Positions 1-64,000 of a stretch of DNA of 64,000 nucleotides are shown here, piece by piece. Source of the stretch: Deltaproteobacteria bacterium (GTDB taxonomy: Bacteria > Desulfobacterota > Desulfuromonadia > Desulfuromonadales > JAAYDE01); contig JAFGRU010000047.1 in NCBI GenBank assembly GCA_016934985.1, forward strand, positions 1 through 64,000, in the 5' to 3' direction. The position numbers were made by a program, and so were the translations under genes. The number at the start of each line of letters is the position of its first letter. The stretch's first letter is position 1. The notes under the pieces are model-generated. The model was not told the origin of the DNA. It worked only from the letters and a program-made list of their open reading frames with translations, and made no database searches.

Positions 1-1703
1 ACACTTTTTTGTTGAACCTGACGGTTTATTTTGGTGCCGGCCTGGCCATTTTTGATCTTGAATTTCAGGAGGAGACGCTTCAACTGTTCGGCCTGGCTGG
101 CCAGTTCTTCGGAGGCCGCTGCGCTTTCCTCGGCGTTGGCTGTATTCTGCTGGACGACGCTCTCAATCTGATTCAAGGCCTGGCTGATCTGATCGATGCC
201 CTCGGCCTGTTCGTTGGAGGCGGCGGCGATTTCAGCCACCAGGTCAGTAGTCTTGGATACGCCGCAGACGATTTCTTTCAATGCTTCACCGGTGCGTTGG
301 GCGATATCCACGCCGTTTCCGGCTTTCTGTACAGAACCTTCGATGAGATCGGCGGTTTCCCGTGCAGCTTTGGCACTGCGCGCCGCCAGGTTGCGCACCT
401 CTTCGGCCACGACTGCGAAGCCTTTGCCGTGCTGTCCGGCGCGGGCTGCTTCCACCGCGGCGTTCAAGGCCAGGAGGTTGGTCTGAAAAGCGATTTCGTC
501 GATTACCTTGATGATCTTGGAGATGTTCTGGCCCGATTCGTTGATTTCGTCCATGGCCTTGATCATCTCCTGCATCTGCTGGTTACCCTTCTCGGCAGCG
601 TCACGGGAGTGGCCGGAAAGCTGGCTGGCCTGGGTGGCGTTGTCGGCGTTCTGCTTGGTCTGCGAACCCATCTCGGTCATGGAACTGGCGATTTCTTCAA
701 GAGAGCTTGCCTGCTCGGTGGCGCCCTGTGACAGGGATTGGCTGGCGTCGGATATCTGTGAGGAGCCGGAGCTGATCTGTTCACCGGCAATCTGGATGTC
801 CTTCATGACGCGGTTGAGGTCCTGATTAAGTTTTTTCAGGGCTCCGCGTACCTTGTCCTGATCGTCATGGGGTTCGATATTAAAGTCGAGGTCGCCCTGG
901 GCCAGTTTTTCGAGGTTACCCACCACCTTGTGCTCAAGGTCGTCGGCAAAGGCATCCATGGTTTTGGCCATGACGCCGATTTCGTCATTACGCTGCATGT
1001 TGAGGCGGGTGCTGAGCCGGCCTTTTTCCATCTCCTGAATCATTTTTACGGTGTCTTTCAGGGGATTGGCGATATTGCGTGCCAGCAGCCAGACCAGGCC
1101 GACAGACAGGATCAGAACGGTTAGGAAAACCGAGGCGACCGCCCAGAAAACCTTGTTGATTGCCGCCTGCAGATCGTCCATATAGAGGCCGGTGCCGACA
1201 ATCCAATTCCATCGGGGGTGAATCTTGACATAGGAGAGCTTGTCCACCACCTGGTTGGTTTCAGGTTTAGACCACTGGTAAGGGACAAATCCAGCCCCGC
1301 TTTTCCCGGCGACGTTGGCCATTTCAACGAAGATAGCGGTGCCATTGGGGTCTTTAGTATTGGAAACATCCGTGCCGACCAGTTTGGGGCTGAAAGGATG
1401 GACGATCATTTTCGGGGTGGTGTCGTTGATCCAGAAATATTGGGTGCCGTCGTAGCGGAGGTTCCCGATCGCTTCTTTGGCACGGGCCTGGGCTTCCGTC
1501 TCTTCCATGCCTGCATCGACTTTGCTGCTGAAGTGGTCAATGATGCTCCAGGCCGTGTCAACTTCCTTGACCAACAACTGTTTTCTTCCGTCAATTACCT
1601 GGTTCCGGTAGGAGGTGTAAAGCCAGGCACTGCTGAGCATGAATACCAGAATGATGGCGCCGGTGACTAAAAAAATCTTTTTCCCGATGTTGAGGTTTTT
1701 CAT
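1..1703 (-). CDS. Methyl-accepting chemotaxis protein, sCache sensor (3' end cut by window)
   Basis: Transmembrane chemoreceptor that signals through CheA/CheW. Reading from ATG at 1703 there are 567 codons with no stop before the window edge. Residues about 7-30 form the first membrane helix, followed by a periplasmic single-Cache domain (YFWIND and GTGLYMDD are visible), a second membrane helix at about 183-211 and a HAMP segment. The signalling hairpin tip lies near residues 399-440, with the conserved motifs [20 protein letters not shown] and [13 protein letters not shown]. The length suggests only a few residues are missing. Small organic acids are common ligands of this sensor class, but the ligand here cannot be read. 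The neighbouring cheW fits the role. Confidence 0.93.
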
Positions 1704-1801
1704 TAAAAATCTCCTTTGGACTTAAATTGAACTGAAGATCACTGATTATCTTAAACTTTTAAAATGATCCGTATTGGAGAATATGACCAAAATCGGAAAA
1801 G

Positions 1802-2311
1802 CTAGCAGGCCTCATCCATGGGAATATCCTCTTCGCCGTCCTCATAGAGGAGGCGTTGCACATCGAGGAGAATTTTGACCTCATCGCCGTTTTTGCCGAT
1901 GCCCTGGATGTAGCCGTTCCCCTCAGTTCGGGGAGGAGGTTCGATGGCATCATCGGAAATGGAGGCCACTTCGTTGACTTTATCTACGACCAAACCAACC
2001 GATTTCTTTCCAACTTGGACGACAATGATGCAGGTTCGTTCATCATATTCCCTGCTCGGCAGGCCGAAGCGCAGGCGAATGTCCATAACCGGGATGACTT
2101 TGCCGCGCAGGTTGATCACGCCCTGCATGAAAACCGGCATGTCGGGAACCTCGGTTATTTTCTGGATCCCTATAATTTCAGTAACATAACGAATTTCCAG
2201 GCCGAAATCCTCGTTGCCGATGCGGAACGTCAGAAAGAGTCCTTTCTGGTAATCGTCTTCGTAGCTGGGGGTCACCTCTTCCATGAGTTGTTTGGCAGCA
2301 TTTCCCTGCAT
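1802..2311 (-). CDS. cheW: Chemotaxis adaptor CheW
   Basis: Cytoplasmic scaffold linking chemoreceptors to the CheA kinase. The single CheW domain covers about residues 25-160, with FGLEI, EIIGIQKITEVPDMP, GVINLRGKVIPVMDIR and GLVVDKVNEV, all typical of the family. I chose the ATG at 2311 (169 aa) because AAAGGAGAAG lies just upstream; a longer frame to 2347 would run into the preceding gene's end. The acidic C-terminal tail (EDGEEDIPMDEAC) is slightly extended. It is the gene transcribed immediately before the chemoreceptor at 1703, so the two probably form one signalling unit. No cheA is in the window. Confidence 0.95.
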   Translation of the reverse strand: MQGNAAKQLMEEVTPSYEDDYQKGLFLTFRIGNEDFGLEIRYVTEIIGIQKITEVPDMPVFMQGVINLRGKVIPVMDIRLRFGLPSREYDERTCIIVVQVGKKSVGLVVDKVNEVASISDDAIEPPPRTEGNGYIQGIGKNGDEVKILLDVQRLLYEDGEEDIPMDEAC

Positions 2312-2343
2312 AAATGTCTTCTCCTTTAATGAAATTGAGTAAT

Positions 2344-4149
2344 TCATTTAAATTTGTGGTCAAGGTTGCAAACATTTTCCTGAGCCAGGGGACGGGAGTA
2401 GTAAAATCCCTGGTGGAGATTGCATCCAATGTGGCACAGCATTTCCTTTTGAACGGTGGTTTCCACCCCCTCGGCGACCAGTTCCAAATCAAAAACCGAA
2501 GCCATGTTGCTCATAACCTTGATGAGTTCGTGGGTCTTGGGGTCTGTGTCTATTTTCTGAACGAAACTCATGTCGATTTTTAGGGCGTTAACCGGAAATT
2601 TATGGAGATATTCAAGGGACGAATAGCCGGTCCCGAAATCGTCGACGCTGATCTTGACTCCCAGCTTTTTGAACTGATGCAGCTTTTTGATGGTTTCACA
2701 TATATTGCTCATCAGGGCACTTTCAGTAATTTCCAGGCAGAAAAAGTGTGGATCAAAGCCGGTGCTGTCCATGATCTTCTTGAAATTTCTGACCAGACCC
2801 TGTTGAAAAAACTGTTTTCCGGAAACGTTCATGGAGAGGGTCAAACCTTTTTGACAGAAACCGTTCCTGGCCCAGAAACGGCAGCCATTTTCCACCGCCC
2901 ATTCCCCCAGCTCGGCGATGAAGCCCTTATCCTCGGCAATGGGTATGAATTCATTGGGCGCAACAGCCCCATATTTCGAGCTGTCCCAACGCAGCAGCCC
3001 TTCGAATCCAGAGATTTTTCCGCTGTTGTGATCAACAATGGGTTGGAAAACCAGGTAAAATTCACCCCCGGCCAGGGCTTCGGGCATCTCTTTACCCAGG
3101 CTCAGGCGCCTCAGGTGTTGTTGATGGAGTTGGTCATCATAAACGACAATCTGTTCGCTGCAGTTCTTCTTGGCCTGTAGGTGCGCGAAGGCAGCTTCAC
3201 TGATGAGTTTTTCGGGCCCATTGGTGTAACGGTCAAACAGGGTCATGCCGAAAGAAAAGCGGGCATTGATGTTTTCCTTGCCGATTTCGTAGGGCTGGCT
3301 GACCTGTTTAGCAATGATATCAGCATGTAATACGATTTCATCAAGGCTCTGCCCCTGGACAAAAACTGCAAATTCGTCTGCCCCCATGCGGTATAAGTTT
3401 TCCCCCTTTTGAGGGGAATTTGTCAGCCTTTTGGCAAGGTTGATGAGCAGTTGGTCGCCGAAGCTGTATCCGTAGGCGTCGTTGATATCCTTGAAATTGT
3501 TAAAGTCGAAAAGCAGGAATCCAAAGTATTTTCTTCCCGGGGAGGTGATGAGTTGCTGAAGGTTTTTGAGGCACAGCAGACGGTTGCCGAGTTGGGTCAG
3601 TGAGTCATGGTAGGCTTCATATCGAAGATTGCGCTGAGCGATTTCCCTGGCGAATACTTCATCCTGCAGTTTGGAGGTTTTTTCTGCGACATCTTTTTCC
3701 AGTTTTTTCTTGTAATTCTTTTCGAATGCCAGATGGGCCGATCTTTCGAGGGCCTTGCATATCGTGTGATGGAGAATTTCCTGATCCCGGACCGGTTTCA
3801 AAATGAAATCCCATGCCCCAAGCCGCAAAGCACGGATGACATGGTCCATGCTGCTGTTCCCGGAGATAATGATCGCCGGGGTAAGGGGTGCAACCTTTTT
3901 CATGGCTTCGACAAGCTTCAAGCCATCCATGAGCGGCATTCGTATGTCGGTCAGGACTGCGTCGGGGCCCTCTTTTTCGATTACGGCAATGCCTTCCAGA
4001 CCGTTTTCAGCTTCTAAAACCTCAAAGCCTGTGTCTTCGAGAAAATCCCGCATAAGCATACGGGCCTGGCTCTCATCATCAACGACCAGAACTCTGGTCG
4101 CCGGCATGGAGCCGTGGGTCGAAGTACAGGGTGCCGGATTGCTTTTCAT
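2344..4149 (-). CDS. Response regulator with GGDEF and EAL domains (cyclic-di-GMP turnover)
   Basis: Order: REC (about 17-135, phospho-acceptor Asp68 in TDIRMPLMDG), coiled linker (about 137-175), GGDEF (about 180-335) and EAL (about 345-595). The GGDEF signature reads GADEF at 256-260, with the second Gly replaced, so cyclase activity is doubtful. The EAL domain keeps the expected acidic and amide residues: E382 (motif EGL), N440, E473, DD502-503, K523, E559 and Q579. It therefore looks like a working cyclic-di-GMP phosphodiesterase, perhaps with GTP sensing by the GGDEF half; this is an inference. A GAGG ribosome site precedes ATG 4149. It is a close paralogue of the protein at 46439-48253, whose GGDEF motif is intact. 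Confidence 0.93.
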   Translation of the reverse strand: MKSNPAPCTSTHGSMPATRVLVVDDESQARMLMRDFLEDTGFEVLEAENGLEGIAVIEKEGPDAVLTDIRMPLMDGLKLVEAMKKVAPLTPAIIISGNSSMDHVIRALRLGAWDFILKPVRDQEILHHTICKALERSAHLAFEKNYKKKLEKDVAEKTSKLQDEVFAREIAQRNLRYEAYHDSLTQLGNRLLCLKNLQQLITSPGRKYFGFLLFDFNNFKDINDAYGYSFGDQLLINLAKRLTNSPQKGENLYRMGADEFAVFVQGQSLDEIVLHADIIAKQVSQPYEIGKENINARFSFGMTLFDRYTNGPEKLISEAAFAHLQAKKNCSEQIVVYDDQLHQQHLRRLSLGKEMPEALAGGEFYLVFQPIVDHNSGKISGFEGLLRWDSSKYGAVAPNEFIPIAEDKGFIAELGEWAVENGCRFWARNGFCQKGLTLSMNVSGKQFFQQGLVRNFKKIMDSTGFDPHFFCLEITESALMSNICETIKKLHQFKKLGVKISVDDFGTGYSSLEYLHKFPVNALKIDMSFVQKIDTDPKTHELIKVMSNMASVFDLELVAEGVETTVQKEMLCHIGCNLHQGFYYSRPLAQENVCNLDHKFK

Positions 4150-4405
4150 CTTTGAGCCTCAATGAGTGAATTTACACAAATCGTTCAACCCATAAAGGAA
4201 GATGTGTGCCCGGCGGAGAAAAAAGTTCGGATTCCGGGAGTTTTTACCGGATGTGTTATTTAAGTTGCTGATTTATTAAAGAAAAACTTAGAAAGGAAAA
4301 GAGGGCAGAAATGTCTTTTGAGGGTTCTTCCGGGGGAAAGTCCGGTCAAAGGGTCGCAACCTTTGTTGAAAAAATACACATTTGTTGTCATCTTGTGTTG
4401 ATATT
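4150..4405. other. Intergenic gap between signalling genes
   Basis: 256 bases between the REC-GGDEF-EAL gene and the sigma-54 regulator, both on the minus strand. Presumably it holds the promoter of the former. I see no convincing -35/-10 or -24/-12 pair and no hairpin terminator. Small frames here have no recognisable content. Confidence 0.5.
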
Positions 4406-5827
4406 TCATTTCTGCCCCCGGCGCAGACGATTGTTGAGGGCCTGAGGGGTGATCCCGAGAAGGCCGGCAGCGATACGCTGGTTGCCATTGGAACGCCGCA
4501 AGGCTTCTTCGATAAGGTTTTGGGTACACTCTTTCAGAAAGGGGAGCTTTTCAACCTTCTCAAAAGGATTGCTGGCGGCAGGGACTGCCCCTGGCGCAGT
4601 GTCACCAGGAGGGGCAGGCTGCCCCCTGAAAAGATATTTTTCGAAGACCTCCAAAGCCAGCATCCCCTTTTGGTGAAATCCTATGGCATCGTAGACCAGA
4701 GCCCGTAACTCACGAATATTGCCGGGCCAATCATGGGTTTGGAGGAGAGTTAAAAGTTCCTGGGGAAAAGAGGGCGGCTTTTTATTAAATTCCTTTGCCG
4801 CCAGTTGCAGGAAATTATCGAGAAGAAGCGGAAGGTCGGTTTTGCGCTCCCGCAACGGCGGAATATGGATGTGATGGGTTTTAATGCGGAAATAAAAATC
4901 CTTGCGAAATTTCTCCGTGTCCCTCAGGGTTTCAAGGTTTTGATTGGTCGCTGCGACCAGGCGTGCGTCTAGGGGTTTGGCAATGTCCGAACCGAGGGGA
5001 TAGTATTTCCTTTCCTCCAGCACGCGCAGCAGCTTGACCTGGCTGGCCGGTTCCAGATCGCCGATCTCATCCAGAAAAATGGTACCGCCGGCAGCTGCTT
5101 CCATAAAACCGGCCCGGTAGCGGTCGGCCCCCGTAAAGGCTCCTTTCTGGTGGCCGAAAAGGGTGTCGGAAAAAGCCTGTTCGTCGAGGCCGGCGATATT
5201 GACAGGAACGAAAGCCCCTTTCCGGCCACTCAGTTTGTGAATGACGCGGGCGAAAAGCTCTTTGCCGGTTCCGGTTTCGCCGGTGAGGAGAAAGGGTTCG
5301 GAGCCGGGGGCAACTGCTTCGCAATACCTGAAAAGATTGATCATCTTTTCGTCATTGGTTTTTATCTCGGAAAACGCCAGGGGATGTTTTAAGGAGTTGT
5401 CAAGAAGGCTGTTGGCGAGCCGGAGGTTTTCCTTTTTAAGGTTGCTCACTTTAAGAGCCCGTCGCAGGCTCGCGGCCAGATGATCCTTTTTTGCGGGTTT
5501 GAGGATATAGTCGAAAGCGCCGTTGTGCAGGCAAGCCACGGCTGTGGCCACGTCATCCACTCCGGAAACCATAATAACGGGAAGCTCGGGCCGCTGCTCC
5601 CGGATCTTTGTCAGGAGCTCCTGGCCCGACATTCCAGGCATGATGATATCGAGAAGGGCGGCGTCGAAATCTTCCAGGAGAATCAACTTGAGGGCTTCCC
5701 GCGGATCATCCACCGTCTTGATATTGGAAAAACCTTCTGACAAGAGGGCGATTTCCAGGGTATTCAGAATTCTGAAATCGTCATCAACCAGGAGGATCGG
5801 ATGTTCGGGATAGGGTTGTGCTTTCAT
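4406..5827 (-). CDS. Sigma-54-dependent response regulator (NtrC family)
   Basis: Phosphorylation-controlled transcription activator for RpoN promoters. REC domain at about 10-125 with Asp60; AAA+ domain at about 150-385 with Walker A GETGTGKE (183-190), the sigma-54 contact loop GAFTGA (229-234), Walker B IFLDEIGDL (about 250-258) and an RKDFYFRI segment. A Fis-type helix-turn-helix lies at about 430-470 (RIAAGLLGITPQALNNRLRR). All motifs needed for ATP-driven open-complex formation are present. ATG 5827 has GGAGACGG upstream and lies 27 bases after the kinase gene, so the kinase at 5855-7465 is the likely partner. Target genes are unknown. Confidence 0.95.
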   Translation of the reverse strand: MKAQPYPEHPILLVDDDFRILNTLEIALLSEGFSNIKTVDDPREALKLILLEDFDAALLDIIMPGMSGQELLTKIREQRPELPVIMVSGVDDVATAVACLHNGAFDYILKPAKKDHLAASLRRALKVSNLKKENLRLANSLLDNSLKHPLAFSEIKTNDEKMINLFRYCEAVAPGSEPFLLTGETGTGKELFARVIHKLSGRKGAFVPVNIAGLDEQAFSDTLFGHQKGAFTGADRYRAGFMEAAAGGTIFLDEIGDLEPASQVKLLRVLEERKYYPLGSDIAKPLDARLVAATNQNLETLRDTEKFRKDFYFRIKTHHIHIPPLRERKTDLPLLLDNFLQLAAKEFNKKPPSFPQELLTLLQTHDWPGNIRELRALVYDAIGFHQKGMLALEVFEKYLFRGQPAPPGDTAPGAVPAASNPFEKVEKLPFLKECTQNLIEEALRRSNGNQRIAAGLLGITPQALNNRLRRGQK

Positions 5828-5854
5828 GTCAAACCGTCTCCGTTGGAATGAGGC

Positions 5855-7465
5855 TCAGGCTGGGGGCAGCAAAAGAAGGGCCGTGGTTCCCTGTCCCGGT
5901 GCCGAATGGAACAGAATCTCTCCACCATGCTTTTTGATGATTTTCTGGCTGATTGACAAACCAAGTCCGGTGCCGCCTGTTTCTCGCTTGGTGGTGAAAA
6001 ACGGATCGAAAATATGATGCATGTCATTTTCCTGGATGCCAACCCCTTGATCCTGGACGCTCAGGGTTACCATGTTTTTTTCAGTATCCACAAAGGTTGA
6101 TACATTGATGGCTTTAGTCTCATCGGCGAGGGCTTCGGCTGAGTTGAGAAGAAGGTTGATGATCACTTGTTCCAGTTGACGGTGGTTGGCCAGGATGGGG
6201 GGTAGATTTTCCGCAAGCTCAACGCTCAGGTTGTGGCACGATTTGACTAATTTGTTGTTTACTAGCTTGAGAGAGGCCTTCAGGACTTTATTGAGGTCGA
6301 TAGGTTTTTGCGCATCATCGGTGTCGAGGCGGGAAAAATCTTTCATTTCATGGACAATCTCTTTGATGCGCTCGGATCCTTCCTCTATGGTTTTGACAAC
6401 GTCCGGCAGCTTGTCCCGCATGACCGAGTAGGGCACGCCGCCCAGGAGGAAGTCACCGTTTTCTGCGGAGTAATCATCCAAAATGGGGCAGGCCCCCTGC
6501 CAGGCTTCGGCAATCAAGGGAGTGCTGAGCATAATGAGATGATTGGGGTTGTTGATTTCGTGAGCAACACCCGCCGTCAGAATGCCGAGGGAGATCATTT
6601 TGTCCGCCTGGATAAGCTGCTGCTCCCGCTTTTTTGCCTCCCTGCTGGCTGCGAGGGTTTCCGTGACATCCTTGACCAGGGCGACGACGCCGAGAGGCTG
6701 GCCATTTTTGCCCGGCACGGGGACTTTCTGCAATGCCAGGTCCACAGGACCCTCCGGACGTTGCATGCGGAAAACCTGAAAGTCCTGTGAGTTTTCAGGG
6801 GCTTTGATGGAGAGAAAGTCGATGGGGACAAGTGACGGAATATTTTTGAAGTTTTTGCCGACGAGATTCTCTTTGGCTATGCCCAATATGCGGGCGAGGG
6901 GATCGTTGATATTGAGAAACACCCCCTCCATGTTCATATAGTAGATGCCCATGGGAATGTTTTGGAGCAGGGTGTTGAGGATCTCGCATTGCTCGCGGTA
7001 CGATTCCCGGCTTTTTTTCAGTTCTTCAGTGCGTTGCCGGACATCCTGTTCCAGTTTGCGGTGGTAATCCTTTTGGAGTTTCAGCAGGTGGGACCTCTCC
7101 AGGGCCTTGTTGATGACATGGAGGATAAGCCCCATATCGCTGATCGGTTTGACGACGTAATCCCAGGCCCCGCGTCGCAGGGCTTCTATGACATCCTGGA
7201 TGAGGCCTGCCCCGGAAATCACGACAACCGGGGTTTCCGGTTTTTCGGTGGCTACCGCTGACAGCACCTCCAGTCCATCCATCTCCGGCATGCGAAGATC
7301 GCTAATCACCATATCGGGATGCTGCTCGCGAAACAGCTGGAGACCCGCGAGGCCATTGTCGGCCTCCAGAACCTCAAGGCCGCTGTCTTCGAGGTAGTTC
7401 CGCAGCATGAAGCGGAGACCCGGTTCGTCGTCGATGATGAGAATACTGGGTTTGGTTGAATCCAT
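5855..7465 (-). CDS. REC-PAS-histidine kinase
   Basis: Soluble sensor kinase of unusual order: an N-terminal receiver (about 5-125, Asp56 in SDLRMPEMDG), a coiled segment (130-160), a PAS domain (about 160-272), and a HisKA/HATPase core with H302 in AGVAHEINNP, an N box (QLEQVIINLLLNSAEAL), DQGVGI and GGTGLGLSISQKII. There is no membrane segment, so it is cytoplasmic. The receiver at the input end suggests that it is itself phosphorylated by another kinase, making a relay. It is followed 27 bases later by the NtrC-type regulator, its probable output. The start at 7465 has only a weak ribosome site (CAGG). Confidence 0.93.
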   Translation of the reverse strand: MDSTKPSILIIDDEPGLRFMLRNYLEDSGLEVLEADNGLAGLQLFREQHPDMVISDLRMPEMDGLEVLSAVATEKPETPVVVISGAGLIQDVIEALRRGAWDYVVKPISDMGLILHVINKALERSHLLKLQKDYHRKLEQDVRQRTEELKKSRESYREQCEILNTLLQNIPMGIYYMNMEGVFLNINDPLARILGIAKENLVGKNFKNIPSLVPIDFLSIKAPENSQDFQVFRMQRPEGPVDLALQKVPVPGKNGQPLGVVALVKDVTETLAASREAKKREQQLIQADKMISLGILTAGVAHEINNPNHLIMLSTPLIAEAWQGACPILDDYSAENGDFLLGGVPYSVMRDKLPDVVKTIEEGSERIKEIVHEMKDFSRLDTDDAQKPIDLNKVLKASLKLVNNKLVKSCHNLSVELAENLPPILANHRQLEQVIINLLLNSAEALADETKAINVSTFVDTEKNMVTLSVQDQGVGIQENDMHHIFDPFFTTKRETGGTGLGLSISQKIIKKHGGEILFHSAPGQGTTALLLLPPA

Positions 7466-7576
7466 TAAAGGAACCTGTGATTCATACTGGCGAAATTGTC
7501 AGATTTAGCCCTTGTGATGGGTTTATGTATCCGCGGGAATGGGAGTGCAAGGTTATTCCCAACAAAGAGGACAAGG

Positions 7577-7608
7577 GAAAAAAAGGGCGATGAATCTCAT
7601 CGCCCTTT
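7577..7608 (-). terminator. Rho-independent terminator after dapL
   Basis: Read on the minus strand, AAGGGCGATGA pairs with TCATCGCCCTT around a short loop and runs into a stretch of T. It lies just past the dapL stop codon and closes the lysine gene group. Confidence 0.85.
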
Positions 7609-7613
7609 TCCTG

Positions 7614-8846
7614 TCAGGTGAATTTAGTTTTGATGCGCGTCACCGCTTCCTGGATGTTTTCCCGGTCTCCGAATGCAGAAAGCCGGAAGTAACCCTCCCC
7701 GCTGGGGCCGAAGCCGCTGCCGGGGGTGCCGACCACATGGCACTCATTGAGAAGCTTGTCAAAGAAATCCCAACTGCTTAGACCCTGCGGGGTTTTCAGC
7801 CAGATGTAGGGGGCGTTTACCCCGCCATAGACGGAAAGACCTGCCTGTTTTAGGCCTTCACAGATAATGCGGGCATTTTCCATGTAATAGTCGATGGTTT
7901 CTTTGACCTGTTTCCAGCCTTCTTCGGAATATACGGCGGCGGCCGCTTTTTGAACCGGATAGGAGACGCCGTTGAATTTGGTCGACTGGCGGCGGTTCCA
8001 CAACTTGTTGAGTTGAATTTTCTCGCCATTGTTGTTGGTGCCGAATACCCCGTCGGGAATGACGGTCAAGGCGCAGCGCACGCCGGTGAAACCGGAAGTT
8101 TTGGAAAAACTGCGAAATTCGATGGAGCATTTTTCCGCGCCAGGAATCTCGAAGATAGAGCGAGGGATATCCGCTTCCGTAATAAACGCTTCGTAGGCCG
8201 CATCGAAAAGAATGAGAGCATTCTTTTCAAGGGCGAAATCGACCCATTTTTTCAATTCGGCCTTGCTTGCCACGGTGCCGGTGGGGTTGTTGGGGAAGCA
8301 GAGGTAGATGAGATCGACTTGTTCCTGAGGCAATTCGGGGAGAAAGCCGTTCTCTTCCAGGCACGGCATATAAACCAGACCTTCGTAATAGCCTTTTTCA
8401 TCGGCTTCGCCACTGCGGCCGACCATGACGTTGGTATCGTTATAGACCGGATAGACCGGGTCGCCCAGCGCCACCTTGTTGCCGAGATCGAAGATGTCAA
8501 GAATGTTGGCGGTGTCGCACTTGGAGCCATCGGAAATAAAGACCTCGGATGATTTCAGGCTGACGCCAAGAGGTTTGTAGACCTTGTCGATAATGACGTT
8601 GATAAGAAAGTCATAGCCCTGTTCAGGTCCGTAGCCGTGGAAGCTTTCTCCCCGGCCGAGATCGTCGACTGCCTGGTGAAAAGCTTCCAGAACGGCAGGT
8701 GCCAGGGGGCGGGTTACGTCGCCGATTCCGAGGCGGATGATTTTGGCGTTGGGGTTGGCTTCGGCGAAATTTTTGACCCGGCGGCCGATTTCCGGGAAAA
8801 GGTAACCGGCCTTGAGTTTCAGGTAGCTGTCGTTAATGCGTGCCAT
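7614..8846 (-). CDS. dapL: LL-diaminopimelate aminotransferase
   Basis: PLP enzyme that converts tetrahydrodipicolinate directly to LL-diaminopimelate with glutamate as amino donor, bypassing the succinylase route to lysine and peptidoglycan. 410 aa from ATG 8846, whose product begins [20 protein letters not shown] as in the family; an ATG at 8864 lies inside the GAGGG ribosome site and is rejected. Fold-type I features are visible: [10 protein letters not shown] for substrate/PLP contact and the Schiff-base lysine in [12 protein letters not shown]. It is the last gene of the lysA-dapA-dapB-dapL series, separated from dapB by a structured repeat. Confidence 0.96.
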
Positions 8847-8987
8847 GTTATTTAATTCCCTCATTGTTAAAATAAATTTCGAAGTCGTTTTTTCAACGCC
8901 CCAGAAGATGAATTACATCATTTGGCAAGAGGCTGTTAAAACAGCGTAATAAAAAAAACTGTTCCGGATGTTTTTACGATTCAAACT

Positions 8988-9215
8988 AAGGCTTCGGGGT
9001 TGCGTCCCCGACGACGCCTTCTTTCTTTTTTCGTCAAAAAGAAAGAAGCAAAGAAAAGGACGCCCTGCGACTTGCCCTTCGGGTTCCCGTCACTCCAGGA
9101 AGGTTTTATGGACGGTCAGAAACTCGCTTCGCTCAAACAGTCTGCCCGTCTTTTTCTCAAAACCTTCCATTCGTTCCGGCTGTGTCGAAGGGAAAAAATT
9201 GTCCGCCCTCTAAAT
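8988..9215 (+). repeat. Dispersed structured repeat, copy 1
   Basis: About 225 bases sharing order and sequence with the copies at 14682 and 53881. It has three nested or serial hairpins: a small one at 8995-9010 (CGGGG/CCCCG), a 13-bp perfect stem at 9018-9030/9036-9048, and a long one whose outer arms are 9098-9107 (GGAAGGTTTT) and 9159-9168 (AAAACCTTCC), with inner arms GACGG 9111-9115 and CCGTC 9146-9150. It lies between dapB and dapL inside one transcription unit. Frames crossing it are repeat-borne and not taken as genes. Confidence 0.88.
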
Positions 9216-9236
9216 AAATTTTTTAGAGCGCCGTTG

Positions 9237-10034
9237 TCAAAAATCCAGAACATCCTGCATATCGTAGAACCCTGGTTTTTTTTCCGCCAGCCAGGCCGCG
9301 GCGCGGACCGCGCCACGGGCAAACATGTCGCGGGTCATGGCCCGGTGGGTTAGCTCGATGCGTTCGCCGTTGGCAATAAAGTAGACCGTGTGTTCGCCGA
9401 TTATATCACCGCCGCGCACGGTCTGCAGGCCGATCTCTCCGGAGCTGCGTTCGCCGATCATGCCGTGGCGGCTATAAACAGCGCTTTCAGCAAAATTTTT
9501 TCCCGCTGCTTCGGCAATGACTTCACCCATGCGGATGGCCGTTCCTGAAGGGGCGTCCTTCTTTTTGTTGTGATGAAGTTCTACGATCTCAGTATCGAAG
9601 TCGCTGCCAAGAATACGGGTCAGGTCTTTTAATACCCGCAAACAAACATTGACCCCGATACTCATGTTAGGTGCGAAAACAACGGGGATTTTCTCTCCTG
9701 CCTGACGGATCTTTTCCCGCTGGTCGGGGGAAAGACCGGTGGTGCCGATAACCACGCGCTTTCCGAGACGCACGCAGACATCGAGATTGGCCATAGTCAC
9801 TTCAGGATAGGTGAAGTCGATGAGGGTTGAACAGTCGGCCAGAGCTTCCTCTAAAGAATCGGTGATGGCCACCCCGAGGGGAGAAGCGCCGGCAACACTT
9901 CCCGCATCTTCGCCGATACGGTGACCGGAAAGCTCCACGGCACCGCCCAGTTCAAGGGCCTCTGATTCTCTGATGATATGAATGATCCGGCCCCCCATGC
10001 GGCCGGCGGCTCCGGTTACAGCCGTTTTAATCAT
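9237..10034 (-). CDS. dapB: 4-hydroxy-tetrahydrodipicolinate reductase
   Basis: Reduces the DapA product to tetrahydrodipicolinate with NAD(P)H, the step before DapL. 265 aa, the usual length. The N-terminal Rossmann motif is VTGAAGRMGGRI (residues about 6-17). The signature ELHHNKKKDAPSGTA carries the catalytic His pair and the substrate-binding Lys, and GTTGLSPDQ and APNMSIGVN are the usual family blocks. ATG 10034 is preceded by GGAGAAA. It lies 42 bases after dapA. Confidence 0.97.
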   Translation of the reverse strand: MIKTAVTGAAGRMGGRIIHIIRESEALELGGAVELSGHRIGEDAGSVAGASPLGVAITDSLEEALADCSTLIDFTYPEVTMANLDVCVRLGKRVVIGTTGLSPDQREKIRQAGEKIPVVFAPNMSIGVNVCLRVLKDLTRILGSDFDTEIVELHHNKKKDAPSGTAIRMGEVIAEAAGKNFAESAVYSRHGMIGERSSGEIGLQTVRGGDIIGEHTVYFIANGERIELTHRAMTRDMFARGAVRAAAWLAEKKPGFYDMQDVLDF

Positions 10035-10076
10035 TTAGTTTCTCCACGGATTTTATTGGGTTGCCAGGTCAGGGTC

Positions 10077-10952
10077 TCAGATCAAGTCGTACTGTTTCAT
10101 AATTGTCTTGAGCTTCTCCAGACTCTTCGGCTGCAGGGGTACCAGCGGCAGGCGGAGGTGGAGCTCGCATTTGCCCATCAGGGCAGCAGCGGTCTTGACT
10201 GGTGTCGGACTGCTTTCAATGAACATGGCCTGATGGATGTTCAGCATTTTGAGATGAATGGCCCGGGCGTCTTCCCAGCGGCCATCCTGGACGGCGGCAA
10301 CCATGGTCTTCACTTCCTTGGGCATGATGTTGGCGGTGACGGAAATAACCCCTTTGCCGCCGCAGGCCATAATCGGGAAAGTAAGAAAATCGTCCCCGGA
10401 AACCACATCGATTTTATCTCCCGCCTGGGCGATAATTTGACTGATCTGGGTAAGGTTGCCTGAAGCCTCCTTTACGGCCACTACATTCGGCAATTCAGCG
10501 AGACGGATGGTGGTGTCTGCACTCATGTTGACGACCGTGCGGCCGGGCACATTGTAAAGAACCTGAGGAATGGCGACACTCTCGGCGATTTTTTTATAGT
10601 GTTGAAAAAGGCCTTCCTGGGTAGGCTTGTTGTAATAGGGGGCTACCAGCAGAACCCCGTCGGCCCCCATTTTTTTGGCATGGTCGCTGATATCAATGGC
10701 TTCCTGGGTGGCGTTGGAGCCGGTGCCGGCCAAAACCGGAACCCGCTTGTTGACCTGCTCGATGCAGGCTCTGATGACCTGATCGTGCTCCTCATAATTG
10801 AGGGTTGCGGATTCTCCGGTGGTGCCGCAGGGGACGATGACATCGGTGCCGTTTTCGATCTGAAATTCTATCAGCTCGCGGTACCTCTCTTCATCGAACC
10901 GGCCTTCCCCATCAAACGGCGTGATGATGGCGACCATGGATCCTCTGAACAT
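10077..10952 (-). CDS. dapA: 4-hydroxy-tetrahydrodipicolinate synthase
   Basis: Condenses pyruvate with aspartate semialdehyde, the committed step toward diaminopimelate and lysine. 291 aa TIM-barrel of the usual length. GTTGESATL (about 43-51) is the carboxylate-binding block, LYNVPGRT contains the catalytic Tyr, and VAVKEASGN contains the Schiff-base Lys. A strong AAAGGAGGAAAG site precedes ATG 10952. The gene sits between lysA and dapB. Lysine feedback cannot be judged by eye. Confidence 0.97.
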   Translation of the reverse strand: MFRGSMVAIITPFDGEGRFDEERYRELIEFQIENGTDVIVPCGTTGESATLNYEEHDQVIRACIEQVNKRVPVLAGTGSNATQEAIDISDHAKKMGADGVLLVAPYYNKPTQEGLFQHYKKIAESVAIPQVLYNVPGRTVVNMSADTTIRLAELPNVVAVKEASGNLTQISQIIAQAGDKIDVVSGDDFLTFPIMACGGKGVISVTANIMPKEVKTMVAAVQDGRWEDARAIHLKMLNIHQAMFIESSPTPVKTAAALMGKCELHLRLPLVPLQPKSLEKLKTIMKQYDLI

Positions 10953-11009
10953 CTCTTTCCTCCTTTTACACTTTTTCAGCTCGGTTGTGGTTCTTTAGTC
11001 AACCCGGAA

Positions 11010-12263
11010 TTATAAATTGTCAGGGATGTTTTCTCCCTGGATCAGGTTTTCGTAGCTTTCCCTTTCGCGCACGGTCAGGATCTGGTCTTCCTTGACCAGG
11101 ATTTCCGGTACGCGGGGGCGGCTGTTATAGTTGGAGCTCATGGTGAAGCCGTAAGCCCCTGCCGAGGTTACCGCCAGCAGATCGCCAGGCTGGAAAGCGG
11201 CGATTTCCCGGTCGCGGGCAAAGAAGTCGCCCGACTCGCAGATCGGGCCGACGACATCGGCCACCAGGGTGTCTTGTTGCGAACGGTCAACGGGCAGGAT
11301 ACCCTGAAAAGCACCGTAGAGGGCCGGACGGGCGAGATCGTTCATGGCGCCGTCGCTGATGACGAAGTTTTTGACTTCCCCCTTTTTGGTGTAAAGGACC
11401 TTGCAGACCAGAATGCCGGCGTTGCCAGTCAGAACCCGGCCCGGTTCGAAGACCAGAGTCAGATTCAAGCCCTTGGTTGCGTTGATAATGGCTTGGGCGT
11501 AGCCATCGAAATCGGGTGGGGTTTCGTCCTCATAGGTGATGCCCAACCCGCCGCCGAGGTCGAGGTAGCGGATGGCGAAACCCTCTTCCTGAAGGGTCGC
11601 CACGAGAAGGCGGATTTTTTCAATGGCATCTACGAAGGGTGATAATTTGGTCAGTTGGCTGCCGATATGGCAATCTACGCCGATGACTTCAATATTGGGC
11701 AGTGTGGCCGCTTTGCGGTATTCCTGCACCGCTTCCTGAATATTGATGCCGAACTTGGCTTTTTTCATACCCGTGGAAATATAGGGATGAGTCTGGGGGT
11801 CGACATCGGGATTGACGCGGATGGCGACAGGGGCCTTTTTCCCCATTTCCCCGGCGATGGCATTGATCTGCTCAAGTTCCTGGGGAGATTCGACATTGAA
11901 CATGAGAATGCCCGCTTCCAGAGCTTCCCGAATTTCCCGGGCGCTTTTGCCGACCCCTGAGTAGACAATTTTGTCAGCACTGCAGCCTGCCTTGAGGCCA
12001 CGGTAGAGTTCGCCTCCCGAAACGATGTCGAGGCCCGCGCCGTTGTTGATGAAAATTTTCAGGACGGCCAGATTACTGTTGGCTTTAACCGAAAAACAGA
12101 CCAGGTGGGGCACCGACGCAAAAGACTCCTGAAAGCCGCGGATATGACGTGTCAGGGTGGCGTGGGAATAAAGGTAAAAGGGGGTTCCAACTTGGGAGGC
12201 GATGTCCTTGACCGCCACTTTTTCGCAGAACAGATCGTTATCGACATACTGAAAATGATTCAT
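11010..12263 (-). CDS. lysA: Diaminopimelate decarboxylase
   Basis: PLP-dependent decarboxylation of meso-diaminopimelate to lysine. 417 aa, fold-type III. Near the N-terminus FSVKANSN holds the PLP lysine. GVDCHIGSQ, LGGGLGI and FEPGR are the barrel motifs for PLP and phosphate, and CESGDFFARDR holds the active-site Cys of the partner subunit. ATG 12263 has GAAGG upstream. The gap of about 170 bases before it contains no clear terminator, so co-transcription with the upstream lipoprotein gene and argH is likely. It opens the lysA-dapA-dapB-dapL run. Confidence 0.96.
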   Translation of the reverse strand: MNHFQYVDNDLFCEKVAVKDIASQVGTPFYLYSHATLTRHIRGFQESFASVPHLVCFSVKANSNLAVLKIFINNGAGLDIVSGGELYRGLKAGCSADKIVYSGVGKSAREIREALEAGILMFNVESPQELEQINAIAGEMGKKAPVAIRVNPDVDPQTHPYISTGMKKAKFGINIQEAVQEYRKAATLPNIEVIGVDCHIGSQLTKLSPFVDAIEKIRLLVATLQEEGFAIRYLDLGGGLGITYEDETPPDFDGYAQAIINATKGLNLTLVFEPGRVLTGNAGILVCKVLYTKKGEVKNFVISDGAMNDLARPALYGAFQGILPVDRSQQDTLVADVVGPICESGDFFARDREIAAFQPGDLLAVTSAGAYGFTMSSNYNSRPRVPEILVKEDQILTVRERESYENLIQGENIPDNL

Positions 12264-12435
12264 AGCAAACCTTCATTTGATAGTGGCTAAGGGGATTTAA
12301 GCTGATTTGAAAAAACGATTTCCCCCCAATTTTTCAAAAAATAACATATTTTTCAGGGGGGGCATAGCCCGGATTGTTTATGAAGTCCTTCCCGTTTGCT
12401 GTTGATTCTTCAACAAAGCCACATGCATTAGCGGG

Positions 12436-13218
12436 CTAATCAATTTTCGGGAGCACGGTTGAAACTGGATTTGAATCAGCACTTTCAACAATCAGACCTT
12501 GAAGGCGCCATACGGATCGTAAGGTGTAAATGTAGGCCTTGCCTTTCTCAAGCGCCCGGTCGGTATAGCTGTTATCGGCCCAGTAGTCTTCATTGACGGG
12601 GTTGAGAGGGATTGGAGCGTCGCCTTCCTGACGGTAGATGTTATAGCCGAGGAAGCCGGCCTCTGGCTTTTCCGTCGTTCTGACAGACCAGGTCAGAGTG
12701 CTGGTGTCATCCCCTATGCCAATTTGGAGATTTTCCGGGGGTGGTGGCGCTATCAGAAACGCTCTCTGGCTGGTTGCACTATTACCCAACTGGCCTTTGC
12801 GGTTGAAAGGGACGACCTTGTAGCGATAACCAAAGTCGGGTTCCAGGTCGAAATCCCGGAAGAAAATTATTTCTCCTTTTCGGGAGGCTTGCCGCAGGTA
12901 TTCGAGATCGAGATGTCGGAAAACTTCCTGGGATTCGTTGCAGCCGGGGCAGCCGGAGTTGGGATCATAGCCGGTTTTGTAGATGTCAAAACCTTGCAGA
13001 TCCTCAAGCGGGGAACCGTCTTCGTTGGTTTTTGGAATGGTCCAGGAAATAAGAAAATACGAATCTGTCTGTGCCAGGGCCAGGTCCCCGGGAGCTTCGG
13101 GCAGATGGGCGCGCGGAGGTTTAACCGGCCCTTTTACTCCGCAGGCGGCCAAAGAGAGCAACATCAGCATGAGGAGCCCTAGCGAAAGCCCTTTTTTATT
13201 GACAAAACTCAATTCCAT
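12436..13218 (-). CDS. Lipoprotein with fibronectin-type-III-like domains
   Basis: 260 aa. Signal peptide with lipobox LAAC, lipidated Cys26, followed by GVKGPVKPP, a start like that of small LptM-type lipoproteins. The rest shows two FN3-like units: LISWTIP...[10 protein letters not shown]...YRYKVVPFN at about 50-145, and [24 protein letters not shown]...YTLRSV at about 165-245. A CPGC motif lies in the first unit. It overlaps the end of argH by 10 bases, and AGGAG precedes ATG 13218, so it is made from the arginine/lysine transcript. Function unknown; probably an envelope-anchored binding protein. Confidence 0.85.
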
Positions 13219-14594
13219 TGCAGAAGCTCCTGGCGGGCGCGTTCAATTTCCTTTTTAACGGCGGAAGTCGCCGTTCCTCCGGTTGCGGACCGGGCGTCGA
13301 CCGAAGCTTCCAGGGTTACATAATCGTAGATGTCGCCCTCAATATCCGGCGAAAAGCTGCTGTATTCTTCCTGGGACAGTTCGGGGAGGTCTTTTGCGTT
13401 TTCAATGCAGTAGCGGACCGCTTTGCCGACCACTTCGTGGGCGTCGCGGAAGGGGATACCCTTGCGGACCAGGTAGTCGGCAATGTCTGTGGCTGTGGAA
13501 AAGCCTCTGGCCGCGGCTTGGCGCATCCTTTCCGGGCGGATTTTCATACCGGCGATCATATCGGCAAATATCTTGAGGCAGCCTTTGACGTTGTCGATGG
13601 TGTCGAACAGAGGCTCCTTGTCCTCCTGCATATCCTTGTTGTAAGCCAACGGGAGAGATTTCATGAGGGTCAAAAGATTAATGAGGTTGCCATAGATGCG
13701 GCCGGTTTTGCCCCGGATCAGTTCCGGGACATCGGGGTTTTTTTTCTGCGGCATGATGGAGCTGCCGGTGCAGAAGGAATCGCTCAGTTCGACGAAGCTG
13801 AAATCGGCGCTCGACCAGAGGATGATCTCTTCGGAGAAGCGCGACAGATGCATCATGAGCACAGAGCAGGCGTTGATGAACTCTATGGCGAAGTCGCGGT
13901 CGGAAACGCTGTCGAGGCTGTTGCGGCTGACTTCGGCAAAGCCGAGTTGCCGGGCGACAAATTCACGGTCGATGGGAAAGGTTGTTCCGGCCAAAGCACC
14001 TGCCCCGAGAGGGAGGACGTCGACCCTTTTCAGGCAGTCTTCCAAGCGTGCGCGGTCACGCCGGAACATCTCGAAATAGGCCAGCAAATGATGGGCAAAG
14101 AGGATGGGCTGGGCTGTCTGCAGGTGGGTGTAGCCGGGCATGATCACGTCGAGGTGGGCTTCGGCCTGCTCGACCAGGGCCTGACCCAGGCGTTGCAGCT
14201 GGCCGAGGAGGGTGCGGATCTCATCCCGCAGGTAGAGACGGATGTCGAGGGCCACCTGGTCGTTGCGCGAACGGGCTGTATGCAGCTTGCCTCCCACCGG
14301 GCCGATGCGCTCAATCAGGCGCGCTTCGATGTTCATGTGGATATCTTCCAGCGCCACGGAGAACTCGAAGCTGCCGTTATCGATCTCCTCGAGGATGTCC
14401 TGGAGGCCGCTTGTGATTTGTTCGGCATCTTCCTCCGAAATGATGCCCTGTTTCGCCAGCATCCGGGCGTGGGCCATTGACCCCTGGATGTCATAGTTGT
14501 AAAGGCGTTGGTCAAAGGCAATGGAGGCGGTGAATTCCTCGACGAATTTATCGGTCGGCTGGCTGAAGCGTCCTTGCCAGGGTTTTTCTGTCAT
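13209..14594 (-). CDS. argH: Argininosuccinate lyase
   Basis: Last step of arginine synthesis: argininosuccinate to arginine plus fumarate. 461 aa. The superfamily signature [15 protein letters not shown], with catalytic Ser in its flexible loop, is intact. [13 protein letters not shown] and [11 protein letters not shown] (catalytic His) are present. GAGGAAACAC precedes ATG 14594. It is separated from argG by 337 bases, most of which is the second copy of the dispersed structured repeat. Confidence 0.97.
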
Positions 14595-14681
14595 GTGTTT
14601 CCTCGTTATTCGTTATTTCCCAATTTCCAATTAAGAAAGTGTCGGTAAATACCTCGTTTTATGCTTTTTTTGCATGTTGGA

Positions 14682-14910
14682 GGACCGGGGTTGCGTCCCC
14701 GGACGACGCCTTACTCTTTTTGCTTGTCCAAAAAGAGTAAGCAGAAAAAGGACACCCCGGCACCTTGCCCTTCGGGTACCCTGCGCTCCAGAGATGTTTT
14801 GAGGACGGTCAGAATTCGCAAAAACCGCTCAACTGCCCGTCTTTTTCTCAAAACATCTCTTCCGCTTCGGCTGCGGAGCAAGGGGGAGAGAACCCCTCAA
14901 ACCCTTAAAA
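14682..14910 (+). repeat. Dispersed structured repeat, copy 2
   Basis: Same architecture as the element at 8988. First hairpin CCGGGG/CCCCGG; second stem 14710-14721/14730-14741 (CTTACTCTTTTT with its complement); long stem 14790-14803 (AGAGATGTTTTGAG) pairing perfectly over 14 bp with 14846-14859. Arm sequences differ from copy 1, yet pairing is kept. It lies between argG and argH. Confidence 0.88.
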
Positions 14911-14931
14911 TACACTTGATAACTTGAGGAT

Positions 14932-16152
<1,221 letters not shown>

Positions 16153-16265
16153 GATCAGCTCCTTGCCGATGATGAAGTTGGTTTCCAACCAGTTTATGGA
16201 AAATAAAGGCCCCGTGGCGGAGTGGTGGTGAAGAATCGTCACGAGGTGTGAAAACAATAGCCTGT

Positions 16266-16922
16266 TTAAAGCAGTTTAATGACATAGGTGCCGGCTATTT
16301 TATCGTGCCAGCCCTGTTTTTGCGCATCGAAGGCCACCCAGATGTAGCCCAGGCATAAAACGATGCTGGAGATGAACTTGCCGAGCACTTCCCGCAGGAT
16401 GGCTCTGCCGAAACCGATCTCTTCGCCGTTGGTGCGGATAACCTTCACTCGCAGTGCCATTTTCCCGGGCGTCTGGCCGCAATAACCGGTAAAAAAAACA
16501 TAATATACGATACCGATCAGAGTGCTGAAGAACCAGGCCAGACCGGCTACCAGTTCCTTGGTGTCACCGTTGGTGGCGTGGTCTGCCAGTCCGAGCACAA
16601 AGACCAGGAGGTACGCTAAAACAAGTTGAACAAGGCTGACCAGCAACGAGTCGACCAACGTCGCCACCACCCGTATCCAGAAACCTGCTTTTGGCGGTTC
16701 TTCCTGGCTGCCTGGCACCTCGGCTGCAGGCTGCAGAACGGGTTCGTCATTGCCCTCGTCATTGCCCCCGTTTGTGGTCGCGTCCGTGGAGCAGAGATAA
16801 AAACGATGATGGCACTGCGGACAGGTGACCCATGCATTATAAAGGGGGACCAGTTCAGCGGACATTTCTTTGGAAAACCCACAACTGGGGCAGGTAATCA
16901 GCATGCGGCGTAGTCCGTTCAA
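16266..16922 (-). CDS. RDD-family membrane protein with N-terminal zinc ribbon
   Basis: 218 aa if read from the TTG at 16922 that overlaps the argF stop, or 212 aa from the ATG at 16904; neither has a strong ribosome site. Residues about 10-45 hold CPSC...CPQC, an MJ0042-like zinc ribbon, followed by an acidic linker (50-75). The RDD domain follows: [12 protein letters not shown], three hydrophobic helices, [14 protein letters not shown] and GWHDKIAGT, all standard. RDD proteins are poorly defined membrane proteins, some linked to ion exchange. Its place between argF and argG is conserved by operon overlap, but no arginine role can be read from the sequence. Confidence 0.85.
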
Positions 16923-17833
16923 CGCATGAGGGTGACCATGATCGCTTTCTGAACATGAAGGCGGTTTTCGGCCTCGTCAAAAACCTTGGAGCGGGGCCCC
17001 TCGATTACCTCGTCAGTGATTTCCTCGCCGCGATGCGCCGGCAGGCAATGGAGTACGATGCAATCGGGGTCTGCCACCTGAAGAATCTCCCGGTTAATCT
17101 GGAAGTTCTGAAAAGCTTTTTCCCGCTTCTTTTGCTCTTCTTCCTGCCCCATGCTGGCCCAAACGTCAGTATTCAGAACATGGGCCTTGTCTGCGGCTTC
17201 AAAGGGATCGTCGGTCAGAAAAATACGGGCACCATCGGCCATGGCCCGCTCCAGGATTATCGGATCAGGCTGGTAGCCTTTGGGCGTTGCCAGTCTCAGC
17301 TCGAAGCCAAATACTCTGGCCGCGTTGATCCAGCTGTTGGCCATGTTGTTGCCGTCACCGATCCAGCAGTAGGTCAGATCGGTAAAGGAGGGGCGGTTTT
17401 CGATGACGGTTAAGAGATCGGCCATGATCTGGCAGGGGTGGAGGAGGTCGGAGAGGCCGTTGATGACCGGGACCCCGGCCCATTGGGCCATGTCGTCGAT
17501 GTTCTGCTGAGCGAAGGTGCGGATCATGATGCCGTCGACGTAGCGGGAAAGAACCCGGGCGGTATCTTTAATGGGTTCTCCCCGGCCCAGCTGGGTATTG
17601 CCGGAGCTGAGAAAGAGGGCCGAGCCTCCCAGCTGAAACATGCCGACCTCGAAAGAGACACGGGTCCTGGTCGAGCTTTTCTCGAAAATCATGCCCAGGG
17701 TTTTGCCGCTTAAAAGGTGATGAGGTTCTCCGCTTTTCTGCTTATTCTTCAAATCGGCAGCCAGCGCGAATATCTCTTCAAGTTCTTCACGCGTCCAGTC
17801 CGAGATAGCTAAAAAATCTTTTTTCAATGCCAA
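16919..17833 (-). CDS. argF: Ornithine carbamoyltransferase
   Basis: Makes citrulline from ornithine and carbamoyl phosphate. 304 aa. SSTRTR (53-58) binds carbamoyl phosphate, and HCLPAHRGEE contains the catalytic Cys and the ornithine-binding region. WIGDGNNMANSW is also typical. The start is a TTG at 17833 chosen because AGGAG lies seven bases upstream. It follows argD by about 48 bases. Confidence 0.97.
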   Translation of the reverse strand: MALKKDFLAISDWTREELEEIFALAADLKNKQKSGEPHHLLSGKTLGMIFEKSSTRTRVSFEVGMFQLGGSALFLSSGNTQLGRGEPIKDTARVLSRYVDGIMIRTFAQQNIDDMAQWAGVPVINGLSDLLHPCQIMADLLTVIENRPSFTDLTYCWIGDGNNMANSWINAARVFGFELRLATPKGYQPDPIILERAMADGARIFLTDDPFEAADKAHVLNTDVWASMGQEEEQKKREKAFQNFQINREILQVADPDCIVLHCLPAHRGEEITDEVIEGPRSKVFDEAENRLHVQKAIMVTLMR

Positions 17834-17881
17834 TGACTCCTAAACGGTTTGGTTCTGAGCAGAGGGAAAGGAAACCGTTTC

Positions 17882-19075
17882 TCACTGCTCTTTTAAAATT
17901 AAATCGAGAATATCGATGGCTTCGTCGATTTCCTCACGGGTAACGATGAGGGGAGGTACGAAACGCAATACCTTGCCGGCTGTGCAATTGATCAGCAGAC
18001 CTTTTCCCATCGCCTGATTGACGATCTCCCCGCCCGGGATGTCGAGTTCCATGCCGATGAACAAACCGCGTCCGCGAATCCCCCGGATAAAGGGATATTT
18101 TTCCCGCAAAGCTTCCAGGCGGCTGCACAAGTATTCTCCCATCCGGCAACAGTTCTCCAGCACCCCTTCTTCCAGAAGGGTCCTGATGGTGGCTACAGCA
18201 GCGGCACACATCAGGGGGTTGCCGCCGAAGGTCGAACCGTGGCTTCCCGGCACGAAGGTTTCGGCGACCCTGTCGGTGGCGACCATGGCGCCTATGGGCG
18301 GACCGCCGGCCAGGGCTTTGGCCAGGGTCATGATGTCGGGACTCATGCCTTCGTATTCATAGGCGAAGAGTTTCCCGGTTCTGCCGCATCCGGACTGGAC
18401 CTCGTCGAGGATCAACAGCAGGTTGCGTTCGTCGCAGACCTTTCGCACCTCCTGGAAATAACCGGCTGGAGGGATATTGATACCCCCTTCGCCCTGGACC
18501 GGTTCGAGCATGACGGCGCAGGTGTTGGGGCTGATGGCGTTTTTGAGCGCTGCGATATCCCCGAAGGGGACGTACTTGAAACCAGGAACGATAGGGTTGA
18601 AGCCGGCCCGAACCTTGTCCTGGCCGGTGGCGCTTATGGTGCCGATGGTGCGGCCGTGGAAGGATGCCAGGGCCGTAATGATCTCAAAATGGTCTTCACC
18701 GTAGCTGTCGCGACTGAATTTGCGCACCAGTTTTATCGCCGCTTCGTTAGCTTCCGCTCCCGAATTGCAGAAAAAGACGCGGTCACCGAAAGAGTTTTCA
18801 CACAGCAACTCCGCCAGTTCAATCTGTTTGGGTATGTGGTAGAAGTTGGAACAGTGAATCAGCTGCGCGGCCTGTTCCTGAAGGGCAGCGACAACCCTGG
18901 GGTGACAATGGCCAAGGTTATTGACCGCCACGCCGGCCAGAAAATCGAGATAGGCTGTCCCGTCCGCATCCCAAAGGCGGCATCCCTGTCCTTTTGCGGG
19001 AACGATTGGGTAACGGCCGTAGTTTTTGAAAATGACCTTATCTGCTCTGGTTATCCATTCCTGGGATTGGGTCAT
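17882..19075 (-). CDS. argD: Acetylornithine aminotransferase
   Basis: PLP-dependent transamination of N-acetylglutamate semialdehyde; the family may also act on succinyl-diaminopimelate precursors. 397 aa, class [37 protein letters not shown] and the Schiff-base lysine in [14 protein letters not shown] are present. The ATG overlaps the argB stop (ATGA at 19072-19075), which indicates translational coupling. Confidence 0.95.
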
Positions 19076-19974
19076 GAGGTTTCTCCCCTGGTAATTTCCG
19101 TGCCGATACCTTTGTCAGTGAAAATTTCCAGCAGGCATGCGTGCAGGATGCGGCCGTCGATAATGTGAGCTTTGGAAACACCTTTTTCCAAAGCCTTGAG
19201 GCAGGCGTTGATCTTGGGAATCATGCCGCCCGAGATAGTGCCGTCCTGGAGCAGGCTGTTGATCTCCCGGGTCCTGAGTTTGGGAATGAGCTCCCCCTGG
19301 AGGTCTTTCACGCCGGCCACGTCAGTGAGTAAAATCAGTTTTTCGGCCTTGAGGGCCGCCGCCACCTCGCCGGCCACCAGGTCGGCGTTGATGTTGAACG
19401 TTTCGCCGTTGGGTCCGCAGCCAACCGGCGCGATGACCGGGATAAAGTTGCCCCTGTCGATGAGGGAGACGATCTCGGGGTCAATCTTTTCCACCTCACC
19501 CGCCAGGCCGATGTCGATGATTTCCGAGGTCAGGGTCTCGGGGTTGACGGCCTTCATGGCAAGCTTGCGGCCCTGAATGAGGTTGCCGTCCTTGCCGGAC
19601 AGGCCGATGGCACGGCCGCCGAAGCGGTTGATGTTGGCGACGATCTCTTTGTTGATCTTGCCGCCGAGAACCATCTCCACCACATCCATAGTCTCCTGAT
19701 CGGTGACCCGGATGCCTTGTACGAAGCGCGGTTCCTTACCCATGCTTTTAAGCACTTCGCCGATCTGGGGGCCACCGCCGTGAACGATCACGGGATTCAT
19801 GCCGATGTACTTGAGGAGGATGATATCCTTGGCAAAATTTTCCTTGAGGGTCTTCTCGACCATGGCGTTGCCACCGTACTTGATGACAATGGTCCGGCCG
19901 AAAAAATGTTTAATATAGGGAAGGGCCTCCATGAGGACTTCGGCCCGTTCGATTAGCTTTTCCATAGCAGTCAT
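19072..19974 (-). CDS. argB: Acetylglutamate kinase
   Basis: Phosphorylates N-acetylglutamate, usually the arginine-regulated step. About 300 aa. [10 protein letters not shown] is the phosphate-binding Lys/Gly loop, VHGGGPQIG binds the substrate, and [14 protein letters not shown] is a late conserved block. The frame is open to 20289, but that part is out-of-frame hslU sequence. Candidate starts are 19974 (MTAMEK) and 19965 (MEKLIE). Both sit right after the hslU stop with no strong ribosome site, so coupling to hslU is likely. Confidence 0.95.
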
Positions 19975-19975
19975 T

Positions 19976-21307
19976 TCAAAGAATATAGTTGGCCAGATCT
20001 TCATTGGTGGAAATGTCCTCGAGGCGGTCGCGCACGTATGCCGCGTCGATTTCCACATTTTTTTCCTGAAGTTCCGGGGCGTTGAAAGAAATTTCGTCGA
20101 GCAGTTTTTCCATAATCGTGTGCAGCCGCCGGGCGCCGATGTTTTCTGTGCGGTTGTTGACCACCGCAGCGACCCTGGCGATTTCCAGGACCGCATCCTC
20201 GCGGAAGTTGAGGTTGATATTCTCGGTATCCAGCAAAGCCTTGTACTGACGAAGAAGCGCGTTCTGCGGTTCTTGGAGAATGCGCACAAAATCCTCCTCC
20301 GTCAACTTTTCCAACTCAACCCGAATGGGGAAGCGTCCCTGCAGTTCGGGGATCAGGTCCGAAGGCTTGGCGACGTGGAAAGCGCCGGAAGCGATAAACA
20401 GAATGTGGTCGGTTTTCACCGGGCCATGCTTGGTATTGATTGTACATCCCTCGACGATGGGCAGGATGTCGCGCTGGACGCCCTCTCGGGAGACTTCCGG
20501 GCCGTGTCCGCCCTCGCGGCTGGCTATTTTGTCGATCTCGTCGATAAAGACGATGCCGGTCTGTTCGGTGCGCTCTTTGGCAAGGGTCGTGACCTTGTCC
20601 ATGTCGACCAGCTTTTCGGCTTCCATATCAATCAGTATCTCGCGGGCTTCCGAAACCTTCATGCGCCGGCGTTTGGTTTTTTTGGGGAAGAGGCCGCCGA
20701 ACATCTCTTTCATGTTGATGTCCATCTCCTCAGTCCCCTGGGGGGTAAAAATCTCCATGACCGGCATTTTTGAGACCTGCGACTCAATTTCCACCATGCG
20801 GTCGTCCAGAGAACCCATGCGCAGAAGCTTTTTCAATTTCTCGCGGGTGTGTTCGCGGCTCTCCTGCTTTTCCGGGTCGGGATTTGTGGTCTCGCCGGGC
20901 AGAAGCAGATCGAGAAGACGTTCTTCCGCCAGGTCTTCCGCCTTGATGCGGACCTTTTTCGCTTCTTCCTCTTTGACCAGAATAATGGCCAGTTCGAGAA
21001 GATCGCGCACCATGCTTTCGACATCGCGGCCGACATAGCCGACTTCAGTGAATTTGCTGGCCTCGACTTTGACGAACGGCGCCTGGGCGAGCTTGGCGAG
21101 ACGCCGGGCAATCTCGGTTTTACCAACGCCGGTGGGGCCGATCATGATGATATTTTTGGGTGCAATCTCGTCGCGCAGTTCGGGGGCAACCTGCTGACGG
21201 CGCCAGCGGTTGCGCAAGGCAATTGCGACGGCTCTTTTGGCGGCGTTCTGGCCGACAATAAAACAGTCCAGTTCAGAAACGATTTCGCGGGGAGTAAAAT
21301 TATTCAC
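19976..21307 (-). CDS. hslU: HslUV protease ATPase subunit
   Basis: AAA+ unfoldase that feeds substrates to HslV. 443 aa. Walker A GPTGVGKT (57-64), Walker [13 protein letters not shown], the pore motif GYVGRDVE, and a C-terminal sensor-2 region with [13 protein letters not shown]. The final residues ...DLANYIL fit the family's HslV-docking tail. It overlaps hslV by four bases (ATGA) and is followed directly by argB. Confidence 0.97.
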
Positions 21308-21834
21308 GGTAGTGTCTCGACAGTGATTTCATGGTTGGTGTAGATACAGATGTCAGCGGCGATGTTCAGGGCTTTTTCAGCGACCTGCCGGGCATCAAGA
21401 CCGGGATTATCAAAACAGGCCCGAGCTGCGGCCAGGGCGTAGGAACCGCCCGAACCGATGGCGGCGAGGCCGTCGTCCGGCTCAATAACATCCCCGGCAC
21501 CGGAAAGAACCAGGGTCGTATCGCTGTTTGCTACGATCAGCAGAGCCTCCAGGCGGCGGAGAATGCGGTCGGTGCGCCAATCCTTGGCGAGGGCAACTGC
21601 CGCTCTGACCAGGTTGCCCTGAAACTCCTGAAGCTTGGCATCAAATTTATCAAAGAGAGTAAAAGCGTCCGCCGTACTACCGGCAAAACCGGCAACAATC
21701 TTGTTATCGGACATGCGCCGGATTTTTTTTGCGGTGTGTTTCATCACGGTGTTGCCCAGCGTGACTTGACCGTCACCGGCAATGGCTACCGAATTGTTTT
21801 TGCGGACGCAAAGAATGGTTGTTCCTTCAAACAT
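21304..21834 (-). CDS. hslV: HslUV protease peptidase subunit
   Basis: Proteasome-like threonine peptidase. 176 aa from ATG 21834; GAGG lies upstream, and the frame to 21897 adds non-family residues. The start [11 protein letters not shown] shows the mature catalytic Thr after short propeptide removal. [26 protein letters not shown] and [13 protein letters not shown] are all standard. First gene of the hslVU-arg run; the alaS terminator sits about 30 bases upstream. Confidence 0.97.
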
Positions 21835-21860
21835 CGCCAAAACCTCGTAAAATTCGGGAT

Positions 21861-21916
21861 AAATAAAAAAAATACTCCAAAAAATCCAAATTTCCAAGGA
21901 CTTTTTGGAGTATTTA
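21861..21916 (-). terminator. Rho-independent terminator after alaS
   Basis: On the minus strand AAATACTCCAAAAAG pairs with its near-perfect complement (14 bp) around a 17-base loop and is followed by eight T residues. It lies 32 bases past the alaS stop and separates the recA-pilT-recX-alaS unit from hslV. Confidence 0.85.
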
Positions 21917-21947
21917 AGGTTGCTTGAAGGATTGCTTTAGATAGTGG

Positions 21948-24599
21948 TCAGGATGCCCCGACCATGTTTTTCAAAAACTCTTCGGTCTTCTCCAGGGTAG
22001 CGTCCAGCTTTTCAGGTTTGCTGCCACCGGCCTGGGCAAAGTCGGGACGACCGCCGCCCTTGCCTCCTACCTGCTCAGCCAGGGTTTTGATCAGTTGCCC
22101 GGCGTGGACTTTGCCGGCCAGATCCTTGGTGACGCTGACGAGGAGATTGACCTTGCCGTTGTTTTCACAACCCAGGACCACAACTCCCGATTTCAGCTTG
22201 TCCCGAAGCTGGTCGCCCATGTCACGCAGGGTTTTGGCCTGCTCACCGGGGACTTTAACGGCCAGCAGGTTGATTCCCTCTACGGTGCGGACATTGTCCA
22301 TGAGATCGCCGGCCTGGTTGGCCGCCATCTTTTCATTCAGTTTTTCCACCTCCCGCTCCAGTTCCTTCTGGCGTTCCAGGAGTTTCTGGACACGGGTCTC
22401 CAGGTTTGATGGATCGCTCTTCAGCAGGCCGGCGGTTCTTTCCAGCAGGGCCTCTTGCTCCTGGATGGTTTCCAGAGCGCGGGCGCCGGTTGCCGCTTCG
22501 ATACGGCGGACCCCGGCTGCGATGCCGGTCTCGTGGAGGATTTTGAAAAAGCCGATGTTGCCGGATGATTCGGCATGAGTGCCGCCGCAGAGTTCCATGC
22601 TGAATTCACCCATGCGGACGACCCGGGAAGAGTCGCCGTATTTTTCGCCGAAGAGTGCTGTTGCCCCCGCTTTGATGGCTTCCTCAGTGGTCATCTCTTT
22701 GGTTTCGACAGTGAAGTTGCCGCGAATGTTGGCATTCACCTCTTTTTCAACCTGCCGGATTTCGTCGCGGCTGAGGGGTGAGAAGTGAGTGAAGTCGAAA
22801 CGCAAACGTTCAGGACTGACAAGAGAACCGGCTTGTTTAATATGATCGCCAAGAATTTTGACCAGAGCGGCTTGGAGAATGTGGGTAGCAGTATGATTGA
22901 GAGCTGTAGCCTGGCGGGCTTCCTGGTCAACGCTGAGAGAAGCCTTGTCCCCTTTTTTGATATCCCCGGAAACAACCTTCCCTTTGTGTACGGTCAGCTC
23001 GGGGACCGGTTTCTTGGTGTCCATGACCTGAAAGTGTGCCGTAGCGGTCCTGATTTCGCCCCGGTCGCCGACCTGGCCACCGGATTCGCCATAAAACGGG
23101 GTGTTGTCCACTATGATGTCGACAGTATCGCCTTCGCGGGCAGTTTCGACCGGTTTTCCCTCCTTGACGAGGGCCAGGACTTTTGCGTTTTCGGCAACGG
23201 TCTGATAACCGCAGAAGCCCGAAAACAGTCCTTCGCGGACTAATTCTTTGTAGATGCCTTCCACCGCCTCCTCTCCGGAACCTTTCCAATGTTCGCGGGC
23301 TTTTTCGCGCTGGGCTTCCATACACTTCGCAAATTCTTCGTTGTCAACGGAAAGCCCTTTGGCGGCGATAATATCCTCGGTCAGGTCAAGGGGAAAGCCG
23401 AAGGTGTCATAGAGGCGGAAAGCGACAGCACCGGAAAACACCTGGTTTTGACTATTTTCCAGCTTGGCAATCTCCTCGGTGAGAAGGTGGAGGCCGTTGT
23501 CGAGGGTTTGGAGAAATCTTTCTTCTTCATTAAGCACGACCTTGCCGACGTAGCTTTTTCTTTTTACCAGTTCCGGATAGGCCTCGCTCATGGCATCCAT
23601 GACCGCAAGGCAGGTTTTGTGGAGCACCGGTTCGTTGAAGCCGAGCATCTTGGCGTGCCGGGCCGCCCGGCGCATGATGCGGCGCAGTACGTAGCCCCGG
23701 CCTTCGTTGCTGGGCAGGATGCCGTCGCTGATGAGAAAGGCCACGGCGCGGCTATGGTCAGCGATGACCCGCATGGAAACGCTGTCTTCTTCGTTGCTGC
23801 CGTAGGTTTTGCCGGAAAGTTTTTCGATGGTAGCGATAATGCCGCGCAGAAGGTCGCAGTCGTAATTGCTTTGAACGCCCTGAACCACGGCTGATATGCG
23901 CTCAAGACCCATGCCGGTGTCGATGGAGGGTTTGGGGAGAGGGGCCATGTCGCCGCTGTCATCGCGGTTGAACTGCATGAAAACCAGGTTCCAGAGTTCC
24001 AGGTACCGGTCGCAGTCACATTTGCCGATACCGCAGTTGTCGCCGCAGGACATCTCCTCGCCCTGGTCGATGAGAATTTCCGAGCAGGGGCCGCAGGGGC
24101 CGGTGTCGCCCATGGACCAGAAGTTGTCCTTTTCGCCCATGCGGACAATCCGCTCAACCGGGACCTTGATGTCATTTTTCCAGATGTCGTAAGCTTCGTC
24201 GTCTTCGCGGAAGACCGTGGCCCAGAGTTTTTCCTGAGGCAGTTTCATTTCCTGGGTCAGAAACTCCCAGGCAAAACGGATGGCCTCGGTTTTAAAGTAA
24301 TCGCCAAAGGAAAAGTTGCCGAGCATTTCAAAAAAGGTATGGTGTCTGGCCGTGTGCCCGACGTTTTCCAGATCGTTATGTTTGCCACCGGCGCGGACAC
24401 ATTTCTGTGAGCTGGCCGCCCGCACATAGTCGCGTTTTTCCCGCCCAAGAAAAACATCCTTGAATTGATTCATACCCGCGTTGATGAAAAGGAGGGTGGG
24501 GTCGCTGTGGGGAATCAGCGGAGAGGATTTGACGACCGTGTGGTGTTTATTTTCAAAATATTCCAAAAAACGTTTACGAATTTCATTGCCCGTCATCAT
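21948..24599 (-). CDS. alaS: Alanyl-tRNA synthetase
   Basis: Charges tRNA-Ala. 883 aa, full family length: class II catalytic domain (NAGMNQFKDVFLG, RHHTFFEMLGNFSFGDYFK), tRNA-recognition domain, editing domain with HTATHILQAAL and CGGTHAESSGNIG (zinc/editing residues), and the C-terminal DHHA1-like domain with GKGGGRPDFAQAGG. It overlaps the end of recX by 17 bases; two adjacent ATG codons (24599, 24596) can serve as start. Confidence 0.98.
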   Translation of the reverse strand: MMTGNEIRKRFLEYFENKHHTVVKSSPLIPHSDPTLLFINAGMNQFKDVFLGREKRDYVRAASSQKCVRAGGKHNDLENVGHTARHHTFFEMLGNFSFGDYFKTEAIRFAWEFLTQEMKLPQEKLWATVFREDDEAYDIWKNDIKVPVERIVRMGEKDNFWSMGDTGPCGPCSEILIDQGEEMSCGDNCGIGKCDCDRYLELWNLVFMQFNRDDSGDMAPLPKPSIDTGMGLERISAVVQGVQSNYDCDLLRGIIATIEKLSGKTYGSNEEDSVSMRVIADHSRAVAFLISDGILPSNEGRGYVLRRIMRRAARHAKMLGFNEPVLHKTCLAVMDAMSEAYPELVKRKSYVGKVVLNEEERFLQTLDNGLHLLTEEIAKLENSQNQVFSGAVAFRLYDTFGFPLDLTEDIIAAKGLSVDNEEFAKCMEAQREKAREHWKGSGEEAVEGIYKELVREGLFSGFCGYQTVAENAKVLALVKEGKPVETAREGDTVDIIVDNTPFYGESGGQVGDRGEIRTATAHFQVMDTKKPVPELTVHKGKVVSGDIKKGDKASLSVDQEARQATALNHTATHILQAALVKILGDHIKQAGSLVSPERLRFDFTHFSPLSRDEIRQVEKEVNANIRGNFTVETKEMTTEEAIKAGATALFGEKYGDSSRVVRMGEFSMELCGGTHAESSGNIGFFKILHETGIAAGVRRIEAATGARALETIQEQEALLERTAGLLKSDPSNLETRVQKLLERQKELEREVEKLNEKMAANQAGDLMDNVRTVEGINLLAVKVPGEQAKTLRDMGDQLRDKLKSGVVVLGCENNGKVNLLVSVTKDLAGKVHAGQLIKTLAEQVGGKGGGRPDFAQAGGSKPEKLDATLEKTEEFLKNMVGAS

Positions 24600-25116
24600 G
24601 GTAGTGATCTTGACCTTTCTTCCTTAAAAACTTCAAAACCGTGGGTAAAGAGAAACCACGGCGCATTAAATAGTTTATCACCCGCCTTTTTTCATTGTCA
24701 CGGGCTTTTTGAAAGTTGAAAGCAGCAAAGCGCTTTTCGAAAATAATGGTGAGGAGGTCATCCTCATTGACATCTTCGGAGGCCTCGTGAATAGCACGAC
24801 GGGCTGTCTCCTCTTCGATGCCGCGTTTGCGGAGATCCTCCATCAGTTTAGGCCCGACGGCACGGCCCTGGGTAATGAGAGCATGTGCCCGTTGTCGGGC
24901 GAATCTGAAATCATCAAGGTAGCCATATTCCCGGCAATGCTTCAGAGCGCCGGCAACAGCGTCGGGGGAAAAACCAGAACGGCTCAGTTTTTTTGTGAGC
25001 TCAGCCTCGCTATGGTCCCTGTAAGTCAACAGGGCCAGCGCTTTTTGCAGGGCCTTGGGGGGCTCAGCTGCCGAAGTCTTCCTGCGGGTTTTCTTCCTCG
25101 TCACGGCTTTTGTCAA
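24583..25116 (-). CDS. recX: Recombination regulator RecX
   Basis: Modulates RecA filaments. 177 aa with a basic N-terminal tail (RKKTRRK), then helical repeats: LLTYRDHSEAELTKKLSRSGF, YGYLDDFRFA, YLMRRGFSLPTVLKFL. The gene overlaps pilT by 53 bases at its start and alaS by 17 bases at its end. A GTG at 25104 would shorten the first overlap slightly. Being two genes after recA matches the usual recA-recX association, with pilT inserted. Confidence 0.88.
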   Translation of the reverse strand: MTKAVTRKKTRRKTSAAEPPKALQKALALLTYRDHSEAELTKKLSRSGFSPDAVAGALKHCREYGYLDDFRFARQRAHALITQGRAVGPKLMEDLRKRGIEEETARRAIHEASEDVNEDDLLTIIFEKRFAAFNFQKARDNEKRRVINYLMRRGFSLPTVLKFLRKKGQDHYHDDGQ

Positions 25117-26212
25117 AATCGTCCCAACTGGTGTCTGAACCTGAAGAAATACCGGACATTTTAAGTTTGAGATCTTCAGGATTGGTAGCCTGTCGCAGCG
25201 CTTCCTCCAGAGTGATCAGTTCCTTTTTTAGCAGACTCAGGAGGGATTGGTCAAATGTCTGCATGCCGTAAGAGACATAACCCTGTTGGATGGCGTCGCG
25301 AATCTCTTTGGTTTTGTCCTTATTGTCGATGAGTTCTTTGGTGCGTGCGGTGCCGACCATGACCTCGACCGCAGGTACACGGCCCTGGCCGTCGGCTCGG
25401 GGGACCAGGCGTTGGGAAACAATTCCTTTGATGACGCTGGAGAGCTGCAGGCGGACCTGGCGCTGATGGTAAGGTGGGAAAACAGAAACAATACGGTTGA
25501 CAGTTTCGGTGGCGTCTACCGTATGCAAAGTTGAAAAGACGAGATGGCCGGTTTCGGCCGCAGTCAGAGCTGTTTCAATGGTTTCAGAGTCCCTCATTTC
25601 ACCGACCAGGATGACATCGGGGTCCTGGCGCAGGGCGCTTTTCAAGGCGACGTTGAAGTTATTGGTGTCATAACCGATTTCACGTTGGTTGATGATGCTT
25701 TTTTTGTCGCGGTGAAGAAATTCAATGGGATCTTCAATGGTGACAATGTGAGAGGTGCGGTTGCTGTTGACGTAGTCAATCATAGCCGCCAGAGAGGTCG
25801 ATTTACCGGTACCGGTAGCGCCGGTCACCAAAACCAGGCCGCGATTATTTTCAGCAATTTTTTTCAGTACGGGCGGAAGAAACAATTCTTCGAGGGTTTT
25901 TACGCCGAAAGGGATGGAGCGCATGACCATGGAGACCGAGCCGCGCTGGGAAAAAACATTGACACGGAAACGTCCCAGACCCGGGACACCGTAGGCAAGG
26001 TCCAGTTCATGGTTTTCCTCGAAATGTTCCCGCTGGCCCTCATTCATGATTTCAATGGCAATTTTCAATGTTGCTTCCGGGGTCATGCGGGGCATTTTAC
26101 CCAGCGGCCGAAGCGCACCATCGATGCGATAAACAGGCGGGATGCCTGCTTTGAGATGGATATCTGAAGCTTTTGCCTGAAGGCCGGTGGAAAGAATGTC
26201 GTACAGTTTCAT
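25064..26212 (-). CDS. pilT: Type IV pilus retraction ATPase PilT
   Basis: Cytoplasmic hexameric ATPase that disassembles type IV pili in twitching motility. 382 aa. N-terminal PAS-like domain with SDIHLKAG; Walker A GATGTGKST (131-139); Asp box TIEDPIEFLH; Walker B VILVGEMRD; His box TGHLVFSTLHT. The acidic C-terminal tail (about 355-382) is longer than in common PilT proteins, so it may be one of several paralogues. It begins right after the recA stop with GAGGA upstream. Confidence 0.94.
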   Translation of the reverse strand: MKLYDILSTGLQAKASDIHLKAGIPPVYRIDGALRPLGKMPRMTPEATLKIAIEIMNEGQREHFEENHELDLAYGVPGLGRFRVNVFSQRGSVSMVMRSIPFGVKTLEELFLPPVLKKIAENNRGLVLVTGATGTGKSTSLAAMIDYVNSNRTSHIVTIEDPIEFLHRDKKSIINQREIGYDTNNFNVALKSALRQDPDVILVGEMRDSETIETALTAAETGHLVFSTLHTVDATETVNRIVSVFPPYHQRQVRLQLSSVIKGIVSQRLVPRADGQGRVPAVEVMVGTARTKELIDNKDKTKEIRDAIQQGYVSYGMQTFDQSLLSLLKKELITLEEALRQATNPEDLKLKMSGISSGSDTSWDDFDKSRDEEENPQEDFGS

Positions 26213-26215
26213 GTT

Positions 26216-27238
26216 TTAATCCTCTTCGGGGGTGGGTATCGGGGCTTCCAGCCCAAATTTCTCACGGATGCGGCGTTCAATTTCTTTGGCCGTATCCCCA
26301 TGCTGTTTCAAAAATTCCTTGGCGTTTTCACGGCCCTGGCCAATGCGCTCTTCCCCGTACGAGAACCAGGCGCCGCTCTTTTCGATGATGTCGGCGTCGA
26401 CCCCGAGGTCGACGATATCGCCCTCGCGGGAGATACCCTGACCGTACATGATGTCGAATTCCGCTTCCTTGAACGGGGGAGCGACCTTGTTTTTCACCAC
26501 CTTGACCCGCGTCCGGCTGCCGATGATGTCCTGGCCCTGCTTGAGGGTGGCGATTTTGCGGATATCCATGCGAACCGTGGCGTAGAATTTCAGCGCATTG
26601 CCTCCGGTCGTGGTCTCCGGGTTGCCGAACATGACGCCGATTTTCATCCTGATCTGGTTAATAAAGATGACGCAACAGTTCGATTTGCTGATAGTTGCCG
26701 TCAATTTACGAAGCGCCTGGGACATGAGACGGGCCTGCAGTCCCATATGGGCATCGCCCATTTCACCCTCGATTTCAGCCCGGGGCACCAGGGCTGCAAC
26801 CGAGTCCACCACAAGGATATCAATGGCGCCGCTGCGTACCAGCACCTCGGTAATTTCAAGGGCCTGTTCTCCGGTATCAGGCTGAGAAACCAGGAGATCG
26901 TCGGTTTTGACCCCGAGCTTACGGGCGTACGAAATATCCAGAGCGTGCTCGGCATCGACAAAAGCGGCAATCCCGCCTTTTTTCTGAGCTTCTGCGGCGA
27001 TGTGCAGGGCCAGGGTGGTTTTGCCCGAGGATTCAGGTCCGTATATCTCAATGATCCGGCCGCGCGGTACGCCGCCGACACCTAAAGCGATGTCAAGGCT
27101 CAAACTGCCGGTGGAAATGGCATTGACGCCGGGGAGGGCTGCGTCCTCGCCGAGGCGCATAATACTGCCTTTGCCGAACTGTTTTTCAATCTGGTTAATG
27201 GCCAGGCCGATGGCTTGTTCCCGGTTGTTGTCAACCAT
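26216..27238 (-). CDS. recA: Recombinase RecA
   Basis: DNA strand exchange and SOS co-protease. 340 aa from ATG 27238, with GAGAGG in front; an upstream ATG at 27253 lies within that ribosome site. Walker [10 protein letters not shown] (67-75), Walker [12 protein letters not shown], the L2-region block [17 protein letters not shown], and an acidic C-terminal tail (PTPEED) are present. No clear LexA box was recognised upstream. Confidence 0.98.
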
Positions 27239-27264
27239 AAAATGACCTCTCAAGTTGAATGGGG

Positions 27265-27852
27265 TTAGTCGGTTTCCAAGTCCTCGGAGAGGGAATCTCC
27301 CAAGGTAATGGAAAACAGCGGTAAATGAACGGCGCCCCTGGGATTCAAGCGGCTTTCAAACAGCACCAGCCTGTCAGCCTTCATTTTCCCGCAATAAACA
27401 TGCCTATATTTTTCCAATAATCTATCCGCCGAGGGAATCGGTTTTTTGACACGGCCAAGAGTGAGATGAGGCGAAAAAGGCCGCTCGTCCTGCTCGAAGC
27501 CAATACAGCTCAATTCTTTTTCTACTGCTGAATGAAGCCTTTTGAAGGCTGCCTGATTTTTCACGCCAAGCCATATAACCCTGGGTCGGGAGAGAGAAGG
27601 AAATGCACCCAGGCCGGAGATGTCTGTTTCAAAACTTTCCAGTTCTTTTTGGAGCGGTTGCATGGCCGTCTTAATTTTGTCAATGTCCTGGCTGGGAATG
27701 TCACCGAAAAACTTGATGGTCAGGTGCATGGTTTCGGGCGAAACCCAACGGACGTCCGGTAAAACGGAAACCAGTTCGGAACGTATAGTATCAATGGCTT
27801 TGATAACATTTTGTCCCAGGGGGACTGCCAGAAATGTTCTCAAAGTCTTCAC
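27265..27852 (-). CDS. thpR: RNA 2',3'-cyclic phosphodiesterase
   Basis: 2H-superfamily enzyme that opens 2',3'-cyclic phosphates on RNA ends; formerly called 2'-5' RNA ligase. 195 aa. The two catalytic HxTx motifs are MHLTIKFFG and HLTLGRV. It starts at a GTG (27852) with GAAAGGG upstream. It is separated from recA by only 26 bases and could be read with it. Confidence 0.93.
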
Positions 27853-27943
27853 TCTGCTGCCCTTTCAGCCGTCAAAAAATTGAATCCAATTGTATCGTGT
27901 AACATGAGGATTTGTAAGAAAAATTATGGCGGCTTGAAATTTC

Positions 27944-29182
27944 TTACGGATATTTCAGAAAATGGCAGCGTAACAGGTTGAGAGCCGTGCAGGCGCTTCT
28001 AAATCGCACCTTTTCCCGGTCGCCCGGGAAAAGGAACGGAAAAACTTTTTCTTTGCGGGCGTCGGCAAGGGCAATAAAAACTGTACCAACCGGTTTCTGC
28101 GGGGTTCCCCCATCCGGCCCGGCTATGCCGGTGACAGCCAAAGCCAGGTCGGACCCTGAGGCTTTGCGGATGCCCCGTACCATGGCCAGGGCGCACTCTT
28201 CGCTGACCGCTCCCGGGCCGTTGAATATATCTTCAGAAACCTGAAGCCAGTTGATTTTTGCCCGGTTGGAGTAGGTCACGGCCCCCCGCTCCAGGAAAGC
28301 GGATGACCCCGGAATGTCGGTGAGCATTTTGGCAATCCAGCCGCCCGTGCATGACTCCGCCAGAGAGAGGGTTTGACCGGAGCGGATCAAAAGTTCGGTG
28401 ACATTTCCGACCAGGGTTTCGTCATCTTCCGCAACCAGCTGTTCAGCGAAGCGGGCACGTATTTTGGTGCCGGCCTGAGCCAGCAATTCCGGCCCTTTTC
28501 TGTCGCGGAGACTGAGCCTGATGTTGACGAAAGGAAATTTGACACAAATGCCAATTTGAAACAGGTCGGACAGGTTGAGGGAATCCAATATGCTTTCGGC
28601 ATTAGACTCCGGCAGGCCCAGAAGCTTGAAGGTTTTCTGGTGCCAGGGAACGGCCTCAGGGAAGTTTTCGTTAAGCAGAGGCAGGACCGAATGCTGAAGC
28701 ATAAACTCCATTTCCTGAGGTACCCCGGGCATAAAAGCGAATAAGCAGTTTTGATGACGCAGGAAGAAGCCGGGAGCACTGCCCCTGTCGTTTTTGAGAA
28801 TCGTGGCGTCATCGGGAACCATGGCCTGTTTTTCCTGGCGTGGGGTCATTTCCCGCCCCAGCTTTTTGAAAAAGCGGCGCACGACCTCCAGGGCTTCCTG
28901 GTTTTTTTTCAGAGGCAGTTGAAAGGCTTGGGCCGCGGCTTCAGCAGTCAGGTCATCGCGGGTGGGTCCGAGACCCCCGGAAACGATCACAACGTCATTC
29001 AGGTTGCCAAGATACAGCAGTGCCTCACCGATGGCTCGAGGATCATCGCCGACACTGATTCTTTGGTTCAGAAGGAAGCCCTGCCGGGAGATAATTAGGG
29101 CCATGCGCTGGGTGTTGCTGTCCGCGATATCGCCGTCCAACAGTTCGTTGCCGATGGTCAGGGCCGCAATCCTGGGATTCAA
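27944..29182 (-). CDS. cinA: CinA: ADP-ribose pyrophosphatase / nicotinamide-nucleotide amidase
   Basis: Pyridine-nucleotide repair and recycling protein. 412 aa with both domains: an N-terminal molybdopterin-binding-like COG1058 domain (IGNELLDGDIADSNT, SGGLGPTRDDLT, MPGVPQEM) and a C-terminal PncC amidase domain from about 250 (LSLAESCTGGWIAKMLTDIPGSS..., GIAGPDGGTPQKPVGTV). The start is a TTG at 29182, supported by AAAGGAG upstream. Confidence 0.95.
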   Translation of the reverse strand: MNPRIAALTIGNELLDGDIADSNTQRMALIISRQGFLLNQRISVGDDPRAIGEALLYLGNLNDVVIVSGGLGPTRDDLTAEAAAQAFQLPLKKNQEALEVVRRFFKKLGREMTPRQEKQAMVPDDATILKNDRGSAPGFFLRHQNCLFAFMPGVPQEMEFMLQHSVLPLLNENFPEAVPWHQKTFKLLGLPESNAESILDSLNLSDLFQIGICVKFPFVNIRLSLRDRKGPELLAQAGTKIRARFAEQLVAEDDETLVGNVTELLIRSGQTLSLAESCTGGWIAKMLTDIPGSSAFLERGAVTYSNRAKINWLQVSEDIFNGPGAVSEECALAMVRGIRKASGSDLALAVTGIAGPDGGTPQKPVGTVFIALADARKEKVFPFLFPGDREKVRFRSACTALNLLRCHFLKYP

Positions 29183-29192
29183 ATTTGCTCCT

Positions 29193-29651
29193 TTAAAAAT
29201 TTTTCAGTATTGGAAGCGTAAGATAGAGAACGGCGGCTGTGTATATTCCCGCCATAACATCGTCAAGAACGACGCCGAAGCCGTTTTTTATATTGCGGTC
29301 GAGCCAGGAGACGGGCGGGGGCTTCAAAATATCGAAAAAACGAAAGAGGACAAAACCGCTTACCGCAACAGGCCATGAAAAGGGCAGCCAGACAACGCCG
29401 ACCAGATAGCCGACGAGTTCGTCGATAACGATGCGCTTATCGTCAACCACGCCGTAAATTTTTCCCGCCTGCCCGGCAATCCAGAAAGAAAAAAGCAACA
29501 GGGCCAGCAAAGCGGCCCCCCGCCCGAAGGGATGAAGCCGGGCTAGAAGGTAAAAAGCCGGAATCCCGGCCAGGGTGCCGATTGTGCCGGGGGCTGCAGG
29601 AAAATATCCCAGGCCGAAATTGCTGGAAAAAACAAGGATTAAACGGTGCAT
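29193..29651 (-). CDS. pgpA: Phosphatidylglycerophosphatase A
   Basis: Membrane phosphatase making phosphatidylglycerol. 152 aa from ATG 29651, five bases past the larC stop. The N-terminal block LGYFPAAPGTIGTLAGIP and DDKRIVIDELVGYLVG are diagnostic, and RFFDILKPPPVSWLDR plus GVVLDDVMAGIYT hold the acidic catalytic residues. Three or four hydrophobic segments. The frame continues to 30062, but that stretch is larC read out of frame. Confidence 0.95.
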   Translation of the reverse strand: MHRLILVFSSNFGLGYFPAAPGTIGTLAGIPAFYLLARLHPFGRGAALLALLLFSFWIAGQAGKIYGVVDDKRIVIDELVGYLVGVVWLPFSWPVAVSGFVLFRFFDILKPPPVSWLDRNIKNGFGVVLDDVMAGIYTAAVLYLTLPILKNF

Positions 29652-29656
29652 GTCTG

Positions 29657-30853
29657 TCAGCTTTTTGAGGGGCGGAACCGTTGTTCCGCTTCCTGGTTGA
29701 TAATACGATAAACCTCGGGAAGAGGGATGTCCTTTTGCCGGGCAATGCGGCGGCAGCATTCGTATTCGGGCGAAATACGCAGGATGTCCTCCCCTTCGAA
29801 AACCAGTTTTAGTGAAACCTCCCCCAGGGAAGAGGCGAAGATATGATTCTCCCGATGAAGTTTCAGGCGTTCGGCGTTGTGTCTGCGAACCCCGATAGCA
29901 CTGGTTTCCCGCATTATCAGCCGGCTCAGGTTTTGAGCGTTCCAAGGCTCGGAAATAACCGTTATCTTTACGCCGGGGCGGTTTTTTTTCATTTGAACAG
30001 GTGCAAAGGAAACATCGAGGGCGCCGCTCTCGAACAGGCGTTCCATCAGGGCGCCGAGCCATTCAGCGCTGCTGTCGTCAAGATTGGTTTCGAGAACCGC
30101 GACATGATCCTTTTCCAAGCCCGGCGCTGCCCGCCGCCCGAGAATTCCGCGCAGAAGGTTGGGCTGCTCGGAAATATCGCGGCTGCCGACTCCGTAACCG
30201 GTTTTTTCAATGGTCATGTCCGGAAAAGGGCAGAAGGTCGCTAATGTAGCGGCAATGGCGGCGCCGGTTGGCGTGACAAGTTCATGGCTCAGACCGCTGT
30301 CGACGAGAGGCAGGCCCTGGAGGATTTCCAGGGTGGCCGGTGCCGGGAGTGGATAATTGCCATGAGCGCAGCGGACCGTTCCTGTGGAGAATGGCAGCGG
30401 GGTGGAAACGATTTCGGGGTTGCCGAGGAGAAACAGGCCAACCGCCGAACCTACAATATCGATGATGGAGTCGACAGACCCCACCTCATGAAAATGCACC
30501 TGGTCTTCCGTCACGCCGTGGATTTTGGCTTCCGCCCGGGCGATACACTGAAAAATTTTCAAGGCACATTCGCGGATATCGGGTTCGAGGCGACTTTTTT
30601 CAATGAGAATTCGGATGTCCCCCCAAGTGCGATGGTGATGCTGCTCCTGGATTGCAATGACAACCCGGCTGCCTTCGATGCCTCGGCGTTTTTCCCGCCT
30701 CGTCGAAATTTCCCAACCGGCCAGGTTAAGAGTTTCCAGCGATCTCCGAATGTCATCAAGGCTGACGCCGAGATCGATCAGCAGGCCGAGAAACATGTCG
30801 CCGGAGATGCCTGAAAAAGTATCGAGATAGAGTATCCTTTTTATTCCGGTCAT
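29657..30853 (-). CDS. larC: LarC: nickel-insertion protein for the nickel-pincer cofactor
   Basis: CTP-dependent cyclometallase that inserts nickel into the pyridinium-dithiocarboxylate precursor of the lactate-racemase cofactor. 398 aa. LYLDTFSGISGDMFLGLLID at the start is diagnostic. VHFHEVGSVDSIIDIVG, TPTGAAIAATL and ETNLDDSSAEWLG follow. Unlike the known split larC1/larC2 arrangement, it is one continuous frame. It overlaps larB by four bases. No larA or larE is present in the window. Confidence 0.93.
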   Translation of the reverse strand: MTGIKRILYLDTFSGISGDMFLGLLIDLGVSLDDIRRSLETLNLAGWEISTRREKRRGIEGSRVVIAIQEQHHHRTWGDIRILIEKSRLEPDIRECALKIFQCIARAEAKIHGVTEDQVHFHEVGSVDSIIDIVGSAVGLFLLGNPEIVSTPLPFSTGTVRCAHGNYPLPAPATLEILQGLPLVDSGLSHELVTPTGAAIAATLATFCPFPDMTIEKTGYGVGSRDISEQPNLLRGILGRRAAPGLEKDHVAVLETNLDDSSAEWLGALMERLFESGALDVSFAPVQMKKNRPGVKITVISEPWNAQNLSRLIMRETSAIGVRRHNAERLKLHRENHIFASSLGEVSLKLVFEGEDILRISPEYECCRRIARQKDIPLPEVYRIINQEAEQRFRPSKS

Positions 30854-31608
30854 TTAAATCCTGTTTGATTGATGCGCGTGGCGGCGCAGGCGGCTCCGAA
30901 ACCGTTGTCGATGTTGACGACCGTCACGCCGCTGGCACATGAGTTGAGCATGCCGAGGAGGGCTGCGAGGCCACCGAACGAAGCGCCGTAACCGACGGAG
31001 GTGGGAACTGCGATTACCGGAACCGCAACCATACCGCCGACAACGGAGGGGAGCGCTCCTTCGAACCCGGCCACGACAATGATGACGGATGCCTCCCGCA
31101 GTTTATCTGTTTTCGACAACAGACGATGCAGACCGGCGACGCCGACATCGATCAGCTCTTCCACCTCATTGCCGAAAATTCTTGCGGTGACGGCGGCCTC
31201 TCTGGCGACGGGCAGATCGGATGTCCCGGCACAGATGATCAAAATCTTCCCTTGGCTTTTTTTCGCTGTCGGATTTTGTTCGATGACGAACGTGCGGCTT
31301 AGAGTATCGTAGTGCCCATCGGGATGGTTCCCCAGCAGGAAGGCCCCTTTTTCTTTTGAAAGACGGGTTACCAGTATATTGGAGTTTTTGTCCTGCATGG
31401 CTTTGACAATGGCATCAAGTTGGTCGCATTCCTTATTCTCCCCGAAAACGACCTCGGGAAAGCCCTGACGCAACTCGCGATGATGATCGATCTGGGCCAT
31501 GCCGAGGTCCTGAAAGGGGAGACCCAAAAGTTTTTTTTCCGCTTCAGCCAGGGAAATTTCTCCTGCCTGGAGGGCATGAAGAAGTTTTTTCAGTTCAGTA
31601 GGATTCAT
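30850..31608 (-). CDS. larB: LarB: pyridinium-3,5-biscarboxylic acid mononucleotide synthase
   Basis: Carboxylates nicotinic acid adenine dinucleotide as the first step of nickel-pincer cofactor synthesis. 252 aa. The C-terminal PurE-like domain shows [47 protein letters not shown] and [20 protein letters not shown]. The N-terminal helices ([22 protein letters not shown]) are usual. Coupled to larC through an ATGA overlap. Confidence 0.94.
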
Positions 31609-31662
31609 AAATGAAAACGGCGATATTAGTTTTTTAAAATGTGTCTGGGTTCTTTGAAAGTA

Positions 31663-31691
31663 TTGACAGGGAAATGGCCAAATGATACTTT
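31663..31691 (+). promoter_or_regulatory. Sigma-70-type promoter
   Basis: TTGACA at 31663-31668, a 17-base spacer, and TACTTT at 31686-31691. It points at the CxxC protein gene starting about 80 bases downstream. The -35 is perfect; the -10 keeps the key first T, A and last T. Confidence 0.6.
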
Positions 31692-31769
31692 TCCAAATCG
31701 GGAAAAGGGGTTTTCAGAACTATGTTTTAACAATATTTTAGCGAAAACGATGGAGCTAAGGAGGTTACT

Positions 31770-31958
31770 ATGGCTAAATGTGCTAATTGTGGAAAAGAAC
31801 AGGATGTTGCTCATATTCATATCTGTGCATTGAAAAAAAGAGGCTATGTTGGCGCCGGCCAGATTAAAGTTTACACCGCCGAGCAAAAATTCGAATGTGG
31901 TAAATGCGGTGCAAAAGTTGCCCGGGCTGAATACGTCTGTGATCCCAAGCCTCTGTGA
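31770..31958 (+). CDS. Small zinc-ribbon-like protein, function unknown
   Basis: 62 aa. Cysteines occur as CANC (4-7), a single Cys near 20 in HIHICALKK, CGKC (43-46) and one near 57 (YVCDPKP). The CxxC pairs suggest a structural zinc or iron site, and there is no signal peptide. A strong AAGGAGG site precedes ATG 31770 and a consensus-like promoter lies upstream, so it is probably well expressed. The size recalled ribosomal proteins at first, but the L28 pattern is absent. I do not recognise the family. Confidence 0.8.
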   Translation: MAKCANCGKEQDVAHIHICALKKRGYVGAGQIKVYTAEQKFECGKCGAKVARAEYVCDPKPL

Positions 31959-32038
31959 AAAAGGAAACCTACCACTTTAATCGCATAAAATTCCAGCTAT
32001 TGTTTGCTAGTAATCCCCTTTTCTAAAATCAGTTTGCG

Positions 32039-32063
32039 TGAGGGGGCCAATCAGGCCCCCTCA
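32039..32063. terminator. Hairpin between convergent genes
   Basis: TGAGGGGGCC pairs with GGCCCCCTCA (10 bp perfect, loop AATCA). It lies between the convergent CxxC gene and HD-domain gene. There is no good T run on either side, so its terminator role is inferred from position. Confidence 0.5.
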
Positions 32064-32127
32064 GCCAGCATTCTCTTTTGCTGTTCACTCCAGAATATCA
32101 CCAAAATCATACGATTTTTCCCGCTGT

Positions 32128-32694
32128 TCACAAACCAAGATCGTCGGAAATCCCCTGCATAGCCGTCAGGCAGAGTTCGGCAAAACCCCCAAGCTCCAGG
32201 CCGCATTTTTCACATTCCCGAATAATATCCCTGTTGGCCCCGGCAGCGAAGGCCTTTTCTTTAAAACGTTTTTTGACCGACTTGGCCTTGACGCTGGCAA
32301 GTTTTTTGTCCGGGTAGACCAGGGCTGTGGCAATGATCAGTCCTGTAATGGTTTCGCCGGCAGCCAGTGCGTGTTGAAAAACAGTAGAGCGTTTTTCCGG
32401 ATGGGCGTGTTCATTATGAAGCCGGATGGCTTCAATGATTTCGTCATTGAGCCCCTTCCCCTTTAATATTTTGACAGTTTCGTGGGTGTGAATCGAAAGA
32501 TCGTCTGCCGTCGCTTCGGCGTCAAGGTCGTGAAGAAGCCCGGCCAACCCCCATTTTTCAGGATTTTCGCCCAGTTTTTCAGCAAGGGCTTTCATGACTG
32601 CTTCGGTGGCGAGGCAGTGTTTGATCATATTGGGATTCTTGAGGTGTTCATTAACCAGCGAAAGAGCGTCATCTCTGGCCATTCCGTAAGACAT
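32128..32694 (-). CDS. HD-domain (HDIG-type) phosphohydrolase
   Basis: 188 aa from ATG 32694 with AGGAGGGAAAAG upstream. The metal site is visible as HCLATEAVM (first His), GLLHDLD (HD pair) and LHNEHAHPEKRS. The C-terminal third (KSVKKRFKEKAFAAGANRDII, ELGGFAELCLTAMQ) is typical of stand-alone HD hydrolases of the COG2316 type, which act on phosphorylated substrates that are not well defined. Soluble. No partner gene is evident. Confidence 0.82.
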   Translation of the reverse strand: MSYGMARDDALSLVNEHLKNPNMIKHCLATEAVMKALAEKLGENPEKWGLAGLLHDLDAEATADDLSIHTHETVKILKGKGLNDEIIEAIRLHNEHAHPEKRSTVFQHALAAGETITGLIIATALVYPDKKLASVKAKSVKKRFKEKAFAAGANRDIIRECEKCGLELGGFAELCLTAMQGISDDLGL

Positions 32695-33131
32695 CTTTTC
32701 CCTCCTGAAGCTTTCAACATCAGACAATATGTTTGTTAATTTCTAATTCCTTCATATTACATGGCGAAACTTGGCCGGTAAAGTCAAAATACTTGAGGAT
32801 TGATGCCGTTTAATAAGCGATGCTGCTCAGGTATGAATTATCCGTTTCATTAATTTTTAGGAAACCTCTTGTCAATCGTTTCGAGTTAAATAGACTTGAT
32901 TTCACTTTGAAGCGGTTGCGTATTCGGCAGGAAAAGGATAAGGAAAAGTGTTTTGGAAGATATCATTAGACGTATTATACGTGCTGCTGCTCAGTCGGAG
33001 TGCGGGGCTTCAGTAAAAGGACTGTGAAATGGTAGAAAGAAAAGAAGAGCGCTTCAGAAAAAAAAGGTGAGGTTCGGAAAAAGCTATCCTGTTGTTGTAA
33101 CCTTTTGCTTTGTTGGACGTTATGAAAGTGT
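32695..33131. other. Intergenic region upstream of the ECF sigma operon
   Basis: 437 bases between divergent genes; both promoters must be here. GGAAAC (32860-32865) followed 16 bases later by CGAGTT could be an ECF-type promoter, while TTGTCA and TAGACT in the same stretch could be sigma-70-type; these readings compete. At 33029-33070 a 13-codon frame starts after AAAGGA and stops just past an A8 run; the frame shifted at that run reads VRFGKSYPVVV, resembling the start of a PilZ domain. No intact gene is seen. Confidence 0.5.
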
Positions 33132-33617
33132 ATGGATAATTACCGGCAGTTCTACGAAAAACACAATGCCAGGCTTTTTTACTATTTGCTGCGCATGACC
33201 GGTGATTACCACCTGGCCGGCGATATTATGCAGGAAAGCTTTCTGCGCTTTTTCGAGCATTATCGGCATATTGAGGAGAAAACATCACTTCTATATACCA
33301 TTGCTCGCAACCTGGTATTTGATGAATCGCGGCGCAAGAAACCAGATAAAACAGGGGTAATACCGGAGAATCAATCCGAAGATTGCCTCGTTGAGAGTGA
33401 GCATCAGGTTCTGATCCGGGAGGAATACCGCCAAATGCTTGGGGCTTTGCAGCAATTGAGTTCCGACGACAGGGAAGTCCTGGCCCTGGTAGCAGGGGGT
33501 GATTGCAGCTACCGGGAAATCGGCCGCATCCTCGACATCAGTGAATCCCACGTCAAAGTGAAGGTGCACCGTGCCAGGTTAAAACTTAAAACGATTCTCA
33601 ACGCGGGAGGAGACTGA
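33132..33617 (+). CDS. ECF-type RNA polymerase sigma factor
   Basis: 161 aa. Region 2 at about 5-70 (FYEKHNARLFYYLLRMTGD, AGDIMQESFLRFFEHY) and region 4 at about 100-155 (LGALQQLSSDDREVLALVAG, YREIGRILDISESHVKVKVH). Region 1 and most of region 3 are absent, as expected for extracytoplasmic-function sigmas. Its stop overlaps the start of the next gene by one base (TGATG), so the putative anti-sigma factor is translationally coupled. Stimulus unknown. Confidence 0.93.
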   Translation: MDNYRQFYEKHNARLFYYLLRMTGDYHLAGDIMQESFLRFFEHYRHIEEKTSLLYTIARNLVFDESRRKKPDKTGVIPENQSEDCLVESEHQVLIREEYRQMLGALQQLSSDDREVLALVAGGDCSYREIGRILDISESHVKVKVHRARLKLKTILNAGGD

Positions 33618-34216
33618 TGGACTATTGGATCAGCCTTTTCATTGATGATGAAATGGATCTTGACGAAAAAATTGACTTTGTCGAAAAGATTCACGCCGAT
33701 GGGGTTTTTAAGGAAGAGTCTTTGACACTTCTGCGCCAGGAAAAGAAGTTGCGCTCGCCAGTGGCCGACAAGGTTCCGGCTTTTGAGGAAAGCTTGGCCG
33801 GTTCTCTGTCCGGGAAGAGCCCACCAAGTGAAAGGCGTTCACTTTTTGCTTTTGGGCCATGGTTTCGACCCTTGGCAGGTTGGGCTGCGGCTGCGGCTAT
33901 TCTAGCCCTCTTCGTGTTTGCCAATATGTCTTCTGAGCCTTCGGCGGGTCTTACACGAAATCGTTTCATTATTTACGAGCCGGAGATGGCACAGGTGGAG
34001 ATCTCCGGCACTTTCACATCATGGCAGCGAATTCCCATGCGGCCGGTGGGCGTTTCCGGTTACTGGGAGGCCAGACTTGCTCTTCCTGCCGGGGAGCATC
34101 GCTATTTCTATGTTCTGGATGGCCGTCGGCAGGTTGCGGATCCGACCGTTCAAACCCGGGAAAAAGATGATTTCGGTGGAGAAAATACCGTGCTGAATGT
34201 GGAGCACTCCATATGA
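33617..34216 (+). CDS. Putative membrane anti-sigma factor with E-set (CBM48-like) domain
   Basis: 199 aa. N-terminal acidic cytoplasmic part (1-78: DYWISLFIDDEMDLDEKIDFVEKI), one membrane helix at about 80-102 (LAGWAAAAAILALFVFANM) and an outside domain at about 115-196. That domain shows VEISGTFTSWQRIPM...GYWEARLALPAGEHRYFYVLDG, the early-set/glycogen-binding pattern seen in AMPK-beta and isoamylase proteins. Position after an ECF sigma gene and topology suggest an anti-sigma factor whose sensor is the E-set domain. No standard zinc anti-sigma motif (HxxxCxxC) is present. The role is inferred. Confidence 0.8.
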   Translation: MDYWISLFIDDEMDLDEKIDFVEKIHADGVFKEESLTLLRQEKKLRSPVADKVPAFEESLAGSLSGKSPPSERRSLFAFGPWFRPLAGWAAAAAILALFVFANMSSEPSAGLTRNRFIIYEPEMAQVEISGTFTSWQRIPMRPVGVSGYWEARLALPAGEHRYFYVLDGRRQVADPTVQTREKDDFGGENTVLNVEHSI

Positions 34217-34533
34217 GGCGGTGGTTTTATTTTTTGCTGTTTTTCGTTCTTGTCGGCTGTGCCAGCCATTACCACGAGATAAGTGGTGAAAATCTGTACC
34301 TTTATCTAAAACTGGAGGATGTCTCCCGAGTGGGTTTTGCATCGTCACTGGACGGTTTTAAAGTTCATGAGGCAAAACAAGCCGATCTGAAAACCTGGGA
34401 AATTTCGGTGCCCGCGGTGCAGGGGTTTGGCTATTTTTATTTTGTCGACGGAAAGATTTACATCCCGGATTGCCGGATGCGGGAATACGATGATTTTGGA
34501 ATGCAAAACTGCCTATATGAGCCGGGACTGTAA
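34213..34533 (+). CDS. Small lipoprotein with E-set-like domain
   Basis: 106 aa. Lipobox LVGC with lipidated Cys16. The mature part (about 25-100) looks like a second, smaller copy of the outside domain of the previous protein: VGFASSLDGF...TWEISVPAVQGFGYFYFVDGK...REYDDFGMQN compared with VEISGTFTSW...YWEARLALPAGEHRYFYVLDG...REKDDFGGEN. Two further Cys (about 86 and 99) may form a disulphide. The start overlaps the upstream stop (ATGA). Likely an envelope partner of the sigma/anti-sigma pair. Confidence 0.78.
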   Translation: MRRWFYFLLFFVLVGCASHYHEISGENLYLYLKLEDVSRVGFASSLDGFKVHEAKQADLKTWEISVPAVQGFGYFYFVDGKIYIPDCRMREYDDFGMQNCLYEPGL

Positions 34534-34620
34534 CCTTTTGGTCGCCTGCCCGTTTATAGTTGAAAAGAAACAAATTGGCAGTCCCCCTTGTTGGGGACAA
34601 AATATGACTGGGAGGACATT

Positions 34621-35481
34621 ATGAAAACGTTAACAGCTGTTCTGATGATGCTATTACTTGGAGCATCCGGGGTTTTAGCCGATGAGGTCGATGAGGGGCT
34701 TTCCTCCCGGGCATCTTTGGAGTTGAAAAACAACACCCGGGAAATGATCAGGCTGGGCATTTCAAAGGACGACGCTATTGAAATGGTTCAACTTATGGAG
34801 AGAAGTCGGTTCCAGAACCAAGAGATGATTGAGGCCCAGAACGTCGTTATGGAGGCCAGGGGCCAAGGCTTGCCGGAGGGGCCGGTCATGAGCAAAGCCA
34901 GGGAGGGAATTGCCAAGCAGGTCGGGGACAAGGCCGTAGTTCAGGCTATGGAGCAGGTGCGTTCCCGTTATGCCTTTGCTTATGCGCAGGCCAGCAAGAT
35001 GTCTCTTAGCAGGAATCAAGCGAACCGTCTTGGCGATATCATCGCCCAGGGTCTGGCCGCGGGAATGACGGAAAAAGACATGGACGCTGTCAGAGATCAA
35101 TTGCAGCTCAGGACCAGACTGATGACCAGAAATCAGGCTGAAGAGCTGGCTTTGGAGACTTGCAATACGGTCCGAACCATGGCCCGTGTCGGGGTTCGTT
35201 CCGCCAATGCTGCGGATCTCGTTTCGGAAGCGTTGCAAAATAATTATCAGGCCAGGGAAATGAAGACGTTGCGCCATTCGTTCATGCATCGCTCCAGTAA
35301 CGAGAATCCTGATAAGCTTGCAGCGGGTTATGCCCGGGGAATTCGTGCCGGTATGAGTGCTGATGGCCTGGCCGAGGCCGGAAGAGGTCAGAGTGCTGCC
35401 GACGGTAAGGGTGCAAGCGGGGGCTCAGCTGGCGGCGGAAATGGTGGTTCAGGTGGCGGCGCGGGCAATGGTGGAAAATAA
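34621..35481 (+). CDS. Exported helical protein with Gly-rich tail, function unknown
   Basis: 286 aa from ATG 34621, with GGGAGGACATT upstream. Signal peptide at 1-21 (MKTLTAVLMMLLLGASGVLA). The body is charged and helical, with loosely repeated units of the form ISKDDAIEMVQLM, MSLSRNQANRLGDIIAQGLAAGM, MTRNQAEELALE, SADGLAEAG, suggesting tandem helical hairpins. The last 30 residues are almost all Gly, Ser, Ala and Asn. It lies 88 bases after the lipoprotein and before a strong terminator, so it ends the sigma operon. It could be the main secreted product of the regulon. Confidence 0.8.
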   Translation: MKTLTAVLMMLLLGASGVLADEVDEGLSSRASLELKNNTREMIRLGISKDDAIEMVQLMERSRFQNQEMIEAQNVVMEARGQGLPEGPVMSKAREGIAKQVGDKAVVQAMEQVRSRYAFAYAQASKMSLSRNQANRLGDIIAQGLAAGMTEKDMDAVRDQLQLRTRLMTRNQAEELALETCNTVRTMARVGVRSANAADLVSEALQNNYQAREMKTLRHSFMHRSSNENPDKLAAGYARGIRAGMSADGLAEAGRGQSAADGKGASGGSAGGGNGGSGGGAGNGGK

Positions 35482-35509
35482 TATTTCGTGTGTATCCGGA
35501 AAAAGATCA

Positions 35510-35536
35510 GCCCGGCTCTGAGCCGGGCTTTTTTTT
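35510..35536 (+). terminator. Rho-independent terminator of the sigma operon
   Basis: GCCCGGCT pairs with AGCCGGGC around CTG, followed by eight T residues. Lies 29 bases past the last gene. Confidence 0.92.
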
Positions 35537-35639
35537 GACAGTTTGGCTGCTTTCAACCCCGAAATTGAGGGCTGTTAAAAGCAAAAGTCCTGACCGGTGT
35601 TTGGTTTGTTTAATTGTAATTGTTCAGCTTGTCGGCACA

Positions 35640-35735
35640 ATGCCTGGCAACGCCCATTCCAAGGGTCGCGTGAATCCATCCATGGGGCTTAGCTGCCGCC
35701 ATCCGGGCGGCTGATGCCCATTCCATGGGCAGCTA
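35640..35735. repeat. Cluster of short inverted repeats
   Basis: Contains GCCGCC-atcc-GGGCGGC and TGCCCATTCCATGGGCA, plus related words GCCCATTCCAAGGGTCGC and ATCCATGGGGCT. Several small stems of similar make-up sit side by side between the sigma-operon terminator and the FMN reductase stop. Nature unknown; they may help terminate minus-strand transcripts or be a worn repeat. Confidence 0.4.
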
Positions 35736-35742
35736 TCCCAAA

Positions 35743-36327
35743 TTATGCATTTTCGCCAGCGAGCCATTTTTCAGCCAGGGCGGCAGTTTTTTCAAAGACG
35801 TCAGGTCGTTTGTCCACATCTCCAGGTTGGTAAACGTCAACCACCCGGATGGGGTGAGTGGTGGCAAACCCGGTCCAGTGAAAAAGGTCCTGGTACCGTG
35901 GCAGAATGTCGGCGAACCAGTCGGGGTCGCGATGTCCCTGGGTGAGTATGAATACCAGTTTTTTGCGTTCTGTAAGGCGGCTGGGCTGGGCCTTGGCGAT
36001 ATAGTCCGGCACAAGAAAGGAGTAGGTCCGGTCAATAAAGGCTTTAAGCTGAGCCGAGACATCGCCGTAATAGACCGGAGAGGCCATAACAACTATATCT
36101 GCATGGAATGTTGCTTCCAGAGCGGGTGCGAGGCCGTCGTTGAGAACACAGGATTCATATTTTGTCTTGCAGAGGTTGCAGGCCTGGCAGCCTTTAATAT
36201 TCAACCCGTTTAGAAAAAAGCTTTCCGTTTGAGCCCCGAACTTTTCAGCATGGTGCAAAAAATGGCGTGCTACGGTTGCGCTGTTGCCATTTTCACGGGG
36301 GCTGCCCAAAAGACAGACCACTTTCAT
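35743..36327 (-). CDS. NADPH-dependent FMN reductase / iron-sulfur flavoprotein family
   Basis: 194 aa from ATG 36327, preceded by AAGGAGG; the longer frame to 36417 overlaps the next gene and is rejected. Flavodoxin-like fold: GSPRENGNSATVARHF binds FMN phosphate, and MASPVYYGDVSAQLKAFIDR is the usual second FMN loop. The cysteine run GCQACNLCKTKYESC suggests an iron-sulfur cluster or redox-active thiols, as in Isf-type proteins. Probably a cytoplasmic electron-transfer enzyme; substrate unknown. Confidence 0.87.
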   Translation of the reverse strand: MKVVCLLGSPRENGNSATVARHFLHHAEKFGAQTESFFLNGLNIKGCQACNLCKTKYESCVLNDGLAPALEATFHADIVVMASPVYYGDVSAQLKAFIDRTYSFLVPDYIAKAQPSRLTERKKLVFILTQGHRDPDWFADILPRYQDLFHWTGFATTHPIRVVDVYQPGDVDKRPDVFEKTAALAEKWLAGENA

Positions 36328-36383
36328 GGAACCTCCTTCCGGTGTCGGATTGAAAAAAATTAACCCAACTTGATTCAGAATCC

Positions 36384-37484
36384 TCAGGGAGAAAAGGCTG
36401 TCGGAACCGGCTTCCACTTTTCTCTTTGAGCATAAATTTGCTTAAGTACCTGGTGGCGCTTTTCGTAGGGCTGAGAGGAAATGAAGGCGGCTCTGTCGTA
36501 AAAAGACTTCAGGTTGCCATCGGATTGTTGAATCATCAGGCGAAATATCGGCACAATGTCATTGTAAGTGGCTACCAGTGCAAGATGGGCATTATTAAGT
36601 CTTTTGGCCATCCAGGCATCGTATCGAGCATCTCCATCCCACTGTTTTTTCAATTCACTGTAATCAGTTTGCAATTGCTGGAATATCTCCACTTTTTGCC
36701 TGCGCATCACTTCGGGGCTTGTTTTTTGGTTATAAAGAGATTTCAGTTTGTCACGGGCTCTCAGGATCAGGGCATTGAATTTCCTGCTTCGCTGTCGCGA
36801 AATAAGGTACTCTTCGTACGCCTCCACGTCGCCGGTTCTGGCAAACCAGCGCCTGATACCCTCCTCGGCCACACTGGTGGCGAAGGCCTCGTTGAAAGCG
36901 GTATCGTTTTTGACATAAAGTTTCTGGTGGGCCAGTTCGTGGAAAAGGACATTGACATAGTCTGATTCCCGGCGGTAAATCATGGTGCTGAGAATCGGAT
37001 CTTCAAACCAGCCGAGAGTGGAATAGGCCGCTGCACCGACAATACAGGTGTCCAAACCCCGCTCTTGCAGATCCGAGGCAAAATTCTTCGCATCTCGAGG
37101 ATTGAAAAAACCTTTGTAGCTGACACATCCGGCAACAGGAAAACACCATTCTTCTGGTACAACTGAAAATTCTTCGGTGGCAATGACATTCCAGGTTACA
37201 CATTTCCGGCCGATATCTGCGTACCGAAAGTAGCTTCCATTAGCTGGGAGAAGAAGCTCCAGGACGGCAAATTCGCGGGCTTGGCGGATATTTATCAAGG
37301 TCTTTTTCAGGTGTGGCGGCGTAGCTTCCCTTGAAATAACCTCATCAATAGGTTCTGCTTTGTTTAAAATTTCGAAATGACCTTTGATGGCATCACAGAA
37401 GTAGCTGATGGAACTGCAACTGGCAAAAAGAAAAAGCAATGCCGGGAAAATCAACCATTTCAACCAGGGACACTTTAATTTCAT
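36384..37484 (-). CDS. Lipoprotein aminopeptidase-like metalloprotein (COG4324)
   Basis: 366 aa. Signal peptide with lipobox FASC (Cys23). Zinc-peptidase motif FHELAHQ followed by NEAFATSVAEEG about 15 residues on, giving the HExxH...E ligands; this pattern and the C-terminal block YNDIVPIFRLM are typical of the predicted-aminopeptidase family. The protein should sit in the periplasm on a membrane. The C-terminal end overlaps the upstream non-coding part of the FMN reductase gene. The true substrate is not established for this family. Confidence 0.85.
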   Translation of the reverse strand: MKLKCPWLKWLIFPALLFLFASCSSISYFCDAIKGHFEILNKAEPIDEVISREATPPHLKKTLINIRQAREFAVLELLLPANGSYFRYADIGRKCVTWNVIATEEFSVVPEEWCFPVAGCVSYKGFFNPRDAKNFASDLQERGLDTCIVGAAAYSTLGWFEDPILSTMIYRRESDYVNVLFHELAHQKLYVKNDTAFNEAFATSVAEEGIRRWFARTGDVEAYEEYLISRQRSRKFNALILRARDKLKSLYNQKTSPEVMRRQKVEIFQQLQTDYSELKKQWDGDARYDAWMAKRLNNAHLALVATYNDIVPIFRLMIQQSDGNLKSFYDRAAFISSQPYEKRHQVLKQIYAQREKWKPVPTAFSP

Positions 37485-37703
37485 AATGCACTTTTTTCAA
37501 AAGAAGCTGGGAAAACCTTAAGATGCGTTTCTCCTGCCTGATTATTGTATGTGTTTGTAAATTAAAAGAGCCTGTAGAAAATCTGGGGACCTGTCGGTTT
37601 TGGGGTCTTAACGAGAAGAAAGAGAATCGAGAGAAATTTTTTCCAAAAAGGCTCCAACTTTCCTGCCTGCTACCACTTTGTATCACGAAGGAAGTAATTT
37701 CAT

Positions 37704-38025
37704 TCACGGTTCTTGTTCCTCGTCGGCATCAATATCGAGGTAAAGTTTTTTGGCGCAATCCGGGCAGATGTTATGAGAGGATGTCGCCTGCCACTTCTTC
37801 AGGAAAAACCTGGGCCGGAGTTTCTCCCATGATAACCCATTTTGAAAGTTCATGGAAATTATCCGTCAGGTCCAAAACAGTGCCGAAGAAGAGCAGGCCA
37901 AAGCCCCAGAGCAACTGATTCCAACCCCCGATTTTAGAGAGTTCGGGGGTTTCCCACTTTAGGAGCATCAGGAAAAAAACCGCTCCGAGCATCAAAGCTC
38001 GAACGGCTTCAAGAATTATGTCCAT
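37704..38025 (-). pseudogene. Remnant of a membrane sensor gene with an internal deletion
   Basis: An 84-codon frame from ATG 38025 gives two membrane helices and GLLFFGTVLDLTDNFHELSK, the usual N-terminus of a membrane sensor family of this group, and then stops at TAA near 37771. In another frame immediately after, SHNICPDCAKKLYLDI runs to TGA at 37704-37706. That peptide matches the C-terminal tail of the intact protein at 57579 (SHGFCPECSKKLYPEF). The middle, several hundred residues, is missing. The two ends appear joined by a deletion with a frameshift. A real small membrane protein from the first frame cannot be excluded. Confidence 0.65.
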
Positions 38026-38055
38026 GAATTTTCCTCAAATTCAGATCAAAAAGAC

Positions 38056-38985
38056 TCAGCCGGCCACAATTCGTACCTGAAAACTTATGAGGTCAAACAC
38101 CAGGTGCATACCGAGATGACGGAAAAAGCGACTTGAACCGTAAATGATATTCCAGTTTGTCCGGTCGATGTCAAAATGGGCCTCGACAGCGATTTGGCCG
38201 TTCTGCAGCCGGTTCAGTGTGGCCGGGAACTGAAGATCGGCACCCACCCCCCGCAAATCAAGAACCCCGAAAACTTCAAAATTCGGTGTGGTAAATGTCG
38301 GGTTTTTTAAAGGAAAAGCGCTTTGGATGGTGAAAGTAGCTTTTGGAAACATTTTGACAAAGAAAAAATCATCGGATTTGAGGTGATTGATCAGTACCGG
38401 TTGCAGAGGGTCGCCTTCAAGGTTGATGTTTTTGATGGAGGACATATCGATGTCGAAAGTCCCGGAAATTTTTCCATCCAGCACCTTGAGGTCACCCTTC
38501 AGGAGTTGGACTGTGCCATGATGTTTCGAATTTGGATTCCGTCCCGCCCATTCGACAATGCTTTTTTCCAGGTCGACCTTATAGTTGCGGTCCTCCAAAT
38601 GAAGAACCTGCTCAGGTGCTTCCGGCAGGTCAGGGGCAGTTCCCTGGAAGGTTAAGCCGCATGAGCGACACCGTGAAATTCCCCCTTCGAGGGCATATAC
38701 CTGGCTGTATCCGGATAAAGCGAGCTTTTCAGCTGCGTTCAGGGCATCCATAGTATCAGCATCCGCACCATAAACCACAATGGCCTTCGATTTGTCGGCA
38801 ACCATGGCTTTGACCTCGTCCATAAAGGAAACCTTGAAAATGCAGGCGTTTTGCGCAGCCTGCAAATGGATTTTGTCAAAATGCTCTTTGGGAAGGGTGT
38901 CGATAAGAACAAGGTCTTTTCCTTCATCTATCCAATGTTGAAGCTTCTCGGGGGAAATCCGGGCAATATTTTCAAAGCGTTCCAT
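38056..38985 (-). CDS. Rhodanese-YceI fusion protein
   Basis: 309 aa. Residues about 8-110 form a rhodanese domain: LVLIDTLPKEHFDKIHLQAAQNACIF with the active Cys in CIFKVS, and KAIVVYGADAD. A CRSCG segment at about 105-110 joins to a YceI-like lipocalin-type domain (about 130-305: YKVDLEKSIVEWAGRN..., FDIDMSSIKNINLEG, HLKSDDFFFVKMFPKATF, FDIDRTNWNIIYGSS). YceI domains bind isoprenoid or lipid-like ligands, usually in the periplasm, but no signal peptide is seen, so this copy appears cytoplasmic. AGGAGG precedes ATG 38985. The joint function is unknown. Confidence 0.88.
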   Translation of the reverse strand: MERFENIARISPEKLQHWIDEGKDLVLIDTLPKEHFDKIHLQAAQNACIFKVSFMDEVKAMVADKSKAIVVYGADADTMDALNAAEKLALSGYSQVYALEGGISRCRSCGLTFQGTAPDLPEAPEQVLHLEDRNYKVDLEKSIVEWAGRNPNSKHHGTVQLLKGDLKVLDGKISGTFDIDMSSIKNINLEGDPLQPVLINHLKSDDFFFVKMFPKATFTIQSAFPLKNPTFTTPNFEVFGVLDLRGVGADLQFPATLNRLQNGQIAVEAHFDIDRTNWNIIYGSSRFFRHLGMHLVFDLISFQVRIVAG

Positions 38986-39000
38986 GCTAGGCCTCCTGAG

Positions 39001-39717
39001 CGTTATGTTTTTTCAAAAGTAAGAACCTGGTTATGCTGGACAGAAGTTTCAGGATGTCTCGTTTGTGGCAATATACATTCATCCGTTAGGGAGTTCGGGC
39101 CTTTCAATGAGGGATTGTTGCACCTTTCAATAGCGTGTTTTCCGTCTAATGGCATAGCCTGTTTGCGGAAAATGTCTATTTTAAAAATTTTACTTTTTAA
39201 GGTCGAATAATCCAAGTTTTTATATTAAAAACGGTTGGTTACGATAAATCAAAAATGTTAATCAGGGCAATCGTCACCCCCCCCCGGAAGAAGGTCCGAG
39301 CGGTGGTCGAAACAACACAGATGACGATAAGACCCCATCTAAATAGTATAGCGTGCGGATTTTTTTTAGTTGGTGGTGATAAACAGGAAGGTCCGGAAAA
39401 GACAATAGAACGGTGAAAAAAAGCATTATCTTGTTATTAGCAAAATACGTCAAATGACGGAACTCCGACCTGGAAATTTAAAAACAAAAACTTTCGGCCA
39501 AAGCAAGATGAATTTGTAACTATTTAAAAAATATAGGACTTCATGTCCTGGTTCAGTCCTTTTTGACAAATATCCCATTCGGGGAATGAGCATTGCAATT
39601 TTTCTTACCTTCAGGGGACAGGTAGAAAAAAGTAACGGCTTGAATAGTAATAGCTCTGATCATGTCGAGGTTATTTCAAGCCGGGTTGTGGCAAAAATAC
39701 TAGTTGGAGGTGGGGTG
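39001..39717. other. Long AT-rich intergenic region
   Basis: About 700 bases between divergent genes. Contains a C9 run at 39277-39285. TTGACA at about 39562 could be part of a promoter for the TPR gene, but no matching -10 at 17 bases was found. Frames here (39003-39215 minus, and the upstream extension 39586-39717) lack family features or ribosome sites. Confidence 0.45.
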
Positions 39718-40158
39718 ATGTTACAGGAATATGAAAATTTGACTTCGCAAGGAGCGGCGGCTGTGGAAAAGGGTAATTTCATGGAGGCGATGATGCTTTT
39801 CGAAAATGCTTCCCAAATTATGAAAACCCCTTTGGTGGATTGTTATCTGGGTTATTGTCTCGCGAGAGAGCAGGGCAAGTTGAAAGAAGGGGCAAAAATG
39901 TGTCTCGAGGCCATTCAAAAAGACCCTCGGAATCCCCTCTTTTATCTGAATCTGGGACGGATTTACGCGTTGGCAGGTCAAAAGCTTCAGGCCATTCGCA
40001 CCTATCAGAAAGGTTTGAAGATGGGTTGTGATCAGCGGATTATTGCCGAGTTGCGTCATTTGGGAATTCGGAGAAATCCGGTTTTCAAAAAGCTTTCCCG
40101 GAGAAATCCATTAAACAAGTATTGCGGGATGGTTTTCCGTCGTCTCGGACTGCGTTAA
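39718..40158 (+). CDS. TPR-repeat protein
   Basis: 146 aa from ATG 39718 (GGAGGTGGGGTG upstream); the frame is open to 39586, but that part lacks a ribosome site. Tetratricopeptide pattern: LTSQGAAAVEKGNFMEAMMLFENA, LVDCYLGYCLAREQGKLKEGAKMCLEAI, PLFYLNLGRIYALAGQKLQAIRTYQKGL, about three repeats from residue 5 to 105. The C-terminal 40 residues are strongly basic (RRNPVFKKLSRRNP...FRRLGLR), which could bind nucleic acid or membrane. Cytoplasmic scaffold of unknown partner. Two terminators follow. Confidence 0.82.
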   Translation: MLQEYENLTSQGAAAVEKGNFMEAMMLFENASQIMKTPLVDCYLGYCLAREQGKLKEGAKMCLEAIQKDPRNPLFYLNLGRIYALAGQKLQAIRTYQKGLKMGCDQRIIAELRHLGIRRNPVFKKLSRRNPLNKYCGMVFRRLGLR

Positions 40159-40227
40159 GTTGGCAGCAAAAGGACAATTCGATGGGGGGATGGGAGGAAG
40201 CAGGAATAATATCCTGTGGAATCCCTG

Positions 40228-40275
40228 AAAAGCAAAGCCGGGCACCTTTGAGGTTGTCCGGCTTTGCTTTTTCCC
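40228..40275 (+). terminator. Rho-independent terminator after the TPR gene
   Basis: AAGCAAAGCCGG pairs with CCGGCTTTGCTT around a 16-base loop and is followed by T residues. Confidence 0.85.
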
Positions 40276-40330
40276 GGTCGTATTTTTTTGAAGGCTGATT
40301 TATTCTTGTAATGAAAATGCCTGAAAAAAA

Positions 40331-40362
40331 ACATGGGGCCTGAAAAGGCCCCATGTTTTTTG
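40331..40362 (+). terminator. Second hairpin terminator, followed by a G tract
   Basis: ACATGGGGCCT pairs with AGGCCCCATGT around GAAA, followed by six T residues and then a G6-T-G10 tract (40362-40378). Nearly symmetric, so it can serve both strands. Confidence 0.8.
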
Positions 40363-40378
40363 GGGGGTGGGGGGGGGG

Positions 40379-40813
40379 AGGTAGATGAAACTATTTAAAA
40401 TTAATAAGGATCTCTGTTTTATTAAAGGATCGATTGTTTTGTTGGTCTTGTTTCCATATTTTTCACCCTTTGTGCCAAACTTAATAAAAATTATTTAAAA
40501 AATTCCAGTAAAGCTCTTTGAATTGAACATATCCTTTCTTTAATTAGAAAAATATATTATTTTTCAAGGGGTTGTCGTGCGGGGGCGACAATATAAAAAA
40601 TAAAAAAATTAAAAGAAAAATTTGATCTGGCTGGTGAACACGACTTTTAAGAGGTTACTTTGCTACAACTGTCAAAATTTCGATAGCTTCCAGAGTTAAG
40701 ATTGCTGGTAAGTCAGGAATTTGGCATTTGGCTTTTCATGCCAGATTATCCCTGGGTTGGAGCCTTTTCACCGCTGCCGGATTTTATTTTTTCCGTTCTT
40801 GACAAGAAAAACA
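40379..40813. other. AT-rich intergenic stretch without genes
   Basis: About 435 bases, very A/T-rich, between the double terminator and the stop of the YgbA-like gene. Frames present are short and without recognisable content. Nothing else seen. Confidence 0.5.
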
Positions 40814-41200
40814 TTAAAAATCAGAGGCCTTTTTCCCGAGATGCCGCAAAGCCAGGAACGGATGATAAAGCATTAGGCGGGGGCCGGAGAATTTCATGAC
40901 CTTTTTGATGAGAGCTTTCTGTGGTTGGGCAAAACAGGGCGTAGGGCATTCCCGGCAGCGGGGCTTGTTCTCTGCGTAGCGGCAAAACTGCAATCTTTTT
41001 TCGACATAGTCCAGTAATTCCAGGCATTTCGGACATCGTGAGTTTTTCCGGCCGTGAATTTTCCGGCAATAAATGTCGATCATTGCGGCGATGGTCAGGT
41101 ATTCCTTTGCGATGTTTTTGGAGTTGAAAATGGTGCTGGGATTTGTGGAATTCCGTTGAAGGTGTTTTCTCGGCAAGCCTTTATCAGCGTCAGGTTTCAT
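40814..41200 (-). CDS. YgbA-like protein (nitrous-oxide-stimulated promoter family)
   Basis: About 128 aa from ATG 41200, which overlaps the flavodoxin stop. The family pattern is clear: LTIAAMIDIYCRKIHG, CPKCLELLDYVEKRLQFCRYAENKPRCRECPTPCFAQPQKALIKKVMKFSGPRL with six or more Cys, then LYHPFLALRHL. The Cys set likely binds a metal or cluster. The E. coli relative YgbA belongs to the NsrR regulon and helps recovery from nitric oxide. Coupling to a flavodoxin fits a redox repair role, which is inference. Confidence 0.85.
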   Translation of the reverse strand: MKPDADKGLPRKHLQRNSTNPSTIFNSKNIAKEYLTIAAMIDIYCRKIHGRKNSRCPKCLELLDYVEKRLQFCRYAENKPRCRECPTPCFAQPQKALIKKVMKFSGPRLMLYHPFLALRHLGKKASDF

Positions 41201-41711
41201 CGATAGCCCGGCTGTAAATATCAACGGCAAAATCCGCCGCGCGTTGCAGGTCGACGGCATCCGGGTGACCAATGGATGTTTGGGCGAGGGCCACCTTTTC
41301 CGGGAATTTTTCGGCCAGGCGGTCTATCACCCGGTGTTCACCTTGGCAGCAGAATTCACCCAGATATTCTACGTTCATTTTTTGACAGTAGGACTTGATG
41401 AGTTCTATACACTCTCCATAAAACCGGATATCGGGCACCCCATAGGTTACGAAAAGGGCGAGTTTGAAGACCGGACAGGTGTCAGATGGGAAATTTTCAA
41501 AGGCATTTTTAACGGGTTCAGCTACGGTCCAGCTGATGGCGGGGGTGCCGATGAAAATAAGATCGTAATTTCCCCATCTGGCAGGACTGACCTCTTCAAT
41601 ATGCTGCAGGTCAACCACCGTGTCAGGCGCGGAAGAGAGCCCCCTGGCCATGGCTTCCGCAATTTTTCGGGTATTGCCGCTCTCCGAATAAAAAGCAATC
41701 AGAATATTCAT
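41190..41711 (-). CDS. Flavodoxin-family protein
   Basis: 173 aa. FMN-binding loop YSESGNTRKIAEAM at 8-21, then IFIGTPAISWTVAEPVKNAF and LFVTYGVPDIRFYGECIELI. The length and single domain fit a flavodoxin-like electron carrier or a FldA/WrbA-like oxidoreductase. GGAGGCGG precedes ATG 41711. The following gene starts within its last codons, so the pair is coupled. Confidence 0.88.
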   Translation of the reverse strand: MNILIAFYSESGNTRKIAEAMARGLSSAPDTVVDLQHIEEVSPARWGNYDLIFIGTPAISWTVAEPVKNAFENFPSDTCPVFKLALFVTYGVPDIRFYGECIELIKSYCQKMNVEYLGEFCCQGEHRVIDRLAEKFPEKVALAQTSIGHPDAVDLQRAADFAVDIYSRAIDET

Positions 41712-41987
41712 GCAGCCGCCTCCATGTCATAAAAAGTGTACAGAAAACGAACACGTGCACGATTCCCAGGAAGGTAATTTCTTTTGCTTGGTGACCAACC
41801 CGATTTACGAAAAGTAGTTCAGTTTTCAAACCCTGCTTAAGAATACTCTGAAAAGTTTAGCCAGTCAAAAAAAACAATAGTCAGGTGTCTGGATTGATTA
41901 AGTTTTTAGAAAGTTTTCCGCCGGTTAATATGACCAGATCCAACGGATGCTATAATAAAAACTTAAAATGAAAAGGAAGGTCCGGGA
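41712..41987. other. Divergent intergenic region
   Basis: 276 bases between the flavodoxin start and the DUF309 start. It must carry both promoters; no confident elements or NsrR/FNR-like palindromes were identified by eye. Confidence 0.4.
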
Positions 41988-42404
41988 ATGGCGGAAAACG
42001 AAATTGGGGATCAGCGGTTTCATCAGGGAGTCGATTACTTCAATGGAAAGGACTTTTTTAATGCTCACGAGGTTTGGGAAGAGCTCTGGCTTTGCACATT
42101 TGATGAGTCAAGGGAATTTTTGCAGGGACTGATTCAATGGTCTTTAGCCCTTTATCATTTCAGCCGCGGAAATATGCGTGGAGCCCGAGGTCTTTTTGTT
42201 TCAGGTGCGGCTCTTCTAGCTCCCTACGGGGAGGTTTTTAAAGGGGTGAATCTTGCTCATTTGAAGCGTCAGATGGAAACCTGCCTGGCCGAGGTTCTGT
42301 CAAATCCCCTGGAGAAACTTGCCGGAAAAGACGGGGGAGCTGGGCTTCTCAGATTTGTTCCGGATCCCACAAATATGCCGGAGATTGAGGTCATTGCCCC
42401 ATGA
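41988..42404 (+). CDS. DUF309 protein
   Basis: 138 aa. The defining motif of this all-helical family is present: HQGVDYFNGKDFFNAHEVWEELW followed by SREFLQGLIQWSLALYHFSRGN and GARGLFVSGAALLAPY. The conserved His/Glu and acidic residues suggest a hydrolase-like site, but no activity is established for the family. GAAAAGGAAGG precedes the ATG. Stand-alone gene. Confidence 0.9.
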   Translation: MAENEIGDQRFHQGVDYFNGKDFFNAHEVWEELWLCTFDESREFLQGLIQWSLALYHFSRGNMRGARGLFVSGAALLAPYGEVFKGVNLAHLKRQMETCLAEVLSNPLEKLAGKDGGAGLLRFVPDPTNMPEIEVIAP

Positions 42405-42551
42405 AAACCTTTTCCTGAAGGTGGAAATTTAATCTGTTGTTCGTTTAGGCGCCATTCGGGTGGCACGAGCCATTGAGCTGGGAAATAACCTCTAAGAAAC
42501 AATTTGCATCGGTTACCTTCTGAATATAGAATGAGGAAACGGAGGTGACCT

Positions 42552-43226
42552 ATGAAATCGTTGTGGATCGTACTGACGGCTGTTGCGGTTTTGCTTTTGA
42601 GCAACACCGGGGTGGGTTACCTGGCTTTCGCCGGGGATGTGATCAAACCGACCTTGAAAGGTCAGGACAATAAGTATCGAAAGGCCGGAGAGCCCCAGGC
42701 AATACAAGAGGAAAAGGCGGAGGACGGGGTTAAGGAAGGGCAGGAGGACAGCCCCGCTACCAGCCTGGAGGATCGCGTCAGTCCGCGCCGTGGCCCCCAT
42801 GATGATCGGCAGGATCCTTATGGGCGTCGGCTCGGCCCTGATGATGACCTGGAAAATCGTTACGGACGCAGGGGCGGCCGCTTTGACAGTCCGGATAGGC
42901 GCTATGATCGTCCGGATGGCCGTTATGACGGCCAGGATGAACGTTTTGACCGTAGGGATCGTCAACCGGGCGATCAATGGCAGCAGAACAATCCCTTGTA
43001 CGGGAGTTATGACAAGGCACCTACCCCGCAAGCCCGGATTCAGCAGCAGCGTCTGCAGTCTCATTTCAGAAACCATTATCGGCAAAGTCAGTACTATCGC
43101 CAGGCATACAGCAGCTCTCGTTCCGGCCGCTTCCGTCATTTCAATGACTCCCGTTATCAGTCCAATAATTCTTCTGAAAGCCGTACTGACAGGCCTTCTC
43201 GTTTTTTGCCCTATCGTTATCGGTGA
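42552..43226 (+). CDS. Exported Arg/Asp/Gly/Tyr-rich low-complexity protein
   Basis: 224 aa, strong GGAGGTGACC site. Signal peptide at 1-27 (ends YLAFA). Residues about 45-72 are acidic; about 78-140 are a run of short units such as DPYGRRLGPDD, NRYGRRGGRFD, RRYDRPDGRYD, ERFDRRD; 150-224 are rich in Gln, Tyr, Arg and Ser. No Cys after the signal. Such composition suggests a disordered envelope protein. The high codon bias of the repeated units opens a long frame on the opposite strand, which I do not regard as a gene. Confidence 0.72.
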   Translation: MKSLWIVLTAVAVLLLSNTGVGYLAFAGDVIKPTLKGQDNKYRKAGEPQAIQEEKAEDGVKEGQEDSPATSLEDRVSPRRGPHDDRQDPYGRRLGPDDDLENRYGRRGGRFDSPDRRYDRPDGRYDGQDERFDRRDRQPGDQWQQNNPLYGSYDKAPTPQARIQQQRLQSHFRNHYRQSQYYRQAYSSSRSGRFRHFNDSRYQSNNSSESRTDRPSRFLPYRYR

Positions 43227-43288
43227 GGCTGTTTGGCAAGGAAGACCTGCCTGATTGTCAGCGAGAAAAACGCAATATTTTATAGACA

Positions 43289-43326
43289 AAAAAGCCGAAG
43301 GAACCATGATGTTTCTTCGGCTTTTT
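43289..43326. terminator. Bidirectional terminator between convergent genes
   Basis: AAAAAGCCGAAGGAA pairs with TTTCTTCGGCTTTTT around CCATGATG. A and T runs on both flanks let it serve both the exported-protein gene and the cyclase gene. Confidence 0.88.
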
Positions 43327-43346
43327 AATGGTCGAGAATGCGTCAA

Positions 43347-46034
43347 TCAGGCATTCTGGCCCTGAACCAGGTTGCGGCCTTTGACTTTGGCCTCGTACAT
43401 GGACTGGTCGGCGGCACGGATCAGGGTCTCCGAGCTATTCCCGTACTTGGGATAGGCCGAAACCCCCAAAGAAATGGTCAGCGAACCGAGGTTTGTTCCT
43501 TCATAATGAAATTGTGTCTGGCTGACCACCTTGCGCAATGTTTCGGCCCTTTCCATGGTTGCTTGGTAACCGCTACCCGGAAGAATGAGGAGAAACTCCT
43601 CTCCGCCATAGCGGCAGCAGATATCCCCTTCGCGAATCTGAGACTGAAGGACCGAGGCCAGTCTTTCAAGAACCTTATCGCCGGCATCGTGGCCATAGTG
43701 GTCGTTAAGCTTCTTGAAATGGTCAATGTCGAGAAGAACAATTCCGATGCTTCCCTGTATCCTGGCCGCACGAGAGATCTCCTGCTCAAGGTATTCCTGC
43801 ATATAACGGCGATTGTAGAGGCCGGTCAAAGGGTCCAGAATGGCCAGGGCGTGAAGTTCTTCCTGGAGACGGACGTTGGTTAACGCCAAAGCAATGTGTT
43901 CGGCGGCGGCAACACCCAGTTCTCTGAGCGAATTCGCCGACAAAGCAGATGACTCGGTGGGATTTTCGAGGCCCGGGTGTTTCAACTGAAGATGGAGAAG
44001 GCCCAGCTGCCCCTGGTGACTGGAAATTGGCAGGCAAAGAAAATCATGGGAGGACAACTCGTCCTTCACATGTTCGCAGAGAAGCCTGCTCTTCTCAGCT
44101 ATCACCACATAAGGCTGGTCTTTTTTAAGTGCCCAGCACTGCTCCGGCGGAAAGCTGTTCAAGGAAAGTCCAGGATTGCCCCAGGTGTGAATGCAGGAAA
44201 AAATTCTGGAACTTTTGTCCAGGAGGTAAACGGCCCCGGCATCAACCGGAAACAGAAGTTCCATGTTTTGAGAAATGATTTTCATCACTTCCTTTTCGGT
44301 TGTGCAGACTTGAAAAAATTCCGCCATTTTGCTGATGGATTTGAGCTGTTTTTCCCTTTGAGCCAACTCGAATACAGTCTTTTTAAGGATACGATTTGAT
44401 TCGTTAAGTGATTTTTCAGCCTGTTTTTGTTCCGAGATGTCCCGTAACGAAACCAGTTGGGCTTTCTGCCCCTCCCACTCGATACCAACGACCGACATTT
44501 CCGCTGTCAGGGTGGTTTCGCTTCCCGTGGTAATTTTTATCTCCGTTTTGCCATTTTCCCTGGTTTCAAAGGGCAATGGTTTTCCCAGGATATTTGTAGG
44601 ATTGATTTTCAGCAATATTTCTGCTGCGGGATTGATAAAGCAGACATGGTGGGTTTCATCGAGGACGATCAGGGCATCGGAAAAATTAAGCAGGCTGGAA
44701 AAACTGGCACGAAGCTGTAATTCCTTCTTTCTGAGCAGTTCCGCCTGTTTTTCCAGGCCCTCGGTCAGTTCATCATTTTTCTTCTTTGACTCCTCCAGGC
44801 CGATCTTCATCTGGGAAAAGGACTGAGTCGTATCCTGAATCTCCTTGATGAAGCTTTTTTCCTGGAAGATTGACCCCAGTTTGAAACTTTTTATGGCGTG
44901 AGCTTCTTCTTGTAACGCCTTCATGGGTCTCGCGATGCTGCGGGCAATCAACAATCCGATGAGGGTGGCAAAAGCGGCTATTCCAAGACCAAGATAAATG
45001 TTGAAAAGACGATTCTTTTTGATGGGGCCCAAATAATCATTTTCCGGAAGATAGATGCCGATGACCCAGGGCCATTGGCGGCTTTCAAAAGGGGTGAACA
45101 TGGCATGGTAATTCTCGCCCTCATGGATGAAGGATGTGAAAACAGGTTTGACCAGATCGAAATTTTCCACTGGGCGCTCTAGCGAAGCAAAAGCTTTTTG
45201 GGAAAGAACACTGTCAAGTTCGTTGATTTTGGTCAGGCGGAAGGTCGTGTTTCCTTCTCCTGTGGGATGACGTAGTTTCTTCATATCAGGAAAGGCGATG
45301 ACATCGCCATGACGGCTGAGGATGAATGCCTGGCCGTTTTTCCCGACCTTGAGCTTGGATAAAAAATTGGAAATTTCATCGATCTCAATATCTACACCGA
45401 TAACACCATGAATTACACCCTCATTTCTTAGCACCGGGCTGGCGACGGTCAGGCCCGGCTTCTGCGAAGTATAAAAAATATAGGGACGGGTCCAGATCAG
45501 CTTACCGTTTTTCTTGGCATCGATGTACCAGGGCCTCTGCCTGGGGTCGTAGGCGTCTTCCTGATCGAATTCCCGCAGGAACTCCTGCTGCCGGGCATCT
45601 TTCCAGATCAGTTCCACCGTTCGACTATTCTCGTTGACGGTGATCAGTTTTGTTCGGTAGCCTCCCTCGAATTTCGAGTTGTTTCTCATGACAAATGTGA
45701 ATTCGCCTTTGGGATTGCCAAAATATATTCCGGAAATTTGCGGATAAAGGGAGAGCTGTTCATAAAAATATCGCTCCATCAGGCCCTTGTCCTCGCTTTT
45801 GATCACCTCGCTTCTGGCTAGGCGCTGGGTCAGCTGGACCGCGCTTCGGGCCGGATTGAGGTATCCCTGCGATTCCTGGACGGTCAGGGTGGCGATGTTT
45901 TCCATGATATCCTTGGCGTGGCCTTGAAGAATCTTTTCCGAAGTCAGATAAGAAGAGGCGAGAATGGTGGTGATGGACAGGAGAAGAAGCCCCAGAAAGC
46001 CGCCGATGAGAACCCATTTAATCGATAATTTCAT
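43347..46034 (-). CDS. Membrane diguanylate cyclase: Cache-HAMP-PAS-GAF-GGDEF
   Basis: 895 aa sensor producing cyclic-di-GMP. Membrane helix at about 8-30; periplasmic double-Cache domain (about 40-325) with DPRQRPWYIDAKKNGKLIWTRPY and GVDIEIDEISNFL; second helix at about 335-360; HAMP (about 360-412); PAS (about 445-550); GAF (about 575-720); GGDEF (about 735-890). The catalytic motif GGEEF is intact at 810-814, and an inhibitory-site RxxD (REGD, 801-804) precedes it, so product feedback is likely. GAGGAAATGCC precedes ATG 46034. Confidence 0.93.
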   Translation of the reverse strand: MKLSIKWVLIGGFLGLLLLSITTILASSYLTSEKILQGHAKDIMENIATLTVQESQGYLNPARSAVQLTQRLARSEVIKSEDKGLMERYFYEQLSLYPQISGIYFGNPKGEFTFVMRNNSKFEGGYRTKLITVNENSRTVELIWKDARQQEFLREFDQEDAYDPRQRPWYIDAKKNGKLIWTRPYIFYTSQKPGLTVASPVLRNEGVIHGVIGVDIEIDEISNFLSKLKVGKNGQAFILSRHGDVIAFPDMKKLRHPTGEGNTTFRLTKINELDSVLSQKAFASLERPVENFDLVKPVFTSFIHEGENYHAMFTPFESRQWPWVIGIYLPENDYLGPIKKNRLFNIYLGLGIAAFATLIGLLIARSIARPMKALQEEAHAIKSFKLGSIFQEKSFIKEIQDTTQSFSQMKIGLEESKKKNDELTEGLEKQAELLRKKELQLRASFSSLLNFSDALIVLDETHHVCFINPAAEILLKINPTNILGKPLPFETRENGKTEIKITTGSETTLTAEMSVVGIEWEGQKAQLVSLRDISEQKQAEKSLNESNRILKKTVFELAQREKQLKSISKMAEFFQVCTTEKEVMKIISQNMELLFPVDAGAVYLLDKSSRIFSCIHTWGNPGLSLNSFPPEQCWALKKDQPYVVIAEKSRLLCEHVKDELSSHDFLCLPISSHQGQLGLLHLQLKHPGLENPTESSALSANSLRELGVAAAEHIALALTNVRLQEELHALAILDPLTGLYNRRYMQEYLEQEISRAARIQGSIGIVLLDIDHFKKLNDHYGHDAGDKVLERLASVLQSQIREGDICCRYGGEEFLLILPGSGYQATMERAETLRKVVSQTQFHYEGTNLGSLTISLGVSAYPKYGNSSETLIRAADQSMYEAKVKGRNLVQGQNA

Positions 46035-46438
46035 GGCATTTCCTCAAAATGAACATGGCAAAAGGGTGTGAATTTTTTTGAAATTTGCTAATTATAACAA
46101 GAACCCGGTTTTTGTGGAAAAAAGTTCCTTTTTCCGTCAGATTCTTAAAAAAGAAAAGTAACGACATTGTTTTGGCTGGAGAATTCTGGCAGAGGATCGC
46201 ACAATTTATGGATCAGCGCTACCGGGTGTTAAGATTTGGGGCCCTATTTTTTTTGCAAAAAAGGTATTGCCTGTTTGGAAAACGGTGACTAAATGTGGAT
46301 TGTTGGAGAAAAGGAGACACCTGTGAGAGCTTAATCCCAAGTTTGGGAGTCAGCCGTTAAATAAAGAGTCTCGGATAAAAACTTTTCAGGACAGCTTTAA
46401 ATAGATCCGCGGATTTAAATCCTTATGAAGGGTTAAAA
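46035..46438. other. Intergenic region between signalling genes
   Basis: About 400 bases with no supported gene. It should hold the promoter of the cyclase gene. A short frame at 46085-46288 has no ribosome site or family features. Confidence 0.45.
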
Positions 46439-48253
46439 CTAAAATTTCTGCGTGAAATTGTTGCAAAAACCGACCACGTCTTTCTCAGGTATAGGTTTTG
46501 AGTAGAGATACCCCTGCTGCAGGTAACAGCCTATCTGGTTCAAAAGATCCCGCTGAACCCTTGTCTCGACCCCTTCTCCGATGAGATCCATACCGAATAC
46601 CCCGGCAATTCTGGCCATGATTTTGATCAGTTCGTAAATTTTCGGGTTGTTTTCCATTTTTTGTACGTAACTCATGTCGATCTTTATGCTGTCGACGGGA
46701 AAATCACTGAGATATTTCAGTGATGAATAGCCCGTTCCGAAATCATCGATGGCGATTTTGATTTTGTGTTTTCGGAAGTCCCCGAGTTTTCTGGCCGTTT
46801 CCTCCACATGGGTCATCAGGGCACTTTCGGTTATTTCGAGGACCAGTTTATCGAAAGAGATGCCGGACCCTTCGATGATGTTGTGAAACCTGCTCACCAG
46901 GCCTTGATGGCGGAACTGCTTGCTGGAAATATTGACCGACAGGGTCAGGCCCTTCTCTGCCAGGCCCGATTTTTTCCAAAACTGGCAGGCGTGATTGAGG
47001 GCCCATTCTCCAAGCTCTGCAATGAAGCCGTTTTCTTCAGAAATGATGATAAATTCTTCGGGACTTACGAAACCTTCTCGAACATTATTCCAACGCAGGA
47101 GGCCTTCAAATCCATAGAGGCTTTGGGATTTGATGTTGACAATGGGCTGAAAAGACATGGAGAACTCACCTGCAGCCAAAGCAGTGGGCATCTCTTTTTC
47201 GAGGGAAAGGCGCCGTAAGTGTTTTTTGTGGAGGCTGTCGTCGTAAACGATGACATTGCCGGCAGCGTTTCTCTTGGCCTGCAGATGAGCGAAGGTTGCC
47301 TCGTTGATCAGTTTTTCGGCAATGATGGCCGGATTCGAACTCAAGGTGAGGCCAAAAGCGAAGCTGACGTTAACAGCTTCGTTGCCTATCTGATAGGGCT
47401 GTTTTACTGAATCGCAAACGGAATTGGCCAGGTAAACGACCTCTTCCTGTTCGCCCTCCAGGAAGACCGCAAACTCGTCGCCGCCCATTCGGTAAATTTT
47501 TGTTTTTTCCGGGATGGAGCCGTAAAGCCGGTCGGCGATATAAATAAGGAGTGTGTCCCCGAAAGAATAACCATATGCTTCGTTGATATTTTTCAGGGAG
47601 CGAACATCGAAATAAAGAAACCCGATATAGTGGTCCGTCCGGCCCTGCAAGTGGATTTTTTCCAGCTCCTTCATGCATAGAAGGCGGTTCCCCATTTGGG
47701 TTAGAGAATCGTGATAAGCCTCGTGTTCCACCTGACGCTGGGCGATCTCTTTGGCAAAAACCTCCGCTTTGAGTCGCGCTGTTTTCTCTCTGACCTCCTC
47801 TTCAAGGTGATCCTGATAGCTTTTTTCAAATTGTAGCTGGGAAGATCTTTCCAGAGACCTGTGAATGGTTTGTCTGAGGACTTCCAGGTCGCGGATTGGT
47901 TTTAAAATATAATCCCAGGCGCCAAGTCTCAAGGCACTGATGACATTGTCCATGACGCCCTCTCCGGAAACGATGATGACGGGGGTCAAAGGGGCGACGT
48001 CCTGCATTGCTTCGACGACGGCAAGGCCATCCATAACCGGCATACGTATATCAGTCAAGACTACGTCAGGGTTTTCCTGCTGGATGAGGTCGAGGCCTTC
48101 TTTGCCATTTTCAGCTTTTAGAACATCAAAACCGGCATCGTCCAGAAAGTCTTCAAGAACCATGCGGGCGTGTTTTTCGTCATCAATGACAAGGATTTTA
48201 TATTTTTCCGCCGAAGAGCTTTGGGGCAGGCTGAAAGGGAATGTTTCCTTCAT
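46439..48253 (-). CDS. Response regulator with GGDEF and EAL domains (paralogue)
   Basis: 604 aa, same order as the protein at 2344-4149: REC (phospho-Asp in TDIRMPVMDG), coiled linker, GGDEF (intact MGGDEFAVF) and EAL (FEGLLRW, SVNISSKQF, LEITESALM, IDDFGTGYSSLKYL, IKIDMSYV, GEGVET). Both halves look catalytically complete, so it could make and break cyclic-di-GMP. Identity with the paralogue is high over the whole length, which implies duplication. AAGG precedes ATG 48253. Confidence 0.93.
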   Translation of the reverse strand: MKETFPFSLPQSSSAEKYKILVIDDEKHARMVLEDFLDDAGFDVLKAENGKEGLDLIQQENPDVVLTDIRMPVMDGLAVVEAMQDVAPLTPVIIVSGEGVMDNVISALRLGAWDYILKPIRDLEVLRQTIHRSLERSSQLQFEKSYQDHLEEEVREKTARLKAEVFAKEIAQRQVEHEAYHDSLTQMGNRLLCMKELEKIHLQGRTDHYIGFLYFDVRSLKNINEAYGYSFGDTLLIYIADRLYGSIPEKTKIYRMGGDEFAVFLEGEQEEVVYLANSVCDSVKQPYQIGNEAVNVSFAFGLTLSSNPAIIAEKLINEATFAHLQAKRNAAGNVIVYDDSLHKKHLRRLSLEKEMPTALAAGEFSMSFQPIVNIKSQSLYGFEGLLRWNNVREGFVSPEEFIIISEENGFIAELGEWALNHACQFWKKSGLAEKGLTLSVNISSKQFRHQGLVSRFHNIIEGSGISFDKLVLEITESALMTHVEETARKLGDFRKHKIKIAIDDFGTGYSSLKYLSDFPVDSIKIDMSYVQKMENNPKIYELIKIMARIAGVFGMDLIGEGVETRVQRDLLNQIGCYLQQGYLYSKPIPEKDVVGFCNNFTQKF

Positions 48254-48708
48254 AGGTTTATGCCTTTTTAAATATATCCGTGAACTTCGATCGGGTTATT
48301 GCCCAAAGCATTGAAATACCATTGCATCTTCGAAATTGTCGATCAAGCGTTACCTCTACAAAGATTTTTTCTGTTTTTTAGGTCTGACAGTGTCATTTCT
48401 CTCCCGCTAACGGCTTATGGAATCAGGTTATCGCTAAAAACTCTTAGGCGAATTTTGGGGGCGATATTTCAAGCAACAAATTGGGGTAATAAAAAAGCAT
48501 TTATATTTTCATTTTGGTCTTAACAGCTTGTGAATAATAGCAAAAAAATAATCAAATAATAAAGGTTTTAAGTTTTAAGGTTCGAAGGTGAAATTGTTTT
48601 AAATTTTTAATCAGATTTTAATCTATCAGTTCAAGCACTCTCTCTCTTTTCCCGCCCCAATCCACGGATGCAGGTTATAGAAAAGGCGCTGTTCGGCACT
48701 TTTGGGAT
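48254..48708. other. AT-rich intergenic region
   Basis: 455 bases between the REC-GGDEF-EAL start and the hybrid-kinase stop; presumably the promoter of the former. No terminator hairpin or gene is apparent. Confidence 0.45.
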
Positions 48709-50487
48709 TCAGTCTTCGTCCAGAACTTTGCGAACGAGTTCAGCGAGGGGGTCTCTCATGAGGGGTTTTCTGGCCATGGCACTTATGCCGAGTTTCCGGC
48801 TGCCGGCGGTGTCGATCTGGTCGCTGTAACCAGTGCAGAGGATGATTTTGATGTTGGGCCTGATGTTAAGCATTTCTTGCGCGAGTTTATCACCGTTCAT
48901 GCCGGGCATGGACATATCGGTCAGAACCAGGGCGAACCTGTCAGGGTCGCTTTGAAACAACTCCAAAGCGCTTTTGGAACTCTCCTCGATAGCCACAATG
49001 TACCCAAGTCTGCTGAGCATCTGTTGGACCATCTTGAGAATAGACGGTTCGTCGTCCACCACAAGGATGTGTTCTTCTCCTGTCAGAGTTTTAAGCGCGC
49101 CGGTTGAGCTGCCGGCTTTCAGAGATGGAGCTATTGGAAAAAAAACGTCGAATTGGGTTCCTTCGCCAGGGCTGCTGGAAACCTGGATAGCACCTTTCAA
49201 CTCATGAACGATTCCCTGGGTGGCGGAAAGGCCCAAGCCACCGCCTTGCCATTTTTCTTTGGTTGAAAAATAGGGGTCAAAAATTTTATCTAAAACTTCT
49301 TCCGGGATACCCGGCCCCGTATCCTTAACCGTTAGCTGAATGTAATTGCCGGGAGTTGGGGAGTCCTTGCCGGGAAGGTTTTTATCCAGGAACTGTTCGG
49401 TCAGAACGAAATGAAGCTTGCCTCCACCTTGGCGCATGGCTTCTGCTGCGTTGGTGGCGAGATTGATCATAACCTGATGAAGCTGAGCCGGGTCCGCCAG
49501 GGTAAATTGCTCTGAATCGATATCGCTGGAAATCTCTATGGAAGCGGGAAGAGTGGACCGCAGGAACTTGATAGTTTCCTTAAGAAGCGGGCTGATTTGC
49601 ACAGGCTTAAGTTCCATATCGGTTTTACGTGCGAAGGTCAGGATCTGCTGGACCAAATCGCTGGCTCGGATTCCTGCCTGGAAAATTTCCTTGAGCCGTT
49701 CGTACTGTTTGGAGTCCGGTTCGGCATCGGCCATGGCCAGCTGAGAAAAACCGACAACCGATGTCAGAATATTGTTGAAATCGTGAGCGATCCCTCCCGC
49801 AAGGGTCCCCAGGGCTTCCATCTTCTGGGCCTGGCGCAGGTTTTCCTCCATGTTCTTGATCTGGGTTATGTCGGTGGATATTTGAAGATACACCTGCCGG
49901 CCATCTATCCATTGAATGGCCCGGTCATGGTTGATGAAATATTGACCTGTTTTGGGGTTTTTCTCTTCCCAGATATAGACATCTTTCAAATTGCCTTGGT
50001 CATCACTCAATTTTTTGTTTGTGCCATCGGGACACGGCAGACCTATGTGCTGCAGCTCTGGGGAACAAATTTGCCCTGTCAGGTCCGCACCGAGGGCGTC
50101 CTTCATTTTTTTATTTATGAAGAGGATTTCATGGCTTTCCATGTCCGTTACGGAGATGCTGACATCGATACTGTCAAGGATGGTCAGAAGGGTTTCTTGC
50201 GCTTCCCGGCTCTCGTCCTTGGCGGCCTGCATTTTTTTCATAAATTCGATAATAACAGCGCCTGCAATGAGGAACAGGGCCACGGTAATGAGGCGGGAAA
50301 CCATTTGGTAAGGGGGTACCTTGAGCAGGAAGGTGTCAAGGAGAGAAGATGGCTCAGTGAAAATGAGATATTTCAGGTTCGACTCGTAGGAAAAACTGGA
50401 CCAGAGGCTGTCAAGAACCCAATAGCAGCAGCAGAAAATTAGAATGATTGTGTATCCCAGAGGACGAATATTGTTTTTATTGAGCAT
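48709..50487 (-). CDS. Membrane hybrid histidine kinase (PAS-HisKA-HATPase-REC)
   Basis: 592 aa from ATG 50487 (GAGAGAT upstream; a TTG at 50502 is possible). Two membrane helices at about 10-30 and 65-85 flank a short outer loop. PAS at about 100-215; phospho-His in GGIAHDFNNILTSVVG; N box HQVMINLATNAAEAM; DTGPGIPEEVLDKIFDPYFST and GGGLGLSATQGIV; C-terminal receiver with VLTDMSMPGMNG. Its start overlaps the end of the binding-protein gene by 11 bases. The outer loop is too short for a ligand-binding domain, so the neighbouring periplasmic protein may supply sensing. Confidence 0.92.
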   Translation of the reverse strand: MLNKNNIRPLGYTIILIFCCCYWVLDSLWSSFSYESNLKYLIFTEPSSLLDTFLLKVPPYQMVSRLITVALFLIAGAVIIEFMKKMQAAKDESREAQETLLTILDSIDVSISVTDMESHEILFINKKMKDALGADLTGQICSPELQHIGLPCPDGTNKKLSDDQGNLKDVYIWEEKNPKTGQYFINHDRAIQWIDGRQVYLQISTDITQIKNMEENLRQAQKMEALGTLAGGIAHDFNNILTSVVGFSQLAMADAEPDSKQYERLKEIFQAGIRASDLVQQILTFARKTDMELKPVQISPLLKETIKFLRSTLPASIEISSDIDSEQFTLADPAQLHQVMINLATNAAEAMRQGGGKLHFVLTEQFLDKNLPGKDSPTPGNYIQLTVKDTGPGIPEEVLDKIFDPYFSTKEKWQGGGLGLSATQGIVHELKGAIQVSSSPGEGTQFDVFFPIAPSLKAGSSTGALKTLTGEEHILVVDDEPSILKMVQQMLSRLGYIVAIEESSKSALELFQSDPDRFALVLTDMSMPGMNGDKLAQEMLNIRPNIKIILCTGYSDQIDTAGSRKLGISAMARKPLMRDPLAELVRKVLDED

Positions 50488-51625
50488 AGATCTCTCTGGC
50501 AATTTTCAAAAGGCTTTCGGGAACCGGGAAATCTATCTTTTTTGCCGTATTCAGATTGATAGATATATCAAGAGGGTCCGCCAGCATTTGTTTCAACGTC
50601 CTCGGTTTGGCTCCGTTAAGGATTGCGGCGATTTTCTCGGCATTATAGGTTCCCTGCTTGTCGTAGCCGGAGTCGCTGGAAATGCTGAGAAGCACACCTC
50701 TTTTGACCAATACTGAGCCGACGAGAGAAAAAGTTGGTGTTTTGTGAGCATTAAATATTTTAACATAATTTTCTACTTGCCGATCAACGCAAGTCAGCGG
50801 GGTAATATAGACGGCGTCAGCCTGCCGGCTCAATTGCTGGTAGCATTGGTTGCAGGATTCGTCGGCAATGCTATCCTCGACGTTGGTTTCAACGATGGTG
50901 CATTTAACGACGTCGAAGCCTCTTTCCGCCGCCACCTGGTTGATTTCATCTAATACTGAATATATCCGGCCATCCGCAGTATCCTCATAGGCTACCCCAA
51001 GCTTTTTAAAACCGACAAGTCTGTGGAACATACGCAGCTGTCTCAAATATCGGGACGGATCGACTCGGGCCGTTACATGGTCCAGGCCCGAGTCCTCAAC
51101 ACTTTTGATAATACCGGCCTTGATCGGGTCGGAGGTCGAAAGGACTATGGTGGGGATGTTATGCTGGTTGTTGGCCAGATCCTGACCAGCCCAGGTCCCC
51201 ATGGCGATAACCAGGTCGAGGGACCCACTTTTTAACTTTTTCAATAACTTGGTCTTGACCTCTTTTCTGGTGTTTTCATCCCAGTCTGCCGAATAGGCGT
51301 TATGAGGAGAAAAAGAGAGATAGTTCCCAGGGTTATGGACCAGCCAGCTCCAGTATGGTTTGACGGTATCACCTTTAAATTCCGGAAGGGTTTGTTTTTC
51401 AATCCAGCCCAGATCCATCAACCCTTCAATCAGGGTTTTCATGGTTTTGCCATATTCCGAGTAGGGGCCGCCTTCATAATATCCGATACGCCATTTCTTT
51501 CCTTTATTCAGAACAGGTTTGGTTTCTCCCCACGTGTGGGCAGAAAAAAGACAGATCATTGCAGGAGCAATAACCAGGACAATTAATCCTCGGAATATGT
51601 ATCTTATGGAAAGGAGACTTTTCAA
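50477..51625 (-). CDS. Periplasmic binding protein (ABC_sub_bind / TrpX-like)
   Basis: 382 aa. Signal peptide at about 1-33 (ends AHTWGE). Two-lobe binding fold with DLVIAMGTWAGQDL, IPTIVLSTSDPIKAGII, LGVAYEDTADGRIY, ADAVYITPLTC and TPTFSLVGSVLVKRGVLLSIS, typical of the ABC_sub_bind family, which binds amino acids or other small molecules. The only start consistent with the signal peptide is a TTG at 51625. No permease or ATPase accompanies it; the next gene is a membrane kinase overlapping by 11 bases. Confidence 0.88.
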   Translation of the reverse strand: MKSLLSIRYIFRGLIVLVIAPAMICLFSAHTWGETKPVLNKGKKWRIGYYEGGPYSEYGKTMKTLIEGLMDLGWIEKQTLPEFKGDTVKPYWSWLVHNPGNYLSFSPHNAYSADWDENTRKEVKTKLLKKLKSGSLDLVIAMGTWAGQDLANNQHNIPTIVLSTSDPIKAGIIKSVEDSGLDHVTARVDPSRYLRQLRMFHRLVGFKKLGVAYEDTADGRIYSVLDEINQVAAERGFDVVKCTIVETNVEDSIADESCNQCYQQLSRQADAVYITPLTCVDRQVENYVKIFNAHKTPTFSLVGSVLVKRGVLLSISSDSGYDKQGTYNAEKIAAILNGAKPRTLKQMLADPLDISINLNTAKKIDFPVPESLLKIAREIYAQ

Positions 51626-51808
51626 AATAACGTTACTTTCCCAAAGAAGGGTCTGTGTTTGCAGGAATAAGGGTTTCCAAAATAATCATCTGCCTGGCAG
51701 CGAGGAATTTCGAGATTTCGACCGTTGGTGTGGATTTACGTTCAGGGCAGAAAGGAAAAATTTTGTTTTAATAGTAATCAAAAAAAAGGAAATTGCAAAG
51801 ACCGGGTG

Positions 51809-52864
51809 TTAAATAAGCCAGAAGACTACTCCGGCAAGGATTAAACTGACAACCCTCAGGCCCTGCCCCAGAAGCAGAAGCTCCAGGCCGATTCGCGGAG
51901 AAAAGATCCCAATGTACCTGGGGAGTTGGTGCCGTAAAGCACGCATGGGAAAGGCGACGATGTTGCCGACGAGAAGGGCCAGGGCCGTTTGTTTGACGGT
52001 TAGCACCCCGGCGTCCATGAGCGCTCCGGCCGCCGCGAAGCCGGATGTGAATTCGGCGGCAAAGCTGATAACCACCACGGAAAGCGACTCAACGGGAATA
52101 AATGAATGGGTGATGAAGGCGGCCAGCCAATCTCTGGCGAGATTGAACAGGCCCAATGTGTTGAGGACAAAAACAGCACTGTAAACCGGGATTACGTAGA
52201 CGGCTATGCCGATCATTCTGTTGGGCAGTTTGTCCCGGATGCGGGCCAGAAAAGCTGCTTTTGGCTGCTTTTCAGCGGCTTGAAAAGGTCTGGCGGCAGA
52301 ATCGGGGTCCGATTCAGGGTTCTTGGGCAGAAAGATGTGGCCGAAAACAAGAATGCCGCTGCAGCGCAGGAGCAGGGCTGAAAAGGTCAGTAGGAAATAG
52401 AGCCCCCCGGCTTTGCCGGTGAGGGGAATGACGATGAACAAGGTCGTCGGCAGGTGGAGAAAATAGGCGGGGAAGTGGTTCAGCAGGTTGGTCAGGAAAA
52501 GCTGCTTTTTGCAAATCTTGCCATCCTGAAAAAAACCGGCCAGCATGGTGTTGGCTGCTGTGCCGGAAAAAAAAGCCGCGCTGAAGGTTGCGCCACAGTG
52601 ATCCCCAAGTCTGGCGAAACGAAAAGCCGGCCGGGCAATTACCCCGAGGCGCCGGGTCCAGCCAGAAGCTTCGATGATTTCGCCGACTGCAAGGCCGAGG
52701 GCGATAATGGCCAAAAGACGGCACAGGGGCAGGAGGAGTTGGCGGGTAAGCACCTCAAAGCTCATTCCCTCCACGGTGGCAAGTCCCCAGGCGAGAATGG
52801 CCAAGGACACAATCAGGGAGATAAGTATTGCCCGGCGCTTCGATTTTTTCGGTTTATTGGCCAT
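51809..52864 (-). CDS. Nucleoside-recognition (gate) domain membrane protein
   Basis: 351 aa, about eight membrane helices. Gate-domain pattern: GDHCGATFSAAFFSGTAANTML, FLTNLLNHFPAYFLHLPTTLFIV, SFAAEFTSGFAAAGALMD. Proteins of this type occur next to cobalt/B12 or metal uptake genes and in spore maturation, with poorly known transport function. Overlaps the binding-protein gene by 11 bases, so it is the last gene of the riboswitch-controlled operon. Confidence 0.82.
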   Translation of the reverse strand: MANKPKKSKRRAILISLIVSLAILAWGLATVEGMSFEVLTRQLLLPLCRLLAIIALGLAVGEIIEASGWTRRLGVIARPAFRFARLGDHCGATFSAAFFSGTAANTMLAGFFQDGKICKKQLFLTNLLNHFPAYFLHLPTTLFIVIPLTGKAGGLYFLLTFSALLLRCSGILVFGHIFLPKNPESDPDSAARPFQAAEKQPKAAFLARIRDKLPNRMIGIAVYVIPVYSAVFVLNTLGLFNLARDWLAAFITHSFIPVESLSVVVISFAAEFTSGFAAAGALMDAGVLTVKQTALALLVGNIVAFPMRALRHQLPRYIGIFSPRIGLELLLLGQGLRVVSLILAGVVFWLI

Positions 52865-53840
52865 CAGGTGTTTTTTCTTTTGGTGTTTCCTGTGCTTGAA
52901 TAAATCGGTCCGGGTAAAGAATGCGGCCTATGGTTGTTATCCCTTCCAGCAGTCTCATGGTGGGGCGGCTAACCATGGTCTCGTCAATGAGATGGATATC
53001 TCCGGTTTGTATCGCTTTGATAATGTGGAAGCCTGCCTCGTCGCTGATAGCTGCAATAGTTGGGCGGTTCATGGGGCCGACCTGCGCGAGGTAGACGTCA
53101 ATCTGGCTGCCGAGAGCAAGAATCCTCTCCTTGCCGAAATCGGCGATGTTGGTTTTGCGGGCGGGAACCGCATCCTTCGCCAGGTTGATCCCGCCGGCGC
53201 ATTCAAGGGCGAAAATCGCCATGGAGTCCGGTGCGAAGGTTTTCATCTTGCTGTGGATAGACTCGAAGAAAACCCGTTTCTTCGGGTTGATTGTTTCGCT
53301 CGCAGCGCGAAAGTCCGTAACCGTTTTTTGGAATTCATTCACCATGGCCTCGGCTTGCTCTTCATGTCCTGTCAGCAAGCCAAGGATTCGCCAGTAAAGA
53401 AACATCTCTTCTATATTCCCTGGTTGCACTGAGATAACGGAAATTCCGCTCGCCCGCAATTTTTCCACCAGCCGGGGATAACCCCTAGCGATCATAGGCC
53501 GGATCAGGACCAGATCGGGCCGGGCGGCGAGGAATTTTTCGGCACCTTCCCGGTAATGAAAAGCCGGGAGATGTCGTGCTTTGGGCGGGTAGTGGGTGCG
53601 GGGAAGGACCCCGATGATTTGGGTGGTACAGCCTAAAGAAAAAAGGTTTTCGGTGTGTGCCCCGTAGAGGGAGACAACCCTTTTAAAAGGGGTGTTGACA
53701 ATAATTTCATTGCCTGACTGATCGGTTATGCGGTGGCCAAGCATGGTGAAGGATTTGTCGGCTCCTTGGCTTGGGCAAACGGAGACCAGGGTGGTGAGCA
53801 GAAATACAAAAAATATTTGACAGGTCTTTTCCAGGCTCAT
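52854..53840 (-). CDS. ABC transporter periplasmic binding protein (BtuF/FecB type)
   Basis: 328 aa with signal peptide (about 1-26). Class III binding fold: RVVSLYGAHTENLFSLGCTTQIIGV, ARPDLVLIRPMIARGYPRLVEKLRASGISVISV, GGINLAKDAVP and IDVYLAQVGPMN. It serves the permease and ATPase upstream in the same transcript. The riboswitch upstream and exported CbiK make a cobalamin, cobinamide, or another tetrapyrrole/metal ligand likely. Substrate not proved. Confidence 0.88.
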   Translation of the reverse strand: MSLEKTCQIFFVFLLTTLVSVCPSQGADKSFTMLGHRITDQSGNEIIVNTPFKRVVSLYGAHTENLFSLGCTTQIIGVLPRTHYPPKARHLPAFHYREGAEKFLAARPDLVLIRPMIARGYPRLVEKLRASGISVISVQPGNIEEMFLYWRILGLLTGHEEQAEAMVNEFQKTVTDFRAASETINPKKRVFFESIHSKMKTFAPDSMAIFALECAGGINLAKDAVPARKTNIADFGKERILALGSQIDVYLAQVGPMNRPTIAAISDEAGFHIIKAIQTGDIHLIDETMVSRPTMRLLEGITTIGRILYPDRFIQAQETPKEKTPDGQ

Positions 53841-53880
53841 AATAATTTTCGTCGTTGCGGAGGAATTGGATTCTTTATAA

Positions 53881-54103
53881 AACCCAGGGGTTGCGCCCCC
53901 TGACGGCGCCTTACTCTTTTTACTTGCCTAAAAAGAGTAAGCAGAAAAAGGGCACCCCGTGATTTGCCCTTTGGGTTCCCTACGTTCCTGGGCTATTTTG
54001 AGGACGGCCAGAAACTCGCTTCGCTCAGACAGTCTGTCCGTTTTTTTCTCAAAATATCCCATCCACTCCGGCTGCATCACAAGGGGGAAGAAAACATCAG
54101 CTA
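53881..54103 (+). repeat. Dispersed structured repeat, copy 3
   Basis: Same element as at 8988 and 14682. First hairpin CAGGGG/CCCCTG-type; second stem 53910-53921/53930-53941 (12 bp); long stem TGGGCTATTTTGAG 53989-54002 against CTCAAAATATCCCA 54048-54061 (13 of 14 paired). Lies between the ATPase and binding-protein genes. Confidence 0.88.
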
Positions 54104-54112
54104 GCACAACCC

Positions 54113-54904
54113 TCAGCCATTCATTTTGTGTGCAAAAGTTACCTGGTTTGCTCCGACAAAGGGATCGAATTGGACCTTGGCCGCAATATCGAAAACCTGC
54201 TCCAGGTTTTTGGGAGTCAGCACCTCTGCTGTTGGGCCAAAGGCCTCGATGCGGCCATTTTTCATCATCAGCAGATCGTTGCTGAAACGGGCCGCCAGGT
54301 TGATGTCCTGAAACACGGCGATGACAGTCCGCCCCTGTTCCTTGATGCGTTTACGAACATGCTCAAGCAGCGAGATGGCATGGCGGATATCGAGGTTCGA
54401 TGTCGCCTCATCAAGAATCAGAACAGGGGTGTCCTGAGCCAGGGCGCGGGCTGCGATCACCCGCTGGCGCTCGCCGCCGCTCAACTCGGTCACCAGTTGG
54501 TCGGCAAAATCTACAGTGTCGGTCGCGGCCAGAGCCTCATCCACCCGGGCATGGTCGAGCGACGTTGGCTGCGAGAACCTTGGTATATGAGGATAACGGC
54601 CCATCATCACCACCTCCCGGACGCTGAATGCGAAGTTCACATTGAAATTCTGCGGCATCAGGGCGATTTCCCTGGCCAATCGTCTTCTGGTGTAGGCGGA
54701 TAGAGATGTCTCTCTTAATAGGATGCGGCCCCAACGGGGGCGAAGAGTTCCTGCCAGGAGATTGACGAGAGTGGTTTTGCCGCAACCGTTGGGACCGACA
54801 ATAGCGATGAATCTTCCTTCGTCGAGGTTTGCCGACAGCTTATCGATGAGGGGTTTCCCTGCGTAGCCGAAGCCGATATTGTCAATAAGGATAGCAGTGG
54901 CCAT
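54113..54904 (-). CDS. ABC transporter ATPase (FecE/BtuD type)
   Basis: 263 aa cytoplasmic ATPase of a class II importer. Walker A GPNGCGKTTL, Q-loop MPQNFN, signature LSGGERQRV, Walker B PVLILDEAT with H-loop in the next block (AVFQDI carries Gln where His is usual in the switch region). It follows the FecCD permease by five bases. The Gln in place of the switch His is seen in some family members, but it is worth noting for activity. Confidence 0.93.
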   Translation of the reverse strand: MATAILIDNIGFGYAGKPLIDKLSANLDEGRFIAIVGPNGCGKTTLVNLLAGTLRPRWGRILLRETSLSAYTRRRLAREIALMPQNFNVNFAFSVREVVMMGRYPHIPRFSQPTSLDHARVDEALAATDTVDFADQLVTELSGGERQRVIAARALAQDTPVLILDEATSNLDIRHAISLLEHVRKRIKEQGRTVIAVFQDINLAARFSNDLLMMKNGRIEAFGPTAEVLTPKNLEQVFDIAAKVQFDPFVGANQVTFAHKMNG

Positions 54905-54909
54905 GGTTT

Positions 54910-55974
54910 TTACAGCCCCATGCGTTGTTTTCGGAAAATGTAGCAGAAAAACGGTCCGCCGATGAGGGCGGTGAGGATGCCGATGGGGACTTCCGCCGGC
55001 AGGACCGCCCGGGTCAGGGTGTCGGCCGCAACCAGCAGGACCGCTCCCGCCAGCAGGGAAACCGGAATTAGACGGCGGTTGTCCGGGCCGGTCAGGGCAC
55101 GCATCATATGCGGAATCAGCAGGCCAACGAAGCCGATGATGCCCGATACCGCCACACAGACGGCCGCTAGCAGGGAGGCGGCAACCAGCAGAATCAACAT
55201 GGTGCGGCGGGTTTCCACCCCCAGGGTGGCGGCAGTACGGTCGCCCATGGACATGAGATTGAGATCGCGGGCGAAAAAAATGAAGACCGCGAACCCGAGA
55301 CTAATGAATAGCGCCAGCAGCAAAACGTTGCCCCAGGTTTGAAAAGCGAAGCTGCCCATGAGCCAGAAAATGATGACCGCCACCTGTTCGTCGGCCATGT
55401 ATTTTAAAAAGCTGATGCCTGCGGCGAGAATGGCGGCAACGATAATCCCGGACAGAATCAGGTTGTTGGATGAAAGGCCCCCCGCCGACGAAGACAGGTA
55501 GATGACGACAGCCAGGGTCCCCAGTGCTCCGAGAAAAGCGAAGAGGGAAACGGACCAGGCTCCCATGAAACTGATGTTGAGAAGAATAGCAAGAGAGGCG
55601 CCGAAGGCCGCCCCTGCCGATACCCCCAGGGTATAGGGATCGGCCAGGGGATTGAGAAGGATCCCCTGGAAAACTGCCCCCGAAACCGCCAGCCCTCCCC
55701 CCACCAGGGCGGCGGCGAGAATGCGCGGCAGGCGTACGTCAAGAATAACCGTCGGGAAGAGAGGGTCCATGCCAGCCACAGCGTCCGCTCCTCCCATCAG
55801 ACGCGAAACAATTATATGTACCACATCTGATATGGGGACGCGGACGTACCCCATTCCTGCCGAGACGCTGACAACCAGGGCCAGCAGCATGGCGAGAACA
55901 ATCAGCGTGGCAACAGTAGGCAGGCGTTTAGGGGAGGGGTTGGCCGACGTTTTGTTTTTTTGAATCGCCTTCAT
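54910..55974 (-). CDS. ABC transporter permease (FecCD type)
   Basis: 354 aa, about nine to ten membrane helices. Family marks are LPRILAAALVGGGLAVSGAVFQGILLNPLADPYTLGVSAGAAFGA and GFVGLLIPHMMRALTGPDNRRLIP, the coupling-helix region. The N-terminal 20 residues are basic. The transporter would carry cobalamin, haem-like compounds or siderophores; the riboswitch favours cobalamin. Upstream, a truncated copy of the dispersed repeat fills much of the gap to cbiK. Confidence 0.93.
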   Translation of the reverse strand: MKAIQKNKTSANPSPKRLPTVATLIVLAMLLALVVSVSAGMGYVRVPISDVVHIIVSRLMGGADAVAGMDPLFPTVILDVRLPRILAAALVGGGLAVSGAVFQGILLNPLADPYTLGVSAGAAFGASLAILLNISFMGAWSVSLFAFLGALGTLAVVIYLSSSAGGLSSNNLILSGIIVAAILAAGISFLKYMADEQVAVIIFWLMGSFAFQTWGNVLLLALFISLGFAVFIFFARDLNLMSMGDRTAATLGVETRRTMLILLVAASLLAAVCVAVSGIIGFVGLLIPHMMRALTGPDNRRLIPVSLLAGAVLLVAADTLTRAVLPAEVPIGILTALIGGPFFCYIFRKQRMGL

Positions 55975-55980
55975 GGCTCC

Positions 55981-56062
55981 TTCAACTCAAACAGTCTGCC
56001 CATCTTTTTTCAAAAAATGCCTCTTTGCTCCGACTTCGCCGGAGGGGGGTATCTGAAACAGC
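55981..56062 (+). repeat. Dispersed structured repeat, truncated copy 4
   Basis: Only the 3' half of the element is present: CTCAAACAGTCTGCCC, then a T-rich stretch, and CTCCGACTTCGCCGGAG. The missing 5' half would have lain in the permease gene that begins at 55974. It lies between cbiK and the permease gene. Arms of the long stem cannot form here. Confidence 0.75.
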
Positions 56063-56088
56063 CCTTTTCAAGACTCAGGACAAAAAAA

Positions 56089-56967
56089 TCAGAAACGGGA
56101 AAGTGCATCACTGAGGTGGTCCACCCAGATATCAACGATGTCATCGTATTCCGCTGTGCCCTTGAGGATCGGGATGCACGGAATCCCTGCCGCACTCAGG
56201 ATCGATTTCCATGAATCATCTTCTTCCCCTGCCATGTCGTTCATGGCATGGTCCCCTGCTACCGACATGAAGGGAATCAGGTAGGCCTTTTGGATTTTTT
56301 TGGCCAGTAGCATGCTTTTGATGTCGCCTATTTCAGGTGTCCCTTCCACGGTGCCGACAAAAATATTGGGGTCCTGCTGCTGGAAATGGAACATCATGGC
56401 CGCGTAGAAGGCGTTGGCCGGATGCGGCGTGCCGTGTCCCATGAGAACAACTGCTTCGGATTTTTTACGCTCTTTGGGGATGTTTTTGATCATGGCGGCA
56501 ACGACCCGCTCCAGGTCTTTCTGAACGCTGAGCAGGGGGTTGCCTACCTGGATGTTGTCAAAGCCGCCGGCCATGCCCATGAACGCATGGACATTGCGCT
56601 GTAGGTCGTGAAACTCCTCTCCGGCGATGGTGTGGAGGGACTGCACAGCCACATGGGTAAAGCCTTCATCCATCATTTTTGCCAGAGCGGTTTCGGGAGA
56701 GTCGAGATGCTGCCCGCTTTTTGCCAGTTTGTCGCGGATAATCTTTGAGGTGTAGGCCCAGCGCACCGGGATATCCGGGTAGGCGGTTTTGACTTTCTTT
56801 TCAATGTTTTTGAATGATACTTGGGCTCTAGGGACACTGGTACCAAACGCCACCAGTAAAATACCTTTTTTCATTTCCCGTTTGTGTCCATGGCCGCCGG
56901 CCAGGGCCGGAAGAGCCATTAACGTTGCCAACATCATCAATAATCCTGCTAATACAGTCTTTTTCAT
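56089..56967 (-). CDS. cbiK: Exported CbiK-type sirohydrochlorin cobaltochelatase
   Basis: 292 aa from ATG 56967 (AGGAAAGGGG upstream), beginning with a signal peptide of about 24 residues, so the enzyme acts in the periplasm like the CbiK-P form described in Desulfovibrio. Chelatase features: GILLVAFGTSVPRAQ, VQSLHTIAGEEFHDL (His), VVLMGHGTPHPANAFYAAM (His) and PFMSVAGDHAMNDMAGEEDDSW. It follows a cobalamin riboswitch and opens the uptake operon. Periplasmic forms may handle metal or tetrapyrrole transfer and not B12 synthesis proper; this is open. Confidence 0.9.
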   Translation of the reverse strand: MKKTVLAGLLMMLATLMALPALAGGHGHKREMKKGILLVAFGTSVPRAQVSFKNIEKKVKTAYPDIPVRWAYTSKIIRDKLAKSGQHLDSPETALAKMMDEGFTHVAVQSLHTIAGEEFHDLQRNVHAFMGMAGGFDNIQVGNPLLSVQKDLERVVAAMIKNIPKERKKSEAVVLMGHGTPHPANAFYAAMMFHFQQQDPNIFVGTVEGTPEIGDIKSMLLAKKIQKAYLIPFMSVAGDHAMNDMAGEEDDSWKSILSAAGIPCIPILKGTAEYDDIVDIWVDHLSDALSRF

Positions 56968-56996
56968 TTTTGCCCCTTTCCTTGGTGGCTTGGGGC

Positions 56997-57038
56997 TAAA
57001 AATAAAGCCCTTCAAGCCGTTGTCGGTTTGAAGGGCTG
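56997..57038 (-). terminator. Hairpin with T-run between riboswitch and cbiK
   Basis: On the minus strand AGCCCTTCAA pairs with TTGAAGGGCT around a 12-base loop, followed by TTATTTTT. Its place between the riboswitch and cbiK makes it the likely expression platform: ligand binding should favour this terminator. Confidence 0.8.
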
Positions 57039-57099
57039 CACCCAGTTTCCTTGGCCCTATTCATGTCTGCCCCTGTCTGTCTCCCGCAGAAGGAAGGCT

Positions 57100-57278
57100 T
57101 TCGTCAAGGCAGGTCTTCTGGCTCCCCTCTGCTGCCGGCGGCCTTCCCGAAACGATTTATCGTTTCAGTGGCGCACTTGGCCGGTAGCATTTTCCCCAAA
57201 AGGGGGAGGGTCACAGCGGCGGGACCGCTCCCGATTTTCACGGGATTCCCTGTTAGGCGCTTGCGCGCACCGTTGACG
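57100..57278 (-). ncRNA. Cobalamin riboswitch
   Basis: Minus-strand transcript contains all main conserved blocks in order: AACAGGGAA (forward 57246-57254), GGTCCCGCCGCTGTGACC (57209-57226), GCCACTG (57166-57172), a GGGAAGGC block, and AGCCAGAAGACCTGCC (57108-57123). It controls the cbiK-permease-ATPase-binding protein-gate gene operon and works with the terminator at 56997-57038. Confidence 0.95.
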
Positions 57279-57283
57279 TCCTC

Positions 57284-57312
57284 ATTTAAGATGATGGGGA
57301 CGGGCTTGTCAA
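57284..57312 (-). promoter_or_regulatory. Sigma-70-type promoter of the riboswitch operon
   Basis: On the minus strand TTGACA (57307-57312), 17-base spacer, TTAAAT (57284-57289). The predicted start falls at the 5' edge of the riboswitch, which supports it. Confidence 0.7.
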
Positions 57313-57578
57313 TATGAAAAAGATTTGGAAGGTATATAAAAAAGATCTCGGTTTTGATGGCGCGGTTCATAATCCGAAGAGCCGTAATTTTTTTGGGATT
57401 TTGCTGGTGATCACATAGTTAAAAAAATTATCTTTGATAGAATTTAGTTATCCACTCTCTTTTCATGCCTTCAAAAAGCGCTGCTGTGCGCCTTTGCCTT
57501 TATTCTCCAATCTCTGGTTATCTTTCTGAATTCACAGGTCAGAACTAAAGGGCAGAGGTGCCAGGCTGAACTGCGGGA

Positions 57579-58508
57579 ATGATTAAAAAAAAGGTTTTTC
57601 AACAAATGAGATTCCGGCTTTTAATCTTTGCTTTTTTCACTTCCATTGCATTAATTGCCCTTATTGGTATTTATGCCCTGAATACCACGAGACAAATCAT
57701 CCATTCTTTTGAAGACAGTGAAAAGCATTTCCGGGCTATTGCCACAGCTGCAACGGAAGTAAGCAGTTATGTGAAGCGGGCCGAAGGCCATCTCATGCTT
57801 TACCTGGTATTGCACAGAAAAGTGGATAAAGAGAAGTTCCCCCGGCGGGTCGAATCCCTGAAAAAGCAGATTTCAATCCTTGATCAAAAAATCGGGGTCC
57901 CCCAGGCCAGAGCGATTCTGGACAAAATCAAAAGTAATACCAGGGACATCCTGTCGGTTGGCAACGCACTCATCATGTCTCATGACAAGGCTTTAGAAGA
58001 TTCGGGAAGATTCAATCTTGAGGCACACCGGGAAATCGTATTCGGACTTCATGAAAAAATTTCTGCCATTAGAAGCTTCGGGGTTGAACTGGCAACGCTT
58101 GAAATAGAGTTGGAAAGCAAGCTGAGAACCGAAGTTATGGGGAGTGCAAAGCAAATCCTGCTTTACACCCAATCATGGTTAATTCTGGTGGCAGCGTTCA
58201 CCGTGTTTTTAGGGTATGGCCTTATCAGAATGGTCCGGACTCTGAAAAGGGAGATGGCCAATCGAGTAAGGTCCGAGGAAGCGATCCAATTGGAGACAAA
58301 AAAGCTACAAGAGGCCCTTTCCGAGGTTAAAAAGTTGAGCGGGATGCTCCCTATTTGCGCGTCCTGCAAGAAAATCAAGGATGACAAAGGCTACTGGACA
58401 CAGATCGAAAAATATATCAGAGATCATTCCGAGGCGGTATTCAGTCATGGTTTTTGTCCCGAATGCTCCAAAAAACTTTATCCGGAATTTTTTGAAAAAA
58501 AGGAGTAG
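57579..58508 (+). CDS. Membrane protein with helical sensor and orphan C-terminal zinc-ribbon-like domain
   Basis: 309 aa. Two membrane helices (about 10-32 and 195-215) flank a periplasmic four-helix-bundle-like region (about 35-190). After a coiled segment (215-255) comes LPICASCKKIKDDKGYWTQIEKYIRDHS...FSHGFCPECSKKLYPEFF, with two CxxC pairs. This tail is common at the C-terminus of PAS, kinase and GGDEF proteins in this group, but here no kinase, GGDEF or HAMP-MCP output is present. It may be a stripped-down sensor or a partner of another kinase. Confidence 0.8.
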   Translation: MIKKKVFQQMRFRLLIFAFFTSIALIALIGIYALNTTRQIIHSFEDSEKHFRAIATAATEVSSYVKRAEGHLMLYLVLHRKVDKEKFPRRVESLKKQISILDQKIGVPQARAILDKIKSNTRDILSVGNALIMSHDKALEDSGRFNLEAHREIVFGLHEKISAIRSFGVELATLEIELESKLRTEVMGSAKQILLYTQSWLILVAAFTVFLGYGLIRMVRTLKREMANRVRSEEAIQLETKKLQEALSEVKKLSGMLPICASCKKIKDDKGYWTQIEKYIRDHSEAVFSHGFCPECSKKLYPEFFEKKE

Positions 58509-58524
58509 AGGACGTTCCCTTTTA

Positions 58525-59691
58525 TCAGCCTTCTTGAACCCAGTTCTGAATAGCCTTGCTCCGCTCCTGCCATGTTTCGCCCAGGCGTTGGCTGAGAAAC
58601 GCGGCCAGCAGGCTGTCGAACATCTGAATCCCTTTCTCCAGCAACAGCATACGTTCAAAAAATACGGCCTCGAATTCCAACTGAGGATCGGTCAGGTCAT
58701 CTTTTTCGATTTTCACCGGCGGGGATTTGAATGAGGAAAAGTGGAACATATCCCCTTTCAGGACGAGTTTCCAGGTATCCTCCTGGGTCTCGAAACAGAT
58801 TCCGGCCTGGAGAATCTCCTTGCCGTCCCGCAGGGCCGCACGTACCTCGCTAAAGTTGACCTGAGGGCCGGTCACCGATACGCGCTGAGGGCCCTCCTCG
58901 CTTGCACCGGCCAGGGTCATGCGGTGGTTGATGTAGGCTACAAAGGTTTCCCCGTTGTTGGCCGGTCCGGGCTGAGAGATGCGGTATTCGGAACCGGCGG
59001 CTTGGGTCTGGTACAAAAGCCACAACAAAAAATCACATCCCAGCCAGCGGTTTTCCTTCACCATGTCCATGACCGCGTCACTGTCGGCGCGGTTGGCCCT
59101 GGCCAGGTTTTCCACAAGCTGCTCAGGTATCACGGCGCGGGCGCGGGCAAAAGGATGTACCGGCACCAGGCGCAGACCCTCGAAGGTTTTTTTGAATTCT
59201 TCCATGAACAGATCGATGGTTTTGCTGCTCAAGCAGGCAAAGGTTACCAGATCGTTACGCGTATCCCAGACCACGTCAAAGGTGGCCGGCGACGGCAGGG
59301 TGCGTGTAAGCAGGTCGTTGCGCACCAGTTCGCGAATTTCCAAACGTTTCTGCTTGGGGATGTGTTGCAGATGAGGGTTGGCTTCGAGAAAATCGGCTTC
59401 GGCCTCGTCGCGGGCGTATTTGATCAGGGCACTCGAAAGGCGGCGCTGATCGCGGCGCAGGGTAAACGCCAGGTAGTGGTCCTTTTGGCAGGTGTGACCC
59501 GCACCGAATTCACTGTCCTGGGCGTTGTCGAGGCGGACCCATCCCATGGATATTTCATCGCTGTTGCGTTCAATGGAGCGAAAGCCCCCGCTTTCAAGGC
59601 ATTTATCGACCCAGGTGAAAAAATCCACGGTCGGCTTGTCGCCCACGACGCGGAATTGAGAGATGCTGACGGTATTGCTGAGGATGCCCAT
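58525..59691 (-). CDS. rdgC: RdgC-like recombination-associated protein
   Basis: 388 aa from ATG 59691 (AAGAAGGAAA upstream); the open frame to 59796 has no family match. The N-terminus MGILSNTVSISQFRVVG and the blocks PKQKRLEIRELVRNDLLTRTLPSP and WDTRNDLVTFACLSSKTIDLF match RdgC-type proteins, which form DNA-encircling dimers that limit RecA. It is longer than the E. coli protein (303 aa). The symbol is by family, and the exact role here is not tested. Confidence 0.75.
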   Translation of the reverse strand: MGILSNTVSISQFRVVGDKPTVDFFTWVDKCLESGGFRSIERNSDEISMGWVRLDNAQDSEFGAGHTCQKDHYLAFTLRRDQRRLSSALIKYARDEAEADFLEANPHLQHIPKQKRLEIRELVRNDLLTRTLPSPATFDVVWDTRNDLVTFACLSSKTIDLFMEEFKKTFEGLRLVPVHPFARARAVIPEQLVENLARANRADSDAVMDMVKENRWLGCDFLLWLLYQTQAAGSEYRISQPGPANNGETFVAYINHRMTLAGASEEGPQRVSVTGPQVNFSEVRAALRDGKEILQAGICFETQEDTWKLVLKGDMFHFSSFKSPPVKIEKDDLTDPQLEFEAVFFERMLLLEKGIQMFDSLLAAFLSQRLGETWQERSKAIQNWVQEG

Positions 59692-60091
59692 ATGTAATTT
59701 CCTTCTTTTATCTGCGGAGTGGAAATGTTTCGTTTTGCAAAAAACCTTCGACATCTTAGAGCACCAAGGCCCAAACCTCAACGACATCTTTCCCATAAAA
59801 CAGTTTTGTCGAGTTTGCGATTGATCGCGAGATGTTTGGCTATTGGAGGGAGGGGAGATGGGGCGGAATTTTTCTGGACATCATTAAACTTAATTCATAA
59901 CATGTTGATGTTATATGATATGAAGTTTTGTGGATAATCTTGTTTTTGGGGTGTTATACAGTTAGAAAAAGAAAAAAACAGGATATCAATGAGCCATTTT
60001 GGGGAAATTTTTGGTAATTATCTAGAAACTGTATAATTACAAGTTGGGTGTCTGAAATCTGTTTGTGCAAGCATATTCAGGACAAGTTAAT
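59692..60091. other. AT-rich intergenic region
   Basis: About 400 bases between the RdgC-like gene and the ORFan at 60092. Markedly A/T-rich from 59880. No gene or clear promoter pair assigned. Confidence 0.45.
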
Positions 60092-60622
60092 ATGGCTTTA
60101 CCGAACGATGCTCCGAATCTTCCACCAGGTGTTATGCTGACTTTACCAGCAGAAGGCCAGTACGTTCCGTCACAATCGCTGGTTGATCTGTTGCTCCAAG
60201 CACGTTCCAATTATGACTGGCCACAGGGAACCGGTGCTCTCCCAGGAATCCGCCTTGTGATCGCATCAAAAATATTTCGCTTCTGCTCGCCAAGTTTTGG
60301 CGCGGCCATTGATAGGCATGCCTCTTATTTCTTTAACTCACTGCCGCTAAACGGTATTGGTCGTGCCACGCAGTTCTTTAGAGAGTGGGCCAATGGTTGC
60401 CAAACAACTTCAAGGTTTGCCATCTATAACCAAGCTGGCTATGTGCGAAATAAGGAAGAGTATTTTGCGAGATACTTACCAATGCTAAGTTCTATCGCAA
60501 AAGCAATAAATGAGATACCTGCACTCTATATGTGCATCGCTACAAATCGCCAGGTGGCTTGGACACCTGCCGATGTCGAGATGTCAGCCTATTATTGGTG
60601 GGCATTGAATGGTTCGCGGTAA
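60092..60622 (+). CDS. Hypothetical protein (ORFan)
   Basis: 176 aa from ATG 60092 with AGGACAAG upstream; a GTG at 60065 would add nine residues. Begins MALPNDAPNLPPGVMLTLPA. No signal peptide, membrane helix or known motif; contains aromatic-rich segments (RHASYFFNSLPLNG, SAYYWWALNGSR) and a few Cys. Codon choice is less G/C-biased than in neighbours and the gene is isolated between long non-coding stretches, hinting at recent gain. I do not recognise the family. Confidence 0.6.
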   Translation: MALPNDAPNLPPGVMLTLPAEGQYVPSQSLVDLLLQARSNYDWPQGTGALPGIRLVIASKIFRFCSPSFGAAIDRHASYFFNSLPLNGIGRATQFFREWANGCQTTSRFAIYNQAGYVRNKEEYFARYLPMLSSIAKAINEIPALYMCIATNRQVAWTPADVEMSAYYWWALNGSR

Positions 60623-60792
60623 AACTCCCACCCCATAAATCAACCGGACGGGAAATATCGTCGGCAATTCTCGGTTAATTCGGTGGTACTCCAAGGTCAC
60701 GTCGCCGCCGGTTATCAAAACATTGTGTGAAACGAACGAGATTTAAGGGTCTGGCTTGAAGGATTGAAAGACCAGGTCAAATTATCTTTGAC
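60623..60792. other. Possible decayed coding remnant
   Basis: Between the ORFan and azlD. One minus-strand frame reads GGDVTLEYHRINRELPTIFP, which has protein-like composition, but it has no start or end. Might be the tail of a lost gene or chance. Confidence 0.2.
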
Positions 60793-61116
60793 TTAATAGA
60801 CCATTCCCCCCAGCCAGTAAAGCAGCATCCCCACCAGAACCGTCCCGCCGAGGCTGCGGGTTTTCAGCGCAAACAGCAGGGTCGGAATGGCCACCAGCAG
60901 TTCAAGTTTGCCGAACTGGAACGTGCGTGCAGCTGTGTCGGCCAGCAGCGTCGGGGCGAGGAGGGCGCTGAGAATGGCCACGGGGATGAGGTCGAGCCAG
61001 TCAATGAGCCACTGTGGCATCTTGCGGTGGGCGAGGTAGAGGAGGGGCAGGGCGCGGGGCAGGTAAGTGACCAGGCCCATGCCGCCGAAAAGGACGAGAT
61101 AATCCGGGAAGGTCAT
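60793..61116 (-). CDS. azlD: AzlD-type branched-chain amino acid exporter subunit
   Basis: 107 aa from ATG 61116; the frame continues upstream only as out-of-frame azlC. Three or four membrane helices. VTYLPRALPLLYLAHRKMPQWLIDWLDLIPVAILSALLAP is the family core. Overlaps the azlC stop by four bases. With AzlC it forms an exporter for branched-chain amino acids or analogues. Confidence 0.9.
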   Translation of the reverse strand: MTFPDYLVLFGGMGLVTYLPRALPLLYLAHRKMPQWLIDWLDLIPVAILSALLAPTLLADTAARTFQFGKLELLVAIPTLLFALKTRSLGGTVLVGMLLYWLGGMVY

Positions 61117-61817
61117 GGTTTGGACCTCCGGGTATGTCGTTTTATCATATAGCCGAGGGTTGCAGCGCACATGGAAGCACCGACAATGTAGGAATCGCCG
61201 GGAATCAGCAGATACCAGGCGATGGAAATGGCAATTGCCAGAAAAGCGGTCAGGATGTGAACCCGACCCTGCAGTTGGAACACCAGCAGGCAGATGAACA
61301 TGCCGGTCAGGGCGTAGTCGATACCCAGAGCCCCCTGGGGCACGAACTGGCCGACCAGGGCTCCGCAGACGGTGGCCGCGAACCAGGTTGCATTTGCAAG
61401 GTGGTTGACGGTCAGGGCTCGCCAGCGATCCCATGCCCCATCTCGAAAACGGGTCAGGTTGACGGCAAAGCTTTCGTCGGTGACACCATAAGAATAAAGG
61501 GCCAGAAAGGCACGGTTGACACCGCGCAGATAGACCGCCAGGACTGAGCTCATGAGGACGTGGCGCAGGTTGACCACGAAGGTCGTGAGGATGATGGCTG
61601 CTGCCGATGCACCGGCGCCGAGCATGGCGACGCAGATGAACTGGGCGCTGCCGGCAAAGACCATGACCGACATCATAGCCACCGCCCACCAGGGTAGGCC
61701 GACTTTCTGGGCCAGCACCCCGAAGGCCAGGCCGATGGGCAGGTAGCCGAGGCAGATGGGCCAGGCGGCGCCCGCCCCCTGGCGTAAGACCTCTTTTTTA
61801 TTAAGGTGGTCAGTCAT
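61113..61817 (-). CDS. azlC: AzlC-type branched-chain amino acid exporter
   Basis: 234 aa with about seven membrane helices. Family blocks: GYLPIGLAFGVLAQKVGLPWW, FAGSAQFICVAML, NLRHVLMSSVLA and GVTDESFAV. In E. coli the related YgaZ/YgaH pair exports valine. Coupled to azlD by ATGA overlap. No Lrp-type regulator gene is beside it. Confidence 0.93.
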   Translation of the reverse strand: MTDHLNKKEVLRQGAGAAWPICLGYLPIGLAFGVLAQKVGLPWWAVAMMSVMVFAGSAQFICVAMLGAGASAAAIILTTFVVNLRHVLMSSVLAVYLRGVNRAFLALYSYGVTDESFAVNLTRFRDGAWDRWRALTVNHLANATWFAATVCGALVGQFVPQGALGIDYALTGMFICLLVFQLQGRVHILTAFLAIAISIAWYLLIPGDSYIVGASMCAATLGYMIKRHTRRSKP

Positions 61818-62120
61818 GGTTGGAATGTTAAACTCTGATAGTCATCAATGCAAAAATTCAGTGCTGATGATAAATGACTGGTTTCTAAGGTCAAGACCTA
61901 GTTTTGCTCTTTTTGGAAAGAAGATTGTACCCTTTAAAGTTAACGACATTTCATCATGGTTTTCTGTCAAGCCTTGTTTGAGGTTGAGCTGTTCAGAATC
62001 AACCTCTCATTAAGATACTTGAGCCCCCCGTTCTTGAAGAGGGCAAAAAGACAGGTAAAATCTACAGAACAACGGCAGCCCGTTAGATAATAAATCCAAA
62101 AAAGTGTTGTTGCTGTGGAT
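61818..62120. other. Divergent intergenic region
   Basis: About 300 bases between azlC and the aldehyde dehydrogenase gene, holding both promoters. No clear motif assigned. Confidence 0.4.
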
Positions 62121-63644
62121 ATGACGTTGAATAAAGGTTTACTCCAAAGCTCTGAAAATTGGATTAAGGTCCGGCAGGCCTTCGCCGAGTGGTCATCAAG
62201 CCCCCTTGATATTCGCATCAAAAAACTCAAGCGGCTTCGGCATGAGATTGTTGGGCGATTGGAGGAGATTATTGCCGCTGTTCAACAAGATGCCGGCAAG
62301 GTTCGGACCGAGGCCTTGCTCACCGATATACTGCCCACCCTTGAAATTCTTCGTTTTAACGAAAAGAACGCCGGACGATTACTTTGCCCTGAAAAACGTG
62401 CTGGTTCTCTGCTTTTCCCGGGTACGTGCGCCCATGTTATCCACAAACCTTATGGAGTTGTTCTGATTGTTGCGCCCTGGAACAACCCGTTTCAGCTCAC
62501 GCTATTGCCGGCGGCAACCGCCCTTTTAGCGGGCAACGCCGTGATTATCAAGCCCTCTGAAAAGACCCCCGGGGTTGCCTCAATCCTGCGCGAGTTGTTT
62601 GCTGCCGTGAATTTTCCAGCCTCCCTGGTAGAGATTGTTGACGGTGGGCCGGAGACCGTTGCGGAACTGGTTAATGCGGGCCCGGATATCATTTTTTTTA
62701 CCGGGGGTCTTCACGGGGGCAAAGCCGTTTACCGGCTGGCCGCTGAAAAAATGATTCCCGCCATCATGGAACTGGGGGGCAAGGATGCCATGATCGTGTT
62801 CGCCGATGCCGATCTGGACAGGGCGGCAAAGGCTGCGGTTTACGGGGCTTTCGCCCACGATGGTCAGCACTGTGTGTCCGTTGAACGGGTTTACGTTGCG
62901 GAGAATATCGTTGAGCCGTTTTTATCGAGGGTGGTTGCGCATGTTGCGGTTTTGCGCAGGTCGGCAGAAAATGGGGCCGACCTGGCCGCAACCCTTGATG
63001 CCAAAACGGCTCAACGCATCCAGGGTCAGATTGCAGATGCCCTGGAACGCGGTGCTCGTCTCCTTACTGTCGCCGAAAATGACAAAGCCCTCTTTCCTGC
63101 TGTGGTCGCCGATGTGCCACCCGACGCTTTGCTGATGCGAAAAGAAAGTTTCGGCCCAGTGCTGGCGGCGGCCTCGTTTGCCGACGAGGCCGAGGTTTTG
63201 CGTTTGGCCAATGATTGTGACTTTGGTCTCAACGCCAGTATCTGGACCCGGGACAGTGCGCGTGCCAGGCGTGTCGCCCAGCACCTGGAAACCGGCTGTG
63301 TCTGCATCAACAACGTGCTGGTCAATGCCGGCCATCCGGCTTTGCCTTTCGGCGGTGTCAAACAAAGCGGTTTCGGGCGTTATCACGGCCCGGAAGGGCT
63401 GCTGTCCTTCACCTGTCCCAAGGCCATATTGGATCAACGCCGGGTTGGTTCCGGAGGTCTCAACTTGTTTCCTTATGACAATGAACTAACGGAAATCACG
63501 GAGGATTTGATTCGTTTGCGCTATGGGCAGAAATTCGGCATTGGGCAAAAAATCAGGGGTTGGTTCACCCTGGCTTCCAGGCGGGCGGCGCGGTTGCGCC
63601 GTGTGTCCTCCGCTTTGGAAAAAATTGAAAGGCTGCAAAGATGA
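62121..63644 (+). CDS. Aldehyde dehydrogenase, probably carotenoid-linked
   Basis: 507 aa from ATG 62121 (GTG at 62115 is possible; no strong ribosome site). NAD(P)-dependent oxidation of an aldehyde to an acid. APWNNPFQLTLLP and IKPSEKTPG bind the cofactor; the general base is E217 in MELGGKD; the nucleophile is C251 in GQHCVSVERV. NNVLVNAGHPALPFGGVKQSGFGRYHG is usual for class 3 forms. A basic C-terminal extension follows. It overlaps a carotenoid-type oxidoreductase by ATGA, so a role in oxidising a C30 carotenoid aldehyde (as in the staphyloxanthin type of pathway) is likely but inferred. Confidence 0.88.
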   Translation: MTLNKGLLQSSENWIKVRQAFAEWSSSPLDIRIKKLKRLRHEIVGRLEEIIAAVQQDAGKVRTEALLTDILPTLEILRFNEKNAGRLLCPEKRAGSLLFPGTCAHVIHKPYGVVLIVAPWNNPFQLTLLPAATALLAGNAVIIKPSEKTPGVASILRELFAAVNFPASLVEIVDGGPETVAELVNAGPDIIFFTGGLHGGKAVYRLAAEKMIPAIMELGGKDAMIVFADADLDRAAKAAVYGAFAHDGQHCVSVERVYVAENIVEPFLSRVVAHVAVLRRSAENGADLAATLDAKTAQRIQGQIADALERGARLLTVAENDKALFPAVVADVPPDALLMRKESFGPVLAAASFADEAEVLRLANDCDFGLNASIWTRDSARARRVAQHLETGCVCINNVLVNAGHPALPFGGVKQSGFGRYHGPEGLLSFTCPKAILDQRRVGSGGLNLFPYDNELTEITEDLIRLRYGQKFGIGQKIRGWFTLASRRAARLRRVSSALEKIERLQR

Positions 63645-64000
63645 GTGATTCATCTGATCGGACAGTAGCTGTTATCGGTGCCGGGCTGGGCGGCATCGGC
63701 GCGGCGGCCTCCCTGGCCGCAGCAGGCCGGTGTGTTCATGTCTTTGAAAAGAACGAGCACGTCGGCGGAAAACTCAATATTTTTCAACGGGAGGGTTTCT
63801 CCTTTGATCTCGGGCCTTCGATTCTGACCATGCCCCAGGTGTTTGAAAAGCTTTTTGCCAAGGGCGGGCGGAAATTCTCCGATTATGTATCGATCAGGCA
63901 CCTCTCCCCACATTGGCGCAATTTTTTCGAGGATGGCAGTCACATCGATTTGTATGCCACCCCGGCTGAGACAGTGGAAAACAATACTCTCCTTGACGAA
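63641..64000 (+). CDS. CrtI/CrtN-family carotenoid oxidoreductase (3' end cut by window)
   Basis: 120 codons seen from ATG 63641, which overlaps the dehydrogenase stop. The N-terminal FAD-binding motif is VAVIGAGLGGIGAAASLAAAG, followed by VFEKNEHVGGKLNIF and FSFDLGPSILTMPQVFEKLF, typical of phytoene/diapophytoene desaturases and diapolycopene oxygenases. Which of these it is cannot be told from the fragment. The coupling to an aldehyde dehydrogenase favours a C30 terminal-oxidation gene. Confidence 0.88.
   Translation, partial: MSDSSDRTVAVIGAGLGGIGAAASLAAAGRCVHVFEKNEHVGGKLNIFQREGFSFDLGPSILTMPQVFEKLFAKGGRKFSDYVSIRHLSPHWRNFFEDGSHIDLYATPAETVENNTLLDE

Follow-up and report, generated by a model that had tools for sequence, protein, structure and literature searches.

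A cluster of four plus-strand genes in the window, as we call the whole 64,000-nucleotide stretch of DNA from a member of the Desulfobacterota that was analyzed here, most likely encodes a self-contained switch made up of an ECF sigma factor and a membrane anti-sigma factor, and we put the probability of this model as a whole at about 0.8. The genes, their synteny, the homology of their domains and the class of their promoters can be read from the DNA and protein sequences. What is new here is a sharply conserved, probably leaderless promoter, a small regulon of exported proteins and the finding that the module is widely conserved.

All four genes that a sequence-only reading of this DNA had placed here were found as ORFs, namely at 33132–33617 (gene 1), 33617–34216 (gene 2), 34213–34533 (gene 3) and 34621–35481 (gene 4). 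Within genes 1 to 3 each stop codon overlaps the next start codon, and 87 bases lie between the end of gene 3 and the start of gene 4. The strong terminator said to close the operon corresponds to the strongest one of the region, an intrinsic terminator at 35509–35536 on the plus strand with a 9-pair stem and a T run. The same reading had described all four genes as coupled, which holds for genes 1 to 3 but not for gene 4, since the latter is preceded by a second promoter of the class found before gene 1 (P2, TGTAACCTTTTGGTCGCCTGCCCGTTTA, 34529–34556, plus strand). Gene 4 thus belongs to the regulon of genes 1 to 3 but has a promoter to itself. Promoters of the sigma-70 type do not occur around the operon with a frequency above chance. 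Elsewhere in the window, two adjacent minus-strand ORFs at 29657–31608 look, by eye from their translations, like LarC and LarB, i.e. lactate racemase nickel-cofactor genes.

Gene 1 codes for a protein of 161 residues that matches only regions 2 and 4 of sigma factors in Pfam (Sigma70_r2 and Sigma70_r4), which fits the ECF (group IV) size of about 160–200 residues. The 199-residue product of gene 2 matches AMPK1_CBM (2.9e-10) and CBM_48 (1.3e-4) in Pfam, and its AlphaFold model contains helices at residues 3–9, 15–25 and 29–46, followed by a helix at residues 85–104 and an outer beta domain. From this model, profile homology and conserved residues, we assign the first three helices to a putative zinc-less class I anti-sigma domain (residues 1–49, 33617–33763). 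The helix at residues 85–104 (33869–33928) is hydrophobic and probably spans the membrane, and residues 113–195 (33953–34201) form the outer E-set domain. Residues 50–80, the expected place of a fourth helix contacting sigma2, are modeled with low confidence.

Gene 2 very likely encodes a class I anti-sigma factor, in agreement with the candidate role it had been given from its place and topology, and this assignment is based on synteny, on the homology of its N-terminus to zf-HC2 domains and on conserved contact residues. A scan of named genomes yielded 80 loci with relatives of gene 2, nearly all of them in Desulfobacterota, and the sigma gene adjoins gene 2 in every one of these (80/80). 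When profiles of 15 close gene 2 orthologs and of nine distant E-set membrane proteins were compared with hhalign, both groups aligned over their whole length with a probability of 99.7; seven of the nine distant proteins have a zf-HC2 match, and several adjoin ECF sigma genes. The residues S6, D10 and E12 of gene 2 are invariant in 81/81 sequences, as are R147 and R149 of the sigma factor. In a hand alignment these residues match the S7/D11 signature of RseA and R178 of RpoE, and we take D10 of gene 2 and R149 of the sigma factor to be the counterparts of RseA D11 and RpoE R178. A coevolution study found the contact between RseA D11 and sigma4 R178 to be kept in most groups of class I anti-sigma factors (PMC7406223).

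The earlier observation that gene 2 lacks a zinc motif is borne out, as Pfam returned no zf-HC2 match for the protein, no HxxxCxxC motif is present in it and the zinc ligand positions are replaced in the window's family; on these grounds we rejected it as a zinc-type zf-HC2 member. Such a lack is not unusual, because the zinc motif is missing from about 44% of anti-sigma domains of class I (PMC7406223). The missing zf-HC2 match, together with top Foldseek matches that span only the E-set, might be taken to mean that gene 2 is an unrelated E-set membrane protein merely co-transcribed with the sigma gene. We regard this explanation as very improbable in view of the unbroken synteny with the sigma gene, the profile homology between the N-terminus and zf-HC2 relatives and the invariant contact residues.

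In comparison with characterized zinc-less class I anti-sigma factors, gene 2 shares with RseA of E. coli and RskA of M. tuberculosis its place beside the sigma gene, a three-helix N-terminal domain, the S/D/E signature of helix 1 and a probable single transmembrane helix, but differs from both in its E-set ectodomain and in a co-encoded E-set lipoprotein. The same architecture is found in zf-HC2 E-set anti-sigma factors at other Desulfobacterota loci (L053, L061, L062 and L073), which are homologous over their whole length and likewise lie beside an ECF sigma gene. In contrast to gene 2, however, these four factors keep the HxxxCxxC motif, have multihaem cytochromes as neighbors and were not seen alongside a homolog of gene 3.

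The sequence-only reading had asked for the gene order in related genomes and would have counted its absence there as a refutation, but the four-gene arrangement recurs in them and is not due to chance: besides the invariably adjacent sigma gene, 72 of the 80 loci have gene 3 and 67 have gene 4, several of the remaining loci stopping at a contig edge. Neither gene 3 nor gene 4 occupies its expected place in six of the 80 loci, and one more locus is cut by a contig end. Some of those six have genes 3 or 4 elsewhere in the cluster. Among loci that lack one or both beside the pair, gene 4 precedes the sigma gene at L141, and genes 3 and 4 both lie upstream at L087. The switch is widespread in sulfate reducers and related bacteria, and carriers among the named genomes include Desulfosarcina widdelii, Desulforhopalus singaporensis and Desulfopila. 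Among 98 close genomes, the window's own included, none of the others contains a full-length gene 2, and a phylum-wide sample of 297 genomes contained 15 with an ortholog, again counting the window's own; most of the loci fetched from these 15 carriers show the four-gene order directly. The occurrence of gene 2 around the window's genome is patchy, which suggests that it was acquired horizontally. Viral contigs yielded no relatives of gene 2. One ortholog pair (L147) is located in a metagenome-assembled genome labeled Flavobacteriaceae, which may reflect a binning error or a transfer. Three genomes harbor two sigma/anti-sigma pairs each (L103/L131, L114/L120 and L146/L148), where one copy is followed by genes 3 and 4 and the other is without gene 4 at this place and, in two of the three genomes, without gene 3. 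The second copy of each genome comes with the conserved promoter in the opposite orientation, ahead of an exported repeat protein.

ECF promoters typically carry a −35 element of the AAC type, serve autoregulation and keep a usual spacing to the transcription start. The motif GTAAC-N16-CGT recurs upstream of the sigma gene in most loci, with the extended consensus TGTAACCTTTT-N11-CGTTAT, and in the window it constitutes P1 (TGTAACCTTTTGCTTTGTTGGACGTTAT, 33096–33123, plus strand), the promoter that precedes the sigma operon. With TGTAAC-N16-CGT ahead of the sigma gene, P1 fits the ECF promoter type, which points to autoregulation of the sigma operon from this site. The consensus site is positioned 33–38 nt before the sigma start codon in 45 loci and exactly 36 nt before it in 32. 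At the usual spacing of ECF promoters, transcription from such a site would begin at the start codon or right beside it, and the sigma mRNA is therefore predicted to be leaderless. A Shine-Dalgarno-like sequence was detected for the sigma gene in only 3 of these 45 loci, as opposed to 50 of 80 for gene 2 and 41 of 67 for gene 4. A weight matrix found 156 matches in the 80 loci and its reversed version one. The sigma promoters served to train the matrix and are therefore circular in that count, which does not apply to the 43 matches before gene 4 or to 47 further ones. Those before gene 4 are equivalents of P2 and occur in 43 of the 67 relatives with gene 4. In the window, the −35 element of P2 contains the stop codon of gene 3.

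We counted the sites genome-wide by pattern search. Even with one mismatch allowed to the strict pattern, the genome of the window contains exactly three sites, P1, P2 and a distant one (G000:C84:13774-13801), and a reversed control pattern gave none at zero mismatches and six at one. The third site precedes a gene with its own ribosome-binding site for an exported protein of 76 residues with KKDTSC/KKDGSC repeats, which is 41% identical to the product behind the equivalent site of L134. In the sample of 297 genomes, the strict pattern occurs in 11 of the 15 gene 2 carriers in comparison to 5 of the 282 other genomes. Of the 47 further sites in relatives, 25 precede genes for small exported proteins with Gly-, DGTG- or DGSC-repeats, compared to 27 of 1000 random positions (2.7%); because the motif classes were defined after viewing the targets, this enrichment is descriptive, though large. 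Four of the 47 precede homologs of gene 4 (10 of 1000 random positions), and a few precede genes for di-haem peroxidase, DUF2202 or PAS-like proteins. The Gly-rich and DGSC target proteins gave no credible match in Pfam or NCBIfam. The promoter was also seen before cytochrome c genes at L101, L120, L131 and L146, where the L146 gene codes for a CCP_MauG di-haem peroxidase and the products at L120 and L131 look similar. At L158 (G228:C4:169655) it lies before a gene for a DUF2202 protein, and DUF2202 was dropped as a general target since only one of the 15 carriers yielded it.

Neither gene 3 nor gene 4 yielded a significant Pfam family. The 106-residue product of gene 3 (plus strand) has a lipobox (LVGC), and its profile aligns with the ectodomain of gene 2 with a probability of 98.9 in hhalign; on this alignment it is identified as an E-set lipoprotein, as had been read from the sequence. 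The lipobox cysteine Cys16 and Cys87 are each conserved in 72 of 73 copies and Cys100 in 72 of 72. Gene 4 (286 residues, plus strand) had been described as exported and helical with a tail rich in Gly, and this description agrees with a confident all-helical AlphaFold model (pLDDT 91.4) of repeat type and with a Gly content of the tail that exceeds 30% in 62 of the 68 copies counted, the window's included. The best fold matches of gene 4 were designed helical-repeat proteins, none at E≤0.001, and a profile search against the PDB gave no credible match. At loci L053, L054, L056, L061 and L067, distant zf-HC2 E-set anti-sigma genes lie beside an ECF sigma gene and genes for large proteins rich in CxxCH motifs; most of these loci also encode a short helical protein that is exported and resembles gene 4. 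The same kind of module thus appears to be tied to multihaem cytochromes in other families.

The outer domain of gene 2 had been likened to glycogen-binding E-set domains, and as a fold this is correct: Pfam, Foldseek and a profile search against the PDB all identify an AMPK-beta-type E-set, and the Foldseek alignments to the glycogen-binding domain of AMPK beta reach target TM-scores of about 0.73–0.88 (best isolated domains) at 25–31% identity. We aligned to it what we take to be the glycan contacts of AMPK beta, namely W100, K126, W133, L146 and N150. W100 and N150 have their counterparts in W136 and N190, which are invariant or nearly so, and the position of L146 is a Phe, but K126 and W133 are not retained as such at the aligned positions. 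A further difference from the CBM48 domain of AMPK beta is that the domain of gene 2 lies outside the membrane on an anti-sigma factor.

It has been proposed that a glycan controls the sigma factor through this domain as a new kind of input. Binding of a cell-surface or exogenous glycan would be in accordance with the fold and the two retained residues, and carbohydrate-binding modules serve as sensors on the RsgI anti-sigma factors (PMC12203970). However, that precedent also means that such an input would not be new, and the loss of the K126 and W133 positions and the lack of any glycan-metabolism gene among those seen behind the promoter both speak against it; we hence consider control by a glycan unlikely. 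RsgI of Clostridium thermocellum resembles gene 2 as a membrane anti-sigma factor with an outer module of the carbohydrate-binding type, but its partner is SigI rather than an ECF sigma factor, its modules are of other families and its self-cleaving periplasmic domain is absent in gene 2. Gene 2 was accordingly rejected as an RsgI member, neither an RsgI N-terminal nor a self-cleaving periplasmic domain being found with Pfam and NCBIfam.

Alternatively, the E-set may be a protein–protein module that takes the lipoprotein or the helical protein as its direct input and so monitors the export or assembly of the system's own products. What makes such a partner the likelier input is that a homologous E-set lipoprotein is encoded in the same transcript and that proteins resembling gene 4 occur even beside the distant zinc-type versions; in addition, genes 3 and 4 are served by the same promoter class. 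RsiV of B. subtilis provides a precedent as an ECF anti-sigma factor acting as a protein receptor (PMC5014341), although its ligand is lysozyme and its ectodomain is unrelated to that of gene 2. The six loci without genes 3 and 4 directly downstream argue against a direct input of this kind. Sensing of a protein partner, rather than of a free glycan, is therefore our tentative preference, held at somewhat below even odds, and the least certain step of the model.

Taken together, we infer a mechanism in which sigma binding, autoregulation, proteolytic release and a leaderless start would act as follows. In the resting state, the sigma factor would be sequestered by the three-helix domain that gene 2 has in the cytoplasm. 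An envelope signal perceived at the outer E-set would lead to its release, probably by regulated proteolysis as for RseA or RsiV. The free sigma factor would then direct transcription from P1, yielding its own leaderless mRNA together with the anti-sigma factor and the E-set lipoprotein, from P2, yielding the exported helical Gly-tailed protein, and from the one distant promoter, yielding the 76-residue exported Cys-repeat protein. In its most specific and slightly more speculative form, the paired E-sets of the anti-sigma factor and the lipoprotein might act as a protein sensor across the periplasm that controls, from a leaderless sigma mRNA that amplifies itself, a dedicated set of exported Gly-rich and DGTG/DGSC-repeat proteins.

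The open-access literature that we searched contained no relevant description of E-set or glycogen-binding anti-sigma factors, an earlier mention being possible in the 2021 ECF re-classification, and the search found no ECF systems of sulfate reducers. The analysis provides a concrete predicted regulon for an uncharacterized sigma system that is spread over the Desulfobacterota, and it links this system to small exported repeat families (GPGDGTG, RDGSC) without a credible Pfam or NCBIfam match. Its promoter is distinctive enough to predict targets within single genomes, and the system bears on the question of whether an E-set of the glycogen-binding type, placed outside the membrane, became a protein sensor.
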